Source: Anaerolineae bacterium (lineage in GTDB: Bacteria; Chloroflexota; Anaerolineae; 4572-78; J111). From it: a stretch of DNA of 64,000 nucleotides. The notes beneath the pieces were generated by a model. The model worked only from the letters and a program-made list of their open reading frames with translations. It was not told where the DNA came from and did no database searches. This document shows positions 1 to 64,000 of the stretch, in pieces. Within the stretch, counting starts at the first letter, position 1. The number at the start of each line of letters is the position of its first letter. The stretch covers positions 1-64,000 of the forward strand of contig JAJVIM010000005.1 of the NCBI GenBank assembly GCA_022071955.1, read 5' to 3'. The translations under genes and the position numbers were made by a program.

Positions 1-16
1 ACGCTCAGTCACAGCC

Positions 17-103
17 AAAACGTAACCAGTTAGCAGCAGGTTACGTTTTCAAAATGCCTGGTTACGCGTGAGTTACGAGTAAGTTACGTTCAAACGTAAC
101 CAG
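17..103. repeat. GTTACG direct and inverted repeat cluster
   Basis: Three direct copies of GTTACG start at 61, 72 and 83, exactly 11 bp apart, about one helical turn. An inverted copy (CGTAAC) lies at 95-100. A perfect 11-bp inverted repeat also flanks the cluster: AAAACGTAACC at 17-27 and its complement at 39-49. The layout resembles an array of protein-binding sites or iterons. No adjacent gene is complete enough in the window to say what it serves. Confidence 0.5.
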
Positions 104-431
104 CTAAAAAGCGAGTCCAACCCTCAACTTTAACTTTGTACCACAATGTACTGTTTAGAATTCTGTTAACTTTTTCTGAGATAATTCGCGGCGAGGATAA
201 AACTAACCTCCAAAACAGTTTCGATTTTGAAGGAGTTGATGGAAGGGGGTATTGCCATTACTCCAATCATAACACATTAAATGGAGTCGTGACACTGTTG
301 ATTGTCACAATTTACAGGTGATATCTGTCATTAAAATGCAATCCTGCTATTTTGGCCACTCGTCACCGTTGACCGACCCGCAAAATCCTCAGTATCAACT
401 ATATTCAGCGGTGAGGGTTGGTTTGGCTCAA
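104..431. other. Non-coding stretch downstream of the response regulator
   Basis: I see no convincing gene here. Short open frames have no SD and no recognisable motif. An interrupted palindrome is present (GTGACA at 289-294 and TGTCAC at 303-308, 8-bp spacer). It could be a protein-binding site but has no assigned partner. Confidence 0.35.
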
Positions 432-1079
432 TTACACCAAACCCAGCGCTTTAGCTTTGACTGCGGCCTGAGTCCGGTCGCTGACCTCCAGTTTACTCAG
501 GATAGCGGTGAGATGGTTTCTGACTGTGCCTTCTGCAATAAATAGAGCTGCGGCAATTTCGCGGTTGGTTGCGCCCTTTGCCACCAACCGCAACACCTCT
601 ATTTCTCGCTCCGAGAGAGGGTTATCCAGCGCCTGCGGTCGTGAAGCCTGATTGGCCAGACGGGCAAACTCCGCTACCACTTTGGCTGCTACCGAGGGTT
701 CCAATATCGACTCGCCACGGGCGACGGTGCGGATGGCTTCCAGTAGGCGCGGCGTGGAGACGGCCTTGAGTAAATACCCAACCGCCCCGGCTCGCAGGCC
801 CTCAAAGACTAATTCGTCATCGTCAAAAGTGGTTAAAACAATAACCCGACAATCCGGCTGCGTTTCGTGCAGCCGGCGGGTGGCTTCAACGCCATCCAGA
901 ATGGGCATTCGCATATCCATCAAAACAATATGCGGGTGTAGTCTGGCGGCCAGCCGCAGGGCCTCTTCACCGTTGGTCGCTTCGCCAACCACTTCAAAAT
1001 CCGGCTGTGTAGAAAGCAGCACCCGCAATCCGTCCCGAAACAGGGACTGGTCATCGGCCAGTAAAATTTTGATGGTCAT
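432..1079 (-). CDS. NarL/FixJ-family response regulator
   Basis: DNA-binding response regulator of 215 residues. The N-terminal receiver domain (about 1-120) has the acidic pair D9/D10, phospho-acceptor D55 in VLMDMRMP, T84 and K105. A LuxR-type helix-turn-helix fills about 153-215. Its ATG overlaps the end of the upstream kinase frame by 4 bp, so the pair forms one transcription unit. The domain make-up is that of a cytoplasmic transcription factor activated by phosphotransfer from a HisKA_3 kinase. Its target genes cannot be read from the sequence. The family assignment is firm; the stimulus is unknown. Confidence 0.93.
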   Translation of the reverse strand: MTIKILLADDQSLFRDGLRVLLSTQPDFEVVGEATNGEEALRLAARLHPHIVLMDMRMPILDGVEATRRLHETQPDCRVIVLTTFDDDELVFEGLRAGAVGYLLKAVSTPRLLEAIRTVARGESILEPSVAAKVVAEFARLANQASRPQALDNPLSEREIEVLRLVAKGATNREIAAALFIAEGTVRNHLTAILSKLEVSDRTQAAVKAKALGLV

Positions 1080-2263
1080 GTTGGTATCTCCACGTCAATC
1101 CGGCAGCCCTGGTTGGGCGCGGTCTCAATGTTAACCGTGCCGCCGACCAGTTGCGCACGCTCGCGCAGGCCGAGCAAGCCATACCCGGAGGAGACGTCGC
1201 CCATGCCCTGGCCGTCGTCGCTTATGCTCAGGCTCACATGGCCGTCATCATAAACCATGGCCACCGTAACCCGCGTGGCCCGGGCGTGCTTGCGCACGTT
1301 GGTCAACCCTTCCTGAGCCACCCGTTAGAGCGTGAGTTCAACCTGTGAGTTGAGGGGACGCGGTACGCCCAGCAGGTCAAATTGCACCTCAAGCCCGCTG
1401 ATGGCCCGACACTCGGTTACCAGTTCGCCGATGGCTGTGGGCAGGGGCTTGTTTTTGATTGGCGTGGCGCGGAGGGCGGCCACCGAGCGGCGTACATCGG
1501 CCAGCGCTTCTTGCAGCAACGTTTCGGCTTTGCCCAGTGCGGCGAGCGCGGCGGGAGCCTGGCTGGCGGCCTCGGTTTTGGCCAGCAAAGCTCTGGCGCC
1601 TTGAATCTGGATGGTGGTGGCTGTGAGATAATGGCCCAGCCCATCGTGGATTTCACGGGCCAGGCGGTTACGCTCTTCGGCCACGGCCAGGTCGTGGAGT
1701 TGGTTGTGGGCGGTTCGCAACTCTTCAATTAATTGCTGGTTGGCGCGGCGAGCCAGTTCGGTTTGGCGGGTGTTGTGGCCAATCATCCCGGCCAGAAAAA
1801 AGAGCGCAATATTGAATACCGCGCTCCCGATGGCATTTTCCAGATCATACGTTAAAAAGTCACTCAAGCTGGCCAGCAGATAAAATAGCCCCACCCATCT
1901 GGCAGCGCTGCGCCCCGGAAAAACAGTAGTAGCGTGAATTGCCAGAATAAAGAGTAGAAACGTGACCGCGCCGCTTGGCGAGTGAACGATGATCAGCCCC
2001 ATAAACAGGAGTGTTTGCAGAGCAAAGTATCCATGCGCGCGCCGGGCAAAATCCTTACTGCGAATGGCGCCCGCATAGACCAGGGCAAAAGCGAGGCAAA
2101 GGCCGGCAAAAATCAGTCGGGGCCACAGGTTGGTGAGGCCGCCAATCCCCAATACCCCAATCACAACCACCGTCATATAGGTTGCCAGGTTGATCAACCG
2201 CATCCTGTTGAGGGGGAGAATTGGCTCTTGTTCCATGATCGTAGTGTACGCAAATCTCGTCAT
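1076..2263 (-). pseudogene. NarL-type sensor histidine kinase interrupted by an in-frame stop
   Basis: Several hydrophobic segments fill about residues 25-165. They are followed by a HisKA_3 dimerisation domain with the phospho-acceptor H206 in REIHDGLGH. The first frame stops with TAA at 1327-1325, directly after VELTL. In the same frame the next codons read R-V-AQEGLTNVRKHA, the start of the HATPase domain, and continue to 1076 with the DDGQGMG and GYGLLGLRER boxes. Family members normally read LYR(I/V)xQEALTN here, so one base changing a Tyr codon to TAA explains the break. A GTG at 1321 could start the 81-residue ATPase piece separately. Either a recent nonsense mutation or a sequencing error. 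Confidence 0.85.
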
Positions 2264-2352
2264 CCTGCGAATCTAAATTAGCGCCCGCCAATTACTGCCG
2301 GCCTCAAGCCCAAACGCGGGCGTAAGGGTTTGTAAAGGAACAACTTCCGTTA

Positions 2353-2443
2353 TGTCATTCTGAGCGAAGCGAAGAATCTCTCTAACCGTGGCCCATTTAA
2401 GCCGACAACCTGGAGACTCTTCGCCTTCGGCTCAGAGTGACAT
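2353..2443. repeat. Interspersed palindromic repeat (GTCATTCTGAGCGAAGCGAAG type)
   Basis: A left arm beginning GTCATTCTGAGCGAAGCG at 2354 is mirrored by a right arm ending at about 2443 (reverse complement GTCACTCTGAGCCGAAGG). This gives an imperfect hairpin of about 90 bp in the gap between the kinase and the CPBP gene. Elements with this sequence are known to recur in intergenic regions of many environmental bacterial genomes. No protein is encoded. Confidence 0.6.
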
Positions 2444-2501
2444 GCCGGGACGCGGGAAGTTATATTTTTACAGACCCTAAGCGCAGCAGGCACCAGCCGG
2501 C

Positions 2502-3290
2502 TTAAATCCCAACCGCCGGTTCCAACTCAGTCGCTAGCTCTTGCTGTGCCGTGGCAGCAAACCAGAGTTGCCGGTCAAAAAGTATCAGGCCGAGGGCGAT
2601 CAGGCAGGCCAGGCCGGCTTTCAGCCAGGCAAACTGGATATTGTCCGTGCCCTCAAACAGTGAAAAGACGACTTCGGCCATGTAATTTGAGGAGTAGTGG
2701 ATCAGCATAACAATGAGCAAGCTGCGATTGGTGCGGTAGTAAAGCCAGGCAATAAAAATTTGAGCCGCAAAATTTAACACAATATCCGACCAGGGTATAT
2801 CGCCACTCAGAAAGAGCGGCAGATGCCACAGCGTTCGGAAGGCTGCCAGAATGAGACTGGCCAGCAGTAATGAGCGGCTGGCGCGCAGGCGCGGCAAGGC
2901 AAAACCGGTCCAACCCGGTTCTTCCCACATCCCCAAAAGCAGCACGATGAACACCCCTTCCAAAAGGTAGGACACCGGAAAAGGCTCGTAGTTGGGCGAT
3001 ATTTGCGCGCCGAGTAACAGGTTGAGGCCCACGGCTCCAAAGTTAAAGATGGCGACAATTCCCGGGGCGATCAGATACCAATACCAACCGACCCGCCAGT
3101 GCGTGGCCTGGCCAAGTAGTTCTTTTAGGCCCGCTTTGCCCGTACTGAAAGCCAACACAATGATGGCTGCCAGAAACGGCCAATAAGGGATTTGCCCGAT
3201 CAGAGGCGCGGATGCCCACGTGAGGCTATAGGTCAAAACAAAAAATGAAATTAATGGGTGGCGTTTAATTAATGCAAGCAGGTAACTCAT
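2502..3290 (-). CDS. CPBP-family intramembrane metalloprotease-like protein
   Basis: Polytopic membrane protein of 262 residues related to CPBP (CAAX protease and bacteriocin-processing) enzymes, intramembrane glutamic/metallo-proteases. Motif 1 is E123-E124-P-G-W-T128-GFALPRL, motif 2 is LWH156LPLF and motif 3 is H198YSSN202. The ATG at 3290 is chosen because AAAGGAG lies just upstream and the protein then begins with a normal hydrophilic leader; the open frame continues to 3425 without support. Motif 1 usually reads EExxxR, but here the Arg position is Thr (codon ACC), so activity may be altered. Substrate unknown. The gene lies downstream of the FMN-protein gene on the same strand. Confidence 0.85.
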   Translation of the reverse strand: MSYLLALIKRHPLISFFVLTYSLTWASAPLIGQIPYWPFLAAIIVLAFSTGKAGLKELLGQATHWRVGWYWYLIAPGIVAIFNFGAVGLNLLLGAQISPNYEPFPVSYLLEGVFIVLLLGMWEEPGWTGFALPRLRASRSLLLASLILAAFRTLWHLPLFLSGDIPWSDIVLNFAAQIFIAWLYYRTNRSLLIVMLIHYSSNYMAEVVFSLFEGTDNIQFAWLKAGLACLIALGLILFDRQLWFAATAQQELATELEPAVGI

Positions 3291-3368
3291 TTTTCGACTC
3301 CTTTCGAGTGCTAACTGCGCGTTGCTTAATCTTGCAACCAGTATAGCCAAAAGGAGTCGGGAAGTGAT

Positions 3369-3382
3369 GTGACAGGTGTCAC
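3369..3382. promoter_or_regulatory. Palindromic site upstream of the CPBP gene
   Basis: GTGACAGGTGTCAC is a dyad with 6-bp arms. It lies about 24 bp upstream of a TATACT -10-like element on the minus strand (3345-3340), in front of the CPBP start at 3290. The position suits a transcription-factor site. The regulator is unknown. Confidence 0.35.
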
Positions 3383-3421
3383 GGTTGAGGGTCACAAAAA
3401 TTGTGTGAGGGTCATACCGGC

Positions 3422-3820
3422 TCACCCTGAATGCTGATTCCCCTGGTTCCGCTCATCAAAATCAATGGTTTCAGCCGTTTGTGCCGGAGCATTAACCGGC
3501 AAAATATGCAGCCGAAGTGGAGTAATCCGGATTACGGTGTGCCATTGGCGCTGTTCGCTGGAAAAGAGATTGGCGTATTCCTGAACGATGGCCGCCCTGC
3601 CGCGCAGATGCCAGCTTTCGGTGGTGACGGCCACTTCCGGTTCACTTTCCAGATTAAAAAGATGGTCCGACGTGTCGGGAATCAGCAGATACAGGGCCGT
3701 TCCCCGCCCGGCGCAGGGCACCATCGAAGCCTGCAGCCCGGCCGGGCCGGCGGTGGCCAGGGTGCAAAAGTGAGTTTCAGCCAGAATTTGAATCGCCCGG
3801 TCACGCAATTTGTCTAACAT
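3422..3820 (-). CDS. Pyridoxamine 5'-phosphate oxidase-like FMN-binding protein
   Basis: Small protein of 132 residues with the split-barrel flavin-binding pattern. It opens with a helix (LDKLRDRAIQILAE), then THFCTLATAGPAGLQASMVPC, a strand with LYLLIPDTSDHLFNLESEPEVAVTTES and a WHLRGRA strand. PNPOx-like proteins of this size bind FMN or F420 and reduce diverse small molecules; the substrate cannot be read here. It starts 15 bp after the membrane-protein gene and probably belongs to the same transcript. The stop at 3422 leaves a 131-bp gap before the CPBP start. Confidence 0.75.
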   Translation of the reverse strand: MLDKLRDRAIQILAETHFCTLATAGPAGLQASMVPCAGRGTALYLLIPDTSDHLFNLESEPEVAVTTESWHLRGRAAIVQEYANLFSSEQRQWHTVIRITPLRLHILPVNAPAQTAETIDFDERNQGNQHSG

Positions 3821-3835
3821 AATTAATCCCGGAAC

Positions 3836-4783
3836 TCAGTTCGATGAGCCATCGACGGTGGCTGACGGCGAGTCGGCTGGCGCGATGCCGCTGGTTGGCT
3901 CTTTTTTGGGCTTCACAAAGGCATATTCAGCGTAGCTCGCATCGCCGGGGAACAGATCACTTGTCCGGTCAGTTGCATAACGGTAGGCTGCCAGGGCAAA
4001 GATTGCATTCACCAGCGCGTTGATCTGGGTAAAAGTCAGGATCGAAACCAGGAGAACGCTCAACCCAAGCCGAATCTGGTCAGCATTCCCTGCGGTAACA
4101 CCCTGCCGGAGCGCCGGCATGGCAAATAGTATCAGCGTCGGCAGTAGCACCAGCAGGGCCAGCAACCCGATGCCGTGGGCGGCATTTACCCGCTCGCCCC
4201 ACGTCTCTTTGACCAATAATTCGGCGCGCTTAAAGGCATTTTTCGGTGCGGGTTGGTCGAGCGCGATCACCGGTACCTCCATCAGCAACGAAATGTTGTA
4301 TGAGAGTTGCTGCCGGTGCAGCCACCAGCGTTTGCCGATAGCCGGGGCGATGGCCATCCCAAAAATCGGATTGATCAAAACGCGAGCCAGAAAGGACACG
4401 AGTCCCAGCGTGGCCGAAACCAGGGTATGAACGCCGATCAACCCCAACCGCTGGGCTGCCCGCTTCAGCCCCGCGGCCAGCCCCGGATTGCTGCCATCCA
4501 GCCGCACGGCCACAACTGTGATCAACGCCACATTGCAAAATGTGCTGACAAAATACTGCAGCCCATACGCCAGGTACACCACCAAAAAGAAGTCAACCCG
4601 GGCCGGCACATTGCTTTGGTCTGCCTCAAGCGTATTTTCGAGCAGCGGGATGACCGCGGCAAATGTGGCTCCCAGCATAATACCGATCGACAGCAACGGG
4701 TAAAAACTGGCGCGGCGATGTTGCCCCAATACGCGCAGGCTGTCCGTTAAAGTTTTCCACGCATTTGTTATTGCTTTTATCAT
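3836..4783 (-). CDS. Multi-pass membrane protein (DUF6159-like)
   Basis: Protein of 315 residues with an amphipathic N-terminus (MIKAITNAWKTLTDSLRVLGQHRR). Hydrophobic segments lie at about 25-50, 70-105, 125-155, 225-250 and 260-285, and the tail is hydrophilic (about 285-315). The opening resembles DUF6159-type membrane proteins, a family of unknown function; this match is from memory and modest. The start is 30 bp downstream of the flavoprotein stop, consistent with co-transcription. No catalytic motif is visible. Confidence 0.6.
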   Translation of the reverse strand: MIKAITNAWKTLTDSLRVLGQHRRASFYPLLSIGIMLGATFAAVIPLLENTLEADQSNVPARVDFFLVVYLAYGLQYFVSTFCNVALITVVAVRLDGSNPGLAAGLKRAAQRLGLIGVHTLVSATLGLVSFLARVLINPIFGMAIAPAIGKRWWLHRQQLSYNISLLMEVPVIALDQPAPKNAFKRAELLVKETWGERVNAAHGIGLLALLVLLPTLILFAMPALRQGVTAGNADQIRLGLSVLLVSILTFTQINALVNAIFALAAYRYATDRTSDLFPGDASYAEYAFVKPKKEPTSGIAPADSPSATVDGSSN

Positions 4784-4813
4784 TGTGCATTTCCTTGAGT
4801 AATTGATGCCAGG

Positions 4814-6223
4814 TTACGGGTATTGCTCCAAACGGAGCAGCCCATCAAAGGCGGCATTTTTGTAAGCGTAGCTGTAAGTGGGGGTGGGCAGGGTAATCTG
4901 GCTGAAAATATCGATGGTTCCGCCGTAGTGCAACACTATTTGCCCGGCTCCAATTAATTCCGAGGCGATTTCACCCAGACAGTGAATGCCCAGCAGCCGC
5001 CGGTCGTCGCGGCGAAAAATGAGTTTCAACAGGCCATTGTGGCCGGAGATGGCTCCGCGGGGGATGCTGGCAAACGTGCAGCGCCCAACTGCGTAGTCCA
5101 GCCTTTGCTCCCGGCACTGTTCTTCGGTCAGGCCGACTCCGGCCAGCTCCGGCATACCGTACACCGCCGAAATGGGAATCGGGTCAACCATTTCCAAAAA
5201 GTCAATCCCAAAAGCGTGGCAGGCTGCCACCCGACCCTGCTCCATGGCCACCGATGACAGCCCCGGCCCCAGCACGTCGCCGGCGGCGTACACACCGGGC
5301 ACGTTAGTTTGGAATTTCTCGTTAACCACAATGTAACCGCGTTCATCAACCGCCACCCCAACGTCGTTCAGCCCCAGCCCGTCTGTGTTGGGCTGGCGGC
5401 CGGTGGCAAAAAAGACAGCGTCGGTTTTACAGCTTTGGCCGTTAGATAGCGCCACCCGCAGGTAGTCGCCCTCGCGGGTTACCTTTTCTGTGCCCGCACC
5501 GAGGATGACCCGCATCCCGCGCTCTTTAAAAATTTGAGCCATCATCCCGGCCAACTCTCCGTCCATGGTTGGGGCCAGCCGTTCACCCAGTTGAATGAGA
5601 GTCACCGCGGCCCCCAGTGAGTTAAAAATAGTGGCAAATTCCACCCCAACCGGACCGCCGCCCACCACACACAGGCTCTGCGGCAAGGTGGTGAGGTTGT
5701 AAATTTCGTCCACGTCAAAAACAGCGGGGTCGTTGAAGGGGACGTTTTGAGGGCGCAGCGGCCGGGAACCGGTGGCGATCAAAATGACCGGGGCCGATAA
5801 CTCAACAGTCGTCCCATCTTTTTCAGTTAAAAGAACCTTTCCCCCGGCAGCAAGCCGCGCCGTCCCCTGCAAGTAGGTGATCTCCCAAACACCGATGCGG
5901 TGCGTGGTAGCCGCCTGCAATGCCTGGCACACCTGCCGTGTCCGCTCGGCCAGTTTATCAAGGGCGACCGCCGGCGGCGCGCCCAATTCTACGCCGTAAA
6001 CTTCCTGCTGGTAGAAACCGGTCAGGGCCAGCGCGGCTTCGCGCAGGGTTTTGGTGGGCGCGCCGCCGCGGGTGGTTGGGGTGCCGCCGGGCCGGTTCCG
6101 TTCAATGATGGCCACTCGCCGCCCAAAATAGGAGGCAAGCTGGGCGGCGCTTTCGCCGGCCGGGCCGGAGCCAATAACAATCAGATCGTAATTGAGGTTG
6201 TGTGCCGGGGACAGGTTGCTCAT
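4814..6223 (-). CDS. SthA-like FAD-dependent pyridine nucleotide oxidoreductase without redox cysteines
   Basis: Flavoprotein of 469 residues from the lipoamide dehydrogenase/glutathione reductase class. It has an N-terminal FAD dinucleotide motif (VIGSGPAGESAA), an NAD(P) motif (VVGGGPVGVEFA), the second FAD motif (VYAAGDVLG) and a C-terminal dimerisation domain. Overall order and the GIHCLGEIASELIGAGQ block resemble soluble transhydrogenase SthA (NADPH + NAD+ to NADP+ + NADH). The redox site, normally GGTCxxxGCxPSK, reads GGTPTTRGGAPTK, so both cysteines are gone (SthA keeps one), and the C-terminal His-Glu pair is missing. It is therefore not a disulfide reductase or a lipoamide dehydrogenase. 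The gene overlaps the DUF4331 gene by 4 bp. Confidence 0.8.
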   Translation of the reverse strand: MSNLSPAHNLNYDLIVIGSGPAGESAAQLASYFGRRVAIIERNRPGGTPTTRGGAPTKTLREAALALTGFYQQEVYGVELGAPPAVALDKLAERTRQVCQALQAATTHRIGVWEITYLQGTARLAAGGKVLLTEKDGTTVELSAPVILIATGSRPLRPQNVPFNDPAVFDVDEIYNLTTLPQSLCVVGGGPVGVEFATIFNSLGAAVTLIQLGERLAPTMDGELAGMMAQIFKERGMRVILGAGTEKVTREGDYLRVALSNGQSCKTDAVFFATGRQPNTDGLGLNDVGVAVDERGYIVVNEKFQTNVPGVYAAGDVLGPGLSSVAMEQGRVAACHAFGIDFLEMVDPIPISAVYGMPELAGVGLTEEQCREQRLDYAVGRCTFASIPRGAISGHNGLLKLIFRRDDRRLLGIHCLGEIASELIGAGQIVLHYGGTIDIFSQITLPTPTYSYAYKNAAFDGLLRLEQYP

Positions 6224-7392
6224 CGCTCCGCCTCCTGCGCCGGGGTCGGGGCCGCGGCGGCTTTGGCCCGCAAGTCCGGGGGGTTGGGATTCGGGTCAAC
6301 AAGATAAGGAAAAGTGTGACCGGCGGGCCGGGTGGCCTGGTCAACGCCATCGCGCACAGCCGGGCCGTTGCCGCCGTTGACCAGCAGGGTGTAGAGTTTG
6401 TCCACAATATCGTCGTTGAGTGAACGCCCGCCGCACGTTTGCGGGCTACTCCCTGTGAGCAGCGCCCGCTCGATTTCAAAATAGCTGTCGTCGCTGTAGG
6501 GCCTGGAAACGTTAACCACCAAATAATCGGCCAGCAGCAATTCGGTCAGCGGGTGCTGGCCCTGCTCATCCGGCGGCCAATCGATTTTGCCGTCAAGGTT
6601 GTCAAAAAAAGCCAGATTGGCGTTTAACCGGGCACGATACGCCCCGGCGTAGTCCCGGCCCAGGTGGAACGGGTCTTCCAGGTTGTACAAATCCCGGATT
6701 TCGAGAGCGCGGTTGACCGGGTCAAACTCTTTTGACGACAGGACGACGTTCTTTATTTCCGGCCGGCCGACGCGCTCGATGCGGATGGGCAGTTTGCCGG
6801 TGGTCACGGTTTCGGCGGCAACGGCAAAAAGCGGGCCGCCGGCGCCAAACAGGGCCGCAATCTCGGCCTCAAGCACAATGCTCAACACATTTTGGCCCTC
6901 AAGCACGTTGTTGCCTTTGGCTTTGAAAGCGAGCTGCCGCAACTTTTCTGTGGCCAGCACGCCCGGCAGGTCGATAAAAAACGGGTCCAACCGTAGCCCG
7001 GCAAAAATACGCACGGTGTTGGTTTCTGCGCCCCGCCCATCGTTGGTCTGAAAGGAAATTACCTCGCCGGTTGGGGTGAGGCACGTGCCGGCCTGCGCCG
7101 GGGCTTTGTGGCCGTCGGGCTGTTCCGGAGCAGCAAAGGTGCAGGTAAAGGCATATTCGGTCTGGCTGAACTCGAACCGGGGGCTGGTTCCGGTTGGGGT
7201 TACCGTAACCGGCCGGAGCCGGAACCGGTAGGCAATGGCCTCGGAAAAGTGCGCGCCGGGCACAGCGGCCGGAAAGACGGTCATCACCAGCACCAGCCGG
7301 CCGGGGTGTTCCGGGCTGGGAAAAACATACAGATCAGCAATGTCGGCGGCAGGGCCGGCGATGGCCCGTGGGCCGGAAAAATGGTCAGACAT
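6220..7392 (-). CDS. DUF4331 family protein
   Basis: Protein of 390 residues opening with MSDHFSGPRAIAGPAADIADLYVFPSPEHPGRLVL. This matches the DUF4331 signature SHxxxP...DPAADxxDLYAF, in which an early His is followed by DxxDLY. No signal peptide is seen, whereas many DUF4331 proteins are secreted. The C-terminal half carries NARL-like strands and the phrase NVSRPYSDDSYFEIER, typical of the family. Function is unknown. It starts 12 bp after the Dyp peroxidase stop and overlaps the flavoprotein by ATGA, so the three are almost certainly co-expressed. Confidence 0.8.
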   Translation of the reverse strand: MSDHFSGPRAIAGPAADIADLYVFPSPEHPGRLVLVMTVFPAAVPGAHFSEAIAYRFRLRPVTVTPTGTSPRFEFSQTEYAFTCTFAAPEQPDGHKAPAQAGTCLTPTGEVISFQTNDGRGAETNTVRIFAGLRLDPFFIDLPGVLATEKLRQLAFKAKGNNVLEGQNVLSIVLEAEIAALFGAGGPLFAVAAETVTTGKLPIRIERVGRPEIKNVVLSSKEFDPVNRALEIRDLYNLEDPFHLGRDYAGAYRARLNANLAFFDNLDGKIDWPPDEQGQHPLTELLLADYLVVNVSRPYSDDSYFEIERALLTGSSPQTCGGRSLNDDIVDKLYTLLVNGGNGPAVRDGVDQATRPAGHTFPYLVDPNPNPPDLRAKAAAAPTPAQEAER

Positions 7393-7404
7393 CGTAACCT
7401 CCTG

Positions 7405-8730
7405 TTAAGTGGTGAGATCAGCCAGCCAGCGCAGGGCCGGCAGGCTGGGCATAAAACAGTATTCGCCGCCGCGGTTAATCACAAACGGGGGCAGCCCCTG
7501 CATGCGGCGGCGGATGGGCTGCTGCGGGATGGTGAACTGGCCGTTGCCATCATTTGGCCCAATCAGCGGGTCTTTTTCGGCCGGCGCGCCGATGAATTTG
7601 CCATCGTTCACCCACTGCGCCTGGACAAACTCAAACTGCCGGGCGATGTGCGCGCCAATGAAGGCAAACATAATACCGCGGTCAGCGCCATCGTCTTCCA
7701 AAACACCCTCCGGCAGCGGCGGGCCGTAGCTGGTGCCGCGCCGGAGCATCCGGTGCAGCCGCACCTCGCCCACAATCACCGAGTCGCGCGGATGCATACG
7801 CCGCACGTGCGAGCCGAACGGGCATTTGAGACCGCGGGGATCATCGGCGTAAAGGAAGGCGTTGTTGCGCCGGGGGTCGGCGCCCAGTTCGGAGTTGTCC
7901 TGCTCCGGAGCCAGCGCCAGCGGCGCGCCGCTGGGCCAGCGCCCCACAATTTTGGCGGCCAGTATTTCTTCGTCGGCCGGGTTGGCGGCGCGGTCGCGCA
8001 GGTACTGCCGGAAAGCGGCCACCCGGGTGTGCAGCTTGCGGATAACCAGATAGGTGCCATTGCGGCCCAATACTTCCGGCTGCAGCATGGCCGGCATATC
8101 GCCGGTCTCATCGCGGTAACCCAGAAAGAACTCGCCCGCTTTGAGCGGCGCTTCGTGGGGGTTGCTGCCGGGAATGCCGCTGCCTTCGATGGCCGGCTGG
8201 CCGATGCCATCTTTGAAACCGAACGGGTCGCGTTTGGTGGGCAGGGAGGCGACATCCTGCCGCCAGATCAGTGTGACGCCGGGCAAATCGCTAAAAGTGC
8301 GACGGGCACGGGCCACAACTGTCTCAAATTGAGCACCATCGGGTGCGACGGCGGCCAGCACAACGTGGACATCCGGCGAGCCAAGCGGCTGCTCCCAATG
8401 GTCGGGAGCGTTCTCGCCGGTGTCGCCTAACTCAGCGGCCCGGCCAGCCATCCCCTGCTGAAACTCCGGCGGAAAGCTGTTAAGTGAGGTCTGCGGCACA
8501 CCCAGCGCCTTGAGTCCCTGAAAGGTGAGCGAGGCGGCCAGCCAGGTTTGCAACTCGGGCTCGGCGGCGGAGGTGAGCGCCGGAATGAGCCGGCGCAGCA
8601 GTTCCCGGCCGGCCTGCCGGTTGTCAATCCGCAGCAGAAAGTAGGCTCCAACATAGGGGCTGGGCCGGGGGCGGAGAGCGCCGGCCTGGATATGATTTAA
8701 TTCAAGGGTGGGGCTGGGTAGTGTTGTCAT
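7405..8730 (-). CDS. Dyp-type heme peroxidase
   Basis: Dye-decolorising peroxidase of 441 residues. The family signature GxxDG appears as G171-F-K-D174-G followed by IGQPAIEG. The proximal heme ligand is probably H308 in CPFGSHVRRMHPRD, where the usual NPR is HPR. The distal segment RGTSYGPPL begins at R331. There is no Tat or Sec signal, so it should be cytoplasmic. Such enzymes use H2O2 to oxidise bulky substrates. AAGGA sits 9 bp before the ATG. It is read together with the DUF4331 protein and a cysteine-less flavoprotein, an unusual partnership. No encapsulin gene is nearby. Confidence 0.92.
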   Translation of the reverse strand: MTTLPSPTLELNHIQAGALRPRPSPYVGAYFLLRIDNRQAGRELLRRLIPALTSAAEPELQTWLAASLTFQGLKALGVPQTSLNSFPPEFQQGMAGRAAELGDTGENAPDHWEQPLGSPDVHVVLAAVAPDGAQFETVVARARRTFSDLPGVTLIWRQDVASLPTKRDPFGFKDGIGQPAIEGSGIPGSNPHEAPLKAGEFFLGYRDETGDMPAMLQPEVLGRNGTYLVIRKLHTRVAAFRQYLRDRAANPADEEILAAKIVGRWPSGAPLALAPEQDNSELGADPRRNNAFLYADDPRGLKCPFGSHVRRMHPRDSVIVGEVRLHRMLRRGTSYGPPLPEGVLEDDGADRGIMFAFIGAHIARQFEFVQAQWVNDGKFIGAPAEKDPLIGPNDGNGQFTIPQQPIRRRMQGLPPFVINRGGEYCFMPSLPALRWLADLTT

Positions 8731-8759
8731 CGCGTCTTTCCTTTGGAAACAGGATTATC

Positions 8760-8787
8760 GGGGTCCAAAACTACAGTTTTGGACCCC
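8760..8787. other. Perfect 12-bp stem-loop between two minus-strand genes
   Basis: GGGGTCCAAAAC is followed by a 4-nt loop and its exact complement, 29 bp before the Dyp peroxidase start. On the plus strand the stem is followed by a T-rich run, but no plus-strand gene ends here. On the coding (minus) strand there is no T-run after the stem, so it is more likely a processing or stability element than a terminator. Confidence 0.55.
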
Positions 8788-8825
8788 ATATTTTTATTTT
8801 TGTTGCGGCACTGAATTACGTGTAA

Positions 8826-9458
8826 TCAGTCGGCGGCTTCTTCGAGCAGGGGCTGCAAAGCCGGGTGCTGAAGCGCTTCGGCGGCTTCGGGGTTGTCGAG
8901 GACCTGCTGGAAGGCCGTTTCCACCCGCTGGGCCTTGCGGATCTCGGGGATCGTTGTCGCGGCCAGCGCGTTCCAGTAGCCGGTTGCCGGGATCTGGACT
9001 GACTGGATGATTGCTTTAAGACCTGAGCTGTTCTTTTGCACCACCTCCAGAAACTCGGGGCTATTGGTATCGCTCAATATATCGGCCCCGCCGGCCGACA
9101 CCACCCACGAGGTGAGAGTTTCGGCTTCGGTGACGTACTTCATCCAATCCATAAAATGCTGCACGCCCACAATCAGGAGCGCGTCATCGAGATAGGGATC
9201 CCAGTCGGTCTCAAAGGTGGTGGTCCACAGCATCCGCGTCCCGTTGTCGAAAAGCACCATCCGCGAGTCGCGCAGGCCGATCTTCTCGTTTGCTTTGGGG
9301 TCAAGGTTGTGAAGCATGTCGTCGAAACGGGTGATTGCCTGGCGCAGTTGCTCCGTGCAGCCGGGCTTGACCCCAAAGAAGGCGGTCAGCTCAGAGATAA
9401 CGCCATCGGTGATGCCCTTGCCGGATTTTTTGCTTAAGGTTACAGTGGTGGTTTGCAT
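8826..9458 (-). CDS. Unassigned protein encoded upstream of Dyp peroxidase
   Basis: Predicted cytoplasmic protein of 210 residues. The start at 9458 is set by GGAG 8 bp upstream; the open frame reaches 9482. No signal peptide or membrane segment is present. The middle part (LRDSRMVLFDNGTRMLWTTTFETDWDPYLDDAL) resembles, from memory, a segment found in larger peroxidase- and catalase-associated proteins (HFARxxIxDDGRxLLFxSNYDGSWESYLDDF). This suggests a ferredoxin-like alpha/beta domain. It heads the run peroxidase - DUF4331 - flavoprotein, so a role in the same process is a reasonable inference. Function unknown. Confidence 0.7.
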   Translation of the reverse strand: MQTTTVTLSKKSGKGITDGVISELTAFFGVKPGCTEQLRQAITRFDDMLHNLDPKANEKIGLRDSRMVLFDNGTRMLWTTTFETDWDPYLDDALLIVGVQHFMDWMKYVTEAETLTSWVVSAGGADILSDTNSPEFLEVVQKNSSGLKAIIQSVQIPATGYWNALAATTIPEIRKAQRVETAFQQVLDNPEAAEALQHPALQPLLEEAAD

Positions 9459-9601
9459 AGTTTGTTCTCCTTTTTTAATCAATGTTTTTTGATTTGGCTG
9501 AACTAACGTTCAATTGAATTGATGAGGCCAGTATATTCGAGGGGCGGTGGTAGTCGCATCCCCCATAACGGGGTATAAAGGGTGGTATTTTGGCGGCAAA
9601 T

Positions 9602-9631
9602 AAAAAGCCCACCGGGTTAACGGTGGGCTTT
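9602..9631 (-). terminator. Intrinsic terminator of the MalT-like regulator gene
   Basis: AAAGCCCACC (9604-9613) pairs perfectly with GGTGGGCTTT (9622-9631). Read on the minus strand, the stem is followed by a T-rich stretch (TTTTTATTT). It lies 24 bp past the stop of the regulator gene. Confidence 0.85.
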
Positions 9632-9654
9632 GGTATTTACCTTTGCGTTTGCGA

Positions 9655-12489
9655 TCAGGCCAGCAGGCCGAGCGCTCTGGCTTTGGCTACGGCCTGTCGC
9701 CGGCTGTTGACGCCCAGCTTGCCGTAGATGTTGCGGGTATGCACTTTAACCGTTTGGGCGGAGATGAAAATTTGCCGGGCAATTTCCGGGTTGGTCAACC
9801 CCTGGGCCATCAATGCAAGAATTTCCAGTTCGCGCTTGCTCAGCGGCTCAACCAGATTTTGGATTTCAGATTTACGATTTTGGATTTTAGGCTTTTGAGT
9901 GGTGTCCAATCCAAAATCTAAAATCGGCAATCTAAAATCGAAGGCGGCCAGGAGCCGGCCGGTGTACGCCGGCATGATAACCCGGCTGTACGCCTCGTGC
10001 AGCAGGGCGGCCATTGGCGGCCCCTCGTCCACAAAGGTGCGGATGTAACCTTCCGGTTCGGCCAGGTTAAGGGCGCGTTCTAAAAATGCGAGCGCCTGAG
10101 GTAGATTGCCCTGAGTGTGCAAAATCAAGGCCTGAAGCAAGAGAACGGTAATCAGGCTGCCGTACCGCCCCTCGCTTTCTGCCGATCCCATAAGCCGGTC
10201 CAGCAGGGATAGCGCCTCGGTGCGCCGGCCCTGGGCATTAAGCACGCGCGCCAGCGAAAAGTATTCCACCTCCCGCAAGCCGGGGTGGTCGGCTTCCGCA
10301 TCATCCGAATTGAGTCCACTGTTTGCCGCCCAGTCTGATGCAGCTTTAAGGTTGCCCTGAGCGAGTTGCAGGTCGGCGCGCAGCGCCGCCGCCACAGTTG
10401 CTACCATATTGACCTTAACACTTTGGCCAACCTGATAAGCCCGGTCCAGAGTCGCCAGTGCCTCGGCCCAATTGCCCCGCGCCTGCTGTACCCGTGCTAA
10501 CACGCGGTAAATGGCCAAAGCTGACCATGCGCCGCCCACCTGGTCAATTTGCTCCGCACCCAAATGAAGTTGGGCCAGCGCGGCATCAAGCTCATTGCGC
10601 TCATACAGGATATGGGCCTGGCCGCCGCGAGCCATAACGGCGCCCTTTTGTGGAACGCCGTGGCCAGCCCAATCAAGCACCTGCCGGTACATATCAATGG
10701 CGCGATCAAGCTGCCCTTGAACCATCGCTATATCGGCCAGAAAGCTGGCGGCGGCCAATTGAATGTAGTGAAGGCCATCGGCCTGGCTAAGCCGCAAGGC
10801 CTCGCTCAAGGTGTGAGCGGCGGCGGCCATATCGCCGGAGACAAGATGGGCGGTGCCCAGGCAAAAGGCAATGGTACTGTGCCACGGGTTGTGGTGGGGC
10901 AAGTTGCGTTGAGCCTGAATGGCTAATTCTCGACTCCGGGCCACCTGCCCGCGGGTAGCAGCGATCATCGCCTGCAAGGCAGCAACCTCACCGGTGAGGT
11001 CAGGGTCTTGCAGTCCGCTGTCCGACGCGGCCTGTAAGGCAAGTTGCGCCCACGCCTCTGCGCTTTCCAGGTTAAGCGCCGGCCCCATGTGGAAGGTCCA
11101 GGCGCGAGCCAGACACAGGCGTGGCCGGGCGCGAATGATCTCTGCCGGCATTTCATCCAGCCAGCGGATTGGCGATACACTGAACCCGCGCCGCAACATA
11201 TCTCCGACCACCGATTCAATCAGGTGAGCCGCTTCCTCAAAATCGCGCCCGGCCAGAGCGTGGCTAACCGCTTCGTCAACCAGCCGTTCCGCCTCAAACC
11301 AGCGGCTGGCCCGGCGATGCAGTTTGAGAATGCTATCGGGCCGGGTTTGCCTCAAGCGGTTGCGGAGGACTTCCGCAAAGAGATGGTGGTAACGATACCA
11401 GCGCCGCTCGTTGTCGAGGGGCACCAAAAAGAGGTTGGCGTGTTCAAGATACTCCAGGATAGAGGCTGAAGGCTGACGGATGAAGGACGAGCTATTTTCT
11501 TCATCCTTCACATCTGCACTTGCCACCGCAGGTGCAAGAATCCTTCCGCCTTCATCCCTTCCCAGCACGGCGTCACACAAAGGAGCGCACAGCCGGGTTA
11601 AAATAGAGGTTTGCAGCAAAAAATGTTGAATTTCTTCCGGCTGCTGCTGGAGAACTTCTTCGGCCAGATAGTCAAAAACGTGATGGTGGCTGCCTGTAAA
11701 GTTGCGGATAAAGCGAGAAATGCCGGGTTCATCCAGCCCCTGTAGCGAGAGGGCGGCCAGGTGCAACCCCGCTCCCCAGCCTTCGGTGCGCGTTTCCAGT
11801 TCTTCGATGTGTTCTGTGGGTAGCGGTAAAACCTTGATTTGTTGAAAGAAGGTGGTCACTTCTGCCGGGGTAAAGCGCAGGTCGGCTGCCCGCAATTCGT
11901 TCAACTGGCCGCGCACTCGCAGCCGGGCCAGCGGCAGCGCCGGGTCGGCCCGGCTGGCAATAATCAGATGCATATTGGGCGGCAGGTTGTTCAACAAAAA
12001 GGCAACCGCCGCCTGGATGGCGGGCAGGTGAAGCAGGTGATAATCGTCCAAAACCAGAACAAATTCATCCAGAGTCTGAACAATCTCATTCACCAAGGCA
12101 GTCATCAGGCTTTCGACAGCCGGCGGTTGAGGGGACTGGAGCGCCTGCAGGAGGGGCTGGCCGAAATCAGCCTGAAGCAGGTTGAGAGCAGCGATGACGT
12201 AGGTTAAAAAACGGGTCAGGTCATTATCGGCTTCGTCCAGCGAGAGCCAGCAGACACAACGTTCACTGTGGGGGATCCATTGAGCCAACAGGGTGGTTTT
12301 GCCAAAGCCGGCCGGGGCAGATATGAGCGTGAGCCGGCGCGATACGCCATTCTTCAGCTGCTCGATGAGGCGCGGGCGGGGCAGCACATCCTGCAAGTGT
12401 CGCGCCTGCGGGATGAATAGTTTGGTGTTCAGAAGCGAATAAGCGGCCCCGTTGCCGGAGTGGTCTGAAGTAAGGCTGACATCAGCCAT
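9655..12489 (-). CDS. MalT-like LuxR family ATP-dependent transcriptional regulator
   Basis: Large regulator of 944 residues. A STAND-type NTPase domain opens the protein (Walker A SAPAGFGKTTLLAQW at about 57-71; Walker B-like FVLVLDDYHLL). A winged-helix part, a long TPR-like helical sensor region and a C-terminal LuxR helix-turn-helix (about 880-944) follow. Proteins of this build act as signal-gated activators, MalT being the model; the inducer here is unknown. The start at 12489 follows GGGAGGAT; the frame stays open to 12579. Two segments, residues about 307-342 and 850-876, are translated from low-complexity repeat DNA and look like in-frame insertions at domain borders. The flanking genes point to no obvious target. 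Confidence 0.92.
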   Translation of the reverse strand: MADVSLTSDHSGNGAAYSLLNTKLFIPQARHLQDVLPRPRLIEQLKNGVSRRLTLISAPAGFGKTTLLAQWIPHSERCVCWLSLDEADNDLTRFLTYVIAALNLLQADFGQPLLQALQSPQPPAVESLMTALVNEIVQTLDEFVLVLDDYHLLHLPAIQAAVAFLLNNLPPNMHLIIASRADPALPLARLRVRGQLNELRAADLRFTPAEVTTFFQQIKVLPLPTEHIEELETRTEGWGAGLHLAALSLQGLDEPGISRFIRNFTGSHHHVFDYLAEEVLQQQPEEIQHFLLQTSILTRLCAPLCDAVLGRDEGGRILAPAVASADVKDEENSSSFIRQPSASILEYLEHANLFLVPLDNERRWYRYHHLFAEVLRNRLRQTRPDSILKLHRRASRWFEAERLVDEAVSHALAGRDFEEAAHLIESVVGDMLRRGFSVSPIRWLDEMPAEIIRARPRLCLARAWTFHMGPALNLESAEAWAQLALQAASDSGLQDPDLTGEVAALQAMIAATRGQVARSRELAIQAQRNLPHHNPWHSTIAFCLGTAHLVSGDMAAAAHTLSEALRLSQADGLHYIQLAAASFLADIAMVQGQLDRAIDMYRQVLDWAGHGVPQKGAVMARGGQAHILYERNELDAALAQLHLGAEQIDQVGGAWSALAIYRVLARVQQARGNWAEALATLDRAYQVGQSVKVNMVATVAAALRADLQLAQGNLKAASDWAANSGLNSDDAEADHPGLREVEYFSLARVLNAQGRRTEALSLLDRLMGSAESEGRYGSLITVLLLQALILHTQGNLPQALAFLERALNLAEPEGYIRTFVDEGPPMAALLHEAYSRVIMPAYTGRLLAAFDFRLPILDFGLDTTQKPKIQNRKSEIQNLVEPLSKRELEILALMAQGLTNPEIARQIFISAQTVKVHTRNIYGKLGVNSRRQAVAKARALGLLA
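9854..9940. repeat. In-gene palindromic repeat, copy 1
   Basis: Copies of GATTTTGGATTT at 9854-9888 face inverted copies (AATCCAAAATCTAAAATC) at 9908-9940. The AT-rich block, inside GC-rich coding DNA, is translated as the linker just before the LuxR helix-turn-helix. Repeats of this sort are usually intergenic. Confidence 0.65.
11463..11570. repeat. In-gene low-complexity repeat, copy 2
   Basis: GGATGAAGGA near 11478 recurs in inverted form as TTCATCCTTC near 11510 and again within CCTTCCGCCTTCATCC near 11552. The block stays in frame and inserts about 35 residues between the CDAVLG and ILEYLEHANLF segments of the MalT-like protein. Confidence 0.55.
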
Positions 12490-12690
12490 ACGATCCTCCC
12501 CCCAGGTGATCGCGCTGCATGCTAAAAACAACTGCCGGTTTTGCCCCGATGGCGGTACCTCGGGCAACTTGCAGGCCAAATCCGAATTTGTGAGCAGTAA
12601 CGTCAGGTTGTAAACATTATAGCCAGTTAAAAATCACATACAAATACAGATTACCCGTATCCACTGTGCCACCCTCATACACCTTATGTT
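12490..12690. other. Divergent intergenic region, left part
   Basis: This is the 5' side of the MalT-like gene, with its SD GGGAGGAT just after 12489. The remainder, up to the plus-strand promoter at 12691, is AT-rich and shows no gene. An open frame over it (12490-12579) continues from the regulator but has no RBS. Confidence 0.3.
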
Positions 12691-12718
12691 TTGTTATCTT
12701 CTCCTTTCCGGTTATAAT
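12691..12718 (+). promoter_or_regulatory. Sigma-70-like promoter
   Basis: TTGTTA (12691-12696) and TATAAT (12713-12718) are separated by 16 bp. They would give a leader of about 185 nt in front of the membrane-protein gene at 12910. No operator-like dyad was noticed. Confidence 0.5.
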
Positions 12719-12909
12719 CCCCCCATGTTTCACGCCCTCCTGCCACCAAAACTATATCTGCCTTCATTTCGCTCAGATTGGGTGCCCGGCCCGCGCCTGC
12801 TGGCCAAACTGAAAATCCAGCCACAAAGGGTGTTCCCGCCATTATCTTCGCTTTCCTGCGCGTCTATTGCACAGCTAACCATATCTCAAATTTCAAAAGG
12901 AGAAACATT

Positions 12910-13605
12910 ATGAATCAGCAAAGTAAATCAGGCATGACCCAGTTACAAAAGTGGGGCGGCGTGGCCGCACTTTACGAGGCATTGGCCTACGTCATCGGTA
13001 TTGTGGGCTTTATAATGGTTGTTAACATTTCTGAAATTGCCGACCCGCTGCAAAAGGTAGCGGTCATTGCCGAAAATCAGGGTATGCTCTCGCTGCTGCA
13101 TTTGCTTGTGTACGTCATTTGGGGGGCAGTGTTGGTGGTTTTGGCGCTGGCGCTGCACGAGCGGCTGGGAGGCGACAAATCAGCCCTTGTTCGCATAGCG
13201 AGTGCTTTTGGCCTGATCTGGGCCGGGCTGGTGATTGCCAGCGGCATGATTTACAACATCGGTATGGAAACAGTGGCGACTCTCCACGCCAGCGATCCGG
13301 CTCAGGCGGCAACCATCTGGCTGGCAATTGAGGCCGTGTTTACCGGGCTGGGCGGCGGCGTTGAGGTTGTGGGCGGTATCTGGGTGCTGCTGCTGAGTTG
13401 GGCGGCGCTGCGTAATGGCCTCTTGCCCCGGCTGCTAAACTACTTTGGCCTGCTGGTTAGCGTCGCCGGGCTGGTAACCGTTGTACCCGCCCTGGGTGAA
13501 ATCGGCGGTATGGCTTTTGGCCTGAGTCAAATCGTCTGGTTTGCCTGGTTGGGGATTGCCCTGCTGCGCCGCAACTCCGACGCGGTGGTCCCGGTCACCC
13601 TCTGA
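12910..13605 (+). CDS. DUF4386-like multi-pass membrane protein
   Basis: Membrane protein of 231 residues with about six hydrophobic segments (about 15-40, 58-82, 98-120, 140-172, 180-200, 205-222). It starts at ATG 12910, preceded by AAAAGGAG; the open frame to 12778 has no support. The pattern LxKWGGVAALYEALAYVIGIVGFIM at the N-terminus and its size fit the DUF4386 group of unknown function. It is followed after 127 bp by a separately regulated secreted-protein gene. Confidence 0.7.
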   Translation: MNQQSKSGMTQLQKWGGVAALYEALAYVIGIVGFIMVVNISEIADPLQKVAVIAENQGMLSLLHLLVYVIWGAVLVVLALALHERLGGDKSALVRIASAFGLIWAGLVIASGMIYNIGMETVATLHASDPAQAATIWLAIEAVFTGLGGGVEVVGGIWVLLLSWAALRNGLLPRLLNYFGLLVSVAGLVTVVPALGEIGGMAFGLSQIVWFAWLGIALLRRNSDAVVPVTL

Positions 13606-13627
13606 TTTTACCATGTTTTCAAAACAG

Positions 13628-13668
13628 GATGAAGAAAATCTTCATCTGCGCTTCATGGCGGCTTCATG
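13628..13668 (+). promoter_or_regulatory. OmpR/PhoB-type direct repeats and dyad
   Basis: CTTCATC at 13640, CTTCATG at 13651 and CTTCATG at 13662 repeat every 11 bp, the spacing used by dimers of OmpR/PhoB-family regulators. The first copy overlaps a dyad, GATGAAGA (13628-13635) and TCTTCATC (13639-13646). A -10-like TACGAT follows at 13673. The site is 65 bp upstream of the secreted-protein gene that precedes an OmpR-type regulator gene, suggesting autoregulation. Confidence 0.6.
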
Positions 13669-13732
13669 TTAATACGATAACCTTTCCACTGAAACTATCC
13701 ATGTTTTTGAAATTAAGAAAGGATACCGTGCG

Positions 13733-15757
13733 ATGCTAAGGCCAGGCTATAACCAATTATTAATTGGGGGATTGCTGCTGGTGATGCTAACCATGTCAAG
13801 CCGCCTAACCTTCGCCCAGACTCCGCCTCAGCCACCCGCTCCGGCTGATTTTGTTGCAGTGATCGACAATCCCTACTTTCCGCTCATTCCCGGGACAACC
13901 CTTATTTATGAAGGGCTAACTGAAGATGGTTTGGAATATGTAGAAATCAATGTTTTAACTGAACCCCGCCAGGTGATGGGCATTACGGCCACCGTAGTGA
14001 AAGATACGGTTTACGCTGAAGATGAAATGGTTGAACAAACTTTTGACTGGTTTGCTCAGGATAAGGCCGGAAATGTGTGGTATTTGGGTGAAACCGTTGA
14101 TAACTACGAGGATGGCCAGTTGTTAGATCACGCCGGCTCGTGGGAAGCGGGGGAGAATGGCGCTTTGCCGGGCATTATTATGTATGCCAACCCGGCTGCC
14201 CACATTGGCGAAACTTACTATCAGGAATATTATCCCGGCGAGGCCGAAGATCAGGCCAAATTGTTGAGCGCCAGCGAAAATGTTACCATTGCTTACGGCG
14301 CTTACACCGATGTGGTCAAAACCTATGACTTTTCTACCCTGGACCCCGATGCTCAGGAAGAAAAATATTATGCCGCCGGTATCGGCACTATCAAAACGGT
14401 TGATCTGAAAACCGGCGAGACCTTTGCGCTGATCGAGTTTCACCCGGCTGCTCCACCCGCTGTGCCCGCTAAGGCAACCCCCACTCCTGCCGCCTCCCCC
14501 ACGCCTGTACCTGCCTGCGGCACCGAAAATGGTCTTGGCTGCGCCCCGGCCAGCGCCCGCATTGACCGGGCCAGGCCGTCATTCTCAAACTCCACCACCA
14601 TTACCAACCCGCTTTTTCCAATCAGCCAGCTCCATTCGGCGGTCTTACTCGGTAACATTGATGGACGCATGTTCCGGGCCGAAACCACCCTGCTGCCCGG
14701 TACCAAAACTATCACCCTGAACGGCCAAATGGTTAACGCGTTAACGTCCCAATACACCGCCTACCTTGATGGCCGCATTCAGGAAGTGGCGCTGGACTGG
14801 TATGCCCAGGCCAACGACGGTTCGGTTTGGTATCTGGGCGAGGATGTGTTCAATTATGAAGACGGCGCACTTGCCGACACCGAGGGAACATGGCTGGCGG
14901 GTCGGGACGGGCCGGCGGCGATGATCATGCCCGCTAATCCCCAGACAGGTGATGTGTACCGTTCCGAAAACAGCCCCGGCCTTGTTTTTGAGGAGGTCAC
15001 CGTCAAGTCTGTCGATGAGACTGTGGATGGCCCGGCTGGTGTTGTGACGGGGGCAATTGTCACTCAGGAATTGCATATGGACGGCAGCCACGAAGCCAAA
15101 ATTTTTGCCCCCGGTTACGGCGAGTTTTATACCGGCAGCGGCGGTGACCTTGAGGCGCTGGCCCTGGCCGTGCCCACCGACGCACTCACCGACCCTGCGC
15201 CGGTTGAGTTGGAAACCATGTTTAACGGCGCCATGATAATTTTTGACGCAGCCGAATCTGGAAATTGGGAAACGGTATCGGCCAGTTTTGACACGATAAC
15301 CGCCGCCTGGGTTAGCTACCGGCTGAACGGCACTGTGCCTCAACTGCTGGACGCCCAGATGAATCGTGCTCTGGTAACGCTGGCCGGCGACGCTCTTGCT
15401 CCGGCGGTTAAACACCGCAATGCCGCCGGAACCCGTAAGGCAGCCATTGATGTGGCTCAGGCCAGCCTTGACTTGCAGTTACGTTATCAGCCGGTCACCG
15501 AGATTGATCGCGCCCGGTTTGGGCTGTGGGTTCAACAGGTTTTGGTCGATGCCGCCGGTGGTGAAGCCGGTTTGGTGCTGGGCGATGTTACTGCTCTGGA
15601 GTGGATTTGGGACCGTTTTGCTCACACCCTGGCCAGCGCCGATGCCAGCGTTATCGAAACCCGGCTTGACCAACTGCGGGCCGCCGCGGACGAAGAAGAC
15701 CTCCCGGCTGCCGCTGCCATCACCGCACAACTTCAGGAGGCGCTCAAGCCGGAATAG
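13733..15757 (+). CDS. Secreted protein with duplicated domain, unknown function
   Basis: Protein of 674 residues with a Sec signal peptide (cleavage near TFA-QT, about residue 29). Two related domains, about 38-240 and 285-480, share NPxFP, DW(F/Y)AQ...GxVWYLGExVxNYEDGxL, G(S/T)WxAGxxG and IxMxANP. They are joined by a Pro/Thr/Ala-rich linker. The final 180 residues are mostly helical without membrane segments. I do not recognise the family. The repeated WYLGE motif suggests a beta-rich extracellular fold. It is followed by a response regulator and a sensor kinase on the same strand, so it may be a partner or target of that system. Confidence 0.8.
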   Translation: MLRPGYNQLLIGGLLLVMLTMSSRLTFAQTPPQPPAPADFVAVIDNPYFPLIPGTTLIYEGLTEDGLEYVEINVLTEPRQVMGITATVVKDTVYAEDEMVEQTFDWFAQDKAGNVWYLGETVDNYEDGQLLDHAGSWEAGENGALPGIIMYANPAAHIGETYYQEYYPGEAEDQAKLLSASENVTIAYGAYTDVVKTYDFSTLDPDAQEEKYYAAGIGTIKTVDLKTGETFALIEFHPAAPPAVPAKATPTPAASPTPVPACGTENGLGCAPASARIDRARPSFSNSTTITNPLFPISQLHSAVLLGNIDGRMFRAETTLLPGTKTITLNGQMVNALTSQYTAYLDGRIQEVALDWYAQANDGSVWYLGEDVFNYEDGALADTEGTWLAGRDGPAAMIMPANPQTGDVYRSENSPGLVFEEVTVKSVDETVDGPAGVVTGAIVTQELHMDGSHEAKIFAPGYGEFYTGSGGDLEALALAVPTDALTDPAPVELETMFNGAMIIFDAAESGNWETVSASFDTITAAWVSYRLNGTVPQLLDAQMNRALVTLAGDALAPAVKHRNAAGTRKAAIDVAQASLDLQLRYQPVTEIDRARFGLWVQQVLVDAAGGEAGLVLGDVTALEWIWDRFAHTLASADASVIETRLDQLRAAADEEDLPAAAAITAQLQEALKPE

Positions 15758-15839
15758 GTGCACCAGGAAAGATTTGACACGCTCCGGGAGCAAATTAAAC
15801 TCTACATTAGAGTCTCAACATATCGGTCAGGAGCCAACC

Positions 15840-16529
15840 GTGCGGGTGTTAATTGTTGAAGATGACCGCAAAATCTCAACGTACCTGAAACGAGGGCTGG
15901 AAGAACAGGGTTACGCCGTCGACGCCGCTTTTACCGGGCCAGAGGCGCTGGCCTGGGCCGATGTAGTTCCGTTTGACCTGATTGTGCTGGATATTATGCT
16001 GCCAGAAATGGACGGCCTGACAGTGTGCCGCGCCTTGCGCAGCCGAAACCACAAGGCGGCAATTCTGATGCTAACCGCTCGTGATGCCGTGGATGACCGG
16101 GTGACGGGTTTGGATGCCGGGGCCGATGATTATCTGGTTAAACCCTTTGAACTGAAGGAACTGCTGGCTCGGCTCCGCGCCCTCACCCGGCGGCAGACAC
16201 TGCGATTGTCCGGGCGGAATCTGTTGCAGGTAGCCGATCTGATAATGGACCCGCGCACCCGGCGCGTGCTGCGCAGTGACAGGCTTATCGAGTTGACCAA
16301 CAAAGAATACGCGGTTTTAGAATGTTTGCTGCGAGAACCGGATCGAATCCTGACCCGCACCGAAATTGCCGAAGCCGTTTGGAATTACGATACTTTTAAT
16401 CAGTCTAACGTGGTTGACGTTTACATTCGCAATTTGCGGCGCAAAATTGATGACCCCTTCGAGTTAAAATTAATCCACACCGTCCGGGGGGCCGGCTATC
16501 GTTTATCAGCCCAAAGTGGGGATGAATGA
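15840..16529 (+). CDS. OmpR-family response regulator
   Basis: Response regulator of 229 residues. The receiver domain has D8/D9, phospho-acceptor D51 (VLDIMLP), T79 and K101 (VKPF). The winged-helix effector domain (about 128-225) ends with the usual NVVDVYIRNLRRKID and RGAGYRL. The GTG at 15840 is chosen because AGGAG precedes it and the protein then begins directly with RVLIVEDD; the frame is open back to 15396 inside the previous gene, which is spurious. It overlaps the kinase gene by ATGA. The 11-bp CTTCAT repeats at 13640-13668 are plausible targets. Confidence 0.93.
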   Translation: MRVLIVEDDRKISTYLKRGLEEQGYAVDAAFTGPEALAWADVVPFDLIVLDIMLPEMDGLTVCRALRSRNHKAAILMLTARDAVDDRVTGLDAGADDYLVKPFELKELLARLRALTRRQTLRLSGRNLLQVADLIMDPRTRRVLRSDRLIELTNKEYAVLECLLREPDRILTRTEIAEAVWNYDTFNQSNVVDVYIRNLRRKIDDPFELKLIHTVRGAGYRLSAQSGDE

Positions 16530-17920
16530 AACATTTAAAAACCCTGCGCGTACGTTTTGCCCTGTGGACGGCCGCGCTGTTGCTGGCTGTGTTAACCCTC
16601 TTTAGTTTCTTTATTTACATTCGCACAGCTCAAAGCTTGGCCGACACCGTGGACAGTGAGTTAAGGCTGGCTGCTTCACAAGCCGCCGCCGAACTGGATA
16701 TTCACGACAAGGAAGTTGTGCCTATTGATGATTTCTTTAAAGATATGCCCAACCTTTCGCTGCGGGAACATGGCTTTTCTTTTCGGATAGTGGATTCCGC
16801 CGGACAAATGTTTCAGGAATATGGGCCTTATCAGGCATTGCTTCAGCCGCAAGTCGATTTTACGGCCTCTGATCAACCGGGAGTGTTTGCCACCTTTACC
16901 GATCCGGCTACCCGGCACCAGGTGCGAGTGTATACCGAACCAATTCTTCAAGATAATCAGCAAATAGTGGGGCAAATTCAGGTAGCCCGAAATCTCAATA
17001 GTAACCGGCAAACCCTCAATCAACTGCTGGTAACTTTGTGGATTGGCGGCCCTTTACTGGTTGTTGTTGCCGGCGCTGGTGGCTACTTTCTGGCAGCGCG
17101 AGCGCTGGCGCCCATTGACAAAATCACGCGCACCGCCCGGCAAATCTCGGCCCGGGATTTGTCGGCCCGGCTTAACCTGCCCCACAGTGAAGACGAAGCT
17201 GGCCGGCTGGCGGCTACCTTTGACTCGATGCTGAGCCGTCTGGAAGATTCCTTTCAGCGCGAACGCCGCTTTACCGCCGACGCCTCGCACGAACTACGCA
17301 CCCCGCTGGCTGCAATGCAAACAATCCTTGGTAGCACGTTGGCCCGTCGGCGCACCCTCACCGAGTACGAGCAGGTGCTGGCTGATCTGGGCGAAGAAAC
17401 GGAACGGCTGCACACCCTGATCGAAGGCTTGTTGCAGCTGGCCCGCAGCGAAAATACCTCCCCCATGGTCACGGACACCATCAACCTGTCACACCTGTTG
17501 ACGGATGTGACCGACTCGCTGCGGCTTTTGGCCAACGACAAAGGGCTGGAGTTGACCGCCGACATTGCCGAGAATCTCACTGTAACGGGCGACAGCGACG
17601 CCTTAATCCGCCTGTTTGTAAACCTGCTGGACAATGCTATCAAATTTACCACGCAAGGCTACATCAAGGTGATTGCGCTTCGCCGGCCACAAGGCCAGAT
17701 AGAAATCACCATCAGCGATACGGGCGCTGGCATTGCCGCCGCAGACCTGCCCTATATCTTCGGTCGTTTTTATCGGGCCGATAAATCCCGGTCTACGCCG
17801 GGCATCGGCTTGGGATTGGCCATTGCGGCCCGGGTGGCGCAGGCGCATAGCGGGGCGATCAGAGTAGAAAGTGAAATCGGCAAAGGAACGGTGTTTACCG
17901 TACAACTGGCCACCACATAA
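16526..17920 (+). CDS. Sensor histidine kinase (HAMP, HisKA, HATPase)
   Basis: Membrane sensor kinase of 464 residues. TM1 lies at about 11-31, an extracytoplasmic sensor domain at 32-168 and TM2 at 169-191. HAMP follows to about 246 and a HisKA domain with H255 in FTADASHELRTPLAAM. The HATPase domain has N-box NLLDNAIKF, DTGAGI and GIGLGLAIA. All catalytic boxes are intact, in contrast to the broken kinase at the left end of the window. It phosphorylates the OmpR-type regulator encoded immediately upstream. The ligand of the sensor domain is unknown. Confidence 0.93.
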   Translation: MKHLKTLRVRFALWTAALLLAVLTLFSFFIYIRTAQSLADTVDSELRLAASQAAAELDIHDKEVVPIDDFFKDMPNLSLREHGFSFRIVDSAGQMFQEYGPYQALLQPQVDFTASDQPGVFATFTDPATRHQVRVYTEPILQDNQQIVGQIQVARNLNSNRQTLNQLLVTLWIGGPLLVVVAGAGGYFLAARALAPIDKITRTARQISARDLSARLNLPHSEDEAGRLAATFDSMLSRLEDSFQRERRFTADASHELRTPLAAMQTILGSTLARRRTLTEYEQVLADLGEETERLHTLIEGLLQLARSENTSPMVTDTINLSHLLTDVTDSLRLLANDKGLELTADIAENLTVTGDSDALIRLFVNLLDNAIKFTTQGYIKVIALRRPQGQIEITISDTGAGIAAADLPYIFGRFYRADKSRSTPGIGLGLAIAARVAQAHSGAIRVESEIGKGTVFTVQLATT

Positions 17921-18113
17921 TGCGTTTTACCACCGGCTGGCGCTATTCAGCCCAGATTTACCCCCACCAACAAACGCGGCCCGCATATTACAATAAAGTT
18001 ACCTCTTATTCGTTTCCACACAACGGGGAAGTCATTGTAGCTGCCTCAGATTGGCCTTGGCCCCGCCACAAACCCCGCGCTATTCTAACTTGAGTTTATT
18101 TACCAACAACCCG
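17921..18113. other. Non-coding stretch upstream of the ABC/glycosidase operon
   Basis: I see no gene between the kinase stop and the promoter at 18114. No clear terminator hairpin for the kinase gene was found. The rest of the gap to 18335 is promoter, operator and untranslated leader. Confidence 0.3.
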
Positions 18114-18142
18114 TTGACATTCGATAAAAACTGTTGTATGAT
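18114..18142 (+). promoter_or_regulatory. Near-consensus sigma-70 promoter
   Basis: TTGACA (18114-18119) and TATGAT (18137-18142) with a 17-bp spacer. The predicted start of transcription falls inside the palindrome that begins at 18145. It drives the long operon from 18336 onward. Confidence 0.85.
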
Positions 18143-18144
18143 GT

Positions 18145-18182
18145 TGTAAATGTTACCGTAAATGTTTACGGTAACATTTACA
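18145..18182. promoter_or_regulatory. Perfect 38-bp palindromic operator
   Basis: The 18-bp arm TGTAAATGTTACCGTAAA is followed by TG and the exact reverse complement. It begins 3 bp after the -10 element and covers the transcription start, the classical position for repression. The GTTACC/GGTAAC cores are typical of LacI-family sites. The LacI gene inside the operon (25274) is the natural candidate regulator. Confidence 0.8.
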
Positions 18183-18335
18183 TCAAGCTTTGTTCTGAGC
18201 CGCCACTTATTCTATATTGCTGGCCGGAGGTCTCTGCTGACCCCGTCAGGTACGGAGGTGTTTATTGATCCTACCATTTCCATCGTTGTAAATGAGCGCG
18301 ATCTAATTTAACCATTTCCAATTGGAGGCAAGAAA

Positions 18336-19733
18336 ATGATGAAGAAGTTAGTTTTCCCCCTGATTTTTTCGCTGATGATGACCCTGGTGCTGGCCGGTTG
18401 CGCCGGCTCCCAACCGGCCCCGGCAGAACCGGCCGCTCCCGCCGAGCAGGCCGCCCCAGCGCAACAACCTGAAGAAGCACCTAAAGCCGAAGCCCCAGCC
18501 GCGGTTGAACCGGCCCAGGAAAAAATCACCCTGACCTACATGGCCAGCCAGGACTGGATTAAAGACGCCGAGTTTGAATTGGCCAAAAAGTTTGAAGCCG
18601 AAACCGGCATCCACATTGATTACCAGATTTTGCCGGCTGACCAGTACTTTAACGTGTTGAAAACAAAACTCAACTCCGGCGAAGCCACCGATATTTTTGG
18701 CGGCCAAAGCGGCAAAACCGACCTGAAAGTGCAATACGATGTTGAGAAAAACGCTGTGGATCTCTCCGGCGAAGAATGGGTGAGCCGTATGGACCCCAAC
18801 GCCCTGGATCAGGTTAGCCTGAACGGCAAAGTGTACGGCGCTGAAATCTGGGATATCGTCGCTTCTAACTACTTTATCCTCACCTACAACAAGAAGATTT
18901 TTGCCGATTTGGGCGTTGAAGTGCCCAAATCCTATGACGATTTCAAAGCCGCCTGCACCACCATTATGGATGCCGGCATTGTGCCTATTTACGAACCCGT
19001 GTCCGATGGCTGGCACCACGTGCTGTGGTTCCCCATGATTGGCCCCCGCTTTGAAGAGCTGAACCCCGGCCTGGCCGATAAACTGAATGCCAACGAAGCC
19101 ACCTTTGCCGCAAGCGAAACCATGCTGACGGCAATTACCCAGTTGCAGGAACTGTACGGTATGGGCTGCTTTGGCGACAACGCGCTGTCCGACACCTACA
19201 CCGACACCACCAAAAAGCTGGCCAGCGGCGAATACGCCATGTCGCTCACCACGCTCACCGCACCGGTGGCCATTGAATCAGAATATCCTGATGTACCCGC
19301 CGATACCTTTGGCTTCTTCCCCATTCCGCTGGTAGACAACCAGCTTGCCCCGGCGCACCCGGCCGGGCCAAGCAAGTTCATCTATTCCGGCTCGCCGCAC
19401 GTTGCAGAGGCCAAACAATACCTGGCTTTCCTGATGAAACCTGAGAATTTGCAATACCTGCTGGACAACAGCGATGACTTTGCCTCGCTCAACTTTTCCG
19501 GGCTGAAAGAAAAATGGAACCCGGCCCAGCAGGAATTTCTCAAGACCTACCCAACCAAGACCATTGTCTATCAAGATGCGGTCAATTACGTTAACCCGCA
19601 GTGGATGGACATTGGCAAAGACCTGACCGGGATGTTTTCCGGCAGCATGACCCCCGCAGACGTGCTAACCAGCATCGATCAGCGCCGCGCTGAAATGGCG
19701 CAAACGGCCTCTGATCCCGCCTGGGCCAAGTAA
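18336..19733 (+). CDS. Sugar ABC transporter substrate-binding lipoprotein (family 1)
   Basis: Extracellular solute-binding protein of 465 residues. A lipoprotein signal ends in the lipobox LAGC (Cys about 22). An Ala/Pro/Glu-rich tether (about 23-65) follows, then a MalE-type two-lobed binding domain beginning ITLTYMASQDW. It delivers a mono- or oligosaccharide to the permeases encoded just downstream; the sugar cannot be read directly. GGAGG lies 8 nt before the ATG. It is the first gene behind the LacI-type promoter, and a strong stem-loop separates it from the permease genes, as expected for higher expression of the binding protein. Confidence 0.93.
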   Translation: MMKKLVFPLIFSLMMTLVLAGCAGSQPAPAEPAAPAEQAAPAQQPEEAPKAEAPAAVEPAQEKITLTYMASQDWIKDAEFELAKKFEAETGIHIDYQILPADQYFNVLKTKLNSGEATDIFGGQSGKTDLKVQYDVEKNAVDLSGEEWVSRMDPNALDQVSLNGKVYGAEIWDIVASNYFILTYNKKIFADLGVEVPKSYDDFKAACTTIMDAGIVPIYEPVSDGWHHVLWFPMIGPRFEELNPGLADKLNANEATFAASETMLTAITQLQELYGMGCFGDNALSDTYTDTTKKLASGEYAMSLTTLTAPVAIESEYPDVPADTFGFFPIPLVDNQLAPAHPAGPSKFIYSGSPHVAEAKQYLAFLMKPENLQYLLDNSDDFASLNFSGLKEKWNPAQQEFLKTYPTKTIVYQDAVNYVNPQWMDIGKDLTGMFSGSMTPADVLTSIDQRRAEMAQTASDPAWAK

Positions 19734-19747
19734 AATCACCCAACCAA

Positions 19748-19778
19748 CACAGGGCCAGTATTAAAAACTGGCCCTGTG
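19748..19778 (+). other. Intra-operon stem-loop after the binding-protein gene
   Basis: CACAGGGCCAGT (19748-19759) pairs perfectly with its complement at 19767-19778 around a 7-nt loop. No T-run follows, so it is more likely an mRNA 3'-end protecting structure or partial terminator than a full stop. Confidence 0.65.
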
Positions 19779-19861
19779 GTCAAAATCTGTTAACGGCAAC
19801 AGCGCACCGCCTGTGCGTGCTGGCGGGCCAATTGACCCGCGTGAAAGTTGTGAGGCAGCCG

Positions 19862-20734
19862 ATGAAAGCAAAAACCTATCCGTTCTACTTTGTTACCGGC
19901 GCTCTGGCGCTGTACGGGCTGTTTTATGTGATCCCCAGCGTGATGGGTTTTTACTACGCCTTTACCGATTGGAACAGCTACACCACCGACATCAACTGGG
20001 TGGGGCTTGAGAATTTTCAAACAATTTTCGCGTCGAGCAAAGGGTACGTCAACTTCATTAAAAACACGGTTGTTTTTACCGTGGCCACCATCTTTTTGAA
20101 AACCGTAATTGCCCTGGCCCTGGCCGTGTTACTCACCGATGGCGTTCGCCGGTTGAAAAATATTTACCGGGCGGTTATGTACTTGCCGGCGGTGCTGCCG
20201 ATCCTGGTGATCAGCCTTATTTTTAAGTCGATATTGAACCCGGCCACCGGCCTGCTGAACACCTCGTTGCGCGCTGTGGGGCTGGATTTTATGGCCCAAA
20301 AGTGGCTGGTGGATATTACCTGGGCGCTGCCCTCGGTCATTGGCGTGGATACCTGGCGCGGCGTGGGCTACATTATGGTCATTTTGATTGCCGGTTTGCA
20401 GGCCATCCCCCGCGATTACTACGAGGCCGCCGCCATCGATGGGGCCAGCCGGTGGCAAGCTTTTCAGCACATTACCTTGCCGCTGCTGCGGCCTGTTTTA
20501 ACCGTAACCACGGTGTTAAACCTGCTGTACGGCCTTAAAGTGTTTGATATTGTGTTTGTGCTGACCAACGGCGGCCCTGGACGGGCCACAGACACCGTTT
20601 ACACCGCCATTTTTGAGGACTTTTCCAAGGGGCGCTACGGCGTGGCCACCGCGCTGTCGTCGCTGCTGTTTTTGGTGATGATTGCCCTGGGCTATCTGGT
20701 CATCCGGCTGATGCACCAGGAAGAGGAAGCGTAA
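19862..20734 (+). CDS. Sugar ABC transporter permease (MalF type)
   Basis: Inner-membrane permease of about 290 residues with six hydrophobic segments. The cytoplasmic coupling loop reads YYEAAAIDGASRWQAFQHITLPLLRPV, the EAA motif that contacts the ATPase. The ATG at 19862 is preferred, with GAGG upstream; in-frame GTG codons at 19817 and 19841 are alternatives. It forms the translocation pore with the next gene product. No ATPase gene is present in this operon, so a shared MsmX-type ATPase encoded elsewhere is likely. Confidence 0.92.
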   Translation: MKAKTYPFYFVTGALALYGLFYVIPSVMGFYYAFTDWNSYTTDINWVGLENFQTIFASSKGYVNFIKNTVVFTVATIFLKTVIALALAVLLTDGVRRLKNIYRAVMYLPAVLPILVISLIFKSILNPATGLLNTSLRAVGLDFMAQKWLVDITWALPSVIGVDTWRGVGYIMVILIAGLQAIPRDYYEAAAIDGASRWQAFQHITLPLLRPVLTVTTVLNLLYGLKVFDIVFVLTNGGPGRATDTVYTAIFEDFSKGRYGVATALSSLLFLVMIALGYLVIRLMHQEEEA

Positions 20735-20735
20735 C

Positions 20736-21551
20736 GTGAAATTTTTCAGAAGGTTCTTTAATCACGCGCTGGCTTTTATGGCCTGTACCATCACTTTTAT
20801 TCCCATTTATCTGGTTTTTGTCAACTCGCTCAAAACCAGGGCCGAAGCCAGCTCGATGGGGGTGGAATTTCCCACCGCCCTGCAATGGAGCAACTTTATC
20901 ACCGTCATTGAAAAGGGCAAGCTGCTGACCGCCTTTGGCAACAGCGTGCTGTACGCCGTGGCCTCAACATTTATTGGGGTGACTGTGGCCGCGCTGGCGG
21001 CCTATATTTTGTCGCGCAACCGCACCCGCTTCAATCGAGCGGTCTACTTCTTCATTATTATGGGCATTGCCATGCCCACCAACTTTGTTACCCTGACCAA
21101 AGTGATGCAGCTAACGCATCTCATCAATTCCCAGTTGGGCATCATTTTGTTGTATTCCGCCACCCAAATTCCGTTTACCGTGTTTCTGGTTTACGCCTTT
21201 ATTGAAACCATTCCGCGCGAACTGGACGAAGCCGCCATCATCGATGGGGCCAGCCCGCTGCGCCTCTTTTTCTCGGTGATTTACCCGCTGCTGACGCCGG
21301 TGCTGGTCACCTCGGCGGTGCTTAATTTTTTGGGCATCTGGAACGAATTTCTCATGCCCCTCTATTTCTTAAACCGCAGCACCTACTGGCCCATGACGCT
21401 GGCCGTTTACAACTTCTTTGGCCAGTTCCAGTCTGACTGGAGCCTGGTTTCGGCGGACGTGGTGCTGACAATTTTGCCGGTTATCATTGTTTACATTATG
21501 GCCCAGCGATTTATCCTGTCCGGCATGGTTGCCGGCGCGGTAAAGAGTTAG
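20736..21551 (+). CDS. Sugar ABC transporter permease (MalG type)
   Basis: Second permease subunit of 271 residues, starting at GTG one base after the preceding stop. The EAA loop is ELDEAAIIDGASPLRLFFSVIYPLLTPVL. Hydrophobic segments fit the six-helix MalG fold, and the C-terminus ends FILSGMVAGAVKS as in many CUT1 permeases. It pairs with the MalF-type subunit and the lipoprotein at 18336. Confidence 0.92.
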   Translation: MKFFRRFFNHALAFMACTITFIPIYLVFVNSLKTRAEASSMGVEFPTALQWSNFITVIEKGKLLTAFGNSVLYAVASTFIGVTVAALAAYILSRNRTRFNRAVYFFIIMGIAMPTNFVTLTKVMQLTHLINSQLGIILLYSATQIPFTVFLVYAFIETIPRELDEAAIIDGASPLRLFFSVIYPLLTPVLVTSAVLNFLGIWNEFLMPLYFLNRSTYWPMTLAVYNFFGQFQSDWSLVSADVVLTILPVIIVYIMAQRFILSGMVAGAVKS

Positions 21552-21579
21552 TCCATTTTCAATAACAGATGAGGACTCA

Positions 21580-22650
21580 ATGACACACACGCTATGGAAA
21601 GAAAACTGGGCCGAATCCCGCCAGCATTATCTGGACTGGTGGGCCGGCAAGGGGCTGGTCATCAGCATGTGGCTGCATATCGATAAAGATGGCCCGCCCC
21701 ACGAGCCGGTTGCGCCGGTGCCGCCGGCCACAGACCTGCGCCAATACTGGTTCGATCCCCACTGGCGCGCCGATCATTTGCACTACACGTTGTCGCGCAG
21801 CTCTTTTAAGGCCGATATTCTACCGGTGGCCAACACCCATTTGGGGCCGGGGTCGCTGGCGGCCATTTTGGGCGCAGAGCTGGATGGCCGCGACGACACT
21901 ATCTGGATTCTGCCCCGCACGCCGGATAGCGACGCCATCGACCTGGACGAAGCCAACCCCTGGCTCAAACTCCACCTTGATCTGGTGAAAGCCTGCAAAC
22001 AGCAGGCGCAGGGCCGCTATTTTGTTGGCTGCCCGGATTTTATTGAGGGGCTGGATACTCTGGCCGGGCTGCGCGGCACGCAGCCGGTGCTGCTGGACAC
22101 CATCGACCGCCCCGAGGAGCTGAAACAACAGCTCCGGGCTGTCAACAAAATCTGGTTTGACGTGTTTGAGCGCATTTACCGCGAAATTAATGTTGACGGC
22201 GAAATGGCCTTTTGTTACTTCTCGCTGTGGGCGCCGGGCCGCGTGGCCAAGCTGCAAAGCGATATTTCGGCCATGATTTCGCCGTCCGATTTCCGCCGTT
22301 TTGTGGTACCCTACCTGCGCGAGCAGTGCCAGTGGCTGGATTACTCGCTGTACCACCTTGACGGCCCGGACGCCATCCGTCACGTTGAGGCGCTGCTGGA
22401 AATTGAGGAGCTTGACGCCATCCAGTGGACGCCGGGCGCGGGCCAGCCGCAGGGCGGCGACCCCAAATGGTACAACCTGTACAAGCGCATTAAAGCCGGC
22501 GGCAAGGCGATCATGCCCGCCTCGGTAGATGTGGCCACCCTGCAACCGCTGCTCGATGAAATTGGGCCGGACGGGGTGCACGTGCTGATGAACTTTGAAA
22601 CGGAGCGAGACATCGACGCGGCGCTGGAAATTGCCGCGCGTTACCGGTAG
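21580..22650 (+). CDS. Uroporphyrinogen decarboxylase-like (URO-D fold) protein
   Basis: Protein of 356 residues with a URO-D/corrinoid methyltransferase-type TIM barrel pattern. The latter half (LREQCQWLDYSLYHLDGPDAIRHVEALLEIEELDAIQWTPGAGQPQGG) and the ending VHVLMNFETERDIDAALEIAARYR match URO-D superfamily proteins that occur in carbohydrate loci and are not heme enzymes. The reaction is unknown. It sits between the permeases and a GH31 gene, so a role in handling the imported sugar is an inference from context only. It starts at ATG 21580, with GAGG upstream. Confidence 0.7.
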   Translation: MTHTLWKENWAESRQHYLDWWAGKGLVISMWLHIDKDGPPHEPVAPVPPATDLRQYWFDPHWRADHLHYTLSRSSFKADILPVANTHLGPGSLAAILGAELDGRDDTIWILPRTPDSDAIDLDEANPWLKLHLDLVKACKQQAQGRYFVGCPDFIEGLDTLAGLRGTQPVLLDTIDRPEELKQQLRAVNKIWFDVFERIYREINVDGEMAFCYFSLWAPGRVAKLQSDISAMISPSDFRRFVVPYLREQCQWLDYSLYHLDGPDAIRHVEALLEIEELDAIQWTPGAGQPQGGDPKWYNLYKRIKAGGKAIMPASVDVATLQPLLDEIGPDGVHVLMNFETERDIDAALEIAARYR

Positions 22651-22716
22651 TTTGGGGCCTGGCTTATTTGCCGGTTGCGTCACCTTTAAAGATTCTGTAA
22701 CGATGCTGGCCGCCAT

Positions 22717-22765
22717 CGTGTTGCGTGTGGCGTAAAAACAGGCTGTTAACTGAACACGCAACACG
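22717..22765 (+). other. Stem-loop upstream of the GH31 gene
   Basis: CGTGTTGCGTGT (22717-22728) is exactly complementary to 22754-22765, with a 25-nt loop. It lies in the 157-bp gap between the URO-D-like and GH31 genes. It may protect or separate transcript segments; there is no T-run. Confidence 0.5.
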
Positions 22766-22807
22766 CAACCCGCTTTAAACCGAAAAAAAACCTTTGCGAG
22801 AACCCTG

Positions 22808-25222
22808 ATGACAATTTTAACCTACTCCACCCAACCCGATGGCCTGACCCTGTACAGCGAGCGCGGCTGGCTGGCGCTGACGCCCTGCACGCCGCAGCTT
22901 ATCCGGGTGCGCTACAGCCTTAAGCCGGAATTCAGCGCCGCGCCCAGCCTGATGGTCAGCGCCCAGCCCGATTCCAACGTGCCGTTTTCCGTGCAGGAAA
23001 CGCCCGACAGCCTGATTTTTGCCACCGCCGCCGTCACCATCGAGATTGACCGCCGCACCACCGCCTTCACTTATCGCGACAGCCAGGGCCAACTGCTCAC
23101 CAAAGAGCCGGCCCGGGGCGGCAAAACGCTGGAGCCGGTGGATGTGCTGGTTTCTGTGTTTGATGAAGCCACCGCCTTTGAAAGCCGAGAAGACGCCGAC
23201 GGCGTGCGGGTGGCCACCCGCAACGTGCAGCAGGTGGTTGACCGGCAAGCCTATCACACCAAACTTGAATTTGAGTGGGCCGACGGCGAAGCGCTCTACG
23301 GCCTCGGCTCGCACGAAGAGGGCATGTTCAACCTGCGCGGCCAGCACCAGTACCTTTACCAGCAAAATATGAAAGTGGCCATCCCGGTGATTGTCTCCAC
23401 CCTCGGTTACGGCGTTTTTGTGGATAGCTGCTCGCTGATGACCTTTCACGACGACGCTTTTGGCTCCTACCTGTGGAGCGACGTGGACGACGAGCTGGAC
23501 TACTACTTCATCTACGGCCCGGAGTTCGATCAGCTGGTGGGGCAAGTTCGCTGGCTCACCGGCCAGTCACCTATGCTGCCCAAATGGTCGTTTGGCTACA
23601 TCCAGTCCAAAGAGCGCTACGTTGACCAGGCCGAACTGCTGGCCGTGGTGCGCGAGTACCGGGCGCGCCAGTTGCCGCTGGATTGCATTGTGCTCGATTG
23701 GAAATCGTGGACGGGCGACCTGTGGGGCCAAAAAACGCTCGACCCGGAGCGCTTTCCCAACCCCGGCCAGCTCACCGCCGATTTGCACGCGCTGCACGCC
23801 ACGCTCATGGTCTCCATCTGGCCCATTATGCGCGCCGGCGGCGAAAACTGGCGCGAACTGCACCAACAGGGCTTTTTGCTGGGCAATCAGGCCAATTACG
23901 ATGCCTTTAACCCGGCGGCCCGCGCCTGCTACTGGCAGCAGGCCAACACCGGCCTCTTTGCGCACGGGGTTGACGCCTGGTGGTGCGATTGCACCGAACC
24001 GTTTGAGGCCGACTGGAAAGGGGCCGTTAAACCGGAACCGGAAGAGCGCATGCGCATTAACACCGCCGAGGCCAAACGCTATCTTGACCCCGAACTGATT
24101 AGCGCCTACTCGCTGCTGCACTCGCAGGGCATTTACGATGGCCAGCGGCAGGTAACGGCGGACAAGCGGGTGGTCAACCTGACCCGCTCGGCCAGTTTGG
24201 GGCAGCAGCGCTACGCCACCGTCACCTGGTCCGGCGATGTGGCCGCCAATTGGGACACGCTGCGCCGCCAGATTGCCGAGGGCCTCAGTTTTTGCGCCAC
24301 CGGCATGCCCTACTGGACCACCGATGTCGGCGCGTTTTTTGTGCGGCGCAAGCCGGAGATGTGGTTTTGGAACGGCGATTTTGACGCCGGGGTTGGCGAC
24401 CTGGGCTACCGCGAGTTGTACGTGCGCTGGTTCCAGTACGGCGCGTTTTTGCCCATGTTCCGCTCGCACGGCACCGATACCCCGCGCGAAGTGTGGCGTT
24501 TTGGCGAACCGGGCGACTTAATGTACGATACGTTAAAGAAATTCCTCAACCTGCGCTACCGGCTGCTGCCCTACATTTATTCGCTGGTTGGCTGGACAGC
24601 GCGCCAATCTTACACCATGTTACGCGCCCTGCCCTTTGATTTTCGGCACGACCCGGCCACCTACAATTGCGCCGATCAGTTTATGTTTGGCCCGGCGCTG
24701 CTGGTTTGCCCAATAACCCGGCCAATGTATTACGCCGCCGGCTCCAAACCGGTTGCGGATGCGCCTCGCACCCGGCCGGTTTACCTGCCCGCCGGCACCG
24801 GCTGGTACAATTTTTGGACCGGTGAACGGCTCGGCGGCGGCCAAACCGTTGAGGCCGCTGCCACGCTGGATACAATGCCGCTGTACGTGCGCGCCGGCTC
24901 CATTATTCCGCTGGGGCCGCACCGGCAGTATGTGGATGACCAACCCGACGCCCCGGTTGAACTTCACATTTACGCGGGCAGTGACGGCAGCTTTCTGCTT
25001 TACGAAGACGAAGGCGACAATTACAATTACGAGCAGGGGGCGTTTTCTACCATCCAAATAAGTTGGAACGACGATTCCAACTGTTTAACGCTGGGCCAGC
25101 GCAGCGGGCAATACCCCGGCATGCCGCATCAGCGAGAATTTCACGTTGTGCTGCACGGCAGCGCAACCGCCGCCGCCCGGCAGGTCAGCTACAGCGGCCA
25201 GCCGGTTGAAATCAAATTTTAG
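22808..25222 (+). CDS. Glycoside hydrolase family 31 (alpha-xylosidase/alpha-glucosidase)
   Basis: Intracellular GH31 enzyme of 804 residues, with no signal peptide. An N-terminal beta-sandwich domain is followed by the catalytic barrel starting at WSFGYIQSKERYVDQAEL. The nucleophile is the Asp in WWCDCTEPF, and the acid/base is probably the Asp in TWSGDVAANWD. The C-terminal part carries the usual proximal and distal beta domains. Family members cleave non-reducing alpha-linked xylose or glucose. The VLDWKSW and WCDCTEP variants resemble alpha-xylosidase-like branches, but specificity is not certain. It is encoded in the importer operon and followed by its LacI regulator. Confidence 0.92.
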   Translation: MTILTYSTQPDGLTLYSERGWLALTPCTPQLIRVRYSLKPEFSAAPSLMVSAQPDSNVPFSVQETPDSLIFATAAVTIEIDRRTTAFTYRDSQGQLLTKEPARGGKTLEPVDVLVSVFDEATAFESREDADGVRVATRNVQQVVDRQAYHTKLEFEWADGEALYGLGSHEEGMFNLRGQHQYLYQQNMKVAIPVIVSTLGYGVFVDSCSLMTFHDDAFGSYLWSDVDDELDYYFIYGPEFDQLVGQVRWLTGQSPMLPKWSFGYIQSKERYVDQAELLAVVREYRARQLPLDCIVLDWKSWTGDLWGQKTLDPERFPNPGQLTADLHALHATLMVSIWPIMRAGGENWRELHQQGFLLGNQANYDAFNPAARACYWQQANTGLFAHGVDAWWCDCTEPFEADWKGAVKPEPEERMRINTAEAKRYLDPELISAYSLLHSQGIYDGQRQVTADKRVVNLTRSASLGQQRYATVTWSGDVAANWDTLRRQIAEGLSFCATGMPYWTTDVGAFFVRRKPEMWFWNGDFDAGVGDLGYRELYVRWFQYGAFLPMFRSHGTDTPREVWRFGEPGDLMYDTLKKFLNLRYRLLPYIYSLVGWTARQSYTMLRALPFDFRHDPATYNCADQFMFGPALLVCPITRPMYYAAGSKPVADAPRTRPVYLPAGTGWYNFWTGERLGGGQTVEAAATLDTMPLYVRAGSIIPLGPHRQYVDDQPDAPVELHIYAGSDGSFLLYEDEGDNYNYEQGAFSTIQISWNDDSNCLTLGQRSGQYPGMPHQREFHVVLHGSATAAARQVSYSGQPVEIKF

Positions 25223-25273
25223 CGCGGCTTATTTAATCTGGCCGGCATTTCCGGCAAAACAGGAGCATCAACT

Positions 25274-26296
25274 TTGGCAAGGCGCTCAAAAGCAGCAAAA
25301 ACAACAATAGTGGACATCGCCGAGGCATGCGGCGTGTCAATCGCCACCGTGTCACGCATCATCAACAACAAGCCGGATGTGGCCGAAGAGACTCGCCAGC
25401 GGGTGTTGCAGTTGATGGACGAATGGGGCTTTGCGCCGCAAATCACATGGCAGCAGCTTCGCTCCGGCAAAAGCCTGTTTATTGCCCTGCATTTTCCGCA
25501 GGATTTCAACCCGCCCTCGCAGGGCATTATCACCGCCGCCGCGCTTGGCTGCGAAGAGGCCGACTACTCGCTCAACCTGATTGTTAAAGCCCTCAGCGAT
25601 AACGACCTGCTGGCGGTTTTTCGCAGCGGCCAAACCGACGGCATGATTTTGATGGAGATTCTGCTGCAAGACCGGCGGGTGGAGCTGCTGAAAGAACACA
25701 ATTTGCCCTTTGTGATGATTGGCCGCTGCGCGGACAATACCGGCCTCAGTTACGTAGACATCGATATTGAAAAAGGCGTGGCCGATGCCATGCAGCATTT
25801 GCACGATCTGGGCCATCGCCAGATTGGGTTTGTTACAATGGCGCACGCGCTGGAAGGCAAGGAATACGGCTACGCCACCTGGGCGCTGGAGGGCTACAAA
25901 AAAGCCAGCCAAAAGCACGGCTTGCCGGCCCACTGGCTTGTGGCAGATTTAAACAGCGCCACCGGGCAGGTGTTAACCCTGCTCAACGAAAACCCCACCC
26001 TGACCGCCATTGTCACGCCCCAGCAAAGCGGCGTGCTGGCCGTGCTCAAAGCCATCCAGGCGCGGGGGCTGCGCATCCCCCACGATATTTCCGTGGTGGG
26101 CCTGCTCAGTGAACCGATGAGCGAGCTGGCAACGCCGCCGCTAACCACGATCAGTTTTCCGGCCTACGAAATGGGGCGGGAAGCGGCCCGAATTTTGATA
26201 GGCCATTTGGAGGGCACGCAGACCGCGCCGCAGCAGGTGCTATTGCGCCCGGAACTGGACGTGCGCGGCAGCACCGGCCCGGTTCGGTCCACCTGA
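25274..26296 (+). CDS. LacI-family transcriptional regulator
   Basis: Repressor-type regulator of 340 residues. The helix-turn-helix TTIVDIAEACGVSIATVSRIINNKPDVAEETRQRV (about 9-44) includes the hinge-helix approach, and a periplasmic-binding-protein-like effector domain follows to the end (VSVVGLLSEPMSELATPPLTTI). It starts at TTG 25274 after AGGAG. Being inside the operon and downstream of the 38-bp palindrome at 18145, it is the likely sensor of the imported sugar or a breakdown product. Confidence 0.93.
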   Translation: MARRSKAAKTTIVDIAEACGVSIATVSRIINNKPDVAEETRQRVLQLMDEWGFAPQITWQQLRSGKSLFIALHFPQDFNPPSQGIITAAALGCEEADYSLNLIVKALSDNDLLAVFRSGQTDGMILMEILLQDRRVELLKEHNLPFVMIGRCADNTGLSYVDIDIEKGVADAMQHLHDLGHRQIGFVTMAHALEGKEYGYATWALEGYKKASQKHGLPAHWLVADLNSATGQVLTLLNENPTLTAIVTPQQSGVLAVLKAIQARGLRIPHDISVVGLLSEPMSELATPPLTTISFPAYEMGREAARILIGHLEGTQTAPQQVLLRPELDVRGSTGPVRST

Positions 26297-26333
26297 CCCC
26301 TGTCTCCCGCCCCCTACTTTCAAGCGAGGCAAT

Positions 26334-27389
26334 ATGAACAACTATCATCTGCCCTATCAACCCGGCTTTCCCGCCGATTACCGGCCCGGCATTGGCATTA
26401 TTGGCTGCGGCAATATTGTGCGCCAGGCGCATTTGCCGGCCTATCAGAAACACGGGCTGAATCTGGTGGGCGCGTTCGATGCCGTTCCGGCAGCCACCGC
26501 GGGCCTGACCGAGCAGTTTGGCCTCCAACGCATTTACGCCAGCCTGGATGACCTGCTGGCCGACCCGGCCATCGAAATTGTGGACATCGCCACCTTCCCG
26601 GAGCAGCGTATTCCCATTATGCGCCGGGCGCTTGAGGCCGGCAAGCACATTTTGGCCCAAAAGCCGCTGGCGCTGGATATGGCTCAGGCTCGGGAAATTG
26701 TGGCCCAGGCGGAGCGCAGCGGCCTGAAAGTTGCCGTCAACCAAAACGGGCGCTGGTCGCCGCCGTGGCGTATTGCCACCCTGCTCATCGAAGGCGGGGC
26801 CATTGGCCAGGTAACCGCCGTCACGCACCTGTTTGACATCAATTTGAGCTGGGTAACCGGCACCCGCTTCGATGAGATTCCCCACTGGCTGCTGTACGAT
26901 TACAGCATTCACTGGTTTGACATTACCCGCTGCTGGCTGGCGGGCCAGCGCCTCAGCACCGTCAGCGCCCGCGAGTACCGGCTGCCCAACCAGCCGCCAG
27001 AGAGCAAAGCCGCCTGGGGCATGAGCGCCGAAATCCAGTGCCACGCTGGCGCTAACGCGCTGCTGCGCTGCGTGGGCAGTTCGGCCAGCCAGGACAGAAG
27101 CCACGATTTTTGGGTGCACGGCACGCTGGGCACCCTCCGCGGCAGCGTGCTGCCGGACCGGTTTGTTGAGCTTGACAACGCCCAGGGGCAAACCCGCTTT
27201 GATTTTGAGGGGCAGTGGTTCCCCGATGGCTTTGCCGGCGCTATGAGCGAGCTGGTCTGGTCAATTTATGAAGACCGCCAGCCCTACAACTCGGCGCGCC
27301 ACCACTTGGCTTCGCTGGCAATTACGCTGGCAACCTGCCAGTCGGCGGAAAATAACGGGCAACCCGTTCAATTTGATGAGGTGATTTAA
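26334..27389 (+). CDS. Gfo/Idh/MocA-family oxidoreductase
   Basis: NAD(P)-dependent dehydrogenase of 351 residues. An N-terminal Rossmann motif (GIIGCGNIVRQAHLPAYQ, about 22-38) is followed by the QKPLALD segment supplying the catalytic Lys, and a C-terminal substrate domain with YDYSIHWFDITR. Such enzymes oxidise or reduce a hydroxyl on a sugar, inositol or glycoside. Next to two TIM-barrel isomerases it may form part of a keto-sugar route for glycoside breakdown. Substrate unknown. The next gene begins at the base after its stop. Confidence 0.9.
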   Translation: MNNYHLPYQPGFPADYRPGIGIIGCGNIVRQAHLPAYQKHGLNLVGAFDAVPAATAGLTEQFGLQRIYASLDDLLADPAIEIVDIATFPEQRIPIMRRALEAGKHILAQKPLALDMAQAREIVAQAERSGLKVAVNQNGRWSPPWRIATLLIEGGAIGQVTAVTHLFDINLSWVTGTRFDEIPHWLLYDYSIHWFDITRCWLAGQRLSTVSAREYRLPNQPPESKAAWGMSAEIQCHAGANALLRCVGSSASQDRSHDFWVHGTLGTLRGSVLPDRFVELDNAQGQTRFDFEGQWFPDGFAGAMSELVWSIYEDRQPYNSARHHLASLAITLATCQSAENNGQPVQFDEVI

Positions 27390-28238
27390 GTGAGCAACTC
27401 TACCCCACTGTGGACAAAACTGGGCGCGTTTACCCCCTATTTTTCCCGCAGCCAATGGCTGCCAATGGCCGCCGCGTATCAGGCGCTGGGGCTGCAACTG
27501 GTGCAACTGAGCGGCGAACTGCTGGACGAAGCCATCGAATCGCCGGGGCAAATTCCCGCCGCCCGGCGGCAGTTGGCCGATCACGGCCTGTCGGTGGCGG
27601 CGCTGGGCGCGTACCGCAACCTTATTGCCGCCGACCCGGACAGGCGGCGGCGCAACATTGCCTACATTAAAGCCTGTCTGGAGCAGGCCAACGCGCTGGG
27701 CGCGCCCATTGTTTCCACCGAAACCGGCACGCTCCACCCCAGCGGCGACTGGAGCGACACCCCGGAAAATGACAGCCCCGCCGCCTGGGAGGCGCTCTAC
27801 CGGGCGCTCGATGAACTGCTGCCGGTGGCCGAAAAAGCGCAGGCGGTGCTGGCGCTGGAAGGATACGTGAACAACGTGTTGAAAACGCCGGATCAGGTCG
27901 ATGAGATTCTGCGCCGGTACAACAGCCCGCACCTTAAAGTGATGTGCGATCCCTACAATTACCTCACCAAAGCGTTGCTGCCCCAATCGGCGCAACTGGC
28001 CGATGAATTTTTGGGCCGATTTGAGCAGGAATTTGTGGTGGCCCATTTAAAGGATGTCAGCCCGCAGGGCGCAGAAGTGGACACGCCGGAGTTTGGCCTG
28101 GGCGTGTTTCCGCAGGCCGGCTACATTAAATTCCTTAAAACGCGCCGCCCCGATTTGCCCGTTATCTTTGAACACCTGCCGTTAGAACACCTGCCCGCGG
28201 CCATTGACCGGTTACGGGCCATCGCCGCCGCGGTTTAG
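27390..28238 (+). CDS. Sugar phosphate isomerase/epimerase (xylose isomerase-like TIM barrel)
   Basis: Protein of 282 residues of the AP-endonuclease-2/IolE superfamily. Putative metal-binding acidic and His residues lie in LALEGYVNN, MCDPYNY, VVAHLKDVSPQG and IFEHLPLE. It starts with GTG immediately after the preceding stop codon, so the two are translationally coupled. It probably isomerises or epimerises the keto-sugar made by the neighbouring Gfo/Idh/MocA enzyme. The exact substrate is not evident. Confidence 0.88.
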   Translation: MSNSTPLWTKLGAFTPYFSRSQWLPMAAAYQALGLQLVQLSGELLDEAIESPGQIPAARRQLADHGLSVAALGAYRNLIAADPDRRRRNIAYIKACLEQANALGAPIVSTETGTLHPSGDWSDTPENDSPAAWEALYRALDELLPVAEKAQAVLALEGYVNNVLKTPDQVDEILRRYNSPHLKVMCDPYNYLTKALLPQSAQLADEFLGRFEQEFVVAHLKDVSPQGAEVDTPEFGLGVFPQAGYIKFLKTRRPDLPVIFEHLPLEHLPAAIDRLRAIAAAV

Positions 28239-28248
28239 GGGGATGCCG

Positions 28249-29679
28249 ATGTACCAGCCTACCCTTGAGTCCATCAAACAACACCCCCTGCCCGCCTGGT
28301 ACGATGACGCCAAATTTGGCATTTTTGTCCATTGGACCATTTCCAGCGTGCCGGCCTACGCCCCCACCGGCCTGGGCGACATCAACTCCATCTTTGCCAG
28401 AGAGTCAGAAGCGTACGGCTACACCTGCCAGCCCTACGCGGAATGGTATCAAAACAGCCTGCGCATCACAGGCAGCCCGGTGGACGTGTACCACCGCCAA
28501 ACCTACGGGCCGGATTATCCGTATGAAAATTTTGCCGCCGCCTTCAACGAGCAGAGCCGGCAGTGGCAGCCGGAAGCCTGGGCCAACCTGTTCTCCGAGG
28601 CCGGGGCGCGCTACGTGGTGCTGGTTACCAAGCACCACGATGGCTTTTTGCTGTGGGACAGCCACACCCCCAACCCATTTAGGCCAAATTACCGCACCAC
28701 CCGCGATGTAACCGGCGAGCTGGCGCGCAGCGTGACCGCCAAAGGGCTAAAAATGGGGCTGTACTACTCCAGCGCGCTGGACTGGACATTTTCACCCGAA
28801 CCCATCCTCGGCTTTGCCGATTTGCTCTCAACCGGGCCAACCAGCCCGGAGTATCTGCGCTACGCGGAAACTCACTGGCGCGAGTTGATTGACCGCTACC
28901 ACCCGGACATCCTGTGGAGCGATATTGCCTACCCGCCCTTTGGCGACCTGCCCGCCCTGTTTGCCTATTTTTACAACCGCAACCCGGAAGGCGTGGTGAA
29001 CGACCGCTGGTTTCAGCTCCCCCGGCGTTACCTGGAGCCGGGCGGGAAAGTTTTGCTGCAACAGGAGGCCCAAAAGCTGATGCACGATGGCGGCACGGCG
29101 CTGCCGCCGGTGCCCCACTGCGATTTCCGCACCACCGAATATTCAAACCTGGAAACGCGGGCATCTTTTAAATGGGAATCGGTGCGGGGCATTGGCAATT
29201 CGTTTACCTACAACCGGGCTGAGCAGCCGGCAGATTACCTCACCGCGCCGGAGTTAATTCGGATGCTGGTGGATGTGGTCAGCAAAAACGGCAACCTGTT
29301 GCTCAACGTTGGCCCGCGGCCCGATGGCAGCATTCCGGAGCCTCAGGTTGAAGCGTTGCACGGCATTGGGCGCTGGCTGGCGGTCAACGGCGAGGCCATT
29401 TACGGCGCCCGCCCCTGGACTCGCGCCGGAGACAAAACAGAGGACGGCCTGCAAGTGGCCTACACCGCCAAGGATGACGCCCTGTACATCACGCTGCTGC
29501 ACCCGCCGGCGGGCGCGCTCACCCTGCCAGATTTACCGGCCCGCGCCGGCAGCGCGCTGACGGTGCTCGGCTCAGATGAGCCGCTGGCGTGGCAGCGCCG
29601 GGGCAATGATCTTCACATCTCGCCGCCCCCCACCCTCAATTGGGACTCGATTCCGGTGCTGCGGCTGGCAATGGATTGA
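28249..29679 (+). CDS. Glycoside hydrolase family 29 alpha-L-fucosidase
   Basis: Intracellular retaining alpha-L-fucosidase of 476 residues. It opens with PAWYDDAKFGIFVHWTISSVPAY, a GH29 hallmark, and continues with VLVTKHHDGFLLWDS. The nucleophile Asp lies in HPDILWSDIAYP. NGNLLLNVGPRPDGSIP and a C-terminal beta-sandwich complete the fold. ATG 28249 is preferred because a G-rich SD precedes it; ATG 28243 is an alternative. It releases terminal L-fucose from imported glycans and is the last gene of the operon. Confidence 0.93.
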   Translation: MYQPTLESIKQHPLPAWYDDAKFGIFVHWTISSVPAYAPTGLGDINSIFARESEAYGYTCQPYAEWYQNSLRITGSPVDVYHRQTYGPDYPYENFAAAFNEQSRQWQPEAWANLFSEAGARYVVLVTKHHDGFLLWDSHTPNPFRPNYRTTRDVTGELARSVTAKGLKMGLYYSSALDWTFSPEPILGFADLLSTGPTSPEYLRYAETHWRELIDRYHPDILWSDIAYPPFGDLPALFAYFYNRNPEGVVNDRWFQLPRRYLEPGGKVLLQQEAQKLMHDGGTALPPVPHCDFRTTEYSNLETRASFKWESVRGIGNSFTYNRAEQPADYLTAPELIRMLVDVVSKNGNLLLNVGPRPDGSIPEPQVEALHGIGRWLAVNGEAIYGARPWTRAGDKTEDGLQVAYTAKDDALYITLLHPPAGALTLPDLPARAGSALTVLGSDEPLAWQRRGNDLHISPPPTLNWDSIPVLRLAMD

Positions 29680-29852
29680 CCATAGGTAATCGGCCTGCAC
29701 ATTTCCATTGCCAGCGCCGCCCAATTCCAGATTGTTCTGTTTATAAGCCGATATTGAAGCCCTCAGGCTCTACCCAAACGGCCAATCGTTAGTCCTCTCC
29801 CAACAATCCCAACTGCTGTGTCGATTTCATGCTTTATTTTTTGTAAAAACAC

Positions 29853-29883
29853 TTGACTTGGAGTCGACTCCAGGTGATATACT
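29853..29883 (+). promoter_or_regulatory. Promoter with embedded LacI-type operator
   Basis: TTGACT (29853-29858) and TATACT (29878-29883) flank the perfect 14-bp dyad TGGAGTCGACTCCA (29859-29872), which fills the spacer. The spacer is 19 bp (17 if GATATA at 29876 is used). The sequence differs from the operators at 18145 and 41824, implying a different regulator. What it drives is unclear. Confidence 0.65.
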
Positions 29884-29999
29884 GTCTTTGGAGGTGTATG
29901 CATGAAGATTGCAGACGTATATAAAATTGTATTCCGCTAACAGATTTACCATCGATTAGATTTGAACTCAGTTAAATTATTTGGAGAGCTTTACAGAAA

Positions 30000-30233
30000 A
30001 TGACGACAAAATGTATTTGCACAAGTGACACGATTTGTGCTGACCAAATTTACCGACAACCAAAGGCCAATCAGCAAAGTGAAAAATCAGTTTGGGTTGG
30101 TTTAAAACGGCTGGCTGCCACCATCGGCGAATATGCCGTAGAAGTGTATCGCGACGATAACAACCCGGAACCGGTTCTCGCAAACGGCGGAAGCCGTGTG
30201 CTGATCAGACCCGACCGGATTGATTTGGTATAG
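30000..30233 (+). CDS. Doubtful small hypothetical protein
   Basis: A 77-codon frame lies downstream of the operator-bearing promoter at 29853, with GGAGAG 13 nt before the ATG. The product has a Cys-rich start (MTTKCICTSDTIC) and a more ordinary C-terminal half (VWVGLKRLAATIGEYAVEVYRDD). I recognise no family. It may be a decayed gene fragment or chance frame. Confidence 0.25.
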   Translation: MTTKCICTSDTICADQIYRQPKANQQSEKSVWVGLKRLAATIGEYAVEVYRDDNNPEPVLANGGSRVLIRPDRIDLV

Positions 30234-30394
30234 CCGGGATCGTTTTTTCGGCGCAGTAAATTTTTCAAAATCGATTCAACGTAATGATTTGATAGTTTCG
30301 ATCTGCGCAGCCGCAGCCCTCGTTTTGTGCCGGAGGCGTGGAAAGCAAATCCGGGTTTTATTAATCCTCCTGCGAATTTGCGGAGTTATAAATA

Positions 30395-30422
30395 GTAGGG
30401 GCGCTTCGCGAAGCGCCCCTAC
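30395..30422. repeat. Perfect 28-bp GC-rich palindrome
   Basis: GTAGGGGCGCTTCG is followed directly by its reverse complement, with no loop base. Elements with this core (GGGGCGCTTCGCGAAGCGCCCC) are known as intergenic repeats in several environmental genomes. A short T-run follows on the plus strand, but pairing without a loop makes a terminator role doubtful. Confidence 0.6.
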
Positions 30423-30464
30423 CCCATTTTTATGGCTTGTTGCGGTAAAAAAACTGACCGTGAA

Positions 30465-31268
30465 TTAGCCGCGCAAAACAACCGGCAATTGCTGTTGCAA
30501 ATAGGCCAGGCTGTTTGCAACGCTGGCAACGGGATCGCGCGGATTATCATGCTCAACAATGTACCATGCCGCGCCGGCAGCGCGGGCGGCGGGGAGCAGG
30601 GCCGGCCAGTTTAGCTTGCCAGAACCAACATCGGCCATCACCGCGCCATCCATCAGCGGCTCCGATGAATCCGGGCCGGCAACGCCCAAATCCTTCACAT
30701 GCACCCGCAGGCAGCGGCCCGCGTAACGTTGCAGCAGCGCCACCGGATCAACCCCGCCAAAGGTAATCCAGGCCAAATCTGGCTCAAAACCAAGGCTGTC
30801 GCCGGCGCTGTCAAAGAGCCAATCCAGGGCCAGTTTGCCATCGATTTCAACCATTTCCCAGTGATGATTGTGGTACAACAGGCGCATGCCTTCGGCCTGG
30901 CAGCGTTGAGCCAGTTGGCCCAGCAGTTGGCCGGTTTCCTGAAAGACGCTGGCGCGTTTTTCGCCCACCAGGTGGGGAATGTATGGCGTAACGAGCGTAT
31001 CATTGCCAATGGCCTGGTTGAAGGCAATAACTTTGGGTAAGTCGTTCCGCAAATCATCGAGCGGCAGGTGGGTGGCGATAACTTGCAGACCGTGGTTGGC
31101 TAACAAGGCGCGCATGTCGGCGGCGGTGCAGCCGTGGTCGCCCACGGTTTCCACGGCAGTATACCCAACCCCGGCCACCTGGCCCAGAGTTTCATTAAAC
31201 GTGCCGGGCAACGTCCGCAGACTGTATAATTGGACGGCAATCGGTAAAGTGGCTGCTTGCGAGGTCAT
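30465..31268 (-). CDS. Sugar phosphate isomerase/epimerase (TIM barrel)
   Basis: Protein of 267 residues starting IAVQLYSLR, typical of the YcjR/IolE-like branch. LLYHNHHWEM, GFEPDLAWITFGG and RVHVKDLG supply likely metal-binding residues. The ATG at 31268 is chosen for its GGAG 9 nt upstream; an earlier ATG at 31340 would lie inside the GH3 gene. It follows the GH3 stop by 4 bp, so the two are co-transcribed. It probably acts on a keto-glycoside or keto-sugar, together with a Gfo/Idh/MocA enzyme such as the one at 26334. Confidence 0.87.
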   Translation of the reverse strand: MTSQAATLPIAVQLYSLRTLPGTFNETLGQVAGVGYTAVETVGDHGCTAADMRALLANHGLQVIATHLPLDDLRNDLPKVIAFNQAIGNDTLVTPYIPHLVGEKRASVFQETGQLLGQLAQRCQAEGMRLLYHNHHWEMVEIDGKLALDWLFDSAGDSLGFEPDLAWITFGGVDPVALLQRYAGRCLRVHVKDLGVAGPDSSEPLMDGAVMADVGSGKLNWPALLPAARAAGAAWYIVEHDNPRDPVASVANSLAYLQQQLPVVLRG

Positions 31269-31272
31269 CAGT

Positions 31273-33561
31273 TTAATCTCCGTTGTGAACTTTGGATAAA
31301 AAATCTGCCACCAGGTCTTCGGGATGCGCGGGCAAGGCATGTTGCTGGAACATCAGCACACTGACCAGAGGCATTTCGTTAAACATATCCATAATGTCCA
31401 TGCCGATGGCGCTTTCGTTGTTGCCGTAGCGTTCATCGCCGCCGCCGAACATTTTGCGGGCTTCGGTTTCCATTTTGGCGTAGAAGGGGCCAAAAACGGC
31501 CCGGCCGCGCGGATCGGCCAGCCACTCGCGGATGGTCGATTCTTTGTCGAGAATACAGGGCAGAGTCACGGTTGATTGCAGCGTTACTGTTACGGTGTGG
31601 CGAATATCGGTGGCGGAGGCGGCAATCAAAATATCAAATTCGCCATCCTCGGTGATCCACTGTTTGTATTCCGGGTGGTAAAAGGCAAAGGCGCGGAAAT
31701 CGAGCGGGATGGATACGGTTTTGGTTTCGCCCGGCTGGAGTTCGACTTTGGCAAAGCCCTTTAATTCTTTGTGGGGCCGCACTAACCCGGCTTGCCGGTC
31801 GTGGACGTAAATTTGCACAATTTCTTTGCCCGCAACAGCCCCGGTGTTGGTAACGTCAACCGATACCGTCACGCCGTCCACATCTTTAAAGGTGGTGGCC
31901 GACACGGCGGCGTTGCTGTAGGCAAAGCTGGTGTAGCTTAAGCCATAGCCAAAGGGGAACAACACCGGCATTTCTTTGGCGTCGTAGTAGCGGTAGCCAA
32001 TGAACAGCCCCTCGCCGTAGCGCACCTGGCCCATTTCGCCCGGCCAATTCAGGTGCGAAGGCGTATCGGCCAGTTTGAGCGGGAAGGTTTCGGGCAGCTT
32101 GCCGCAGGGATTGACCCGGCCAAAAAGAACGTCGGCAATGGCTTCGCCGCCGGCCTGGCCCATCATCCAGCCTTCCAGCACGGCGTCTACGCCATCAAGC
32201 CAGTCATTCATTGCTACCGGCGCGCCGTTGTTGAGTACCACCACCGTGTGCGGCTGAACCGCAGCCACGGCCTTGATCAGCGCAATCTGCTGTTCGGTCA
32301 GATCGATGTCGCGGCGGTCGTAGCCTTCTGATTCTTTAAAGGTGGGCAGCGCGATGTACAGCAGGGCCACATCTGCCGCCTGGGCCAGACCGACCGCCTG
32401 GTCAATCAAATCCTGGCGGAAAGAGGCATCGGTGGGGTAACCTTCGGCGTAAGTTAATTCAGCGTCGCCGGCCCGGGCTTGCAGCTCTTTAAACGGCACG
32501 GCCACTTTGGTGGGGTTAATGTGCGAACTGCCGCCGCCCTGAAAGTGAGCCTTTTCCGCCGAGCGGCCAATGACGGCAATCTGTTTTTGGCCTTGCAGGG
32601 GGAGCAGGCCGTTGTTTTTAAGCAGCACTATGCCTTCGGCGGCAATTTTGCCGGCCAGTTGATGGTGCGCCTCTACATCAAAATCGCCGCCTTTGGGCGT
32701 TTTGTGGGCCTTAAAGACAATCTGCAGAATACGGCGCACCGACTCGTCTAAAACGGCCTCATCCAGTTTGCCGGAGCGGACGGCATCGACCACTGCCTGC
32801 ACGCGGCGATCCTGCGGGCCGGGCATCTCCAAGTCGAGGCCGGCTTGTAGCCCGGCTACCCGGTCGCGCACCGCGCCCCAGTCTGAAACAATCAGCCCTT
32901 CAAACCCCCACTCGTTTTTGAGAATCTCGGTCAGCAAAGTGTGGTGTTCGGAGGCAAAGGTGCCGTTGACTTTGTTGTACGAACACATCACCGTCCACGG
33001 TTGGGCCTGTTTGACGGCCTTTTCAAAGGCCGGCAGGTAGATTTCGCGCAGGGCGCGTTCATCCACTTCGGCGCTAATGCTAAAGCGCTGGAATTCCTGG
33101 TTGTTGGCGGCGTAGTGCTTAAGCGACGTGCCAACGCCTTTGCTTTGCACGCCGTTAATAAAACTGGCCGCCATTTCCCCGGCCAGGTAGGGGTCTTCTG
33201 AAAAATATTCAAAATTGCGTCCCCCCAACGGCGAGCGTTTCATATTTGCGCCGGGGCCAAGCACAACGCCCACATTCAGCGCGATGGCTTCCTCGGCCAG
33301 GGCCTGGCCCATTTTGCCAATTAAATCCACATCCCAGGTTGAAGCAAGGCAGGAGGCGGTGGGAAAACAGGTGGCCGGCAAACTTTTAATCGCCATTTGG
33401 TTGACATCGGGCACGCGCCGAACGCCGTGCGGCCCATCGGACATAATCAATTCCGGTATGTCCAGTCGCTCCACCGGAGTTGTTGTCCAGGCGCTGGCGC
33501 CGGTGCAGAGCGCGGCTTTTTCTTCAAGCGTCATCTGGTTAATCAGGTTACTAAGTTCCAT
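31273..33561 (-). CDS. Glycoside hydrolase family 3 beta-glucosidase
   Basis: GH3 enzyme of 762 residues with no signal peptide. The barrel domain opens LTLEEKAAL-like (MTLEEKAALCTG) and contains SDGPHGVR, K148-H149 and the nucleophile D227 in GLIVSDWGAV. An alpha/beta sandwich (about 310-520) and a fibronectin III-like domain follow. About 110 extra C-terminal residues (ILDKESTIREWLADPRGRA...) form a helical tail seen in some Bgl homologues. ATG 33561 follows AAAGG. It should hydrolyse beta-glucosides or xylosides released from imported oligosaccharides. Confidence 0.92.
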   Translation of the reverse strand: MELSNLINQMTLEEKAALCTGASAWTTTPVERLDIPELIMSDGPHGVRRVPDVNQMAIKSLPATCFPTASCLASTWDVDLIGKMGQALAEEAIALNVGVVLGPGANMKRSPLGGRNFEYFSEDPYLAGEMAASFINGVQSKGVGTSLKHYAANNQEFQRFSISAEVDERALREIYLPAFEKAVKQAQPWTVMCSYNKVNGTFASEHHTLLTEILKNEWGFEGLIVSDWGAVRDRVAGLQAGLDLEMPGPQDRRVQAVVDAVRSGKLDEAVLDESVRRILQIVFKAHKTPKGGDFDVEAHHQLAGKIAAEGIVLLKNNGLLPLQGQKQIAVIGRSAEKAHFQGGGSSHINPTKVAVPFKELQARAGDAELTYAEGYPTDASFRQDLIDQAVGLAQAADVALLYIALPTFKESEGYDRRDIDLTEQQIALIKAVAAVQPHTVVVLNNGAPVAMNDWLDGVDAVLEGWMMGQAGGEAIADVLFGRVNPCGKLPETFPLKLADTPSHLNWPGEMGQVRYGEGLFIGYRYYDAKEMPVLFPFGYGLSYTSFAYSNAAVSATTFKDVDGVTVSVDVTNTGAVAGKEIVQIYVHDRQAGLVRPHKELKGFAKVELQPGETKTVSIPLDFRAFAFYHPEYKQWITEDGEFDILIAASATDIRHTVTVTLQSTVTLPCILDKESTIREWLADPRGRAVFGPFYAKMETEARKMFGGGDERYGNNESAIGMDIMDMFNEMPLVSVLMFQQHALPAHPEDLVADFLSKVHNGD

Positions 33562-33594
33562 TGGGGTTACCTTTCTGATAGCCCGGTTTACGGG

Positions 33595-33626
33595 CAAAAA
33601 ATAGACGCCAATAGTTGGTATTGGCG
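33595..33626 (-). terminator. Intrinsic terminator after the ABC operon
   Basis: On the minus strand CGCCAATA pairs with TATTGGCG (33626-33606) and is followed by a T6 tract. It ends the transcript from the Opp-type importer and truncated chbG before the GH3 gene begins at 33561. Confidence 0.8.
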
Positions 33627-33648
33627 TGTTATATGATAATTTGTGAAT

Positions 33649-34011
33649 TTACGTTGCCTTCCAAACTTCCTGCAAGGCTCGGTAATCCAACCCCGCCCGG
33701 TCAATAAGAGTGGGCACTTTTTCTTTGGGTGTTACCGGCCCCCAGCGGTAATCGGCCCAGTCAGCGATAACAGTGAGGTGCACGCCAAAGGGAATTTGGG
33801 GATGCTCCTTGAGAAAGCGCATAGCGTGCAACGCCCACGGGCAGGGCACCATCAACGTTGTGGAACGGGCAATGCCGGTTGTCATTGCGGCCATGATGGC
33901 GGCATTTACGGCATGGCACATCCCAAAATCATCGGCGTTGATGATGAGCAGGCGCGCATTGGCCGGGTAACCCAGTAATTGGTTAGACAGTAGAGAGATC
34001 CCACTCTTCAT
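33649..34011 (-). pseudogene. Truncated ChbG/YdjC-type deacetylase remnant
   Basis: The frame encodes only the first 120 or so residues of a ChbG/YdjC-family carbohydrate deacetylase. The LLIINADDFGMCHAVNAAI metal-site segment and GVHLTVIADWADYRWGPVTP are intact. Family members run to roughly 250-300 residues with further His/Asp ligands downstream, all absent here. The frame ends at 33649, shortly before the terminator. The start is uncertain: ATG 34011 or 34026, each overlapping the ATPase gene end. Full-length ChbG removes acetyl groups from chitooligosaccharides; this piece is unlikely to be active. Confidence 0.75.
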
Positions 34012-34795
34012 AAATTTTGGGTACATCGTTGATCAGGCGTTGGGTGTAAGCCTCTTTGGGGCGCAAAATCACATCGTCGGGCGGGCCGCTTTCTACAAAC
34101 CGGCCCCGTTCCATAATATAAACCTTGTCAGAAACATAATATGCCAGGCCAATATCATGGGTGATGAAGATAACCGTCATCCCGATCTCATCGCGCAGTT
34201 TCATCAGTTCGTCCAGAATGGTTGCGCGCGAACAGGCATCGATCATAGAAGTGGGTTCATCGGCCAGCAGAATTTTGGGCTTCAGCAGAAAAATGCGGGC
34301 GATCATGAGGCGTTGCTGCTGCCCACCGGAAAGTTCAAAAGGATATTTGTTGGTCAATTCCTCAAACTTCAGGTTTACAAAGCTGCACGCTTCGGCCATC
34401 AGTTTTGTTTTTTCGTCTTTTGAAAGATTGCCGCCGCCGCGCATTTTAATGCAATCCAGCAGCACGGAATCGATCTTGTTAAAGATGTTGTACGACGAGA
34501 ACGGGTCCTGAAAAATAGCCTGAATATTTTTCCAGTATTCCTTCTTTTTCTTGTGCGAACTAATGTCGCGTTTTTTGCCTTCGAAGTAAATCTCGCCTTC
34601 AGTTGGGCTGATTAGCCCCAACAGGATTTTTGCCAGAGTGGTTTTGCCGCTGCCCGATTCACCTACAATCGAGACGACTTCGCCTTTGTAGAGTTCAAGG
34701 TCTATATGATTAACGGCAACGGTTTTATGGCGACCCAATCCAAATACTTTGGTCAGCCCCGACGCGCTCAGGTACAACGTTCTGTCATTCGCCAT
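33983..34795 (-). CDS. Oligopeptide/oligosaccharide ABC transporter ATPase (OppF type)
   Basis: ATP-binding subunit of 270 residues. It has Walker A ([12 protein letters not shown]), signature [14 protein letters not shown], Walker B (ILLADEPTS) and the H-loop (VIFITHDIG). It partners with the OppD-type ATPase encoded just upstream; their reading frames overlap by 11 bp. It lacks the long C-terminal oligopeptide extension of many OppF proteins. Together with a family-5 binding protein, this class imports peptides or, in many Chloroflexota and Thermotogae, oligosaccharides. The glycosidase context favours the latter. Confidence 0.92.
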
Positions 34796-35795
34796 GTTTG
34801 TAAGCCTCTCTCAATTCTTCTTCCGAAAAGATACAGCGGTAAAATCGGCCGTTACTCCCCGGGCGAAGGTCAACAGGCATTGCCTTACACTGCGTCAACG
34901 CATATTTGCAGCGGGCGGCAAAGCGGCAGCCAGCCGGCGGCTTTTTAAGGTTAGGCGGCACTCCGGGGATAGCCGTCAGTTTAACGTCTCGCAGCCCTTC
35001 TTCTGGCACAATAATAGACCCCATCAGCCCTTTGGCATACGGGTGAAGCGGATCAAATACGGTTTGTTGGGCGGTGCCTAATTCTACAATTTGCCCGGCG
35101 TACATCACCATAATGTCGTCGGTTACGTTGTAAAGCAGCGGCAGTTCGTGGGTGATAAAAATCATTGATTTGATGAACCCGTTGTCCATCAAGTTTCGCA
35201 GCATTTTGATGACCATTTTCTGCGAAGTAACATCGAGGGCGGAGGAAGGCTCATCAGCAATCAGCACTTTGGGAGAAAGCAGCACCGAAATGGCGATAAC
35301 GGTGCGCTGTTTCATCCCGCCAGAAAGTTCAACCGGGTATTTTTTCAGAACCTCCGCCGGCAACCCCAAAAATTCAAAGGCTTGTCTGGCAATTTCGTAA
35401 ATCTCTTTTTTGGTTTTGTAGGGGTCATGGGCTTCAAAAACATCTTCAATAAAATTGATGATCCTTTGGGTGGGGTTAAGCGCGTTCATGGCGGCCTGGG
35501 GGATGTAGGCAATTTCCGTACCCAGGATTGATTTGCGAACATTGTCCGGGGACATTTTAGAAATATTTGTCCCATCGATGATAATATCGCCGCTGGTGTA
35601 GTGCAGCGGTGGAAAGTAATAGCCCATCAAACTTAGCGCCAGTGTTGATTTGCCGCAGCCGGACTCTCCCGCAATTCCCAGCGATTTGCCTTCTTCCAGT
35701 TTCAGCGACACATGGTCAACGGCATAAACATCTTCGCCAAACCGGGTAACATATTTTGTGGTTAATTCATTAACTTCCAAGACTACGTTTGCCAT
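34785..35795 (-). CDS. Oligopeptide/oligosaccharide ABC transporter ATPase (OppD type)
   Basis: ATP-binding subunit of 336 residues. It has Walker A ([12 protein letters not shown]), [26 protein letters not shown] and an H-loop (IFITHELP). The C-terminal extension ([28 protein letters not shown]...) carries the conserved cysteines of the OppD/DppD family. It hydrolyses ATP to power the OppB/OppC permease pair encoded upstream. It starts 10 bp after the permease stop. Confidence 0.93.
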
Positions 35796-35805
35796 ATCAA
35801 TCCCC

Positions 35806-37056
35806 CTAATCCCGCAAGGCCGGATTGAATACCTGATCGAGACCGGTATTCATCAAATTTAATGAGAACGAAATCAGTGCAATGGTTAAAATTACGGGGA
35901 AGTAAGCCCACCATTTGCCCAGCAGATGCGCCTGGTAAATCATTGCCCAGTTCATCATCAATCCCAACGTTGGCACTTCGGTAGTTCTGGGGCCTAAGCC
36001 CAGGATTGATAACCCCGCCTCAACCAGGATAGCCGAGGAAATCTGTAAAATCAGCGCCATAACCACATAAGAAGCAATGTAAGGCAGAATGTCGCGGACG
36101 ATGATATGAGTAATTGAGTGGCCGGATAGTTTAGACAAATTGACATGGTCACGATTACGCAGCGAAATCACTTGCGACCGCACCGCCCTGGCCGTCCATA
36201 CCCAGGAGGTAAACCCAATCACCATAGCGATGGTAAAGGCGCCGCGTTGATCTTGCCCGATACTGAATGAAATTAGAATCAACAGCACAAAACTGGGGAT
36301 AACGGTAAAAATGTTGGTGATGAACATAATACTATCATCTACCAGACCGCCGACATACCCGCCCAGCAAGCCCAACGATAACCCAATTAAGGTTGCAACC
36401 AAACCGGCCACAAAACCAATCTGCAAGGATACTCTGGTGGCGGTCACCAGCTCTGTCAGCACATTTCGCCCAAAGTTGTCGGTGCCAAGCGGCAGCACCT
36501 GTACGTTGGCCACGTGATTAATATTCACGTAATCAGTTTGGTTAATCGCACCAGTCTGTTCCAGGGTACCGGTTTCCGGGTTTTGGCCGGCGACAATGAT
36601 TGGTTCTTTTGACAAAAGCCCCTGGAGCGACGCATCGAGCCGCTGATAAGCCCTTTGCTTGGCAAAAGTCATCCCCGGAATTTTCTTTTGGGGGTCATAA
36701 TTTGCTTCCCATTGCGCCAAAAGTTTTTCGGTGTCGGTGATGTCGATTTCGCTTGCCGGCACCCCGTTGGCTACCAGCCAGGTTTGCATGTCACTGCGTT
36801 TCTGATTATCCAGCCTGCTGGCAATGCGATTGGATGCAGCATTCCTCAGGTTCAAGGTGTAGGCTGTCGCGCCAACGCTGTCGTACATACTGACATAGGT
36901 TCCGGGGGGGAAGAAAGTGCCCTGACCAATGATGCCCAAGGGCGGATCGGACACGATGATTGGATAAATAATTACTGTCAACAGTATTGCCATAAAAATG
37001 ACAAAGCCGATGACAAAATTAGTGGAGCGAAAAATTTGTTGGATTGTGTGTTTCAT
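35806..37056 (-). CDS. ABC transporter permease (OppC type) with extended extracellular loop
   Basis: Permease of 416 residues. After TM1 (about 13-33) comes a hydrophilic stretch of about 150 residues, before the conserved [23 protein letters not shown] and five further membrane segments with the EAA loop ([19 protein letters not shown]). Usual OppC/DppC proteins have about 280-310 residues, so an extra domain of roughly 100 residues sits outside the membrane between TM1 and TM2. It probably contacts the binding protein or substrate. Co-transcribed with the other Opp genes. Confidence 0.9.
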
Positions 37057-37070
37057 AGCCGCATCTCTAC

Positions 37071-38075
37071 CTAATCTGACTGCGCTGCTTTGATACGCGG
37101 GTCAATAAAGCCATAAACAAGCTCGATGACAAACATTGCCACCAGTACCATCAATGTAATAATCAGCGTAACGGCAGAAATGAGCGGATAATCCTGCCCC
37201 ATTACAGCGTTCAGGAGCGTGGTGCCAAGCCCCGGATAACTAAAAATGATTTCTGCTACCAACGCACCACTAACCATAGTGCCAATGGCTAAGGCCAGGC
37301 CGGTTATCTGTGGCAGCATTGCATTTCTGAAAACGTAGCTGACAATTTTGCGGTCTTTGATGCCCATAAACCGGCTGTACTTTACATAGTCTGCGTTTAA
37401 CTCATAGATAGCCATTGAGCGCATGCCAATGGCCTGCCCCCCAATGGCAATTAATACAATAGACCAGAACGGCAATTGGTAATGAGTGAAAACAGACCAC
37501 ATAAAAGGACCGGTAAAGGTAGGGATCAGATCAAACCCGTACCCACCCGAGGTTGGAAACCATTGTAAATTGACCGCAAAAATAACCAGCAAAATTATCG
37601 CCATGCCAAATGCCGGCAGCCCACTAACAAAAATACTAATGGGCAAAAGAACTTTATCAAATCCCCCTCTAAGATATGCCGCCAATGCGCCGAGCGTGTT
37701 GCCAATCAGCCAGCCGACGATGATGGCCGGAAACTGTAGCGCCAGCGTCCAGCCAATAGAGACTTTGAGAACATCGGACACCGTTCTGGGGTACTGGCTA
37801 AACGAGTAACCAAAATCGCCGCGCGCCACATTTTTGACATAAATAAAAAATTGTTCGTACATAGGTCTGTTGGTGCCAAACAGTTCTGTGTATTGCTGAT
37901 AAATCGCCTGAACCCCGGTGGCATTGGTCATACCCTGGGCAAGTCTGGCGACAATAGCGGCCACGGGATCGCCCGGCATTAAACGGGGCAGGGTGAAATT
38001 CAGCACAAAAGCGGCAACAAAGGTAATGGCAAACCACATAAGTTTGTTGAGGAAATACTTGCGGTACCCTTTCAA
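37071..38075 (-). CDS. ABC transporter permease (OppB type)
   Basis: Permease of 334 residues. The TTG at 38075 is the start: AAGGAGG lies 6 nt upstream and the product then begins [15 protein letters not shown] like other DppB proteins; the frame open to 38225 runs over repeat DNA. TM1 is followed by [15 protein letters not shown], the family hallmark, and the EAA loop ([21 protein letters not shown]) lies near the C-terminal third. It forms the pore with the OppC-type subunit. Confidence 0.92.
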
Positions 38076-38102
38076 TATATACCTCCTTGTAAATACAACT
38101 AA

Positions 38103-38223
38103 GAGGGGTGCGCCCCAAATTTGGGCAAGTATACGGGGGCGCGGGGCATCTCCCCGAATCCCCCCGGTTTGTCCCGATTTCCTGCATCCTGTGTGACGCT
38201 GAGAAATCTGAGACGCACCCCTC
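38103..38223. repeat. Interspersed inverted repeat in the Opp operon
   Basis: GAGGGGTGCG (38103-38112) is mirrored exactly at 38214-38223, enclosing about 100 bp that includes the dyad CCCAAATTTGGG (38114-38125) and G/C-rich tracts. It lies just upstream of the OppB SD. The inner dyad recurs at 48217-48228. Confidence 0.45.
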
Positions 38224-38298
38224 AAGAGGGCTACAAATTGCGTATTTTAGAAGGTAGAAAACAAAAACCACAATTTGTAATTACGAGCGTTAACAGTC

Positions 38299-38331
38299 AA
38301 CAGTCATGCCCCAAAGCGAGGCATGACTGTT
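38299..38331 (-). other. Intra-operon stem-loop after the binding-protein gene
   Basis: AACAGTCATGCC (38299-38310) and its exact complement (38320-38331) flank a 9-nt loop. It is placed 19 bp past the stop of the binding-protein gene and before the permease genes. No T-run follows on the minus strand. It mirrors the arrangement at 19748 and 53690. Confidence 0.65.
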
Positions 38332-38349
38332 GTTACTACGGGGTACCTG

Positions 38350-40305
<1,956 letters not shown>

Positions 40306-40440
40306 TACTCTTGTCTCCTTGATTGTGTAGATTACTGACTGTTAACCCATATTGACTACGTGGCACCTACATTGGACAACGCTATCAAGCTGGTTAATCA
40401 CCTCCTTTCGCTGGAATTTTTCAATTTAAACATCCATAAT

Positions 40441-41460
40441 TTATGCGGAGCACCCACAGGATTGCCGGATGACAATCTCGGTGGGGAGCAGGGTTACAGG
40501 CTCAATTTCCTGACCGGCCAGCAAATCGAACAAATATCGCGCCGCAGTTTTACCCACACCTTCTGTTGGTGCGTTGATTGTTGTGAGTGGCGGGGTCAAA
40601 AAAGCGGACAATTCCAGGTCATCAAAACCAACCACGCTGATGTCATCGGGAATACGTAATCCGTTTTCATTAAGCGCGTTCATAACGCCCACAGCAGATT
40701 CATCGTTGCCGGCAAATACGGCATCAAAATCGGGATGCCCGTTTGCCAAAAACTCGGTCATTGCTTGATAAGCGTCATTTCGGTTATATTCCCCTGCAAT
40801 GATCAAAGATGGGTCGTACGCAATACCGTGGGTTGCCAGCGATTCCTGGTAGCCTTGCTCACGCCACTGCGAGTCTTCATTGTTGGCGGGGCCGTGCATA
40901 AAAATAATTCTGCGCCGATGGTGAACCTCAATGAGGTGATCAATGAGTTTTCTGGTTGCCCCTTTATTTCTAATGGTTACACTTGGAATGTTTAAGCCTT
41001 CGGGCGATGTCCGATAAATTAATATCAGTGGAAAACCGGCGTAGTGCAGTTTGAGAATCTCGTCGTCAGTGAGGCTGCCGGGAAAAACAATCATACCATC
41101 TGAATTATGAGGGCCGATGGGGATTTGAGTATCAATCCTGTCTTCCATTCGACGCGAGGCCACCAGTAAGTTGTATCCTTCTTTTTGGACAACCGACTCA
41201 ATTCCACCAACCAAAGGTGACAGGAATTCGTGGTTCAGGCTTGTCAGCAACACCCCAATGGCATGGGCTTTTTGCATGGCAAGCTGCCGGGCTGCGGCCG
41301 AAGGAACATATTTCAGATCTATCATTACTTCGCGGATTCGGGCAGCCACTTCTGCCGAAACGGGTGCGCTGTCATTAATGTAACGGCTGACCGTGGCGGG
41401 TGAAACACCCGCTTTTTTGGCAACGTCACGTATTGTCACAGAGGATGATTTTCGGCTCAT
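40441..41460 (-). CDS. LacI-family transcriptional regulator
   Basis: Regulator of 339 residues. The helix-turn-helix SVTIRDVAKKAGVSPATVSRYINDSAPVSAEVAARI is followed by LKYVPSAAARQLA (hinge helix) and a PBP-like effector domain ending with FDDLELSAFLTPPLTTI and IVIRQSCGC. It lies between the Opp-type importer it probably controls and the divergent GH2/GH3 genes. The twin TGAAACCGGTTTCA operators at 41824 and 41882 are its likely sites. A terminator-like hairpin sits in its leader. Confidence 0.93.
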   Translation of the reverse strand: MSRKSSSVTIRDVAKKAGVSPATVSRYINDSAPVSAEVAARIREVMIDLKYVPSAAARQLAMQKAHAIGVLLTSLNHEFLSPLVGGIESVVQKEGYNLLVASRRMEDRIDTQIPIGPHNSDGMIVFPGSLTDDEILKLHYAGFPLILIYRTSPEGLNIPSVTIRNKGATRKLIDHLIEVHHRRRIIFMHGPANNEDSQWREQGYQESLATHGIAYDPSLIIAGEYNRNDAYQAMTEFLANGHPDFDAVFAGNDESAVGVMNALNENGLRIPDDISVVGFDDLELSAFLTPPLTTINAPTEGVGKTAARYLFDLLAGQEIEPVTLLPTEIVIRQSCGCSA

Positions 41461-41557
41461 AATCAGTCAAAAAATGTGGCATCACTCAGAGCGCGCCCTC
41501 TAAATCAGCAGGTCCGGATCCAAACAGTCTAAAATGCTAACGTGGCGGGGGGCAAAC

Positions 41558-41625
41558 AAAAAAAATGCAACCACCACCGGTGCGCAAGGTCTCATCGAGA
41601 CCAGACCGGTTAACGGTTGCATTTT
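41558..41625 (-). terminator. Terminator-like hairpin in the LacI leader (possible attenuator)
   Basis: On the minus strand, AAAATGCAACC (41625-41615) pairs with its exact complement (41572-41562). A GGTCTC/GAGACC stem nests inside, and a T8 run follows at 41565-41558. The hairpin lies about 100 nt upstream of the LacI start at 41460, downstream of the divergent promoter region, with no gene in between. It could attenuate LacI-operon transcription. The remaining sequence to 42051 holds only the promoter and operators. Confidence 0.6.
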
Positions 41626-41823
41626 GATACACATCAAACATTCTAAAGTAAACTGCCCGCCATTGGGTAACTGAATGCATTTTGTTGTCAGAACCCCATC
41701 GACTCTGAATAAGGTGTATGAACTATTAACTTGATAAGCGCAGCTCAACCGTTAATTTGAGTCCCCGCACTTGGCGAGTGGTTGGGCTGTCGCTAAGGTC
41801 TTGTGAATAAAAACCCACTTTTA

Positions 41824-41837
41824 TGAAACCGGTTTCA
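41824..41837. promoter_or_regulatory. LacI-type operator O1
   Basis: Perfect dyad TGAAACCGGTTTCA, identical to the copy at 41882-41895. Centre-to-centre distance is 58 bp, which would permit DNA looping by a tetrameric or dimeric regulator. The sequence fits the LacI-family consensus with a central CG. Confidence 0.8.
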
Positions 41838-41853
41838 TTATCGCACAGTTTTT

Positions 41854-41895
41854 TTGCCGAGTCAAAATCTGTGTGTCATAATGAAACCGGTTTCA
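41854..41895 (+). promoter_or_regulatory. GH2 promoter overlapped by LacI-type operator O2
   Basis: TTGCCG (41854-41859) and CATAAT (41877-41882) with a 17-bp spacer form the promoter for the beta-mannosidase gene. The operator TGAAACCGGTTTCA (41882-41895) begins at the end of the -10 element, so binding would block transcription. The leader is about 160 nt. Confidence 0.75.
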
Positions 41896-42051
41896 ACTGT
41901 TCTCAACGGGCCTTGCAATCAACCTTCCTCAGCTGCGCCCACCCCGGCAGCCCGGAAAATTTCGAGCCGTTTCTTTCGTGAAAAACTACCGGGCGGCATA
42001 TACTGCAAACAATAAAGTGTTCCAAATAAACCAATTTCCAACGGAGGAAAC

Positions 42052-44598
42052 ATGCTATCTCAAACGTTAAGCGGCAAGTGGCAGTTCAGGCAAACCCAAA
42101 CCGATGACTGGCTCCCGGCGCAGGTTCCCGGCGGCGTTCACACCGATTTGCTGGCGCTGGAGCGCATCCCCGACCCCTTTGTGGCCGATAACGAAAAAAA
42201 GGTGATGTGGGTAGCCGAGCAGGATTGGGAGTACCGCCGCGCCTTTACCGTAGAGGCCGATATTCTGGCCGAGGAGAAGGTTTTTTTGGCCTGCGACGGC
42301 CTTGACACGCTGGCCGAAGTGCGGCTCAACGGCCAACCGCTGGGCCAGGCCAATAACCTCTTTCGGCGTTACGAGTGGGAAATTAAAGCCCGCCTGCAAC
42401 CCGGCCAAAACGAAATCCACATTGTTTTCCCCTCAACCGTGCGCTACTGCGCCGCGCGCCAGACCGAGCGCCCCATGATGAGCGTGGACCAGGCTCTTAC
42501 CGGCGGCCCCTACGCCCGCAAAGCGCCCTGCCATTTTGGCTGGGATTGGGGCCCCATGCTCCCACCCATTGGCATCTGGCGAGACATCCGGCTGGAAGGG
42601 CGCAGCGCCGCCCGGCTCGATGACGTTCATCTGCGCCAGCACCACGCCGGCGGCAAAGTGACCGTCACCGCTGCCATCACCACCGCAATCTGGGGCGACG
42701 CGCCCCTCACCGCGCAACTGCGCCTCACCGCGCCGGACGGCGAGATTTTTACCACTTTTGCCGAACTGGCAAATGGCAGTGGCGCGCTGCAAGTTGACGT
42801 GGCCAACCCGCAATTGTGGTGGCCCAACGATTATGGCGACCAACCTTTGTACGCCGTTGAAGTATTGCTGGCGGCGGGTGGGCAGCAGTGCGACAGCCGC
42901 GCCTACAAGCTCGGCCTGCGCACCATCGAGCTGGTGCAGGAAGATGACCAGTGGGGCAAGAGCTTCACCTTCTTCGTCAACGGCAAGCCCATTTTTGCCA
43001 AAGGGGCCAACTGGATTCCCGCCGATTCTTTCCTCACCCGCTTCCCCGATGAGTCGCTGGAGAAGCTCATTGCCGATGCGGCGGCATCGCACCAGAATAT
43101 GCTGCGCGTGTGGGGCGGCGGCCTGTACGAAGAAGAGCGCTTTTACGACCTGTGCGACCGTTACGGCATCCTCATCTGGCAGGATTTCATCTTTGCCTGC
43201 GCCATCTACCCCCTTGACGAAGCCGATTTTCTGCAAAATCTCCAGCAGGAGGTCATTGAGAACGTGCGCCGTTTGCGGCATCGAGCCAGCCTGGCGCTGT
43301 GGTGTGGCAACAACGAAAATGAATGGGGCTGGGAAAGCTGGGGCTGGGCGCGCCCCGCTTACGAGGACGATTTGAACGCGCTGGCCGAAAAAATGCCGGT
43401 TATCAAAGATATGCTGTGGTCGCTCACCCGTAAACCGCTGGCCGACTGGCGCCAACTGCGCGACGCCTACGAGAAATTCTACTTTGCCACCCTGCCGGAG
43501 TGGCTGGCCACGCTGGACCCAGACACCGCCTACTGGCCCAGTTCGCCCTCCAGCAACACCCCGTTCCACGATGTTAACGGGCAGAAAATGGGCGACTCCC
43601 ACTACTGGGATGTGTGGCACGGGCGCAAGCCGTTTACCGCCTACCGCGGCCAGTACCCCCGCTTTATGAGCGAGTTTGGTTTTCAGGCGCTGCCCACGCT
43701 GGAGACCATCAATTTTTACGCCGAAGAGCTGGATCGCAACATGACCAGCTACATTATGGAACACCACCAGCGCGGCAATCACGGCAACGGCCTGATTTTG
43801 GCCCAGATGACCGCCACCTTCCGCATGCCCAAAGATTTTGCGGCGCTGGTTTACCTGAGCCTGGTGTTGCAGGCCGAGGGCATTCGCTACGGCGTGGAAC
43901 ACTGGCGGCGGCACATCAATCGCGTCAGCGGCATCCTCTACTGGCAGCTCAACGATTGCTGGCCCGTGGCCAGTTGGGCCAGTATTGATTACTTTGGCCG
44001 CTGGAAGGCGCTGCACTACGCCGCCAAACGTTTCTTTGCCCCGGTCATGCTCTCCATTTTAGATGAACCCCCGGCGATGGGCCTGTACGTGACCAACGAT
44101 AGCCACACCGACTGGCAGGGCGTTGTCCGCTGGTCGCTGGAGACGCTCTCCGGCCATGTGCTGGCTTCCGGCGAGGAGGCGGTTTCGGCGGGGGCCTACA
44201 GCGTGGCCGCCAGCCGTGACCTGAACTTTGCCGGCCAAATTTCCGACGCCAACAAGCGCGAGGTGATTTTTGTGGCCGAATTGTGGCAGGGCGACACCCG
44301 GCTGGCGCTTAACGTGGCCAACTTCAGCCAGCCCAAACATATGTCGCTGGTTGACCCCCGCCTCTCCGCCGAGCTGCGGCTTGACGGCGGCCAACTGGCC
44401 ATCGACCTGACGGCGCAATCGCTGGCCCATTTTGTAGAGCTAAAACTGGCCGGCGCAGATGTGGTTTTCAGCGACAACTACTTCAGCCTGCCCGCGGGCC
44501 GCACCGTGCGCGTGTCCTGCCCGCTGCCCACCGGCTGGTCGCTGGCGCAGGCCACAGAGGCGCTGCAACTGTATTCGCTCTATAATTCATTTGCATAG
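42052..44598 (+). CDS. Glycoside hydrolase family 2 beta-mannosidase
   Basis: Intracellular GH2 enzyme of 848 residues. The N-terminal sugar-binding domain begins LSGKWQFRQTQTDDWLPAQVPGGVHTDLLALERIPDPF, the beta-mannosidase signature. The acid/base is E422 (LWCGNNENEW) and the nucleophile E541 (MSEFGFQALP). FHDVNGQKMGDSHYWDVWHG and WRRHINRVSGILYWQLNDCWPVASW are further family markers. It removes beta-1,4-mannose from mannooligosaccharides or the N-glycan core. SD GGAGG precedes the ATG. Transcribed divergently from the LacI/importer operon. Confidence 0.94.
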   Translation: MLSQTLSGKWQFRQTQTDDWLPAQVPGGVHTDLLALERIPDPFVADNEKKVMWVAEQDWEYRRAFTVEADILAEEKVFLACDGLDTLAEVRLNGQPLGQANNLFRRYEWEIKARLQPGQNEIHIVFPSTVRYCAARQTERPMMSVDQALTGGPYARKAPCHFGWDWGPMLPPIGIWRDIRLEGRSAARLDDVHLRQHHAGGKVTVTAAITTAIWGDAPLTAQLRLTAPDGEIFTTFAELANGSGALQVDVANPQLWWPNDYGDQPLYAVEVLLAAGGQQCDSRAYKLGLRTIELVQEDDQWGKSFTFFVNGKPIFAKGANWIPADSFLTRFPDESLEKLIADAAASHQNMLRVWGGGLYEEERFYDLCDRYGILIWQDFIFACAIYPLDEADFLQNLQQEVIENVRRLRHRASLALWCGNNENEWGWESWGWARPAYEDDLNALAEKMPVIKDMLWSLTRKPLADWRQLRDAYEKFYFATLPEWLATLDPDTAYWPSSPSSNTPFHDVNGQKMGDSHYWDVWHGRKPFTAYRGQYPRFMSEFGFQALPTLETINFYAEELDRNMTSYIMEHHQRGNHGNGLILAQMTATFRMPKDFAALVYLSLVLQAEGIRYGVEHWRRHINRVSGILYWQLNDCWPVASWASIDYFGRWKALHYAAKRFFAPVMLSILDEPPAMGLYVTNDSHTDWQGVVRWSLETLSGHVLASGEEAVSAGAYSVAASRDLNFAGQISDANKREVIFVAELWQGDTRLALNVANFSQPKHMSLVDPRLSAELRLDGGQLAIDLTAQSLAHFVELKLAGADVVFSDNYFSLPAGRTVRVSCPLPTGWSLAQATEALQLYSLYNSFA

Positions 44599-44611
44599 AG
44601 CAGGCACAAAT

Positions 44612-44730
44612 CGAACCGCAAAGGCGCAAAGTTCGCAGAGAAAGCAAGATTTGAAGGCAGAAATTTGAGGCCAAATCATGGTTTTAACTCTTTGCGTTCT
44701 CTGTGTCTTTGCGGTGAAATCCTTGCTTTT
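44612..44730. repeat. Interspersed inverted repeat (CGCAAAG/CGCAGAGA type)
   Basis: A left arm (AACCGCAAAGGCGCAAAG..., 44616 onward) is mirrored imperfectly by a right arm at about 44690-44728 (reverse complement ACCGCAAAGACACAGAGAAC). It fills the gap between the GH2 and GH3 genes. Elements of this sequence type are common intergenic repeats in environmental bacteria. Its translation produces a spurious N-terminal extension of the next gene. Confidence 0.6.
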
Positions 44731-44755
44731 TTCAAAAACAGAAAGGCAACAAATA

Positions 44756-46396
44756 ATGCTACCCCCCCTGACTCCCGAACAACAACAGTGGGTGGACACC
44801 ACCCTCAACACCATGACCCTGCCGCAGTGTGTGGGGCAGCTTTTATGCTCCCTCCACCCCCGCTTTAGCACCGCCGATTGGCTTGACCTGCTCAAAAAAG
44901 TGCCGCTTGGCTCGTTGCTGGTGCGCTCCACCGCCAGCGCCGATTTGCGGGCGCAGTTGCAGGTGCTGCAAGAAAACTCCGCCGTGCCGCTGCTGGCCAC
45001 CGCCGATCTTGAACACGGGGCCATTGCTCTGACCGATGGCACCGAGTTTCCCTGGCTGATGGGCGCCGGGGCCGCCAACGATGCCGAATTGGTGGCGCTG
45101 ATGGGCCAGGCCACCGCCGCCGAAGCCCGTTACGCCGGCATTCACTGGACCTTTTCGCCGGTTATCGATCTGAATTACAACTTTAACAACCCCATCACCA
45201 ATATCCGCGCCTTCAGCGACCAGCCGGAACGGGTTGTCCGGTTGGCCACCGCTTTTGTGCGCGGTTTGCAGGCCGATGGGCGGCTGGCGGCCACGGCCAA
45301 ACACTTCCCCGGCGACGGCCTGGACGACCGCGACCAGCACCTGGCCACCACCGTTAACAACCTGCCGTTTGAGCAGTGGCAGGCCACTTATGGCCGCGTC
45401 TGGCGGGCTATCATTGAGGCCGGGGTAATGGCCATTATGCCGGGCCACATTTCGCTGCCGGCTTATCAGGGCTTTGCCGACTGGCCGGAAGACGCGCCGC
45501 CGGCCACGCTCAGCCCGCAACTGCTGAATGATTTGCTGCGCACCGAGCTGGGTTTTGACGGGCTGCTCATCTCCGACGCCTCGGGCATGATCGGGATGAC
45601 CTCACGCGTGCCCACCGAAGAGCGGGCCGTGGCCAGCATCAAAGCCGGGCTGGATGTCTACCTTTTCCCGGACACGCTCAAGGATTTTGAGCGATTGGTG
45701 CAGGCGGTGGAGCAGGGGCGATTATCAGAGGAACGAGTGCGGCAGGCTGCCCGGCGCGTGCTGGAATTGAAGGCCCGCCTCAACCTGCACCGCGATCCCT
45801 TTGGCCCTCAACCCTCCGCCGCCGATAAAAGCCGCTACCGGCAGGCCGCCCAAACTATGGCCGATAAAAGCATGACCCTGTTGCGCAGCGACGGCTTGCC
45901 CTCGCTCAACCTTGCGCCGGGCAGCCGGGTGCTCACCGTGACCATTGGCCAGCTCAGTCCCTTTAATAAATTTATGCCTCAGCTTGATCTGGACGCCTTT
46001 GATGACGAACTGCGCCGGCGCGGGTTTGAGGTGGAACATCTGCTCAACCCCGAAGATGATGTGTTGCAGGCCAAAGCCGCGGAGGCCGACGCGGTGTTTC
46101 TCAACCTGATGGCCTTGCCCTACATGGTGCTGGGCACGGTGCGCAATCTGGTGGGCCATTTGGGGCATTGGTACTGGCGCACCATATTTGTGGATTTTCC
46201 GCAAACGCGCTTTACCAGCTTTGGCAACCCCTACGTGCTGCACGAAATGCCCCACCTGCCCAATCTGCTGGTTGCCTACGGTAACAGCGATGTCTCACAG
46301 CGGGCGGCGGTGAAAGTGTGGCTGGGCGAAATTGAGCCGCAAGGCGATTGCCCGGTCAGGCTGCCAAAAATCACCATTCAGCCGCTGCCGGAGTAA
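44756..46396 (+). CDS. Glycoside hydrolase family 3 beta-N-acetylhexosaminidase (NagZ-like)
   Basis: GH3 enzyme of about 546 residues. The motif KHFPGDGLDDRDQH corresponds to the KH-PG-G-D-H loop that supplies the His/Asp acid-base dyad in GH3 N-acetylglucosaminidases, and the nucleophile is the Asp in GLLISDASGMIGM. A C-terminal alpha/beta domain follows. ATG 44756 is the start; the upstream 26 codons come from repeat DNA. With beta-mannosidase and alpha-fucosidase it would complete hydrolysis of an N-glycan core. NagZ-type peptidoglycan recycling is the alternative. Confidence 0.88.
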   Translation: MLPPLTPEQQQWVDTTLNTMTLPQCVGQLLCSLHPRFSTADWLDLLKKVPLGSLLVRSTASADLRAQLQVLQENSAVPLLATADLEHGAIALTDGTEFPWLMGAGAANDAELVALMGQATAAEARYAGIHWTFSPVIDLNYNFNNPITNIRAFSDQPERVVRLATAFVRGLQADGRLAATAKHFPGDGLDDRDQHLATTVNNLPFEQWQATYGRVWRAIIEAGVMAIMPGHISLPAYQGFADWPEDAPPATLSPQLLNDLLRTELGFDGLLISDASGMIGMTSRVPTEERAVASIKAGLDVYLFPDTLKDFERLVQAVEQGRLSEERVRQAARRVLELKARLNLHRDPFGPQPSAADKSRYRQAAQTMADKSMTLLRSDGLPSLNLAPGSRVLTVTIGQLSPFNKFMPQLDLDAFDDELRRRGFEVEHLLNPEDDVLQAKAAEADAVFLNLMALPYMVLGTVRNLVGHLGHWYWRTIFVDFPQTRFTSFGNPYVLHEMPHLPNLLVAYGNSDVSQRAAVKVWLGEIEPQGDCPVRLPKITIQPLPE

Positions 46397-46492
46397 CCCC
46401 CGGGCGCGTTGGGCTTGAGCGCGATCAGTTGGTGCAACAGCCGTGCTGTGTTCAAGATAACGGGCGGGTAGTTTGAAAAATCCGAGCCGCAA

Positions 46493-46888
46493 TTACAATA
46501 CTTTCAATACCACTTGCGGTTTCAACCGCAGCACAATGATGTCCAGCTCTGCCCAGTCGGCGATGTCTTTTTCGGCCTGTTCCGGTGACTCGTAGCGATA
46601 GACCATTTTTCTAACCCAGGCATCATCGGGGTCGGGCTCGATGGAAAACTCGCCTTTGAGCTGGTAGCCGCCGCCATCACTGAGATCGCCGCCGATGGTG
46701 ATGGCTCCTTTGGGGTTGGCCCGAATGTGGCCCACCTTGGCCGTGTCGCTAACACTGATAACCACTACTTCATCCCCATCGAGCGCGAACCAGACCGGCA
46801 CGGTGTGGGGGTAGCCGTTGGGGTCGATGGTGCTCATCCGGGCGGTGAGGGGTTTTTGCAGAAATTCCCGAATAGGGTCAGTAAGCAT
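46493..46888 (-). CDS. PPOX-class flavin/F420-binding protein
   Basis: Split-barrel protein of 131 residues. It has PLTARMSTIDPNGYPHTVPVWFALDGDEVVVIS, then DTAKVGHIRANPKGAITIGGD. This is the pattern of PPOX-class F420-dependent or FMN-binding proteins, often of unknown substrate. A second, less similar member is encoded at 3422. Transcribed alone on the minus strand; its 3' end faces the GH3 gene. Confidence 0.82.
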   Translation of the reverse strand: MLTDPIREFLQKPLTARMSTIDPNGYPHTVPVWFALDGDEVVVISVSDTAKVGHIRANPKGAITIGGDLSDGGGYQLKGEFSIEPDPDDAWVRKMVYRYESPEQAEKDIADWAELDIIVLRLKPQVVLKVL

Positions 46889-46963
46889 TATGTTCTCCTG
46901 GAATGATGTTCGTCGTGTCGAGATTGTGTGAGCGACAGGATGTGATTCAAGTTGACGCCCCGG

Positions 46964-48151
46964 CTACGGCCGTTCGATGGTGTAGGGGGTGTCGTGCAGT
47001 TTTTCCGCGCCGGCGGTGGTGATCAGGTAGCCATCCTCAATCCGCAACCCGCCCCATGGCGTGTTGAACAGCGGAATGTCCACCGAAATAACCATATTTT
47101 CCTGTAGCACCGCCCCGCTGCTGGGGCCAAAAATCGGTGGTTCAAACTCGATGACTCCGACACTATGTACCCCGGAGTAGAGAAAATAGTGGCCCAACCC
47201 GGCGGCCTCGACAATTTGCCGGCCGACCGCCTCCACCGACCGCCCTTCAGCTCCCGGCCGTAGCGCCTGGTAACAGGCCGCCTGTGCCTGGCTGGCTGCT
47301 GTGAGTCCGTGGCGGATAGCTGCCCCCGGCTCACCAACCAGCACCGGCCGGCCGATGGCAGCATGATAGCCTTCGTAACGCGGCGCTACGGTCAGCAAGA
47401 CCAGCTCATTATTTTGGATGGGGCGGAAGGTTGAGCGGGCCAGAATGGGCCGGGAGTTAGGGCCGGCGGCCACAATCGTATCGATACCGGTGCCCTCGGC
47501 CCCCAGCCGGCGCATCGCTGCTTCAGCTTCGGCGGCCACCGCCCGCTCAGTTACGCCCGGCCGGATGGCCGCAACCGCAGCTTCCAGCCCGGCTACAGCG
47601 ATCCGGTAGGTGTAGCGAATGACTTCAATCTCGGCCGGCGATTTTACGGCGCGCAGATTGCACAGCGCCGTTTCAACATCAATCCAGTCGCTGTGGGGCA
47701 GAGCCTGTTGAAAAGCGGCCCAGGTATCGGCGGCCATCAGCCCCCGCCCGGCCAGACCGACCCGGCGCACCGCGCTGACATTGCCAACCACTTCCGCAGC
47801 CACCTCAACCAGACTCTGAATGCGGGAGTAGGGGTAATCCTCGTCGGGGTGGGTAAATTCGCGTAGCACTCGGACATCGGTAATCTGACCGGCCAGCCGG
47901 GCGTACTCGTCGCTCTCCGGACCACACAACAACAGCGGTTCGCCGGTTTGGGCCAATAGAATGCAAACCGGCTCAAAATGGACCGGGAAGTTGGCCAGCC
48001 AGCGGGCGTAAGCCGGGCCAAAAACAGCCCGGTCATCGGCGTAGGCCACCAGCAAGTCGAGCTGTTGTTCGGCCAGCAGCGCCTGCACCCGCTGCCAGCG
48101 CTGCCGGTATTCAGCCGCGGGGATGATTGGTTTTAACTCAGGTGTAGCCAT
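46964..48151 (-). CDS. M24-family (creatinase/aminopeptidase P-like) protein with degenerate metal site
   Basis: Protein of 395 residues with an N-terminal creatinase-like domain (about 10-150) and a pita-bread fold domain. The canonical ligands D, D, H, E, E appear as T (LVLLTVAP), A (GYHAAIGR), H (GVHSVGV), D (VISVDIP) and E (RIEDGYLIT), so most are missing. It may act without metal, as creatinase does, or be inactive. ATG 48151 has AAGGA 8 nt upstream; the frame open to 48217 is not supported. It lies 87 bp downstream of the SorC gene and may be co-transcribed. Confidence 0.82.
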   Translation of the reverse strand: MATPELKPIIPAAEYRQRWQRVQALLAEQQLDLLVAYADDRAVFGPAYARWLANFPVHFEPVCILLAQTGEPLLLCGPESDEYARLAGQITDVRVLREFTHPDEDYPYSRIQSLVEVAAEVVGNVSAVRRVGLAGRGLMAADTWAAFQQALPHSDWIDVETALCNLRAVKSPAEIEVIRYTYRIAVAGLEAAVAAIRPGVTERAVAAEAEAAMRRLGAEGTGIDTIVAAGPNSRPILARSTFRPIQNNELVLLTVAPRYEGYHAAIGRPVLVGEPGAAIRHGLTAASQAQAACYQALRPGAEGRSVEAVGRQIVEAAGLGHYFLYSGVHSVGVIEFEPPIFGPSSGAVLQENMVISVDIPLFNTPWGGLRIEDGYLITTAGAEKLHDTPYTIERP

Positions 48152-48238
48152 TGTTCGTTCCTTGTTTTGTTCAATTTCGGGTAGGGGATGAATTGTAACC
48201 TGCTGTTTTACCGCCACCCAAATTTGGGCACAGATGAC

Positions 48239-49201
48239 CTAACTTACCTGATTTAATGCCAAAATTTTTTGCGCGGCCCGTTCGTCGGTGATCATTACAT
48301 TGACGTAACGCCCCCGCATCGCGCCGAGTATCGCCGCCCCTTTGCGCGAACCACCTGCCACCCCAATTACCGTATCGATGTTTAGCAGGGTTTCCCGGCT
48401 TATGCCCACCGCCCGGTGATTGATGTCAATATCAAGCCATTCGCCGGTTAAAGAATAGTGGTGGCCGCAAATATCACCCACAACGCCGGCAGCGCGAATC
48501 TGCTGTGTTTCCGCCTCGTCAACATAGCCGGCCCGTTTCAGGCTGTACAGCTCTGAGTTTGAGCTGCCAATCCCCACCAGCGCCACATCAACCTGCGCCG
48601 CGCGAGCCAGTGTTTCCTGAATGTTGCGCGTTTGCAGCAGGGTTTCTCGCACGGTTTCGTTTTCCACAATCAACGGCGCATGCAAATAGCGGGGAAATCC
48701 GCCCAACCGGTCGGCCAAAAGCTGAGCCAGGATTGGGCCATCTGTTGGCACAATTTCTGAGCCGGTGGCCCCAATGAGCTGGACAACCTCAATACCGGGC
48801 AAATTGCACGGCTGCATGGCCCGGATCATCTGGTACAGCGCTGTTCCCCACGAAATACCGATTATCATTCCATCGTAAAGAAGGTTAACAAAAAATTGGG
48901 CGGCCAAAGTGCCAAGCCCCTGCAGCATTTCCTCATATGATTTGTTTTCGGTCATCAACACGCGCGCCGCTTTAAGGTTAAATGTAGAAACCAGCTCCTG
49001 TTCCAGGTCTGGTAAATTGCGCCAGGGATAATGGACAATTATTTCGACAATGCCTTTTTCGCGGGCTTCGGTAAGAAAACGGGAGATGGCCGACCGTGAA
49101 ACCCCCAATTCTTTGGATATTTCTTCCTGGCTTTTATTTTGGTCGTAATATAACGAAGCGACTCTGGCCAGGAAAACCGTGCGTGTGTTTTCAAGTTTCA
49201 T
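48239..49201 (-). CDS. SorC/DeoR-type sugar-binding transcriptional regulator
   Basis: Regulator of 320 residues. The N-terminal helix-turn-helix (ARVASLYYDQNKSQEEISKELGVSRSAISRFLTEAREKGIV) is joined to a SorC-type phosphosugar-binding domain (about 58-318, with GISWGTALYQMI and GVAGGSRKGAAI). ATG 49201 is chosen for AAGGAG 7 nt upstream. It is divergent from the UlaD-like gene, and the gap holds several TGACATTTGTCA-like dyads. It probably senses a sugar phosphate of the downstream pathway. Confidence 0.93.
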   Translation of the reverse strand: MKLENTRTVFLARVASLYYDQNKSQEEISKELGVSRSAISRFLTEAREKGIVEIIVHYPWRNLPDLEQELVSTFNLKAARVLMTENKSYEEMLQGLGTLAAQFFVNLLYDGMIIGISWGTALYQMIRAMQPCNLPGIEVVQLIGATGSEIVPTDGPILAQLLADRLGGFPRYLHAPLIVENETVRETLLQTRNIQETLARAAQVDVALVGIGSSNSELYSLKRAGYVDEAETQQIRAAGVVGDICGHHYSLTGEWLDIDINHRAVGISRETLLNIDTVIGVAGGSRKGAAILGAMRGRYVNVMITDERAAQKILALNQVS

Positions 49202-49484
49202 CAAATTTCTCCTTGATCATGTCCGATTCGACGCAAAACATTGAATACGGAGGCTGCCCGCTATCAAATGGCAACGTTATCCAATTGTGATCCACAACTA
49301 ATGGGTGCGGAGTTTATTATATTTGCCGTTGCTCGTCAACCTGGATAATGTGAAGTTTTTGTCCGGCAAATGGTCATACGTGAAATGTTGTCACATTTGT
49401 TAGTGAATGTGTTCACAGTATAGCGCGTTTTGTAAAATATTTCAACCCCCAATTTCCACGTGGTGCCCGTTTTACTCAACAATA

Positions 49485-49587
49485 TGACATTTGTCGTGAA
49501 TTTTAGTGACATTTGTCACTTTACTTGCTGCCCGCTGTGCTTGTATTATCTGAGATAGTTATGGTACAAATGTGAATATAATTCACA
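49485..49587. promoter_or_regulatory. SorC operator cluster and promoter for the UlaD-like gene
   Basis: TGACATTTGTC (49485-49495), the dyad AGTGACATTTGTCACT (49505-49520) and the dyad TGTGAATATAATTCACA (49571-49587) lie in the SorC/UlaD intergenic region; TCACATTTGT recurs near 49391. A possible promoter is TTTACT (49520-49525) and TATTAT (49544-49549) with an 18-bp spacer, with operators on both sides. The other parts of the 466-bp gap show nothing recognisable. Confidence 0.6.
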
Positions 49588-49667
49588 AATGTGATAAATG
49601 TCTATAAGTGTCTGATCAAATTATCATTGTCTTTGAAAAACTTATCGCTTGAGAAAGGTTGATCAAC

Positions 49668-50420
49668 ATGGTTCAAAGTGCGTCAAAAAACTCAACTCCT
49701 TCAATCCCGTTATTTCAATTTGCCCTCGACTATTTTTCTCTGCCCTCGGCCATTGCAATGGCGGTAAAGGTAGCGCCTTTTGTGGACGTGATTGAGATTG
49801 GCACCCCTTTGTGCAAGGCCGCCGGAATGGCCGCGGTGCGCGCCATCCGGGAAGTCTGCCCCGACAAACTGATTGTGGCCGATCTTAAAACCCCCGATGT
49901 GGGCGACCTTGAAGCCAAAATGGCGTTTGATGCCGGGGCCGATATGATGACGGTCATCGGTGGGGCGGCTCTGGCTACCGTTGAGTTGGCCGTGAAAATG
50001 GCCCGGCAGGAAGGCAAAGAGATGCTGATGGAATTGACCGGCGTCCGCGATATTCTGGCCCGGGCCGAGGAGTGGAAGCAGGTTGGCGTGGAGCGCATGG
50101 TTTACCACCGCGGCTGGGACGAGCAAACTTTTGACCGCCAGTGGCAGGAAGAGGACAAGGTGATTATCCGCAAACTCATCGATATGGGTTTCAAAATTAC
50201 CGTGACCGGCGGCATCACCACCGAACTGCTCCCCTTCTTTCAAGACCTGCCGGTTTCCATCATCATTGCTGGCCGGGCTATTCATCAGGCTGCTGACCCC
50301 GCCGCCGCGGCCGGCGAATTTCGGGCCGCCATTCATCGCCTGTGGGGGGCCGCTCAGCCGGCTTTGTCGGGGAATAACGGCGCCGCCCAGCAAAACGAAT
50401 CAAAGGAGATTTTGTTGTGA
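49668..50420 (+). CDS. 3-keto-L-gulonate-6-phosphate decarboxylase-like (UlaD/SgbH family)
   Basis: Orotidine-decarboxylase-superfamily enzyme of 250 residues. It shows E43, the DxKxxD motif D72-L-K74-T-P-D77, E122 in MELTG, and VYHRGWDEQ at 146-154 aligning with the YHRSRD loop of E. coli UlaD. The C-terminus (FKITVTGG, IIIAGRAIHQAADPAAAA) is very UlaD-like. The predicted reaction is 3-keto-L-gulonate 6-phosphate to L-xylulose 5-phosphate plus CO2. The Arg that in UlaD distinguishes it from hexulose-6-phosphate synthase appears to be Trp150, so specificity deserves caution. ATG 49668 follows AAAGG. UlaE- and UlaF-like genes lie downstream, supporting the assignment. Confidence 0.85.
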   Translation: MVQSASKNSTPSIPLFQFALDYFSLPSAIAMAVKVAPFVDVIEIGTPLCKAAGMAAVRAIREVCPDKLIVADLKTPDVGDLEAKMAFDAGADMMTVIGGAALATVELAVKMARQEGKEMLMELTGVRDILARAEEWKQVGVERMVYHRGWDEQTFDRQWQEEDKVIIRKLIDMGFKITVTGGITTELLPFFQDLPVSIIIAGRAIHQAADPAAAAGEFRAAIHRLWGAAQPALSGNNGAAQQNESKEILL

Positions 50421-51292
50421 GCCAGGTAGAACACGTTTTAACCGTACAGGATGAACTGGGGGAATGCCCCATTTGGGACCCGGCCGAGCAGGCCCTGTAT
50501 TGGGTTGACATCGAGGGTAACCGGGTGCACCGCTATGAGCCGGCGTCAGGCTGCCACGAAATCCGCCAGCCCGGTTTTCCGATGACCGCGTTTGGCCTGC
50601 GAGACACCGGCGGCTGGATAACCGCCGCCAAAAACGGCCTGGCCTTTTGGAACTGGCACACCGGCTGTTATGAATTTGTTGCCGACCCGGTGGCCGATGT
50701 CCCCAACATTCGCTTCAACGATGGCGTGGTAGACCGACAGGGGCGCTTTTGGGCCGGCACCCTCAACGAGGCCGACCTCAACGCGCCCGACAGCGCGCTC
50801 TTTCGCCTGGACCCGGACGGTTCAACCCACCAGCTTGACGCTGGCTTTGCCACCTCCAACGGGTTGTGCCTCAGCCCTAACAGCAAAACCCTTTACTTTG
50901 TTGATATGTTCCACAGCCAAATCCTGGCCTACGATCACGACCCGGCGACCGGGGCGCTGGAAAATCGGCGCGTATTTGCCGCTGTGCCGGAAGAGGCCGG
51001 CCTGCCCGATGGCCTGACCATCGACAGTGAAGGCTTTGTGTGGAACGCCCGCTGGGGCGGCTGGCGGGTTACCCGCTACGATCCAACCGGCAAGGTTGAA
51101 CGGGAAATCCGCCTGCCGGTGCAAAACGTTACCCGCTGCGCCTTTGGCGGCGAGCAGTTGGACGTGCTCTTTATCAACTCTGCCTGGTACGGCCTCAGCG
51201 CCGCGGAACGTAAAGCCCAACCCCTGGCCGGCGACCTGTTCTGTATTCAGGTTGACGTTAAAGGGCTGGCCGAGCCGAAATTTATGGGTTAA
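50417..51292 (+). CDS. SMP-30/gluconolactonase-family lactonase
   Basis: Six-bladed propeller protein of 291 residues. LGECPIWDPAEQALYWVDIEG, RFNDGVVDRQGRFWAGT, TSNGLCLSPNSKTLYFVD and LPDGLTIDSEGFVW carry the E, N and D metal ligands of SMP-30/regucalcin lactonases. These open aldono-lactones to aldonic acids using a divalent metal. GTG 50417 overlaps the UlaD-like stop by 4 bp, a strong sign of co-translation. With the aldo/keto reductase and SDR downstream it suggests oxidation of a free L-hexose through a lactone. Confidence 0.9.
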   Translation: MSQVEHVLTVQDELGECPIWDPAEQALYWVDIEGNRVHRYEPASGCHEIRQPGFPMTAFGLRDTGGWITAAKNGLAFWNWHTGCYEFVADPVADVPNIRFNDGVVDRQGRFWAGTLNEADLNAPDSALFRLDPDGSTHQLDAGFATSNGLCLSPNSKTLYFVDMFHSQILAYDHDPATGALENRRVFAAVPEEAGLPDGLTIDSEGFVWNARWGGWRVTRYDPTGKVEREIRLPVQNVTRCAFGGEQLDVLFINSAWYGLSAAERKAQPLAGDLFCIQVDVKGLAEPKFMG

Positions 51293-51329
51293 ATCCCACC
51301 TGAAAAAAGCGCCGCAGGCCGGGGGGCTT

Positions 51330-51351
51330 GGGGGGTGTCCCCCCTCTTTTT
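51330..51351 (+). terminator. Intrinsic terminator after the lactonase gene
   Basis: GGGGGG (51330-51335), TGT loop, CCCCCC (51339-51344), then TCTTTTT. It lies about 38 bp past the lactonase stop. Transcription of the importer genes may depend on readthrough or on a promoter in 51352-51567, where I see G/C-rich potential structure but no clear promoter or known riboswitch. Confidence 0.65.
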
Positions 51352-51567
51352 CATCTCCCGTTACTGTGGCACTGCATCGGTAACACTCACTTGAATTGGG
51401 ATTCACTGTTGTTTGGCACAGGAGGAAAGGGGGTAAGCATCGATAGGACCAGAGACCACCACCAGGGTAGCTCCACCATCCGGTAAACCCCCCGGAAGGC
51501 GGCAGCCCGCTAGCAGGTTGAGCAGTTTTAGATATTTTGGATAAATAGTTACAAAGGAGAAACTAAG

Positions 51568-53661
51568 ATGAAGAAGAATCTATTGGCTCTGTTGACCGTA
51601 CTGGCGCTCACCGCGCTCTTTTTGCTGGCCTGCGGCACGGCTGCGCCCCCCGCAGCCGCCCCCGCCGACGCCCCAGCCGCCCAGGCTCCGGCGGCCGAAG
51701 CCCCGGCAGCGGAAGCGCCCCAGGCCGCGCCGGAAAAACCGTTGAAGATCGCCTTCTTTGTGTCAGACCTGAGCAACGTTTTCCACCAGGGGCAGTTTGC
51801 TGAAGCCAAACGGTACGCCAAAGAAAAGTACGGCGCGGAAGTATACGCCTTTGACGGCAAATCCGACTCGGCGGTGATGACGCAGAATGTTGACCAGGTG
51901 GTGGCCCAGGGGATGGACGCGGCCACGCTGCACATTTGGGACGCGGAAGCGGCCAAACCGGGCGTGCTCGACGCGCTGGACAAGGGCATTGTGATGACCT
52001 CGTTCTTTAGCCCGCTGGCCGACACCGGCATTCCGGTAGCCCGCAGCGATGAGGCCGGTATTTCCTTTGCGATGGGCGCGGAGATGGCCGAGCAGTGGAA
52101 AGCGGCCCACCCCGACAAACCGATTGTGATGGCCCAGCTTGGCTGGCCCAACCACACCGAAGTCAAATCTGGTCGGACCGACCCGTTTGTGAAAGGTGTG
52201 TTATCGGTTGATCCGGCAGCCACCGATCTGGGTTGTCTGGACGCCAGCAAAGGGCCGGACACCGCCAAGCAGATCATCCTTGACCTGGTCACCCAACACC
52301 CGGAAGTCAACCTGATCTACTCCGAAGCCTCCAACCTGACGGTGGGCACGATGGCCGCGTTGAACCAGGCCGGGCGGGGCAAGATGGACAACGGCAAACC
52401 GCTGACCGAGATTGTGGCCAGCGTTGACTTTGACGAAGTTGAGATGAAGAGCGTGTACGACCCGAACAGCTCGCTGAAGTTGTCGATGGGGCTACCGCCG
52501 ATTGAGACCGGGCGCGGGCGCATCGACCTGATTATGGATGTGGTCAATGGCAAAGAACCGATGACCGCCCAACCCGCCAACGAACACTTCTACAAAGCCT
52601 ACAACATCTCCTATTGGTCTATGCCGCAGGCCGAGGCCGTGAACTGGCTCAATACCCAGTTTGGCACCAACATTGCCGCCCCGGCAGCGGAAGCGCCCCA
52701 GGCCGCGCCGGAAAAACCGTTGAAGATCGCCTTCTTTGTGTCAGACCTGAGCAACGTGTTCCACCAGGCGCAGTTTGCCGAGGCGCAAAAGTACGCCAAA
52801 GAAAAGTACGGCGCGGAAGTATACGCCTTTGACGGCAAATCCGACTCGGCGGTGATGACGCAGAATGTTGACCAGGTGGTGGCCCAGGGGATGGACGCGG
52901 CCACGCTGCACATCTGGGACGCGGAAGCGGCCAAACCGGGCGTGCTCGACGCGCTGGACAAAGGCATTGTGATGACCTCGTTCTTTAGCCCGCTGGCCGA
53001 CACCGGCATTCCGGTAGCCCGCAGCGATGAGGCCGGTATTTCCTTTGCGATGGGCGCGGAGATGGCCGAGCAGTGGAAAGCGGCCCACCCCGACAAACCG
53101 ATTGTGATGGCGCAAATCGGCTGGCCCAACCACACCGAAGTCAAATCCGGCCGGACAGACCCGTTTGTGAAAGGTGTGTTATCGGTTGATCCGGCAGCCA
53201 CCGATCTGGGTTGTCTGGACGCCAGCAAAGGGCCGGACACCGCCAAGCAGATCATCCTCGATCTGGTGACCCAACACCCGGAAGTCAACCTGATCTACTC
53301 CGAAGCCTCCAACCTGACGGTGGGCACGATGGCCGCGCTGAACCAGGCCGGGCGGGGCAAGATGGACAACGGCAAACCGCTGACCGAGATTGTGGCCAGC
53401 GTTGACTTTGACGAAGTTGAAATGAAGAGCGTGTACGACCCGAACAGTTCGCTGAAGCTGTCGATGGGGCTGCCGCCGATTGAAACCGGGCGCGGGCGCA
53501 TCGACTTGATTATGGACGTGGTTTCCGGCAAAGAACCGATGACCGCCCAACCCGCCAACGAACACTTCTACAAAGCCTACAACATCTCCTTCTGGACCAT
53601 GCCGGAGAAGGATGCCATCCAGTGGCTTAACGCCCAATTTGGCACCAACATCAGCGGATAA
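51568..53661 (+). CDS. Sugar ABC transporter lipoprotein with two tandem binding domains
   Basis: Lipoprotein of 697 residues. A signal ends in LLAC, and an Ala/Pro/Glu tether follows to about residue 52. Two RbsB-type (periplasmic-binding family 4) domains, about 53-370 and 380-697, are then joined by the linker APAAEAPQAAPEKP. The second starts exactly 326 codons after the first, and they differ at only about 13 positions, eight of them in the last 20 or so residues. Single-domain proteins are the rule in this family. Both domains should bind the same sugar. SD AAAGGAG precedes ATG 51568. The cognate ATPase and two permeases follow. Confidence 0.93.
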   Translation: MKKNLLALLTVLALTALFLLACGTAAPPAAAPADAPAAQAPAAEAPAAEAPQAAPEKPLKIAFFVSDLSNVFHQGQFAEAKRYAKEKYGAEVYAFDGKSDSAVMTQNVDQVVAQGMDAATLHIWDAEAAKPGVLDALDKGIVMTSFFSPLADTGIPVARSDEAGISFAMGAEMAEQWKAAHPDKPIVMAQLGWPNHTEVKSGRTDPFVKGVLSVDPAATDLGCLDASKGPDTAKQIILDLVTQHPEVNLIYSEASNLTVGTMAALNQAGRGKMDNGKPLTEIVASVDFDEVEMKSVYDPNSSLKLSMGLPPIETGRGRIDLIMDVVNGKEPMTAQPANEHFYKAYNISYWSMPQAEAVNWLNTQFGTNIAAPAAEAPQAAPEKPLKIAFFVSDLSNVFHQAQFAEAQKYAKEKYGAEVYAFDGKSDSAVMTQNVDQVVAQGMDAATLHIWDAEAAKPGVLDALDKGIVMTSFFSPLADTGIPVARSDEAGISFAMGAEMAEQWKAAHPDKPIVMAQIGWPNHTEVKSGRTDPFVKGVLSVDPAATDLGCLDASKGPDTAKQIILDLVTQHPEVNLIYSEASNLTVGTMAALNQAGRGKMDNGKPLTEIVASVDFDEVEMKSVYDPNSSLKLSMGLPPIETGRGRIDLIMDVVSGKEPMTAQPANEHFYKAYNISFWTMPEKDAIQWLNAQFGTNISG
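51701..53656 (+). repeat. Tandem in-frame 978-bp duplication within the binding-protein gene
   Basis: The unit 51701-52678 recurs at 52679-53656 with an offset of 978 bp (326 codons). The copies are nearly identical but differ at scattered silent and missense sites, with the densest divergence at the 3' end of each unit. The junctions lie in the Ala/Pro/Glu linker, where short GCGGAAGC-type repeats could have promoted unequal recombination. Confidence 0.9.
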
Positions 53662-53689
53662 CCCCAAACCGGAAACGTAGCACCCTCCA

Positions 53690-53715
53690 GGGAGGGGGAC
53701 AGGCGTCCCCCTCCC
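53690..53715 (+). other. Intra-operon stem-loop after the binding-protein gene
   Basis: GGGAGGGGGAC (53690-53700) pairs exactly with 53705-53715 around a 4-nt loop. No T-run follows. It is placed between binding-protein and ATPase genes, as at 19748 and 38299. Confidence 0.65.
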
Positions 53716-53738
53716 CACTTGGGCCAAGGAGCAATTGT

Positions 53739-55229
53739 ATGGAAACCACCGAGAATGTGCTAGAAATCAGAGAGCTGGTAAAAGATTTCCCCGGCGTGCG
53801 GGCGGTCAACAACGTTAGCTTTAACATCAAGCGGAATACCGTTCACTGTCTGGTTGGGGAAAACGGGGCCGGGAAATCCACGCTGATCAAAATCCTCACC
53901 GGGGCGTACACCCGCACCGGCGGCAAGGTTCTGCTGAACGGTGAAGAGTACAGCCCGCACAACCCCCGCGAAGCGCGGCAAAAGGGCATCAGCACCCTGT
54001 TTCAGGAACTCAACGTGGTCGATCAGCTCACCGTTGAGGAAAACCTGACGCTGGGGATGGAAGACACAACCTTTGGGTTTTTGAGAAAAACGGACAAAAT
54101 CAACAAAATGGTGCGCGTGATGAACAGCATCGAGCCGTCCATCCACCCGCGGCAGCAGGTTTCAACCCTGAGCGTGGCCAAAAAGCAAATTGTGGAAATT
54201 GCCAAAGCCGCCGCCGCCGAATCGGACATCATCATTATGGACGAGCCAACCGCCGCCATCTCCGAGCGCGAAATTGAGCGCCTGTTTGCCATCATCCAGC
54301 GCCTGCGCGAGCAAAACGTCACCGTGATTTACATTTCCCACCGGCTTGATGAAATTTTTGAGATTGGCGACTACGTCACCGTGATGCGCGATGGCAAGCA
54401 CATCGACACCAAACCCATCTCCGAAATCAAAGACCGGACCGAGCTGATCAAAATGATGATCGGCAAAACCGTTTTTGAGCAGTACACCCCCAAAGAAGCC
54501 GCCGACCGGGACGTGTTGCTCCAGGTGCGCAACCTGTCCAACCACAAATTAAAAGACATTTCCTTTGATGTCCACGCGGGTGAGATTGTGGGCTTTTACG
54601 GCCTGGTTGGGGCGGGCAAAACCGAAATTGCCCGCGCCATTTACGGCGCCGACCCTTACCAGGGTGACATCCTCTTTAAAGGCAAAAAGCTCCAGCCCGC
54701 GCCCGATAAAGCCATTGCCGCCGGCATCGCCCTGGTGCCGGAAGAAAGGCGCTCGCAGGGGCTGTTTACCATTCTGACCATTCGGGGCAACATCCCCGTG
54801 ATGAACATGAAAAAAATATCCCGTAACGGATTTATCAACACGGCGGCGGAACAGAGCGTAACCGCTGACTACATTGACAGGCTGAAAATTGCCACCAACA
54901 GCGCCGAAAAGGAAGCCTCAAAACTCTCCGGCGGCAACCAGCAAAAGGTGGTGTTATCAAAATGCCTGTTTGCAGACGCCGACCTGCTCATGCTCGATGA
55001 GCCGACGCGCGGCATCGACGTGGGCGCCAAAAGCGAAATCTACGACATCATCCGGCGGCTCTCAAAGGAAGGGAAATCGATTATGATTTTCTCCTCGGAG
55101 TTGCCGGAAATTATGAACATCTGCGACAGCATCTACCTGCTGTTTGACGGCAGCCTGAAGGCGGCTATGCCCAACGGCGACAACGTGGACAGCGAAAAGA
55201 TTATCCATATTGTAACGGGCGGAGAATAG
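53739..55229 (+). CDS. Sugar ABC transporter ATPase (RbsA type)
   Basis: Double-domain ATPase of 496 residues. The first domain has Walker A GENGAGKSTLIKILTG, Walker B IIIMDEPTAAIS and an H-loop (VIYISHRLDE). The second has the degenerate Walker A GLVGAGKTEIARAIYG, signature LSGGNQQKVVLSK and LLMLDEPTRGIDVG. This is the CUT2 layout used for ribose, xylose, galactose and related sugars. It energises the two permeases encoded immediately downstream. Confidence 0.95.
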   Translation: METTENVLEIRELVKDFPGVRAVNNVSFNIKRNTVHCLVGENGAGKSTLIKILTGAYTRTGGKVLLNGEEYSPHNPREARQKGISTLFQELNVVDQLTVEENLTLGMEDTTFGFLRKTDKINKMVRVMNSIEPSIHPRQQVSTLSVAKKQIVEIAKAAAAESDIIIMDEPTAAISEREIERLFAIIQRLREQNVTVIYISHRLDEIFEIGDYVTVMRDGKHIDTKPISEIKDRTELIKMMIGKTVFEQYTPKEAADRDVLLQVRNLSNHKLKDISFDVHAGEIVGFYGLVGAGKTEIARAIYGADPYQGDILFKGKKLQPAPDKAIAAGIALVPEERRSQGLFTILTIRGNIPVMNMKKISRNGFINTAAEQSVTADYIDRLKIATNSAEKEASKLSGGNQQKVVLSKCLFADADLLMLDEPTRGIDVGAKSEIYDIIRRLSKEGKSIMIFSSELPEIMNICDSIYLLFDGSLKAAMPNGDNVDSEKIIHIVTGGE

Positions 55230-55232
55230 GCA

Positions 55233-56264
55233 ATGGAACTCAAAATCAAGCAAGTCCTGCCCACGCCGTCAATTGGCGGCAAACTGAGCAACGAGTCGTT
55301 CATCACCCTGTTGATGGTTGGCGTGCTGCTCTTTCTGTTTGGCATTGCCGTGGTTTTTGTGCCCAACTTCTACCAGCCCCAGAACATGCTCAACCTGATC
55401 ACCAACAACTGGTACATCATCATCATTGGCATTGGCGTTACGTTTTTGCTGATTACCGGCAATTTTGACCTGTCGGTGGGCGGCGTTATCGCCCTTACCG
55501 GCGTGCTGTCCGTTTATTTTTGCCAGGGAGTCAATGTGTCGCAGAACGCGCTGGCCAACGGGCTGGGCTTGCCTTACGGCGTGGCCGTGGGGCTGGCCCT
55601 GCTCTGCGCGATGGGCATCGGCGCGCTCAACGCCTTCTTTGTCACCCGGCTCAAAGTGCCCTCGATCATTGTGACGCTGGGCACCATGATGCTGGCCCGC
55701 GGCATTGCCCAGGTCATTACCCAGGGCGCGCAGCGCAACACCAGCCTGCCCGACGTCTTTGGGGTGGTGGGGAATATGGCCATCCCCGGCACGTTTATCA
55801 AGGTTTCGGTGCTGATTATGCTGGTGCTGCTGGCCGCCGCCTTTATCTTTGAGCGCAAAACCGTGTCGGGCCGGCGCACCTACCTCATTGGGGCCAACGC
55901 CGCCGCGGCCCGGCTCTCCGGCGTTAACGTGAGCCGTCACCTGACCGCGCTGTTCATCCTCAGCTCCTTTCTGGCCGGCATCACCGGCATCCTGCTGGCC
56001 TCTGAGTTTAAGGCCGGGGTTTCAAGCCGGGCCATGGGCTACGAGTTTGACGCGCTGGTGGTGGCGCTGCTGGGCGGGGTGAGCATTACCGGCGGCTTTG
56101 GCTCCGTGCTGGGCATGTTTGTCGGCGCGCTCATTCTCACCGTGGTCACATCGGCGGCCACCGGGCTGCTGCTCTCGCCGGATTGGCAGTTTACGCTGAA
56201 GGCCATCGCCGTGTTTGTGGCCATTCTGGCCCAAAGTTTTGCCCTGAACAGAAGAAAGGGTTAA
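55233..56264 (+). CDS. Sugar ABC transporter permease (RbsC type), subunit 1
   Basis: Membrane permease of 343 residues with 8-10 hydrophobic segments. Family features include ITGNFDLSVGGVIALTGV near TM2-3, LGTMMLARGIAQVITQG and LLGGVSITGGFGSVLGMFVGALIL. It starts 3 bp after the ATPase stop. Most CUT2 systems use one permease as a homodimer; here a second, different permease follows, implying a heterodimer. Confidence 0.93.
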   Translation: MELKIKQVLPTPSIGGKLSNESFITLLMVGVLLFLFGIAVVFVPNFYQPQNMLNLITNNWYIIIIGIGVTFLLITGNFDLSVGGVIALTGVLSVYFCQGVNVSQNALANGLGLPYGVAVGLALLCAMGIGALNAFFVTRLKVPSIIVTLGTMMLARGIAQVITQGAQRNTSLPDVFGVVGNMAIPGTFIKVSVLIMLVLLAAAFIFERKTVSGRRTYLIGANAAAARLSGVNVSRHLTALFILSSFLAGITGILLASEFKAGVSSRAMGYEFDALVVALLGGVSITGGFGSVLGMFVGALILTVVTSAATGLLLSPDWQFTLKAIAVFVAILAQSFALNRRKG

Positions 56265-56275
56265 GGAGGTGCGGC

Positions 56276-57349
56276 ATGTCAAAAGCGTTATTAACCAGGG
56301 ATTACATAACTATGAAAAGTGTGCAGCCAGAAGCGTCCCCCTTCCAGTTGGAGCGGTCGGCGGCGTTACGAGCAAATATCAAGCGGTTTTACATTTACGT
56401 GGTGCTGGCGCTGGTGGTGTTTGCCTTCAGCGTGGCCAAGCTGGACCAGGTTGACCTGTTTGAGCGGGGCCACTTTCTCAGCCCGGACAGCATTATTAAC
56501 CTGTTGCGCAGCGCCGTGCCCATCCTCACCGTGAGCGGCGCGTTTACCCTGCTGATGATCTCCGGCTACATCGACCTTTCTGTGGGCAGCGCCATGAGCC
56601 TGAGCGCCGTGGTTTTTGCCCTGATGATTTTGAACGGCGTCGGCTTTTTGCCGGCGCTGGTCATCACCCTGATGGTGGGGATTGGGCTGGGCGCGCTCAA
56701 CGGGCTGCTGGTGATGAAGCTGCGGATTACGCCGGTCATCGCCACGCTGGTTACGCTGAGCCTGTACAAAGGCACGGCCCTGCTGATTGTGCCCGATGGG
56801 CTGTCGGCCATTAAGGGCAGCACCGAGCGGCCCATGCCCGCCTGGATTAACAACTACGCCCGCGCCGACGTTCTGTTTGGCCTGCCGCTGGCGTTTTACG
56901 TGGCGGTGCTGGTTATCGTCGCGCTGGTCGTTGTTCAGCGCAAAACAATTTTGGGCAAATACGCCGCGGCGATTGGCGGCAACCCCACCGCGGCGGCGCT
57001 GTCCGGCATCAACGCGGTGCTGGTGGTCTGGCTGCTGTACATCATTGTTGGCTTTTTTGCCGCGCTGGCCGGCGTGGCCCGGGCCAGCTACATGTCGCTG
57101 GGCGACCCGCTCTCCGGCGACGGGATGGAACTGGCCTGCATCATCGCCGTGCTGCTGGGCGGCACCGCCTTCTCCGGCGGCGAAGGGTCGGTGGCCAAGA
57201 CCATTGTGGGGGCCATCATCATTATGTGCGTCACCATCGGTCTGATGACCGTGATTCCGGCCTACTGGCAAAATCTGGCCACCGGCACCGTGCTGCTCAC
57301 CGCCGTGGCCCTCAACCATCTGCTGGTGCGGGAAAAAGTAACCGGATAA
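56276..57349 (+). CDS. Sugar ABC transporter permease (RbsC type), subunit 2
   Basis: Permease of 357 residues. ATG 56276 is set by AAGGAGG 6 nt upstream; the frame open to 56183 lies inside the first permease gene. Motifs include LMISGYIDLSVGSAMSLSAV, ITPVIATLVTLSLYKGTALL and VLLGGTAFSGGEGSVAKTIVGAIII. Its hydrophilic N-terminus of about 40 residues is longer than in subunit 1. It presumably pairs with subunit 1 in the membrane. Confidence 0.93.
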   Translation: MSKALLTRDYITMKSVQPEASPFQLERSAALRANIKRFYIYVVLALVVFAFSVAKLDQVDLFERGHFLSPDSIINLLRSAVPILTVSGAFTLLMISGYIDLSVGSAMSLSAVVFALMILNGVGFLPALVITLMVGIGLGALNGLLVMKLRITPVIATLVTLSLYKGTALLIVPDGLSAIKGSTERPMPAWINNYARADVLFGLPLAFYVAVLVIVALVVVQRKTILGKYAAAIGGNPTAAALSGINAVLVVWLLYIIVGFFAALAGVARASYMSLGDPLSGDGMELACIIAVLLGGTAFSGGEGSVAKTIVGAIIIMCVTIGLMTVIPAYWQNLATGTVLLTAVALNHLLVREKVTG

Positions 57350-57378
57350 ATGAGCTGTTAAACGAAAGGAGCACCGGC

Positions 57379-58341
57379 GTGAACACACGGAAACTCGGCT
57401 TTGCCGACCTTCATTTGACCACCATTGGTTTTGGCACGTGGGCCATTGGCGGCGGCGGCTGGCAGTGGGCCTGGGGTCCCCAGGATGACCGGGACTCGAT
57501 TGCCGCCATCCGCCACGGCCTGGAATTGGGGATCAACTGGATTGACACCGCCGCGGCCTACGGCCAGGGCCACGCCGAAGAAGTGGTGGGCCAGGCTATC
57601 AAAGGCCGGCGCGATGAAGTGATCATCGCCACCAAGTGCGGCCTGGTGTGGGATGAAGGCAGCCCCAATGTTTACAATCGCCTCACCACCGCCAGCGTTC
57701 GCCGCGAGGCCGAAGCCAGCCTGCGCCGGCTCAACGTTGAAGCGATTGACCTGTACCAGATTCACTGGCCGGTGCCGGACGCGGACATTGAGCAGGCGTG
57801 GGAAGCCATCGCCGGGCTGGTGCAGGCCGGCAAGGTGCGCTACGCCGGGGTGTCCAATTTCAGCGTGGATCAAATTAAGCGCGCGCAGGCCATTCACCCG
57901 GTGGCCTCGGTGCAGCCGCCGTACAGCCTGCTCAATCGCGGCATTGAAGCCGAGTTGCTGCCCTACTGCCGCGCCAACGAGATTGGGGTCATCGCCTACA
58001 GCCCCATGCAATCCGGGCTGCTGACCGGCAAATACACCCGGGAACGCATTGCCGCCCTGCCGCAAGATGACTGGCGCAAGGCCAGCAACCCCGATTTTCA
58101 GGAGCCGGCGCTCAGCGCCAACCTGGCGCTCATAGAAAAATTGCGGCCCATCGCCGCCCGCAGCGGCAAAACAATGGCCCAGTTGGCGGTGGCCTGGGTG
58201 CTGCATCGCCCGGAAATAACCGCGGCCATCGTTGGCGCGCGCCGGCCAGGCCAGATTGAAGAAACCATTGAGGCGGCCAACTGGACCTTATCAACTGAAG
58301 CGTACACCGAGATCGACGCCGCGTTAGCATCGGTCCCGTAA
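57379..58341 (+). CDS. Aldo/keto reductase
   Basis: NAD(P)-dependent (beta/alpha)8 oxidoreductase of 320 residues. The catalytic tetrad is complete: D56, Y61, K86 and H129 (DTAAAYGQGHAEE, ATKCG, LYQIHWP). The cofactor region VGARRPGQIEE is near the C-terminus. The N-terminal GFGTWAIGGGGW resembles IolS- and L-galactose/L-fucose-dehydrogenase-like branches. GTG 57379 follows AAGGAG; upstream reading-frame extension overlaps the permease and is rejected. In context it may oxidise the imported sugar to its lactone for the SMP-30 enzyme; this is inferred. Confidence 0.92.
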   Translation: MNTRKLGFADLHLTTIGFGTWAIGGGGWQWAWGPQDDRDSIAAIRHGLELGINWIDTAAAYGQGHAEEVVGQAIKGRRDEVIIATKCGLVWDEGSPNVYNRLTTASVRREAEASLRRLNVEAIDLYQIHWPVPDADIEQAWEAIAGLVQAGKVRYAGVSNFSVDQIKRAQAIHPVASVQPPYSLLNRGIEAELLPYCRANEIGVIAYSPMQSGLLTGKYTRERIAALPQDDWRKASNPDFQEPALSANLALIEKLRPIAARSGKTMAQLAVAWVLHRPEITAAIVGARRPGQIEETIEAANWTLSTEAYTEIDAALASVP

Positions 58342-58389
58342 ATTAATAAATCAACCCATCAACACCGTTAAATTCAGGAGGATTAAATT

Positions 58390-59127
58390 ATGGCAAGCAT
58401 CGCCAATCAAGTAGCGTTAGTAACCGGCGGCACCAGCGGCTATGGCAAGGCCACGGCCAAATTACTGGTAGAGGAGGGCGTTAAAGTTATCATTGCCTCG
58501 TTTGATAGCGAAGATGTCCTGCAAAGCGTGCAGCAGGAAATTGGCTGCGACTCCTATTTCCACATGAACGTGATCAAGCCCGAGGATTGGGAAGCCGTTT
58601 ACGATTTTGTCCGCTCAAAATACGACCGGCTGGATATGCTGCTGAACATCGCCGGCGGCGGGGTGTCGGTGGTGGATACCGCGGACCAGCCGCTCGATAA
58701 AATAGACTATAACATCAAGTTAAATCTGTACAACGTGATCTACGGCTCCCGAATCTTTGCCCCCATGATGCGCAGCCAGAAGCGCGGCACCATCATCAAT
58801 TTTGCCTCGGTGTGCGCCAAGGCGGCCTGGCCGGGCTGGTCGGTTTACGCGGCGGCCAAGTGGGGCGTGCTGGGCTTTTCAAAGGGGCTGTACACGGAAC
58901 TCCAGCCGGACAACATCCGCGTAACCTGCGTTATTCCCGCCGCGGCCAGCACCGGCTTCCAAAAAGCCACCAGCGGCGTTAATCCGGCGGAATTTGCCGA
59001 GCTAAAATTGCGCCCCGAAGACGTGGCCCAGGTGGTGGTGGATACCTGCAAACTGCCGCCGCACGTGGTGGTTGAAGAGGTGACGGTCTGGGGCATCGAT
59101 CAGGTGGTTGTGCCGTTTTCGCGCTAG
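58390..59127 (+). CDS. Short-chain dehydrogenase/reductase
   Basis: Classical SDR of 245 residues. Cofactor motif TGGTSGYGKA at 12-21, NIAGG at 86-90, and the catalytic S140, Y153 and K157 (SVYAAAK). No acidic residue ends beta-2 in the usual place (IIASFDSED is near), so NAD versus NADP is uncertain. SD AGGAGG precedes the ATG. A plausible role is oxidation of an aldonate such as L-gulonate to its 3-keto form, feeding the UlaD-like enzyme after phosphorylation. This is inferred from position only. Confidence 0.92.
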   Translation: MASIANQVALVTGGTSGYGKATAKLLVEEGVKVIIASFDSEDVLQSVQQEIGCDSYFHMNVIKPEDWEAVYDFVRSKYDRLDMLLNIAGGGVSVVDTADQPLDKIDYNIKLNLYNVIYGSRIFAPMMRSQKRGTIINFASVCAKAAWPGWSVYAAAKWGVLGFSKGLYTELQPDNIRVTCVIPAAASTGFQKATSGVNPAEFAELKLRPEDVAQVVVDTCKLPPHVVVEEVTVWGIDQVVVPFSR

Positions 59128-59184
59128 ACTTTTCGCTCCCTCACCCCCCTGACCCCCGTCCGCGGGAGAGGGGGAATGAGGTTT

Positions 59185-59225
59185 GGCTGTGGTTTTGGGT
59201 CGCGCCGTGGCCCAAAACCACAGCC
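59185..59225 (+). other. Perfect 15-bp stem-loop
   Basis: GGCTGTGGTTTTGGG (59185-59199) pairs exactly with 59211-59225 around an 11-nt loop, in the gap between the SDR and UlaE-like genes. No T-run follows. A G/C-rich repeat (CCCTCACCCCCCTGACCCCC) lies just upstream at about 59140. Confidence 0.6.
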
Positions 59226-59307
59226 TTTCAACAGGAAACAAAAACGGGCTTTTGTCCCAAAAAACAACGCTTTTGGACTCCGGCCAGAGATTGTGTGCGG
59301 TCTGACT

Positions 59308-60201
59308 ATGAAACTCGAATTCAGAATACCCGTTGGTCTTTATGAAAAAGCCTTGCCCGCCGAGTGGTCGTGGGACGAGCGATTGAGCCAGGCGGCGCAG
59401 GCCGGCTACGATTTTATCGATATTTCCATTGACGAGAGCGAAACGCGGCTGGCCCGGCTGGACTGGCCGGCCCCGGCACGGGCCGCGCTGCGCCGGGCCA
59501 TCGCCAACAGCGGCGTGCCGGTGCTGACTATGTGCCTGAGCGCCCACCGCAAATATCCGCTGGGCAGCCACTGCCCGGAAATCCGGGCGCAGGGGCTGGA
59601 GATTTTTCAGAAAGCCATCCAGTTTGCCCGCGACATCGACATCCGCATTATTCAGGTGATGGGCTACGATGTTTATTACGAAGCCAGCGATGACGAAACA
59701 CAGGCCAATTTTGTGGAAAGCCTGCGCCGCTGCGTGCAATGGGCCGGCCAGGCGGGGGTGATGCTGGGGCTTGAAAATGTGGATAACCCGTACCTGGAAT
59801 CGGTTGAAAAGGGGTTGCGGCTGGTTCACCAGCTAAACTCGCCCTGGTTTCAGCTTTATCCCGATATGGCCAACCTGGCCGCCGCCGGGTATCACCCGCC
59901 CACCGAATTGCTGCTGGCCAAAGGGCATTTGGTCGGCGTTCATTTTAAGGATGGCCGGCCCGGTATCATCCGTGGCGTGCCATTTGAGCAGGGCATTGTG
60001 CCGTTTGTTGAAACGTTTGAGGCGCTGGCCCAAATCGGGTTTTGCGGCCCGCTGGGCGTAGAAATGTGGGCCGATATGGACACCACCGGCAACCCGTTAA
60101 ATTCCGCCATCGCTGCCCGCCGGCTGGTGGAACATCTGATAACAACGGTTTGGGGCGGGCAAACAGCGCCGGCTAATCAATTGATAACTTGCCCGGTGTA
60201 A
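59308..60201 (+). CDS. L-ribulose/L-xylulose-5-phosphate 3-epimerase-like (UlaE/SgbU family)
   Basis: TIM-barrel epimerase of 297 residues, strongly like E. coli UlaE. It has IPVGLYEKALPAEWSWDERLSQAAQAGYDFIDISIDESETRLARLDW, MCLSAHRKYPLGSH, GLEIFQKAIQFA, QVMGYDVYY, and metal-ligand segments LGLENVDNPY, QLYPDMANL, GVHFKDGRPG and GVEMWADMD. It interconverts L-xylulose 5-phosphate and L-ribulose 5-phosphate. ATG 59308 aligns with family starts, although no strong SD is visible. It links the UlaD- and UlaF-like steps. Confidence 0.92.
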   Translation: MKLEFRIPVGLYEKALPAEWSWDERLSQAAQAGYDFIDISIDESETRLARLDWPAPARAALRRAIANSGVPVLTMCLSAHRKYPLGSHCPEIRAQGLEIFQKAIQFARDIDIRIIQVMGYDVYYEASDDETQANFVESLRRCVQWAGQAGVMLGLENVDNPYLESVEKGLRLVHQLNSPWFQLYPDMANLAAAGYHPPTELLLAKGHLVGVHFKDGRPGIIRGVPFEQGIVPFVETFEALAQIGFCGPLGVEMWADMDTTGNPLNSAIAARRLVEHLITTVWGGQTAPANQLITCPV

Positions 60202-60276
60202 AGCGCATCAGGAAGTCCCTGCCGGGACAACAACAAAGTATGGAAACTTGTGCCACCCCCACCCGTCGCTGCGCGA

Positions 60277-60309
60277 CTCCCTCCCCCTGCCAGGGGAAGG
60301 GGGAGGGAG
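60277..60309 (+). other. Perfect 12-bp G/C-rich stem-loop
   Basis: CTCCCTCCCCCT (60277-60288) pairs exactly with 60298-60309 around a 9-nt loop, between the UlaE- and UlaF-like genes. It looks like a member of a dispersed CCCTCCCC-rich repeat family; a related C-rich tract precedes the stem at 59185. Confidence 0.55.
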
Positions 60310-60335
60310 GGGGTTATTTTCAAAGGACACGTCTT

Positions 60336-60983
60336 ATGTTAGAACAACTTCGCGAGGTAGTCTGGAAATGCAATCTGGAGCTACCCAAAAACGGGCTGGT
60401 CAAAATGACCAGCGGTAATGTGAGCGGCCGCGATCCCGCAACCAATCTGGTGGTGATCAAACCCAGCGGTTACAGTTACGAAGAGATGACCCCGGCCCAC
60501 ATGGTCGTTGTCAATTTGGAAGGCGATGTAATTGAAGGCGATCTGCTGCCCTCAGTGGATACCGATACGCACCTGTACATCTACCAGCATCGGCCCGATG
60601 TGTTTGGCATTACCCACACCCACTCCCGCTACGCTACCAGTTTTGCCGCGCTGGGCCAGCCGATCCCGGCCTGTTTAACCACCACGGCCATGCTCGGCGG
60701 CCAGATTCCGCTGGGCGGCTATGCCCCCATTGGCGGCGCGGACATTGGGCAGGAAATCATCGCCAAAATTGGCAGTTCCAAAGCCATCATTATGCAAAAT
60801 CACGGCGTCTTTACCATTGGCAAAGACGCCAAACAGGCCACCAAAATGGCCATCGAAGTTGAAGAAATTGCCGAAATCACCCACCTGGCGCTGCTGCGCG
60901 GCCAGCCAATTATGCTGACTCCGGCCCAAATTACCGAGATTGCCGAACTTTACACGCACAATTACGGCCAGGTGCGCGCCTGA
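60336..60983 (+). CDS. L-ribulose-5-phosphate 4-epimerase-like class II aldolase (UlaF/AraD family)
   Basis: Class II aldolase-fold protein of 215 residues. It has TSGNVSGRD, K42PSGY, PSVDTDTHLYIYQHRP and the zinc ligands H94, H96 (THTHSRYATSFAALG) and H156 (MQNHGVF). This matches L-ribulose-5-phosphate 4-epimerase, giving D-xylulose 5-phosphate, and its position after the UlaE-like gene supports that. ATG 60336 has AAAGGA upstream. L-fuculose-phosphate aldolase is a less likely alternative. Confidence 0.88.
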   Translation: MLEQLREVVWKCNLELPKNGLVKMTSGNVSGRDPATNLVVIKPSGYSYEEMTPAHMVVVNLEGDVIEGDLLPSVDTDTHLYIYQHRPDVFGITHTHSRYATSFAALGQPIPACLTTTAMLGGQIPLGGYAPIGGADIGQEIIAKIGSSKAIIMQNHGVFTIGKDAKQATKMAIEVEEIAEITHLALLRGQPIMLTPAQITEIAELYTHNYGQVRA

Positions 60984-61015
60984 TCTGATTTACGGCATCT
61001 ATTTTTGGAGGAAAA

Positions 61016-62044
61016 GTGACGACCCTATCTGAAATTGAACTGGCAACAGACCCCCCATCGCTGGCCGGCGCCGGCCTGCTTACCGAACTCCCCACGGCAA
61101 AGCTGGCCTGGATGCTGCAAAAGATGTGTGAAACCCGCTACTTTGAAGAAAAAGCCGAAGAGCTATACGTCCGCGGGCTGGTGCACGGCACCATGCACCT
61201 GTCCATTGGCATGGAAGCGGCCTCAACCGGGGCCATCGCCGCCTTGCGCCCGGACGACCTGATTATCCACCACCACCGCGGCCACGGCCACACCATCGCC
61301 AAGGGCGCTGACCTGGCTTTGATGATGGCCGAATTTCTGGGCCGGGAAGCCGGCTACTGCCGGGGCCGGGGCGGCTCGATGCACATTGCCGATTTGCCCG
61401 GCGGTAACCTGGGCGCAACCGGCGTGGTTGGCAGCGGTATTCCCACCTCGGTGGGGATTGCGCTGGCGTTGCAGATGCGCAAATCCGACAAAGTGCTGCT
61501 CTCCTTTTTTGGCGACGCCGCCACCAACCTGGGCGAATTTCACGAGTCGCTCAATATGGCCTCTATCTGGAAGTTGCCGGTGGTCTTTTTGTGCGACAAC
61601 AACCAGTACGGCATGTCCGCCGCCATTGCCGATATGACCAACATCGACCACCTTTCCATCCGGGCGGGGTCATACGGCATTCCCGGCGCAACCACCGACG
61701 GCAACAATGTGCTGGACGTGTATCAGGCTACCCGCACCGCCATCGACCGGGCGCGGGCCGGAGAGGGGCCATCGCTGGTGGAAAATGTAACGTATCGCTG
61801 GCGCGGCCACTCCAAAAGCGACCGCAATCTCTACCGCACCCAGGCAGAAATTGACCAGTGGAAAACCAAAGACCCGATTGTCCGCTTTAAACAGCTTTTG
61901 GTTGAGGCCGGGGTTATGACCGCTGAACAGGTAGACGCCATTGACCGGCAGGCCAAAACCGCCATCGACCAGGCCGCGGAACAGGCGCAAAGCCTGCCCG
62001 ACCCATCCCCCGAAAATATGGAAGACGAGGTGTATGCGCCATGA
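61016..62044 (+). CDS. Thiamine-dependent 2-oxoacid/acetoin dehydrogenase E1, alpha subunit
   Basis: E1-alpha of 342 residues. It has [12 protein letters not shown], the [10 protein letters not shown] segment, and the thiamine diphosphate motif [34 protein letters not shown] 61016 follows GGAGG, 32 bp after the UlaF-like stop. With E1-beta and E2 it oxidatively decarboxylates pyruvate, acetoin or another 2-oxoacid to an acyl-CoA. Sequence features do not separate the pyruvate and acetoin types securely. Confidence 0.92.
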
Positions 62045-63045
62045 CAACTCAAAACGGAAACCGTCAACTAACCTATTTAGAAGCCGTCCGCGAGGGCCTT
62101 GTGCTTGAAATGCGGCGCGACCCCGCGGTGTTTTTGCTGGGCGAAGATATTGGGGTGTACGGCGGCGCGTTTGGCGTAACCAAAGGCATGATCGAAGAGT
62201 TTGGCCCGGAGCGAGTCCGCGATACGCCCATCTCCGAGGCGGCCATTGCCGGCGCGGCCACCGGCGCGGCGCTGATGGGCATGCGGCCCATCATGGAAAT
62301 TATGTTTATGGATTTTCTGACCATTTCGATGAACCAGTTGGTTAACCAGGCGGCCAAAATCCGCTTTATGTTTGGCGGCAAAGCCAGCCTGCCGCTGGTA
62401 GTGCGCGCCCCCGCCGGCTCCGGCACGGGCGCGGCGGCCCAGCACTCGCAAAGCCTGGAAGCCTGGTTTGTTCATACGCCGGGCATCAAGGTGGTGGCCC
62501 CCGCCACCGCCGCCGACGCCAAGGGGCTGCTGATTTCGGCCATCCGCGACAACAACCCGGTCATTTTTATGGAACACAAACTGCTTTACCGCACCAAAGG
62601 GGCCGTGGCCGAAGAGCTGTACGCCACCCCCCTGGGCAAGGCGGAGGTGAAACGCGAGGGCAGCGACCTGACCATCCTGGCCTACTCGATTATGGTCCCC
62701 CGTGCTTTGGAAGCCGCCGGGCAACTGGCCACAGAGGGCATCAATATTGAGGTGGTTGACCTGCGCACCCTCAAGCCGCTGGATGAAGAGACGATCATTC
62801 GCTCGGTGTGCAAAACCGGGCGGGTGCTGATTGCCCACGAAGCGCCCAAAACCGGCGGCTTTGGCGGCGAGCTGGCGGCGCTCATTGCCGGCAGCGAAGC
62901 CTTTGACTACCTCGACGCGCCGATTCGCCGGTTGGCCGGGCGGGATATTCCCATCCCCTACAACCGCACCCTGGAACGCGCCGCCGTGCCCCAGGTAGAG
63001 GACATTGTTGCCGCGGCCAGAAGCCTGGCTCAAGAAGGGAGATAA
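62041..63045 (+). CDS. Thiamine-dependent 2-oxoacid/acetoin dehydrogenase E1, beta subunit
   Basis: E1-beta (transketolase-like) of 334 residues. It has [50 protein letters not shown] and a C-terminal domain with [16 protein letters not shown]. The ATG overlaps the alpha stop by 4 bp. It completes the alpha2-beta2 E1 tetramer and donates the acyl group to the lipoyl domain of the next gene product. Confidence 0.94.
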
Positions 63046-63048
63046 ACA

Positions 63049-64000
63049 ATGGCCACAGAAGTGATTATGCCCAAAGTGGATATGGTGATGGATACCGGCA
63101 CCTTTGTGGAATGGTTAAAAAACGAAGGCGACCCGGTGGAAAAGGGCGAACCGATTTTTATTGTTTTGACCGACAAAGCCAACATTGAGGTTGAAGCCCC
63201 CGGCAGCGGCGTTTTGGCCGGCCTCGCCGCCAAGCCGGATGACGTGATCCCGGTGACCGAAGTGATTGCCTACATTCTGGGGCCGGGCGAATCGCTGCCG
63301 CGGAAAACCGCCGCGGCCCCGGTGGCGGTCGCAGCCGCCCCTGCCGCCCCCCAGCCCGCGCCCGCAGCCAGCGAAGCGCCGCCCGCGCTTCAAACCGGTA
63401 ACGGCACGGGCAAAGTCCGGGCCACGCCCGCCGCCCGCCGCATGGCGGCTGAACTGGGCATTAACCTGGCCCAAATTGAAGGCACGGGCACAAATGGCCG
63501 GGTACACAAAGCCAATGTAGTCGCCTTTGCCGGGCAGCCGTCGGCTCCGGTCGCTCCCGCGCCGGCGCAGGTGGCTATCGCCCCCGCGCTTAACATTCCG
63601 CTGCCAGAGGCCCGGCAAAAACAGGTGGTGCCGTTTGCCGGCCCGCGCAAAATCATCGCCGAACGGCTGAGCCACAGCGCCTTTACCGCGCCGCACATCA
63701 ACCTTTCGCTGCGGATTGATATGACCGAAGCGGCCCGCCTGCGGGCGCGGGTAAAAGAACTCATTGAGAAGAAAACCGGGCGCGCGCCCTCTTTTACGGC
63801 CATTGTGGCCAGGGCGGTGGCCGCGGTCTTGCCCAACCATCCGATGCTGAACGCCTCGCTGGCCGGTGACCAGATTATTGTCTGGGAAGATGTTCATCTG
63901 GGCATTGCCACGAGTATGGAGGATTATCTGATTGTGCCGGTGATCCGGGCCGCGCAGACCAAGAATCTGGAAAAAATTGTGGCCGAAATGGGCGATCTGG
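63049..64000 (+). CDS. Dihydrolipoamide acyltransferase E2 (incomplete at window end)
   Basis: The first 317 codons are in the window. The lipoyl domain (1-80) has K43 in LTDKANIEVEAP. An Ala/Pro hinge follows, then a peripheral-subunit-binding domain at about 124-157 (RATPAARRMAAELGINLAQIEGTGTNGRV), a second hinge, and the catalytic domain from about 185 (RKIIAERLSHSAFTAPHINL). The C-terminal active-site His motif lies beyond 64000. GGGAG precedes the ATG. No E3 gene is seen in the window; the flavoprotein at 4814 cannot fill that role. Confidence 0.92.
   Translation, partial: MATEVIMPKVDMVMDTGTFVEWLKNEGDPVEKGEPIFIVLTDKANIEVEAPGSGVLAGLAAKPDDVIPVTEVIAYILGPGESLPRKTAAAPVAVAAAPAAPQPAPAASEAPPALQTGNGTGKVRATPAARRMAAELGINLAQIEGTGTNGRVHKANVVAFAGQPSAPVAPAPAQVAIAPALNIPLPEARQKQVVPFAGPRKIIAERLSHSAFTAPHINLSLRIDMTEAARLRARVKELIEKKTGRAPSFTAIVARAVAAVLPNHPMLNASLAGDQIIVWEDVHLGIATSMEDYLIVPVIRAAQTKNLEKIVAEMGDL

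Follow-up and report, generated by a model that had tools for sequence, protein, structure and literature searches.

Several binding domains per translocator are known from ABC importers of the OpuA type (PMC11065425). In these importers each polypeptide carries one substrate-binding domain fused to the permease, and the complex has two through dimerisation of the subunit. In GlnPQ of Lactococcus lactis, two substrate-binding domains stand in tandem and fold and bind independently (PMC8025302); they are fused to the transmembrane subunit and differ from one another in ligand specificity and affinity. The protein described here resembles GlnPQ in providing one ABC importer with two tandem binding domains joined by a short linker, and it shares with OpuA-type importers the presence of several binding domains per translocator. 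Unlike those of GlnPQ, its domains lie on a separate lipoprotein, are nearly identical to each other, belong to the RbsB-type fold and carry signs of homogenisation by gene conversion. Its relatives are the solute-binding proteins (SBPs) of CUT2-type importers (RbsB and others, Pfam family PF13407), and the relatives with solved structures are single-domain proteins, unlike the one considered here. The cell envelope of Chloroflexota is presumed to be without an outer membrane.

A lipoprotein with two near-identical binding domains

The window, by which we mean the whole 64,000-nucleotide stretch of DNA that was analysed, contains on its forward strand an open reading frame (51568-53661) for a protein of 697 residues, made up of a lipoprotein-type signal peptide, a linker and two in-frame units of 326 codons. 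The signal peptide comprises residues 1-22 (51568-51633) and ends in a lipobox, FLLAC at residues 18-22 with Cys22, which was identified by eye in the translation. An Ala/Pro/Glu-rich N-terminal linker follows (51634-51741; pLDDT below 50 at residues 20-55), and the portion of it from 51700 onward is already part of the repeated unit. Unit 1 spans 51700-52677 and unit 2 spans 52678-53655, a spacing of 978 nt, with a Peripla_BP_4 domain in each. The inter-domain linker (52678-52719) is a copy of the end of the N-terminal linker, identical to 51700-51741.

Over the 326 codons the two units share 95.7% amino acid and 94.7% nucleotide identity, and an in-frame match of 978 nt at 95% identity is far beyond chance. 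The codons that differ comprise 27 synonymous and 14 missense ones. Of the latter, nine are located in the last 22 residues of unit 1 (residues 349-370, encoded at 52612-52677; the counterpart in unit 2 is 53590-53655), and only 5 are found in the first 300 residues, several of them conservative (K/Q, R/K, L/I, G/A, N/S). A sequence-only reading of this DNA had counted about 13 residue changes, 8 of them near the unit end; the clustering that it described was confirmed, the exact counts were not, and silent as well as missense differences were present as it had stated.

PF13407 (Peripla_BP_4) matched the protein over two stretches, with 177.2 bits against a gathering score of 35.1, and in the AlphaFold model both units form a complete type-I SBP fold, with low confidence in the linkers (residues 20-55 and 373-381). 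The best structural neighbours were RbsB-type proteins, which were matched one domain at a time with TM-scores on the target of 0.8-0.9, and none of the PDB matches listed for the protein spans both units. PDB entries named MSD1 and MSD3, considered as domains of a multi-domain SBP, were rejected as they are designed allose-binding proteins. There is no permease domain within the 697-residue chain, the permeases being encoded by separate genes. The open reading frame, the two PF13407 matches and the model thus bear out the proposal, made from the letters alone, of one lipoprotein with two near-identical tandem RbsB-type domains that is free and not fused to a permease. As in CUT2 SBPs, both units span a complete PF13407 domain, and their predicted fold is like that of RbsB. 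Lipoproteins of this family normally have a single binding domain, and because the protein in the window has two domains per chain, not one, it is a variant of the family.

As in CUT2 operons, one RbsA/AraG-like ATPase gene and RbsC-like permease genes lie beside the SBP gene. The two-domain sugar ABC transporter ATPase of the CUT2 type is encoded at 53739-55229, permease A at 55233-56264 and permease B at 56276-57349, all on the forward strand; both permeases match BPD_transp_2, and orthologue lengths make the ATG at 56276 the likelier start of permease B. On the other side of the SBP gene, a UlaD-like decarboxylase gene of the OMPdecase family (49659-50420) and a gene of the same operon for an SMP-30/gluconolactonase-like (SGL) protein (50417-51292) are read in the same direction, and a SorC-type regulator with a Sugar-bind domain is divergent (48239-49204, reverse strand). 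A short-chain dehydrogenase gene (58390-59127), which is kept in the operon of the sister genus, and a gene for a UlaE-like L-ribulose-5-phosphate 3-epimerase (59176-60201) follow the permeases on the forward strand, and an aldo-keto reductase gene also flanks the importer. None of the specific NCBIfam sugar SBP models reached its cut-off on the SBP, so no model assigns a ligand; the enzymes encoded nearby point to a pathway for a sugar acid, a lactone or a pentose.

Tandem binding proteins in the source genome and its class

Counting the gene in the window, the source genome encodes at least 13 near-identical tandem SBPs, with 2-3 units each, from three SBP families. A whole-genome domain search returned nine loci at which PF13407 matches share one open frame, and in-frame repeats of 2-3 units were confirmed there, internal repeats being measured by k-mer lag and split alignment. 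Three near-identical tandems belong to SBP_bac_1 (C27, C31 and C54). A further near-identical tandem of 783 residues had no Pfam match over the cut-off and adjoins genes for an SsuC-like permease and an SsuB-like ATPase, as judged from translations read by eye. Alongside the near-identical ones, the same genome has a tandem whose two SBP_bac_1 domains are dissimilar, with 27% identity (L208 3946-6627, on G000 C2). The idea that tandem duplication affects all SBP families alike was rejected, since none of the 15 SBP_bac_5 matches in the source genome shared a frame with another.

We also scanned 1.44 Mb, mostly long runs of C1, C4, C6, C26 and C27 that were partly picked for such genes, together with some stretches from relatives. 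All near-identical duplications at the scale of a domain (lag of at least 900 bp, in open reading frames of less than 1,200 residues) were in SBPs. A genome-wide habit of duplication was rejected, as the other repeats in the 1.44 Mb were mostly short and inside large proteins, apart from one pair of neighbouring genes.

For a census of the class we used a profile made from ten tandem SBPs (A2) and scored as positive a match over at least about 590 of its 676 positions. Tandem SBPs were present in at least 49 of 396 genomes of the class, a lower bound with three candidates scored per genome. The check proposed in the sequence-only reading, a search of Chloroflexota for further two-domain SBPs, thus found many. 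At 27 of 30 measured class loci the units were clearly related, many with 80-98% nucleotide identity and a predominance of silent changes, and at the other three they were only 26-29% identical. With the same profile, no tandem SBP was among the matches listed in 133 genomes of the phylum outside the class, in 100 genomes of the phylum of a Spirochaete orthologue or in 150 genomes of the phylum of a Clostridiales orthologue; these outside phyla were selected for holding the orthologous operon, and the outside controls consisted of top matches only. Five genomes named Spirochaetes, Calditrichales or Clostridiales that contain the orthologous operon were scored in full, again with no tandem among the matches listed. 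The census identifies predicted multi-unit free SBPs as a recurrent architecture of this Chloroflexota class, with none seen in the outside groups sampled. We found no report of free tandem SBPs in the open-access literature searched; the tandem binding domains of ABC importers described there are fused to permeases.

Two further loci combine dissimilar units in other ways. A protein of 1,097 residues (L070 7158-10448, in G008) joins an SBP_bac_1 domain to a diverged pair of Peripla_BP_4 domains, and so holds two unrelated SBP families in one chain. In G010, a tandem SBP with dissimilar units (26% identical) lies between two complete ATPase/permease pairs (L067 4780-12349), an arrangement that looks as if one lipoprotein served two importers.

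Orthologues and gene conversion between units

Orthologues of the SBP in the sister genus of the same family, in G006 and G010, have one domain and are 87-89% identical; the matching public loci are those of isolates H5_CFX5 and H5_CFX7. Tandem orthologues in the same operon are present in two other Chloroflexi MAGs, NC_groundwater_1617 (NCgw1617; L136 9024-11114) and Ww301 (L138 5794-7842). In the core tree the two window units share a stem with 100/100 support. The core has a dN of 0.011 and a dS of 0.149 between the window units, and a dS of 0.8-0.9 between them and the sister-genus orthologue. Either the duplication would be later than the split of the genera, or an older one may have been erased by conversion.

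Two further observations concern the operon. Orthologues of the importer genes (within 48239-60201), with identities of about 70-80%, occur in MAGs labelled as Spirochaetes and Clostridiales, and in every case the SBP has one domain; this distribution points to horizontal transfer of an uncharacterised sugar pathway. In NC_groundwater_1617 a second SBP gene of the operon adjoins the tandem one (L136 6893-8854) and encodes one binding domain joined in the same chain to an SGL domain, the SGL match (E=2.4e-5) being slightly under the Pfam cut-off.

Divergence between the window units was uneven, at 5.6% of nucleotides in the N end, 2.8% in the middle and 17.4% in the C end, and identity was 96.1% in the core versus 84.5% in the C-terminal 44 codons. 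The C-terminus had 20 changes where 9.7 were expected from orthologue divergence (P=7e-4, a generous value as the boundary was set post hoc). The excess was stronger in NCgw1617, with 28 changes versus 10.4 expected (P=3e-7), and weak in Ww301 (P=5e-3). The C-terminal end of unit 2 of NCgw1617 was 86.0% identical to unit 2 of Ww301 versus 78.3% to unit 1 of its own gene; in the core the relation was reversed, with 78.5% to Ww301 unit 2 and 94.3% to its own unit 1. AU tests rejected the grouping of unit 2 sequences for the core (p=2e-5) and, for the C-terminus, a grouping of the two NCgw1617 units with each other (p=0.02). For the window gene, the core tree and the C-terminal tree both join its own two units.

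A set of tandem SBPs from 11 species of another genus gave the clearest phylogenetic conflict. The unit ends split into unit 1 and unit 2 with 100/100 support. In the middle, both units of three species cluster among themselves, one pair is identical over 600 nt, and a single clade of unit 1 was rejected (AU p=1.2e-4). This conflict formally shows, for the 11-species set, that gene conversion within one gene homogenises the unit middles as the ends diverge. Between species, dN/dS was 0.05-0.06 for each unit, including the ends that escape conversion, which indicates that both units are under strong purifying selection. Such a pattern is expected if tandem copies recombine through tracts that rarely extend to the edges of the units, and in 11 of the 12 tandem SBPs measured in the source genome one end or both had clearly diverged further than the middle. 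Internal gene conversion is supported in the two tandem orthologues, NCgw1617 and Ww301, and only suggested in the window gene itself. The cluster of C-terminal changes in the window gene is probably explained by conversion that spares the unit edges. For this gene alone, relaxed C-terminal constraint could also be the source, a reading with which the joining of its own two units in the C-terminal tree agrees.

Possible role of several heads per anchor

We consider the best explanation, and a reasonably probable one, to be that the SBP lipoprotein of a CUT2-type importer underwent an in-frame duplication of its whole domain and now presents two flexibly linked heads of the same specificity on one anchor. 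The binding domain would have been duplicated whole through the Ala/Pro/Glu-rich linker. Such duplications may originate by recombination at repetitive linkers, with internal gene conversion then keeping the unit middles alike. By analogy with GlnPQ, each head would bind independently of the other, the ligand being the same for both, and the heads would dock singly on an ordinary permease. With several identical heads on its anchor, one lipoprotein would show more loaded receptors to the translocator, and such heads may have been retained on that account; raised local ligand capture by two heads would be plausible. The wider proposal, that the class has generalised multi-headed SBP lipoproteins of unrelated families, with 2-3 conversion-matched heads and hence more loaded receptors per anchor, is one we advance tentatively, giving it slightly less than an even chance.

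It is very unlikely that the tandem arose in assembly, from strain variants or an unresolved overlap placed end to end. The source assembly does contain 10-N gaps, one of them within the third unit of another tandem SBP, and some other tandem pairs in the genome have exact tracts of 545-956 nt, but the window pair has 41 codon differences spread over the whole repeat, a longest identical tract of 149 nt and a junction that preserves the reading frame and falls on a domain boundary. The tandem orthologues in two other MAGs also argue against an artefact, as does a similar tandem SBP in G240, a genome consisting of one 4.67-Mb contig. Other tandem pairs have diverged to ~80% nucleotide identity, mainly by silent changes, and an artefact would not be expected to pick out SBPs. 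The sequence-only reading had likewise taken the silent and missense differences to speak against a simple assembly duplicate. The gapped tandem (L056 6019-6028, on G000 C1) has the same short sequence on both sides of the gap, which resembles an unmerged contig overlap, and its unit number is for that reason uncertain; unit number is also uncertain where exact tracts exceed 500 nt. It is just as hard to credit that the heads are matched to the two different permeases encoded downstream. The sequence-only reading had tied the tandem domains to this asymmetric pair and had called such a pair unusual, and neither claim held. LsrC and LsrD have separate NCBIfam models, both of which match in the window operon, and the importer gene order including both permeases is conserved at orthologous loci with a one-domain SBP. 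Other tandem PF13407 loci in the source genome have one ATPase and one permease per tandem SBP, and its other tandem or triple SBPs mostly have one permease. Head number therefore does not appear to follow permease number, and pairing with two permeases was refuted as a general cause.

A GlnPQ-like functional split, in which the heads differ in ligand, affinity or docking role, would fit the C-terminal helices, which differ between the units, and the dissimilar units of some class tandem SBPs. We judge it improbable for the window gene, in which so few missense changes occur in the first 300 residues and homogenisation of the middle would oppose divergence of the binding site; given the near-identity of the heads, different ligand specificities are unlikely. 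A neutral ratchet deserves more weight, although we regard it as rather unlikely too. Long repetitive linkers and free-standing extracellular domains would make duplications easy and tolerated, and these would be homogenised, gained and lost without benefit. The repeated unit includes linker sequence, copy number varies among close relatives (one domain in G006 and G010, two in the window gene), and SBPs tolerate fusion, as in the SBP-SGL protein of L136; over short times, easy duplication at repetitive linkers that brought no benefit would look similar. Against this stand the two units retained in 11 species, each constrained up to its conversion-escaping ends, and the fact that no tandem SBP was seen in the sampled outside groups, whose linkers may differ in length. 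Because both units have long been retained in the 11 species and none was seen in those outside groups, a benefit of the duplicated heads is favoured, short of proof. Two heads are evidently not essential, since orthologues with one domain appear to work, both in the sister genus and in other phyla.

Three orthologous loci from two other MAGs (L144, L145 and L146) all end within the SBP gene, a result that breakage of short-read assemblies at tandem units would produce. For annotators, fragmented assemblies may therefore break or collapse tandem SBP genes, and the architecture may be under-counted. Free tandem SBPs of at least three families, kept near-identical by intragenic gene conversion, would offer a naturally occurring test of how the rate of import depends on receptor number and tethering.
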